From contig JAUSKS010000068.1 of NCBI GenBank assembly GCA_030646595.1, positions 1 through 10,318 of the forward strand: a DNA stretch of 10,318 bases, in the 5' to 3' direction. The notes below the pieces were generated by a model. It saw nothing but the letters and a program-made list of their open reading frames with translations. It searched no databases and was not told the DNA's origin. A program made the position numbers and the translations under genes. This document shows, piece by piece, positions 1 to 10,318 of the stretch (position 1 is the first letter of the stretch; each line of letters starts with the position of its first letter). This stretch comes from Gallionellaceae bacterium (GTDB lineage: Bacteria > Pseudomonadota > Gammaproteobacteria > Burkholderiales > Gallionellaceae).

Positions 1-401
1 GCACCGAATATTACAACCTTGCCTTCTTCCAGATAGCGCAAGCCTTTACCGCGTATGAAAGGTTCTGCCACTTGTTCCAGATTGAGCGCAGACTGTACGC
101 GGCACTCCAGACCAAAGCGGGTCATCGCATCCTGCAAGGCCATGGCATTCATCACCGTGGCCAACATCCCCATGTAATCGGCAGTCGCGCGATCCATGCC
201 TGCGGCGGCGGGTGCTACGCCACGAAAAATATTGCCGCCACCGATGACAATCGCCACCTGTACACCCAACGCTACCACTTCGCCTATTTCGGCCACGATG
301 CGCTCGATCACGGCACGGTTAATGCCGTAGCTGTCATCGCCCATCAGGGCTTCACCGGACAGCTTGAGCAGAACACGTTTGTAGGGTTTAGGGGCGGTCA
401 T
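1..401 (-). CDS. pyrH: UMP kinase PyrH, 5' part (cut by window edge)
   Basis: Uridylate kinase phosphorylates UMP to UDP with ATP in de novo pyrimidine nucleotide synthesis; it is a cytoplasmic hexamer of the amino acid kinase family. About 133 residues are present and the C-terminal part lies outside the window. The N-terminal phosphate-binding stretch [12 protein letters not shown] is at residues 8-19, the glycine-rich IGGGNIFRG at 53-61, and [25 protein letters not shown] helix residues at 69-89, all typical of bacterial PyrH. The ATG at 401-399 is preceded by GAGGAT about 6 nt upstream, a workable ribosome binding site. It follows tsf, as in many proteobacteria, but across an unusually long 340-nt gap that contains a repeat. 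No frameshift or missing key residue is seen in the visible part. Confidence 0.96.
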
Positions 402-430
402 GGGTTATCCTCATCCGGCTAAGATGCCAA

Positions 431-566
431 CCCTCTCTCCAACTCTCTCCCAGAGGGAGAGAGAGCGATCGTCCCCTCTCCCGTGGGGATAACCAGCGAC
501 TTGGCTGAGGTCTTTGGCAGCCTAGTCGAATGGCTAGTTGTTTCACCCAGAGGGTTAGGGAGAGGG
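431..566. repeat. palindromic interspersed-type repeat with imperfect terminal inverted repeats
   Basis: The left end (431-448, CCCTCTCTCCAACTCTCT) and the reverse complement of the right end (549-566, giving CCCTCTCCCTAACCCTCT) agree at 15 of 18 positions, so the segment is bounded by an imperfect inverted repeat about 136 bp apart. Inside are smaller hairpins: a perfect 9-bp stem CTCTCTCCC/GGGAGAGAG (443-451 and 455-463) with a 3-nt loop, TCCCC/GGGGA (472-476 and 485-489), and GGCTG/CAGCC (503-507 and 518-522). The CCCTCTCCCTAACCCTCT wording resembles noncoding repeats scattered through many proteobacterial genomes (established only from general familiarity). It has no transposase and could be REP-like or MITE-like; copy number cannot be judged from one window. 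Confidence 0.65.
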
Positions 567-574
567 CTGACGCC

Positions 575-591
575 GCATGGTTGTACCATGC
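575..591. repeat. short perfect inverted repeat beside the palindromic element
   Basis: GCATGGT (575-581) and ACCATGC (585-591) form a perfect 7-bp stem with a TGT loop. It sits 8 nt beyond the right end of the larger repeat and may belong to the same repeat unit. No T-tract follows on either strand, so it is not an intrinsic terminator. Confidence 0.6.
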
Positions 592-741
592 AAGGAGGAG
601 CAACAACGCCGGGCGAGTCAAAACATGCGTAATTGAATGTGTAGCGCACTCACTTACCATGTGATCGTCGTTATACCCACCAATGTTAATACACATAAGT
701 CTCTCCTTAAGATTGCAAGCGATCAACTGCGGTTTCCAGGA

Positions 742-1620
742 TTAAACTTTCGCCGCAGCAGCCACTTCGGCAGCGTAATCCACCACCACTTTTTCGATGC
801 CTTCACCCACTACAAACATCTGAAAAGCTTTGACCTGCGCGCCTTGCGCGGCCAGCAGTTTTTCCACCATGGTGTCTGGGTCTTTGACAAAAGGCTGTCC
901 CAGCAATGTGACTTCAGCCAGATATTTGGCAATGCGGCCATCAACCATTTTCTCGATAATATTGGCCGGCTTACCGCTCTCGGCAGCTTGCGCAGAATAA
1001 ATCTTGCGTTCCTGATCCAGCAGCTCTTTAGCCACTTGATCTTTGGAAACACAAATCGGCTTGCTGGCCGCAATGTGCATGGCCAAATCCTTACCCAGCG
1101 TTTCGTTGCCGCCGGTATAGTCCAGCAACACCCCGATTTTGCTGCCGTGGGAGTAGGCCGCCAGCTTGCCCGCCGTACTGTAACGCACGAAACGACGCAC
1201 ACTGATATTTTCGCCCAGCTTCATGACCAGGGTCTTGCGCGTATCTTCCACACTACCGCCAGTGGCCAGCGCACTGGCAGACAAAGCCGTCACATCCGCC
1301 GGATTGTTCTTGGCCACCGCCTGCGCTACGTCCCTGGCAAAGGAGATGAAGCCATCATTCTTGGCCATGAAATCGGTTTCACAATTCACTTCCACCATCG
1401 CGCCGGTCTTGCCATCGGGGCTGACAAAAATGCTGACCACCCCTTCTGCTGCGACGCGTGATGCCGCTTTGCTGGCCTTGGCACCACTCTTGATGCGTAA
1501 CAATTCTTCCGCTGCCTTGAAGTCGCCGTTGGCTTCTGTTAGCGCCTTTTTACATTCCATCATGCCGAGCCCGGTGGCCTCGCGCAGCTCTTTCACCATC
1601 CCTGCGGTAATTTCCGCCAT
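742..1620 (-). CDS. tsf: elongation factor Ts
   Basis: EF-Ts is the cytoplasmic guanine nucleotide exchange factor that regenerates EF-Tu-GTP from EF-Tu-GDP during translation. The protein is 292 residues, normal for the proteobacterial family (E. coli about 283). The N-terminal UBA-like helical domain is at about residues 4-40 ([19 protein letters not shown] at 9-27), and the EF-Tu-contacting TDF motif is at 82-84 in the context [11 protein letters not shown]. The dimerisation and coiled-coil regions fill the rest. The frame extends 14 codons upstream, but the ATG at 1620 is chosen because it gives the canonical MAEIT N-terminus and has GAGGAG 7 nt upstream (1633-1628). It lies 65 nt downstream of rpsB, with an intrinsic terminator in the gap, so part of its expression depends on readthrough of that signal or on another promoter. 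Confidence 0.97.
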
Positions 1621-1646
1621 TACACTGCTCCTCAAAAACATGTTAC

Positions 1647-1668
1647 AAAAAAAGGGGCTCACGCCCCT
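1647..1668 (-). terminator. intrinsic terminator/attenuator between rpsB and tsf
   Basis: Reading the minus strand, AGGGGC, the loop GTGA, then GCCCCT form a perfect 6-bp GC-rich stem (1668-1663 with 1658-1653), running directly into a tract of seven T (1653-1647). This is a textbook Rho-independent terminator shape. It lies 18 nt after the rpsB stop and 26 nt before the tsf start. As these genes are normally co-transcribed, it probably acts as a partial terminator that sets the S2 to EF-Ts ratio (inference). Confidence 0.85.
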
Positions 1669-1685
1669 GTGTTTACACCGTGGGC

Positions 1686-2423
1686 TTACGCCGTTGGTGC
1701 GTCACTTGTTTCTTCAAACTGCCCGACCACTTCATGCAGCGCCTGCTCACGTCCTTCCAGCACTGCGTCAGCAATGCCGCGCGCATACAAGCGTATGGCC
1801 TGGCTGGAATCGTCGTTACCAGGAATTATATAGTCCACGCCCAACGGAGTGGTATTGGTATCCACCACGCCGATGACGGGTATGCCCAGTTTCTGCGCTT
1901 CTACGATAGCGCCTTTTTGGTAACCCACGTCAATCACAAAAATAGCCGAGGGCAAACCCTGCATATTCTTGATGCCGCCCAGACTGCGATCCAGCTTTTC
2001 CATTTCACGCTGCATCATCAAGCCTTCCTTCTTGGAAATTTTTTCCATGGCTGCGCTATCCTGCACCAGGGCTTCCAGCTCATGCAGACGCTTGATGGAT
2101 TGTTGTACTGTCTTGAAATTGGTCAGCATACCGCCCAGCCAGCGTTGATCGACGAAGGAGCAGTTACAACGCAACGCTTCTTCTTTAATGATCTCGCGCG
2201 CCTGGCGCTTGGTCGCGACAAATAAAATCGTACCCTTGTTAGCCGCCACTTTGCGCACAAACTTGAGCGCGTCGTGGTACATGACCAGGGTTTTTTCCAG
2301 ATTGATGATATGAATTTTATTGCGATGACCGAAAATATACGGGGCCATCTTGGGATTCCAGAAACGGGTTTGATGTCCAAAATGGACGCCCGCCTCCAGC
2401 ATTTGGCGCATAGTTACACTCAT
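1686..2423 (-). CDS. rpsB: 30S ribosomal protein S2
   Basis: S2 is a structural protein of the small ribosomal subunit, assembled late on the back of the 30S near the head-body junction. The 245-residue product is full length for the family. Signature stretches are [19 protein letters not shown] near the N-terminus, [12 protein letters not shown] in the middle, and the C-terminal run with [13 protein letters not shown] and [11 protein letters not shown]. The frame is open for 37 codons further upstream, but that would start within the promoter region. The ATG at 2423 gives the expected [10 protein letters not shown]-terminus and has GGAG 5 nt upstream. It is the first gene of the rpsB-tsf-pyrH cluster and has its own promoter and a leader of about 100 nt, where S2 autoregulation would be expected from work in E. 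coli. Confidence 0.98.
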
Positions 2424-2526
2424 AATTACTCCATTGTAAGGGTTAAGTCCTCCACCCGTCAGCTTGACCCTTGCGGGCACCCCAACATGAACGGATGTGC
2501 GAATTTCCTGCTTGAACTCAGGCAGG
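2424..2526 (-). promoter_or_regulatory. rpsB mRNA leader, candidate S2 autoregulatory region
   Basis: The transcript from the promoter below would carry an untranslated leader of about 100 nt. It includes a small hairpin with CCC/GGG arms closed by a GCAA tetraloop (about 2478-2468 on the minus strand) and then GGAG before the ATG. In E. coli, S2 represses rpsB-tsf by binding the rpsB leader (established). I have not folded this leader or matched it to the conserved S2-leader model, so the regulatory role is inferred from position only. Confidence 0.35.
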
Positions 2527-2532
2527 GCGCGC

Positions 2533-2561
2533 ATTGTACCTCAAGCGCCCCCTCAACTCAA
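2533..2561 (-). promoter_or_regulatory. sigma70-type promoter of rpsB-tsf
   Basis: On the minus strand, TTGAGT (2561-2556) and TACAAT (2538-2533) are separated by exactly 17 nt. These match the -35 consensus at four of six and the -10 consensus at five of six positions. The promoter lies in the gap after the hslR stop, with transcription predicted to start near 2526. This matches the common arrangement in which rpsB begins its own transcription unit. Confidence 0.7.
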
Positions 2562-2608
2562 CCTGAACACAGTGCAGGACGGGAATGTAGAGCGATGTAC
2601 GTTCATGT

Positions 2609-3004
2609 TCACCCAGGCTCTCCCCAAACCCCACGTTTAAAGCGCTGTATTTCCTGCCGCTCGCGTTTGTTGGGTTTGCTGCTCGCAACGGGAGCCTGCG
2701 CCTTTAACTCAGCCGCCACAGTCGCCCGCCGCGACTGGCTTTGCTCTGTTTCCCGATAGAGTTTTTGCGCCTCAGGGGCTGGACCGCGCTTGGCTGACAA
2801 AGCCAATATCTCCACCACGAATTGATAGGGGCCCAAGCGTATCGCCAGCATATCGCCAGGAGCCACCATTTTGGCTGGCTTTACCCGCTCATCATGCACA
2901 TAGACCTTGCCGCATTCCACTGCGGCAGCGGCGAGGGAACGCGTTTTGAAAAACCGCGCAGCCCACAGCCATTTATCCAAGCGTAGTTTTTCAGTGTCAT
3001 TCAT
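2609..3004 (-). CDS. hslR: Hsp15-type S4-domain RNA-binding protein HslR
   Basis: HslR (Hsp15) is a small heat-shock protein that, in E. coli, binds free 50S subunits carrying a blocked nascent chain and helps recycle them. The 131-residue product has the S4 RNA-binding domain at about residues 7-60, opening with LRLDKWLWAARFFKTRSLA, followed by GKVYVHDERVKPAKMV and PGDML. Family features LSAKRGPAPEAQKLYRET and the basic tail KRERQEIQRFKRG are all present. Length is close to E. coli HslR (133). The ATG at 3004 is chosen because the S4 motif then starts at the usual distance; the in-frame 15 codons upstream look unrelated. No Shine-Dalgarno sequence precedes it, which is unusual here. It lies 50 nt after the AsmA-family gene and may have its own weak promoter. 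Confidence 0.93.
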   Translation of the reverse strand: MNDTEKLRLDKWLWAARFFKTRSLAAAAVECGKVYVHDERVKPAKMVAPGDMLAIRLGPYQFVVEILALSAKRGPAPEAQKLYRETEQSQSRRATVAAELKAQAPVASSKPNKRERQEIQRFKRGVWGEPG

Positions 3005-3015
3005 AACAAGATGAT

Positions 3016-3046
3016 ATTCTAAAATGAATATGCACATCTGATGCAA
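3016..3046 (-). promoter_or_regulatory. possible weak promoter just upstream of hslR
   Basis: On the minus strand, TAGAAT (3021-3016) is a good -10 hexamer. The best -35 partner, TTGCAT (3046-3041), sits at a long 19-nt spacing. If used, transcription would begin only a few nucleotides before the hslR ATG, giving a nearly leaderless mRNA, consistent with the absence of a Shine-Dalgarno sequence. A heat-shock (sigma32) promoter was not recognised. Confidence 0.25.
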
Positions 3047-3054
3047 CATGCTTT

Positions 3055-5049
3055 TTACGGTGGTGGTGAGGGCGGCAGGGGTGGATTTGCAGGAGGTGGC
3101 TTACTGGCCTGGGTGAGCAAGTGCGAACAATCCGGGCTCTTGTCTTTTCCCGGATTCGTCAAAGGCAGCAGCGCGGTTGCCAGCGGCGCTTCTATGGCTA
3201 ACAGCACTGCGCTGCCGGCCTTAAGTGCCAGCGCTTTTTTGTCTACTTCAACCTTGGGCAATTTAAAACTGCCAGTCAAATATATCGGTGCCCGCAGGGA
3301 AGCCAAGCGCAATTTTTTGCTGTCTGCCTTGATGGTTAAATCCAGTTGCTCCGCAGTTAAATTCACATGACCACCAATATTCAAGGTGGCGGCATCGGTA
3401 TCCACGATAAAAATACGGGGAGTCATCAAGCCATTAGTCGTGGCAAAATCTGCTGCCAGACAATTAAGATCAACCTGCTGATCACCAAATATTTTCGCCA
3501 ATATAATATTCCCCAGATTCAAGCCTATTTTCTCCAACAGTAATTTACTGATAATCCCGGTATCAATCGTTGCCTTGATTTCACCATTGGCTGAACCCAG
3601 CATGGCAGCTACCGAATTGCCGCGCGCGGCAAGTACCGCCTGACCGTTTATTTCTCCGATACTGGCCTGCATTTCCGTTACTGCAGGAAACATTTGATTG
3701 AGCTTTAAATGTTTGGCCGACAGCCTTATTTTTGCGTTAATCGTTTCATTGCGCCCGTCCAGCTTGACGGTGGAAAGCAGATGGCCGCCTGCCACGCCAA
3801 AATTCAACGGTTGCAGCGACAGAACACGGTCTTGCAAATGGATATTTGCCCTCAAATTGGCGATCGGCATGCCCTTGCCATAAACAATTTTCTGCCCCGT
3901 GAATTTTACTGCTGCATCAATACTGCCCCATCGCTCCACTTTGAAAGGTTCGACCGGAAGCACCTTGTCAGCAGGCTGCACTGCGGGTGCGCCGCGATTG
4001 GCTTTGCTGTCATTCGAATCCGCACCAATCACAGGGCCCAAATCCTGCAATCTCAATAATCTTGAAACCACCACTCCTTTAAGTAACGAACGTGGTTTTT
4101 GAGCATGAAATTCGAGCGTACCCGCCACATCACTTTCTCCTACCTTGCCGCTGAATTTTTCATAGGTCCAGTCACCCCCCAATTCATTAAGTGTGCCAGT
4201 CAAATGTCCGGCAGTAGTATACGGTGGCGTTTCGGGCAGCACGATGCCGATCAGCGGAAAAAGATTGCCCATGCTGTCGCCGGAAAGTTTTAACTGCATA
4301 TCCAGCGCTGCCAGATTTTGCGGCTGGGTCAGCGTACCGCGCACATCAATAGTAGTCTTGCCAACCTGCACCACAGCTTCAATCGGGAATGGCATTTTGA
4401 TTTCTTGCAATGACAAAACATCGCCCGCTCTGCCTTGCCCGCTGACCGGTTCGTCATTAAAGTGTCCGCTTATCTTCCAAGCTACGCCATATGTTTGTTC
4501 TTGCAACGTATCAATATCTGCCCGCACATCCGCATGCTTAATCGCATCCAGCAGATTCACCCAGCCCTTATTGACCACCAGGCGTTGCAATTCAAATTTC
4601 CATGTGCCACTGCTATTGCTTTTCAATGTCCAATTATTATTGCCATCTGGCCTGCGCTCCAGATTTAAATGGGGTTCAGTTAGCTGGATACGTGGCAATA
4701 CAATTTTTCTGTCCAGCAAGGCCGCAGGATTTAACACGAAATCAAGATTTTTGACTTCTATCATATTAGAAGAAACCTGGGCCCAATCAGGATTACCAAA
4801 AATAATATTTTGCGCGCTGATATGTGCCCAGGGTATCCAGCCGCGCCATCCCGTTGCTCTATGCCCAGGCTTTTCCCAGCTTAATTTCAGATCACCATTG
4901 ATTGCAAACGTCCGCCCTGTGGCCTCGCTGACGCGCTTGTTAATCCATGGCTTGAGATGGTTAATATCGAAAGTAAGCAGGAACAGTGTAATGAGAAGAA
5001 CAATAAATCCCAGGAAAATTGCGATAATATGTTTTGTGCGCGGAGACAT
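3055..5049 (-). CDS. AsmA-family envelope protein
   Basis: AsmA-family proteins are anchored in the inner membrane, have a long periplasmic beta-rich part, and belong to the AsmA/TamB repeating beta-groove superfamily, now linked to phospholipid transport and outer-membrane homeostasis. The 664-residue protein has one N-terminal membrane segment (about residues 8-28, IIAIFLGFIVLLITLFLLTF), then the typical AsmA opening with a segment resembling ATGRTFAINGDLKLSW. A C-terminal AsmA domain follows, with NGQAVLAARGNSVAAMLGSANGE-like and FATTNGLMTPRIFIVDTD-like stretches. The final residues form a proline-rich tail (PPPANPPLPPSPPP). The ATG at 5049 has only a weak AGGC-type site; a better AAGGAG lies about 25 nt upstream without a start codon at the right distance. 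The gene is 78 nt downstream of pncC. It is not TamB (too short); which AsmA paralogue it is cannot be said. Confidence 0.9.
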   Translation of the reverse strand: MSPRTKHIIAIFLGFIVLLITLFLLTFDINHLKPWINKRVSEATGRTFAINGDLKLSWEKPGHRATGWRGWIPWAHISAQNIIFGNPDWAQVSSNMIEVKNLDFVLNPAALLDRKIVLPRIQLTEPHLNLERRPDGNNNWTLKSNSSGTWKFELQRLVVNKGWVNLLDAIKHADVRADIDTLQEQTYGVAWKISGHFNDEPVSGQGRAGDVLSLQEIKMPFPIEAVVQVGKTTIDVRGTLTQPQNLAALDMQLKLSGDSMGNLFPLIGIVLPETPPYTTAGHLTGTLNELGGDWTYEKFSGKVGESDVAGTLEFHAQKPRSLLKGVVVSRLLRLQDLGPVIGADSNDSKANRGAPAVQPADKVLPVEPFKVERWGSIDAAVKFTGQKIVYGKGMPIANLRANIHLQDRVLSLQPLNFGVAGGHLLSTVKLDGRNETINAKIRLSAKHLKLNQMFPAVTEMQASIGEINGQAVLAARGNSVAAMLGSANGEIKATIDTGIISKLLLEKIGLNLGNIILAKIFGDQQVDLNCLAADFATTNGLMTPRIFIVDTDAATLNIGGHVNLTAEQLDLTIKADSKKLRLASLRAPIYLTGSFKLPKVEVDKKALALKAGSAVLLAIEAPLATALLPLTNPGKDKSPDCSHLLTQASKPPPANPPLPPSPPP

Positions 5050-5127
5050 TTGCTACTGCCTGATCTGAAGTGTGTCTCCTTTGTATGACACTCAACATGG
5101 CAGCTCTGTACGGCAACGCACATATAG

Positions 5128-5619
5128 CTAAGCCAACTGACTCACTCCATGCAGCATTTCCAGCGCGCCTTGCAAAGCAATATGAACGGACTGCATGCGA
5201 ATTTCTGCACGATTACCGGGAAGTTGATGTAAGCGCGCTGTACATGCCCCATCTTGTATACCCCAGGCAACCCATACCATGCCCACTGGTTTGTCTAAGG
5301 TGCCGCCGCCAGGCCCCGCTATGCCGCTGACTGCTACCGCCATCTGTGCATGACTGTGACGCAAGGCACCGCTGACCATTTCGCGCACTACTGCTTCACT
5401 CACGGCACCATATTTAGCTAGCGTGGCTGGGGCCACGTCCAGCATTTCCTGCTTGGCTTCGTTGGAATAAGTAATAAATCCGCGCTCGAACCAGGCCGAG
5501 CTGCCAGCAATATCGGTAACAGCGACAGCCACGGCCCCGCCAGTACACGACTCGGCTGTTGCCAGTTTATAGCCATGTGCTTTGAGTGCCGCGCCCACCT
5601 TTTCCGCTAAGTCATGCAT
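5128..5619 (-). CDS. pncC: nicotinamide-nucleotide amidase PncC (CinA C-terminal domain)
   Basis: PncC deamidates nicotinamide mononucleotide to nicotinic acid mononucleotide, recycling NMN (for example from DNA ligase) into NAD synthesis in the cytoplasm. The 163-residue stand-alone protein corresponds to the CinA C-terminal domain without the N-terminal MoCF-like domain, as in E. coli PncC. Family signatures are ATAESCTGG (residues 20-28, with Ser24 in the expected catalytic position), FITYSNEAK (48-56, Lys56), and the central VSGIAGPGGGTLDKPVGMVWVAW. Its ATG overlaps the metZ stop by one base (TAATG), so translation is probably coupled, and it should come under the SAM riboswitch in front of metZ. 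A metabolic reason for joining NMN recycling to methionine synthesis is not obvious. Older annotations may call it competence-damage protein CinA. Confidence 0.92.
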   Translation of the reverse strand: MHDLAEKVGAALKAHGYKLATAESCTGGAVAVAVTDIAGSSAWFERGFITYSNEAKQEMLDVAPATLAKYGAVSEAVVREMVSGALRHSHAQMAVAVSGIAGPGGGTLDKPVGMVWVAWGIQDGACTARLHQLPGNRAEIRMQSVHIALQGALEMLHGVSQLA

Positions 5620-6788
5620 TACAAACCCCGCCGCAAATCGTGCTGAATATCGCTTACCGCTTCCAGACCCACGGCCACCCGCAGCAAACCTTCGGTAATC
5701 CCGGCAGCAGCACGGGCTTCCGGCGTGATGCGCGCATGGGTGGTGGTGGCAGGGTGCGTGAGCGTGGTTTTGGTATCACCGAGATTAGCGGTAATGGATA
5801 CCAATTGGGTATTATCTATCACCCGCCATGCGGCTTCCCGCCCACCTTTGACCTCGAACGACACAATGCCGCCCCCCGCTTTCTGCTGTTGCATGGCCAG
5901 ACGATGTTGCGGGTGTGACGGCAGGCCGGGATAAAACACCCGCACCACATTCGGCTGTGCCTGCAACCATAGCGCCACGGCCAGCGCATTGGCGCTGTGC
6001 GCCTCCATGCGCAGCTTTAATGTTTCCATGCCTTTTAGAAATATCCATGCATTAAATGCACTGAGTGTTGGCCCCGCTGTGCGCAGAAATTGATAGATAG
6101 GCTCCATTACTTTTTTACTGCCCAGCACCGCGCCGCCCAGCGCGCGACCCTGCCCGTCAATATACTTGGTGGCCGAATGAATAATGATGTCCGCGCCCAA
6201 TTCCAGCGGGCGTTGCAGGATGGGTGTGCAAAAACAATTATCCACCGCCAGCAAGGCGCCGCATTTCTTCGCCACTGCGGCGACGGCCGCAATGTCGGAA
6301 ATTTCGGTGAGTGGATTGGACGGCGTTTCCAAAAAGAACAAACGCGTATTGGGCCGCACCGCAGCCGCCCACTCGCTCACTTCGCTAGCTGAGACAAACG
6401 TAGTTTCCACGCCGAAGCGTTTGAAGATAGTGCCAAACAAATTTACCGTGGCGCCGAAAATACTGCGCGAAGCGACAATATGATCGCCGCTTTTTAGCAA
6501 GCCCATGCCACATGCCAGTATTGCTGACATGCCGGATGCCGTCGCCACACACTGCTCAGCCCCTTCCAGCGCCGCCAGCCGCTCCTCGAACATGGTGACA
6601 GTGGGGTTGGTAAAGCGCGAATAAATATTGCCCGGCTCTTCGCCGATAAAGCGCGCAGCAGCTTGCGCAGCGCTATCGAACACAAAGCTGGAAGTCAGAA
6701 ACAGCGCCTCGCTGTGCTCGTTGAATTGACTGCGCACCGTGCCCGCATGCACGGCCAGTGTTTCTGGTTGATAAGATGGCTTAGGCAT
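5619..6788 (-). CDS. metZ: O-succinylhomoserine sulfhydrylase MetZ
   Basis: MetZ is a pyridoxal-phosphate enzyme of the Cys/Met metabolism family that makes homocysteine directly from O-succinylhomoserine and sulfide, bypassing cystathionine. The 389-residue protein is full length. Visible motifs are YSRFTNPT (56-63), ATASGMSAIL (82-91, cofactor phosphate contact), FLETPSNP (152-159), AVDN with Asp183, and the PLP lysine in SATKYIDGQGR (Lys208). The opening with ETLAVHAGTVR and the overall wording favour MetZ over cystathionine gamma-synthase (MetB) or beta-lyase (MetC), but substrate preference within this family is inferred from similarity. The ATG at 6788 has AAGGAG 5 nt upstream. It is preceded by a SAM-II-type riboswitch and terminator, as expected for repression by S-adenosylmethionine, and overlaps pncC downstream by one base. 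Confidence 0.94.
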   Translation of the reverse strand: MPKPSYQPETLAVHAGTVRSQFNEHSEALFLTSSFVFDSAAQAAARFIGEEPGNIYSRFTNPTVTMFEERLAALEGAEQCVATASGMSAILACGMGLLKSGDHIVASRSIFGATVNLFGTIFKRFGVETTFVSASEVSEWAAAVRPNTRLFFLETPSNPLTEISDIAAVAAVAKKCGALLAVDNCFCTPILQRPLELGADIIIHSATKYIDGQGRALGGAVLGSKKVMEPIYQFLRTAGPTLSAFNAWIFLKGMETLKLRMEAHSANALAVALWLQAQPNVVRVFYPGLPSHPQHRLAMQQQKAGGGIVSFEVKGGREAAWRVIDNTQLVSITANLGDTKTTLTHPATTTHARITPEARAAAGITEGLLRVAVGLEAVSDIQHDLRRGL

Positions 6789-6803
6789 GAAATCTCCTTA
6801 AAT

Positions 6804-6837
6804 AAAAAACCCGGCAAGCTTGCGCTAAACCGGGTTT
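6804..6837 (-). terminator. intrinsic terminator forming the riboswitch expression platform
   Basis: On the minus strand, AAACCCGG (6837-6830) pairs perfectly with CCGGGTTT (6814-6807) around a 15-nt loop, and the T-tract runs to 6804 (TTTTTTATTT). It lies immediately after the SAM-II aptamer and before the metZ ribosome binding site, so it would stop transcription before metZ. The loop contains CGCAAGCT (6824-6817), exactly complementary to AGCTTGCG in the aptamer loop (6875-6868), which offers an antitermination route. Confidence 0.85.
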
Positions 6838-6839
6838 CC

Positions 6840-6893
6840 CTCGCTTTAGCTGCATTTATTATGCGCCCGCAAGCTGTTCCTCAAATCGGCGCA
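6840..6893 (-). ncRNA. SAM-II riboswitch (metA-type motif) upstream of metZ
   Basis: Reading the minus strand, the segment has the parts of the SAM-II aptamer in order. These are a P1 5' strand TGCGCC (6893-6888), the conserved GATTTGA, a loop with GCTTGC, the P1 3' strand GGCGCA (6867-6862), then AATAAATGCAGCTAAAG. The GATTT, CTTGC, ATAAAT and GCTAAA elements are those of the known 52-nt H-type pseudoknot that binds S-adenosylmethionine. The loop AGC-T-TGC (6875-6869) can pair with the tail GCAGCT (6853-6848) with one bulged U, giving the pseudoknot. Its position before metZ, a methionine gene, fits the known regulon. SAM-II is best known from alphaproteobacteria. Recognition is by eye, without a covariance-model search. 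Confidence 0.88.
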
Positions 6894-6898
6894 AGCAG

Positions 6899-6927
6899 AA
6901 ATTAACACCGGCCATAAGGCTTGTCAA
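6899..6927 (-). promoter_or_regulatory. promoter of the riboswitch-metZ-pncC unit
   Basis: A perfect -35 hexamer TTGACA (6927-6922) is followed after 17 nt by TAATTT (6904-6899), preceded by TGT as an extended -10 element. The predicted start near 6892 coincides with the 5' base of riboswitch stem P1, so the aptamer would be at the very 5' end of the mRNA. The -10 matches consensus only partly; the extended TG and perfect -35 compensate. Confidence 0.72.
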
Positions 6928-6953
6928 ACTAAAACTAAAAATAAAAATTAATC

Positions 6954-7958
6954 TCAGCGACTATTGGCCATATTAACAATAGCTGCGCCCAAGTTCTGAT
7001 TCAGGATAATACCTGCCTGATCCATCGCACGCTTAATGGCAGTCTCCCGATCCGGCGCATTGCTTTTTATGGGCCAGTGCTGGGTGCCGCGTATTCGTCC
7101 GCTGGCTGCTTCAGACAAGGTTATTTCCAGGTCGCCACGTTGCCAGTACCAGCCTTCTTTAAGCCCCAGGTCAGTTAAATTCATGCGCGCCTGCAATAAG
7201 TATTCCGCATTTTGTCCGGGCGTTATCATGAATCCGGCTTGAGCCAATGCCCCGGCCACAGCCTCGGCCAAGCCAGGCGGGGCATCTGCTGATACTTGCG
7301 GCACCAGACGCACACGCTTTATTAATTCATCCCGATCTGCTTTCAGCACTGCGCTATTCCAGGGCGAGACTACACCTTGTCCGGTGGCATCCACTATTTG
7401 CAAGGATTGTTGCAAACCTGCACGCTCTTGCTGTGATTCCAGCGCGCGGGTGGCGGTGGCAATCTGCAAAAATAAATCGCTGCTCAAGCGCGACTGCTCT
7501 ATATAATTTTTTGTTGCTTCATCCAGTTGGCTGATCTGCTGGCGTAGACTGGCTGCAGTCTGCAAGCGTGGCAAAATAGCCAGTGCATAATACGTATGCG
7601 TAAGCGGGTCTTGCCATAATTCAGCTATTTGGATGCCGCGAATAATCTGCTCGGTGCGTGTGCTGATGTGGCGCGAAGAAGCGGTTTCATATTGGCCCGT
7701 TGTGACACCCGCAGGCTCGTTTTTGAATTTCTGGCTATCTTCGCTTTCTGCCACCACCGCCACCTGAAAAATTTTAGACAGATCGGCGCGCGCCCTGTCC
7801 TTGGCTTCTTCCTGCGTGGCTGCCATGCCGTGTCCAATCAAATATTGGGCGCTGGAATAAGACTTGCTGTTGCCCGCTATCCAGTCAGGTTGAGGAGGAT
7901 CGCTGGCACAAGCGCCCAGCATCAAGGCAACAAAAAAAACCGCTATCGGAAATTTCAT
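6954..7958 (-). CDS. LPP20-family lipoprotein
   Basis: This is a predicted envelope lipoprotein of 334 residues. The signal peptide MKFPIAVFFVALMLGAC ends in a lipobox with Cys17 (LGAC). Asp follows Cys at +3, not +2, so there is no inner-membrane retention signal by the E. coli rule and outer-membrane sorting is likely. Residues about 24-130 match the LPP20 pattern: PDWIAG, then YLIGHGMAATQEEAKDRARADLSK-like residues, with ALAILPR closing the domain. A helical stretch (about 130-190) follows. A second alpha/beta segment (about 205-325) contains AVAGALAQAGF and ATRMNL-like residues, resembling regions in outer-membrane assembly proteins. The ATG at 7958 has AAGGAG 6 nt upstream and overlaps the previous stop as ATGA, so it is coupled. 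The exact function is unknown; LPP20 relatives include Helicobacter Lpp20 and Vibrio FlgP, but nothing flagellar is visible here. Confidence 0.85.
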   Translation of the reverse strand: MKFPIAVFFVALMLGACASDPPQPDWIAGNSKSYSSAQYLIGHGMAATQEEAKDRARADLSKIFQVAVVAESEDSQKFKNEPAGVTTGQYETASSRHISTRTEQIIRGIQIAELWQDPLTHTYYALAILPRLQTAASLRQQISQLDEATKNYIEQSRLSSDLFLQIATATRALESQQERAGLQQSLQIVDATGQGVVSPWNSAVLKADRDELIKRVRLVPQVSADAPPGLAEAVAGALAQAGFMITPGQNAEYLLQARMNLTDLGLKEGWYWQRGDLEITLSEAASGRIRGTQHWPIKSNAPDRETAIKRAMDQAGIILNQNLGAAIVNMANSR

Positions 7959-9307
7959 TTTGCTCTCCTTCTGCCAGCAGGCTGGGCTGGTATCCAATGC
8001 TGCGTCAAATAAGTTTTATGTGCCTGGGTAATGGTCACGCCAGGATATTCCTTGCTGCTCACCACCTGCCCGTCCTTATCCCGCAATTCAACGGTAACGG
8101 TATAACTGCCAGGAGGTAAAGACAAACGCGCTAATTGAATATTGGCCGGCAAGGTCAGCCAACTGCGGGTATCCGCCCGTTCGGTGGCAATGGCAGCGAC
8201 CTGCACTGCAAATGCACCGAGCAAATCCAGGGCGGCATCGTTGTCATTGCGCCGCTGCATATTTCGGGTCGCTGTCGTTTTAGCTACTGCCCGCGCCAGA
8301 GAACGCGCAGTAATCGCCGGTAAGCGTGCATCCAGGCTTTGCCGCGCGATGGCATCAATATCTTCCATCAGCTCGCTGGTGGCTTGTTTGCCGGATGCCT
8401 GCCCCCCAGACACCCTGATACGGGCCGAGGCCACGTTGTTGAAGCGCGACTCATAATAAGGCAAAGCAATGCGCGCCATGATACCGCTAACCGGATCAAA
8501 CAAGCTGATGGCTTTTTCACGCTTGATCGGGGCCAGGCCGTTATTCAAAATGAAGACCAATTCACCTTGCTGAGATGCAATTTCTTTGCCCGGCGGAGTC
8601 AAATCAAATTTTTTTTGGTATTGTGCTGCTTCATCGCTCAAGCCTTGACGTTGCGTCAGGCGCAGCAAATCATGCTTGAGCATATCGGGCAGCGCCAAGC
8701 CATAATGCTTCTGGTATTTCTGATAGGCTTCATAGGCTTTGCGGTAAGCGATCAGCGCATCGCTCCATTCACCATGCTCTTCGTAAATCAAGCCGGTAAG
8801 ATAACGCGAGAAAGCGTCTTCCGTAAATTTGCTGTCAGGAATTTTCTCACCGATCTCGCGCAGTTTGATATCCACCTGTAGCGCCTCCACCCGTGCTGCA
8901 TCTGGCTGGGCAAGCTCCAGATAATTGAGTGCCATATACAGATGCACCAGCACCTGCTCGTAATCATCTCCGGCATAACTGACAGTGGCATCGTTAACCA
9001 GAAAGGACAGGGTATTTTCACTGACGCTGGCGGCATACAGCCGCTCCATTTCCGCTTTGGCTGCTTCCAATGTTTGATTGGAGCCAGCAAAGTCATGCTG
9101 CATACGCTGCACCATACCTTTGTTCAGCAGGTACAGCACACGATCATGCTTGACTGTGGATTGTTGCTCGATATTTTGCAAAGCAACATCATACTGCTGC
9201 AAGGCGAGATTCCGTTCGATCACGCCAAAAGACGTGCTATAGCTGGCACACCCGCTTAGTGCCGCCACGCACAGCAGCACCCGGCAGCGCTCACTCCATA
9301 CAGCCAT
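7955..9307 (-). CDS. COG3014-type TPR-rich lipoprotein of unknown function
   Basis: This is a predicted lipoprotein of 450 residues. A signal peptide (VLLCVAALSGC) ends in a lipobox with Cys20. Residues about 25-240 are helical with TPR-like repeats (for example EHGEWSDALIAYRKAYEAYQKY), suggesting a protein-interaction scaffold. A middle alpha/beta part contains FILNNGLAPIKREK and SLFDPVSGIMARIALPYYE. The C-terminal part (about 395-440, PPGSYTVTVELRDKDGQVV) looks like a small beta-sandwich. It resembles the uncharacterised COG3014 family, which I recall as a neighbour of LpoB-like and LPP20 genes. The ATG at 9307, 4 nt after the upstream stop, gives the signal peptide its normal length. The frame extends to a TTG at 9337 inside the previous gene. 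No Shine-Dalgarno sequence is visible, so translation probably depends on coupling. Confidence 0.83.
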   Translation of the reverse strand: MAVWSERCRVLLCVAALSGCASYSTSFGVIERNLALQQYDVALQNIEQQSTVKHDRVLYLLNKGMVQRMQHDFAGSNQTLEAAKAEMERLYAASVSENTLSFLVNDATVSYAGDDYEQVLVHLYMALNYLELAQPDAARVEALQVDIKLREIGEKIPDSKFTEDAFSRYLTGLIYEEHGEWSDALIAYRKAYEAYQKYQKHYGLALPDMLKHDLLRLTQRQGLSDEAAQYQKKFDLTPPGKEIASQQGELVFILNNGLAPIKREKAISLFDPVSGIMARIALPYYESRFNNVASARIRVSGGQASGKQATSELMEDIDAIARQSLDARLPAITARSLARAVAKTTATRNMQRRNDNDAALDLLGAFAVQVAAIATERADTRSWLTLPANIQLARLSLPPGSYTVTVELRDKDGQVVSSKEYPGVTITQAHKTYLTQHWIPAQPAGRRRAK

Positions 9308-9311
9308 AAAA

Positions 9312-9929
9312 TCAGAAGCGCAAATTGCTGCGCTCAACCAATTTTTTGATTTTCTTCTGGCCTACCCACACTTTGCTGTTGTCTACCAGACTGATCAGCG
9401 TCAAGTCCACTTGGTAGTAGCGCAACTGGGTGCGCCCGGAAGCATCAATAATGGTATTGATCGTGCCTTGCAGCATGAAGTCCGCGCCTTTTTCCTGACC
9501 CATGGCTTTGCGTGTCGCCTCGCTGGCATTCAGATCCTGATCCTTACGCTCGCCGCGAATTTCCTGGCGTTCGGTGGAAGAAGCCACAAACTGCACCTTG
9601 CCGGAATTGATCAATGCGCGCTCGGTATCGGCCACGAAGGTATTGACGTTGATATGTTCATGACTCAGGTTGCGCACTTCCCCGACGATCACTGCGGGCT
9701 GGCGTTTTTGCAAGACCGTGTATTCAGTCAGCCACGGGCGGTTCAGCACATCCTGTATCATTTCCGCCGACACCTGCTGCGAATCGGTGTCATTCCATGC
9801 CCCGCTCAGGTCTTGTACCTCTGCTGCATCCATGCGAGTCACCTTGGTAGCGCAAGCGCCTAATGCTCCCAGCAACACGATCATGCCCAGCAGGGCAGCA
9901 TTTTTTTGCAGTGCGGTAAATAAACTCAT
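9312..9929 (-). CDS. LpoB/COG3417-type lipoprotein (putative penicillin-binding protein activator)
   Basis: In E. coli, outer-membrane LpoB reaches through the periplasm to the UB2H domain of PBP1B and activates peptidoglycan synthesis. The 205-residue protein here has a signal peptide with lipobox LGAC and Cys26. The family core begins almost at once: VQDLSGAWNDTDSQQVSAEM, RPWL, PAVIVGEVRNLSHEHIN, then TERALINSGKVQFVAS and EKGADFMLQGTI, ending with KVWVGQKKIKK. The ATG at 9929 overlaps the upstream stop (TAATG) and has AAGGAG 8 nt upstream. Unlike E. coli LpoB (213 residues, with a long disordered linker), only about ten residues separate Cys26 from the folded core, so reaching PBP1B in the same way is doubtful. 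I therefore withhold the lpoB symbol. Its role is inferred from family and neighbours. Confidence 0.88.
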   Translation of the reverse strand: MSLFTALQKNAALLGMIVLLGALGACATKVTRMDAAEVQDLSGAWNDTDSQQVSAEMIQDVLNRPWLTEYTVLQKRQPAVIVGEVRNLSHEHINVNTFVADTERALINSGKVQFVASSTERQEIRGERKDQDLNASEATRKAMGQEKGADFMLQGTINTIIDASGRTQLRYYQVDLTLISLVDNSKVWVGQKKIKKLVERSNLRF

Positions 9930-10318
9930 TATTTTTTCTCCTTGGCGACACGGTCAAAAATATTATCAGCGCGGCTATCGATATAACGCTTCAAATCCTC
10001 ATTCATATCATTCACCCCGGCCAGCGTACTTTTTACATGATTCATGTCCAGCTCGGCGATAGAATAAATAATATCGCTCTTGGGGTCGCGCCAGTTGCCG
10101 ATAATACGGGCACCAGCCAGATTGACCTTGCTCAGGTTTTTGATCTGGCGGGTAACCGCTTCTTCCGTGGTATGCGACTCTCCTGCTTTGGCCGCCGACA
10201 TATAATCATTGGAAACCACATCCAGGTAAGAAGAAAGGATGCGCGCCACCTCGGCCCGCGCCCGGTCGTCGGCAACCGAGGTTTGCAGCGCCATATCGCC
10301 CCTGGCAGAAGCCGACCC
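9929..10318 (-). CDS. LPP20-like protein, C-terminal part (5' end outside window)
   Basis: The frame is open from the window edge and ends with TAA at 9931-9929; 129 residues are visible and the N-terminus, including any signal peptide, is missing. An internal ATG at 10294 is not a likely start, because the residues before it (GSASARGD) belong to the fold and no ribosome binding site precedes it. The visible part, with GSA, then LQTSVADDRARAEVARILSS-like residues and TRQIKNLSKVNLAGARIIGNW, and YSIAELDM closing the strand, has the helix-then-strand pattern of LPP20-type domains. It shares this with the gene at 6954-7958, so the operon has LPP20-type proteins at both ends of the visible part. 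It overlaps the LpoB-like gene by one base (TAATG). Confidence 0.75.
   Translation of the reverse strand, partial: GSASARGDMALQTSVADDRARAEVARILSSYLDVVSNDYMSAAKAGESHTTEEAVTRQIKNLSKVNLAGARIIGNWRDPKSDIIYSIAELDMNHVKSTLAGVNDMNEDLKRYIDSRADNIFDRVAKEKK

Follow-up and report, generated by a model that had tools for sequence, protein, structure and literature searches.

SAM-II riboswitches with terminators were described in alpha- and betaproteobacteria in 2007 (PMC2258182), and Bordetella bronchiseptica is included in the list of Corbino 2005 (PMC1273637). The SAM-II leader of Sinorhizobium meliloti metZ is predicted to terminate transcription, and a riboswitch sRNA of ~100 nt from this leader was commoner in high-SAM medium (2022, PMC9373788). 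A scan of ~200 genomes with Rfam placed SAM_alpha in Rhizobiales and Rhodobacterales only, and the same study described metXZ, a novel betaproteobacterial element with six conserved sequence blocks, composed of a pseudoknot and a terminator and located before metXW or metZ (Leyn et al. 2014, PMC4239095). The metZ-linked cases of metXZ were those of three Methylophilales, Nitrosospira multiformis and Thiobacillus denitrificans (PMC4239095). In 2022, the leaders of B. thailandensis metX and metZ were called “suspected” regulatory elements, confirmed by unpublished data (PMC8814607). Finally, the Rfam family Bp2_287 (RF02424) originates from a screen for Burkholderia sRNAs, where it was located before methionine genes and seen by RT-PCR (PMC3521395).

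We analysed a 10,318-nt stretch of DNA from a Gallionellaceae bacterium (contig JAUSKS010000068.1; hereafter the window). A promoter with TTGACA, the full SAM-II aptamer and a strong terminator follow one another on the minus strand between positions 6927 and 6804, with metZ-pncC directly downstream. Along this strand, the order of elements is TTGACA, 17 nt, TAATTT, P1 TGCGCC, GATTTGAGGAACAGCTTGC, P1 GGCGCA, TAATAAATGCA, GCTAAAGCG, the hairpin AAACCCGGTTTAGCGCAAGCTTGCCGGGTTT, six T, AAGGAG and ATG. The affiliation of Gallionellaceae with the Betaproteobacteria agrees with the betaproteobacterial character that the initial annotation had ascribed to the genes from their sequence. Our analysis gives good support to this leader as a sound, ordinary member of SAM-II and as a termination platform, with SAM binding expected from membership of the class.

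The perfect −35 hexamer proposed previously is present (TTGACA, 6922–6927), and TTGAC occurs at the conserved spacing in 106 of 110 leaders from the family. In 70/73 metZ-type and 36/37 metX-type family leaders it lies 34–38 nt upstream of P1, and the position of the promoter is therefore conserved. A 17-nt spacer separates this hexamer from the extended −10 element TGT-TAATTT (6899–6907), in which the TG extension had been correctly recognised but the hexamer is weak, matching at only 3/6 positions; among metZ-type leaders, the commonest form of this element is GTG-n-TA-n-TT. Transcription is predicted, by spacing arithmetic only, to start at the first base of P1 (6892–6894, about 6893). A simple promoter and terminator scanner called neither a minus-strand promoter nor a terminator at the leader.

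The blocks that the initial annotation had listed as diagnostic of SAM-II (TGCGCC/GGCGCA, GATTT, CTTGC, ATAAAT and GCTAAA) are all present, at the positions that SAM-II requires. Based on the RF00521 match and pair counts, the P1 arms correspond to TGCGCC (6888–6893) and GGCGCA (6862–6867), which pair perfectly. They are separated by L1 (6869–6887), which contains GATTTGA and the P2 5′ strand CAGCTTGC (6876–6869). L3, TAATAAATGCA, occupies 6851–6861 and leads into the P2 3′ strand GCTAAAGCG (6842–6850). The latter is what we take to be the strand carrying the SAM pocket; according to alignment and leader folds, it would also supply the proposed antiterminator with its 5′ half.

At the Rfam gathering score of 36, RF00521 (SAM_alpha) returned no match in the window. 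With an E-value threshold, the model aligned over its full length (1–79) to 6829–6902 on the minus strand with 33.1 bits and an E-value of 4.2e-6 (231 bases, 4227 families), so that the covariance search suggested alongside the initial annotation proved significant while staying under the gathering score. When the whole genome was searched, the E-value of this site was 9.7e-6, and a second site in the same genome, located before metX, exceeded the cut-off with 37 bits. RF00521 matched 0/14 control genomes. The low score of the window may be because the P2 of the Rfam consensus is longer than that of these leaders. The same core in Oceanicaulis (L202) reached only 22.1 bits (E 0.62), and either RF00521 covers such sequences poorly or their link with SAM-II is weak. 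SAM-V, which resembles SAM-II in structure but lacks its final 3′ pairing element (PMC2704228), was considered because P2 is short; it was dropped, as it was not among the four matches to this region at E up to 10.

The terminator that had been placed ahead of the metZ ribosome-binding site corresponds to a hairpin at 6837–6807 with −17.5 kcal/mol in our own hairpin search, with a tract of six T at its end (6809–6804). Terminators below −8 kcal/mol were found in 102/108 family leaders. Next on the minus strand come the ribosome-binding site AAGGAG (6794–6799) and the metZ start codon ATG (6788). The metZ gene (5619–6788) encodes an O-succinylhomoserine sulfhydrylase (NF006003, 721.5 bits, cut-off 522), the protein passing two models for this enzyme, and overlaps by one base with pncC (5128–5619), which encodes a nicotinamide-nucleotide amidohydrolase (TIGR00199, 163.1 bits, cut-off 68.9). 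Both gene names had been assigned previously and are backed by these scores; against the full PncC equivalog NF002975, pncC fell just short (207.3 bits, cut-off 212). Upstream of the leader, four genes occupy 6954–10294 on the minus strand. One of these (9312–9929) is similar to LpoB, a penicillin-binding protein activator (81.6 bits, below the cut-off of 110.6), and the other three were matched by no NCBIfam model.

Leaders of this kind are widespread in the family. At E ≤ 0.001, RF00521 matched 80 of 100 Gallionellaceae genomes; the Rfam cut-off was reached in 35 of the 100, the remaining 45 of the 80 containing matches below the cut-off only. The other 20 genomes gave no RF00521 match in this large search with strict filters. 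Fifteen of them belong to a single genus (g12), other members of which have one or two matches; loss or divergence of SAM-II in these genomes is possible. We retrieved 110 leaders, comprising all 109 family matches and the second match in the genome of the window, and each precedes metZ (66), metX (37) or a paiB-like gene and then metZ (7). The gene intervening between riboswitch and metZ, presumably paiB, was observed in seven Gallionellaceae leaders (L017, L018, L019, L023, L038, L052 and L091). Counted by genome (n=80), 43 have such a leader before metZ only, 30 before both genes and 7 before metX only, these being minimum numbers given the strict filters of large searches. Across the order, RF00521 matched 137/300 genomes, 51 of them above the cut-off. 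The rarity of betaproteobacterial SAM-II that the initial annotation implied is contradicted by this frequency, as it is by the 2007 report (PMC2258182). The genome of the window also contains an SAH riboswitch (48.6 bits, G000:C169:3812-3899, L257), a class found in four groups of Betaproteobacteria (PMC4239095).

A pattern scan of named genomes returned at least 118 stretches, mainly from beta-, gamma- and alphaproteobacteria. Because retrieval required an exact match to 24 fixed bases, the identity of these letters among the loci is by construction. Among the matches listed, stretches lie before metZ in Nitrosospira sp. Nsp14 and Methylophilales HTCC2181, and before metX in Herminiimonas, Herbaspirillum, Zoogloea and Thauera. 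By two-reference tblastn, the first gene was metX in 34 and metZ in 27 among the 118 matches listed, with some of these assignments made at 25–40% identity and 57 stretches left without one. Some matching records were labelled Acidimicrobiia, Planctomycetota, Bacteroidetes or Bdellovibrio. One of 256 loci (L124) fell outside the regular expression for the core and was left out of the counts.

In P1, changes on both sides of the helix were evident. Among 246 unique leaders, counting pairs outward and stopping at the first break, we observed C-G at pair 4 in 203 leaders and U-A in 42, whereas six types were present at pair 6 (A-U, U-A, U-G, C-G, G-U and G-C). In an alignment of 24 hand-chosen rows spanning alpha-, beta- and gammaproteobacteria, 95.2% of P1 cells were paired, compared with 24 to 55% in slid versions; rows drawn from the pattern scan have the letters of the pattern in common by construction. 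Both-side changes were present in 18 cells, and this number and the covariation score were reached by 0/500 shuffles; two of the five P1 measures were unexceptional against shuffles, namely pairs with a both-side change (132/500) and pair types (328/500). P1 contributes to the score of the model by which the family loci were detected, and its pairing in them is therefore partly a product of selection. The P2 core pairs 19-48, 18-49 and 16-50, in a numbering that we take from the SAM-II crystal structure, were canonical in 107/107 unique family leaders; this core is almost invariant, which demonstrates its presence rather than covariation. The outer pair 15-51 is missing in the window and was canonical in 8/71 metZ-type and 30/36 metX-type leaders, the outer P2 being reduced to one pair (16-50) in 63/71 of the former and having two or more in 30/36 of the latter. 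An outer extension of P2 is described for most, not all, SAM-II (PMC2704228). The significant covariance match, the P1 pairs changing on both sides and the metZ/metX context support the SAM-II identity first proposed for this leader.

The aptamer 3′ strand GCUAAAGCG is complementary to the 5′ arm of the terminator. In the window, CGGTTTAGC (6824–6832, minus strand) is at once the terminator 5′ arm and, from complementarity and folds, the antiterminator partner of GCTAAAGCG in 8/9 pairs. At least eight of nine downstream pairs with GCUAAAGCG, G-U allowed, were available in 104/108 unique family leaders, compared with 25% of shuffled downstream sequence. The partner occurs in five forms, CGGUUUAGC, CGGUUUGGC, CGCUCUAGC, CGUUUUGGC and CGCUUUAGC; one of the nine pairs is a G-G mismatch in the metZ-type partner and A-C in the commonest metX-type form. 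Nascent leaders were folded as transcripts that begin at the first P1 base and stop short of the last 3′ run of the terminator, and an antiterminator was called at four or more expected pairs, using programs that are blind to pseudoknots and ligand. By this definition, the antiterminator formed in 63/66 metZ-type and 31/36 metX-type leaders (94/102 in total), compared with 189/660 and 75/360 of the respective shuffled-downstream controls (26%). Full-length folds favoured the terminator in 59/66 metZ-type and 26/36 metX-type leaders. For the window, 7.9 antiterminator pairs are expected in the nascent RNA, with P1 intact, and none in the complete transcript, the unconstrained full-length fold of which loses P1. 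The nascent fold of the window differs when begun four bases upstream of P1, pairing then with bases that are probably untranscribed. Computation thus establishes the aptamer, the terminator, the conservation of both and pairings that exclude each other, and the conserved terminator with its conserved competitor sustains the transcription-termination platform envisaged in the initial annotation.

The aptamer 3′ strand hardly varies, and the complementarity on which the antiterminator is based is therefore one-sided and comes from related sequences. Exchanging terminators inside family groups left the pairing no weaker (−10.05 vs −10.05; −10.54 vs −10.51), and the antiterminator is accordingly without covariation within groups. 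In the order and named samples, terminators from other groups out-paired the leaders' own (−8.71 vs −6.81; −8.97 vs −7.85), and the antiterminator was rarer outside the family, appearing in the nascent folds of 14/25 order and 52/78 named leaders. A second possible antiterminator pairing, between L1 AGCUUGCG and CGCAAGCU, is nested outside the first; in the window, CGCAAGCT on the loop and 3′ side of the terminator (6817–6824, minus strand) is complementary to L1 AGCTTGCG. This pairing surpassed the leaders' own shuffles in the family (63/66 and 36/36). Permutations with covariation as good numbered 0/5000 in the metZ group, and 554, 770 and 600 of 5000 in the metX, order and named groups, respectively. 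Because it covaries only in the metZ group, the L1 pairing is ranked second, though it was the first antiterminator candidate.

We consider it highly likely that the leader is a transcription-terminating SAM-II riboswitch through which abundant SAM represses metZ-pncC; ligand binding, the point of initiation, the timing of the folding steps and the OFF direction of control are here read by analogy with the class and with S. meliloti metZ. Transcription would begin at P1, which would fold immediately. At low SAM, the free GCUAAAGCG would pair with CGGUUUAGC in the terminator 5′ arm once this is transcribed, and polymerase would continue into metZ. When SAM is bound, GCUAAAGCG would be locked in pseudoknot P2 against L1 CAGCUUGC, releasing the terminator 5′ arm; the hairpin at 6837–6807 could then form and end transcription ahead of the ribosome-binding site. 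Probing of another SAM-II, in which P1 stayed protected irrespective of SAM whereas P2 and L1 were exposed in its absence, fits this mechanism (PMC10907184).

Control of translation, with the hairpin as a merely constitutive terminator, would have precedents in the best-studied SAM-II (metX), which buries the ribosome-binding site in P2 (PMC10907184), and in S. meliloti metA, the terminator of which is predicted to lie outside riboswitch control (PMC9373788). In the window, however, the terminator stands between the aptamer strand and the ribosome-binding site, which are ~43 nt apart, and the complementarity of the terminator 5′ arm to this strand in 104/108 leaders also speaks for termination; we regard translational control as unlikely here. 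It is more improbable still that the leader represents a different, novel betaproteobacterial regulator, the metXZ element, distinct from SAM-II. Such a reading could draw on the published novelty of metXZ and on the confinement of SAM_alpha to Rhizobiales and Rhodobacterales (PMC4239095), on the position of the window under the gathering score, and on the leaders of HTCC2181, Herminiimonas, Herbaspirillum and Thauera, which share the core but went unmatched by RF00521 at E 0.01 in a 61-kb scan. Yet the genes and groups concerned are those of metXZ (metZ of Nitrosospira and Methylophilales, metX of Herminiimonas and Zoogloea) and the anatomy is the same, while RF00521 does score such leaders (L111 52.5 bits, Novimethylophilus L141 36.9 and Nitrosospira L151 32.1). 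The Nitrosospira and Methylophilales metZ leaders that we fetched contain the SAM-II core, and the pattern of 24 fixed bases also retrieves alpha- and gammaproteobacterial loci. Leaders of the window type agree with the definition of metXZ as a conserved betaproteobacterial metX/metZ leader with a pseudoknot and a terminator, and on comparison with its text description, rather than by alignment, the metXZ element is very probably SAM-II. A literature search that had most subscription papers outside its reach found no equating of the two.

The opposite strand has its own candidate, since RF02424 matched the plus strand of the window at 6804–6924 (27.1 bits, E 1.6e-4). Together with the RT-PCR detection of the Burkholderia candidate (PMC3521395), this match could be taken to indicate an antisense or trans-acting sRNA encoded on the plus strand, which we judge to be the remotest of these explanations. 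In a scan of 35 sources, with no locus labelled Burkholderia among them, RF02424 was antisense to the SAM-II core at 8/8 loci reported (the window, L133, L141, L204, L268, L274, L263 and L202), all below the RF02424 cut-off and the last four with E 0.004 to 0.44; in the window, its 27.1 bits compare with a gathering score of 70 and lie antisense to the leader. Furthermore, a plus-strand RNA would have a reverse-complemented terminator at its start, the sole plus-strand promoter-like site called by the simple scanner is directed away from the leader, and the source paper itself proposes a cis element of methionine metabolism (PMC3521395). Rfam Bp2_287 appears to have been modelled on the wrong, antisense strand of SAM-II leaders.

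A compact SAM-II-like element was also observed in Neisseriales, with a P1 of four pairs, an L3 of 5–9 nt (11 in the window), and the same L1 and GCTAAAGC strand. It lies 74–127 nt upstream of a metN match in 17/17 loci (L258–L274), from 17 of 399 genomes of the window's order; at the outer P1 pair, 13 of these 17 loci have C-G and the other 4 have T-A. Among six compact loci from named genomes (L161, L186, L218, L231, L239 and L245), metN is downstream in four; the sequence of L218 stops before the gene is complete, and a metX-like gene follows L186, from a MAG labelled Bdellovibrio. RF00521 reported 0/9 compact loci at E up to 1. The metNIQ genes of Betaproteobacteria have no known regulator according to PMC4239095.

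Returning to the terminating riboswitch, SAM-II with terminators in Betaproteobacteria (2007, PMC2258182) and before metZ in Sinorhizobium (2022, PMC9373788) is already known, and what our analysis adds is an explicit antiterminator and the likely reclassification of metXZ and Bp2_287. More tentatively, as a possibility that we stop short of favouring, these leaders may constitute a distinct betaproteobacterial SAM-II subclass with a core-only P2, in which the SAM-pocket strand would be time-shared as the 5′ half of the antiterminator. Such a subclass could explain both the orphan metXZ and the mis-stranded Bp2_287, and its smaller form would control metN, and with it methionine import, in Neisseriales. 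If the overall interpretation is right, a known ligand class would be assigned to an unexplained leader covering the homoserine-to-homocysteine steps across Betaproteobacteria, one Rfam cut-off would miss more than half of the matching family genomes, one Rfam family would seemingly be on the wrong strand, and the bases for a mutational test of the termination mechanism would be identified.

The leader thus shares with the SAM-II of S. meliloti metZ the P1, L1, L3 and GCUAAAG strand, a promoter just upstream of P1 and a terminator ahead of metZ, but differs in its betaproteobacterial host and in the one outer P2 pair to which most metZ-type leaders are reduced. It resembles the metXZ element as a metX/metZ leader of the same betaproteobacterial lineages with a pseudoknot and a terminator, whereas metXZ was published as novel, unrelated to SAM-II and with a different pairing scheme (PMC4239095). 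In the window, the Bp2_287 match spans the leader from near the −35 hexamer to the terminator, but it is placed on the opposite strand and the family is named an sRNA.
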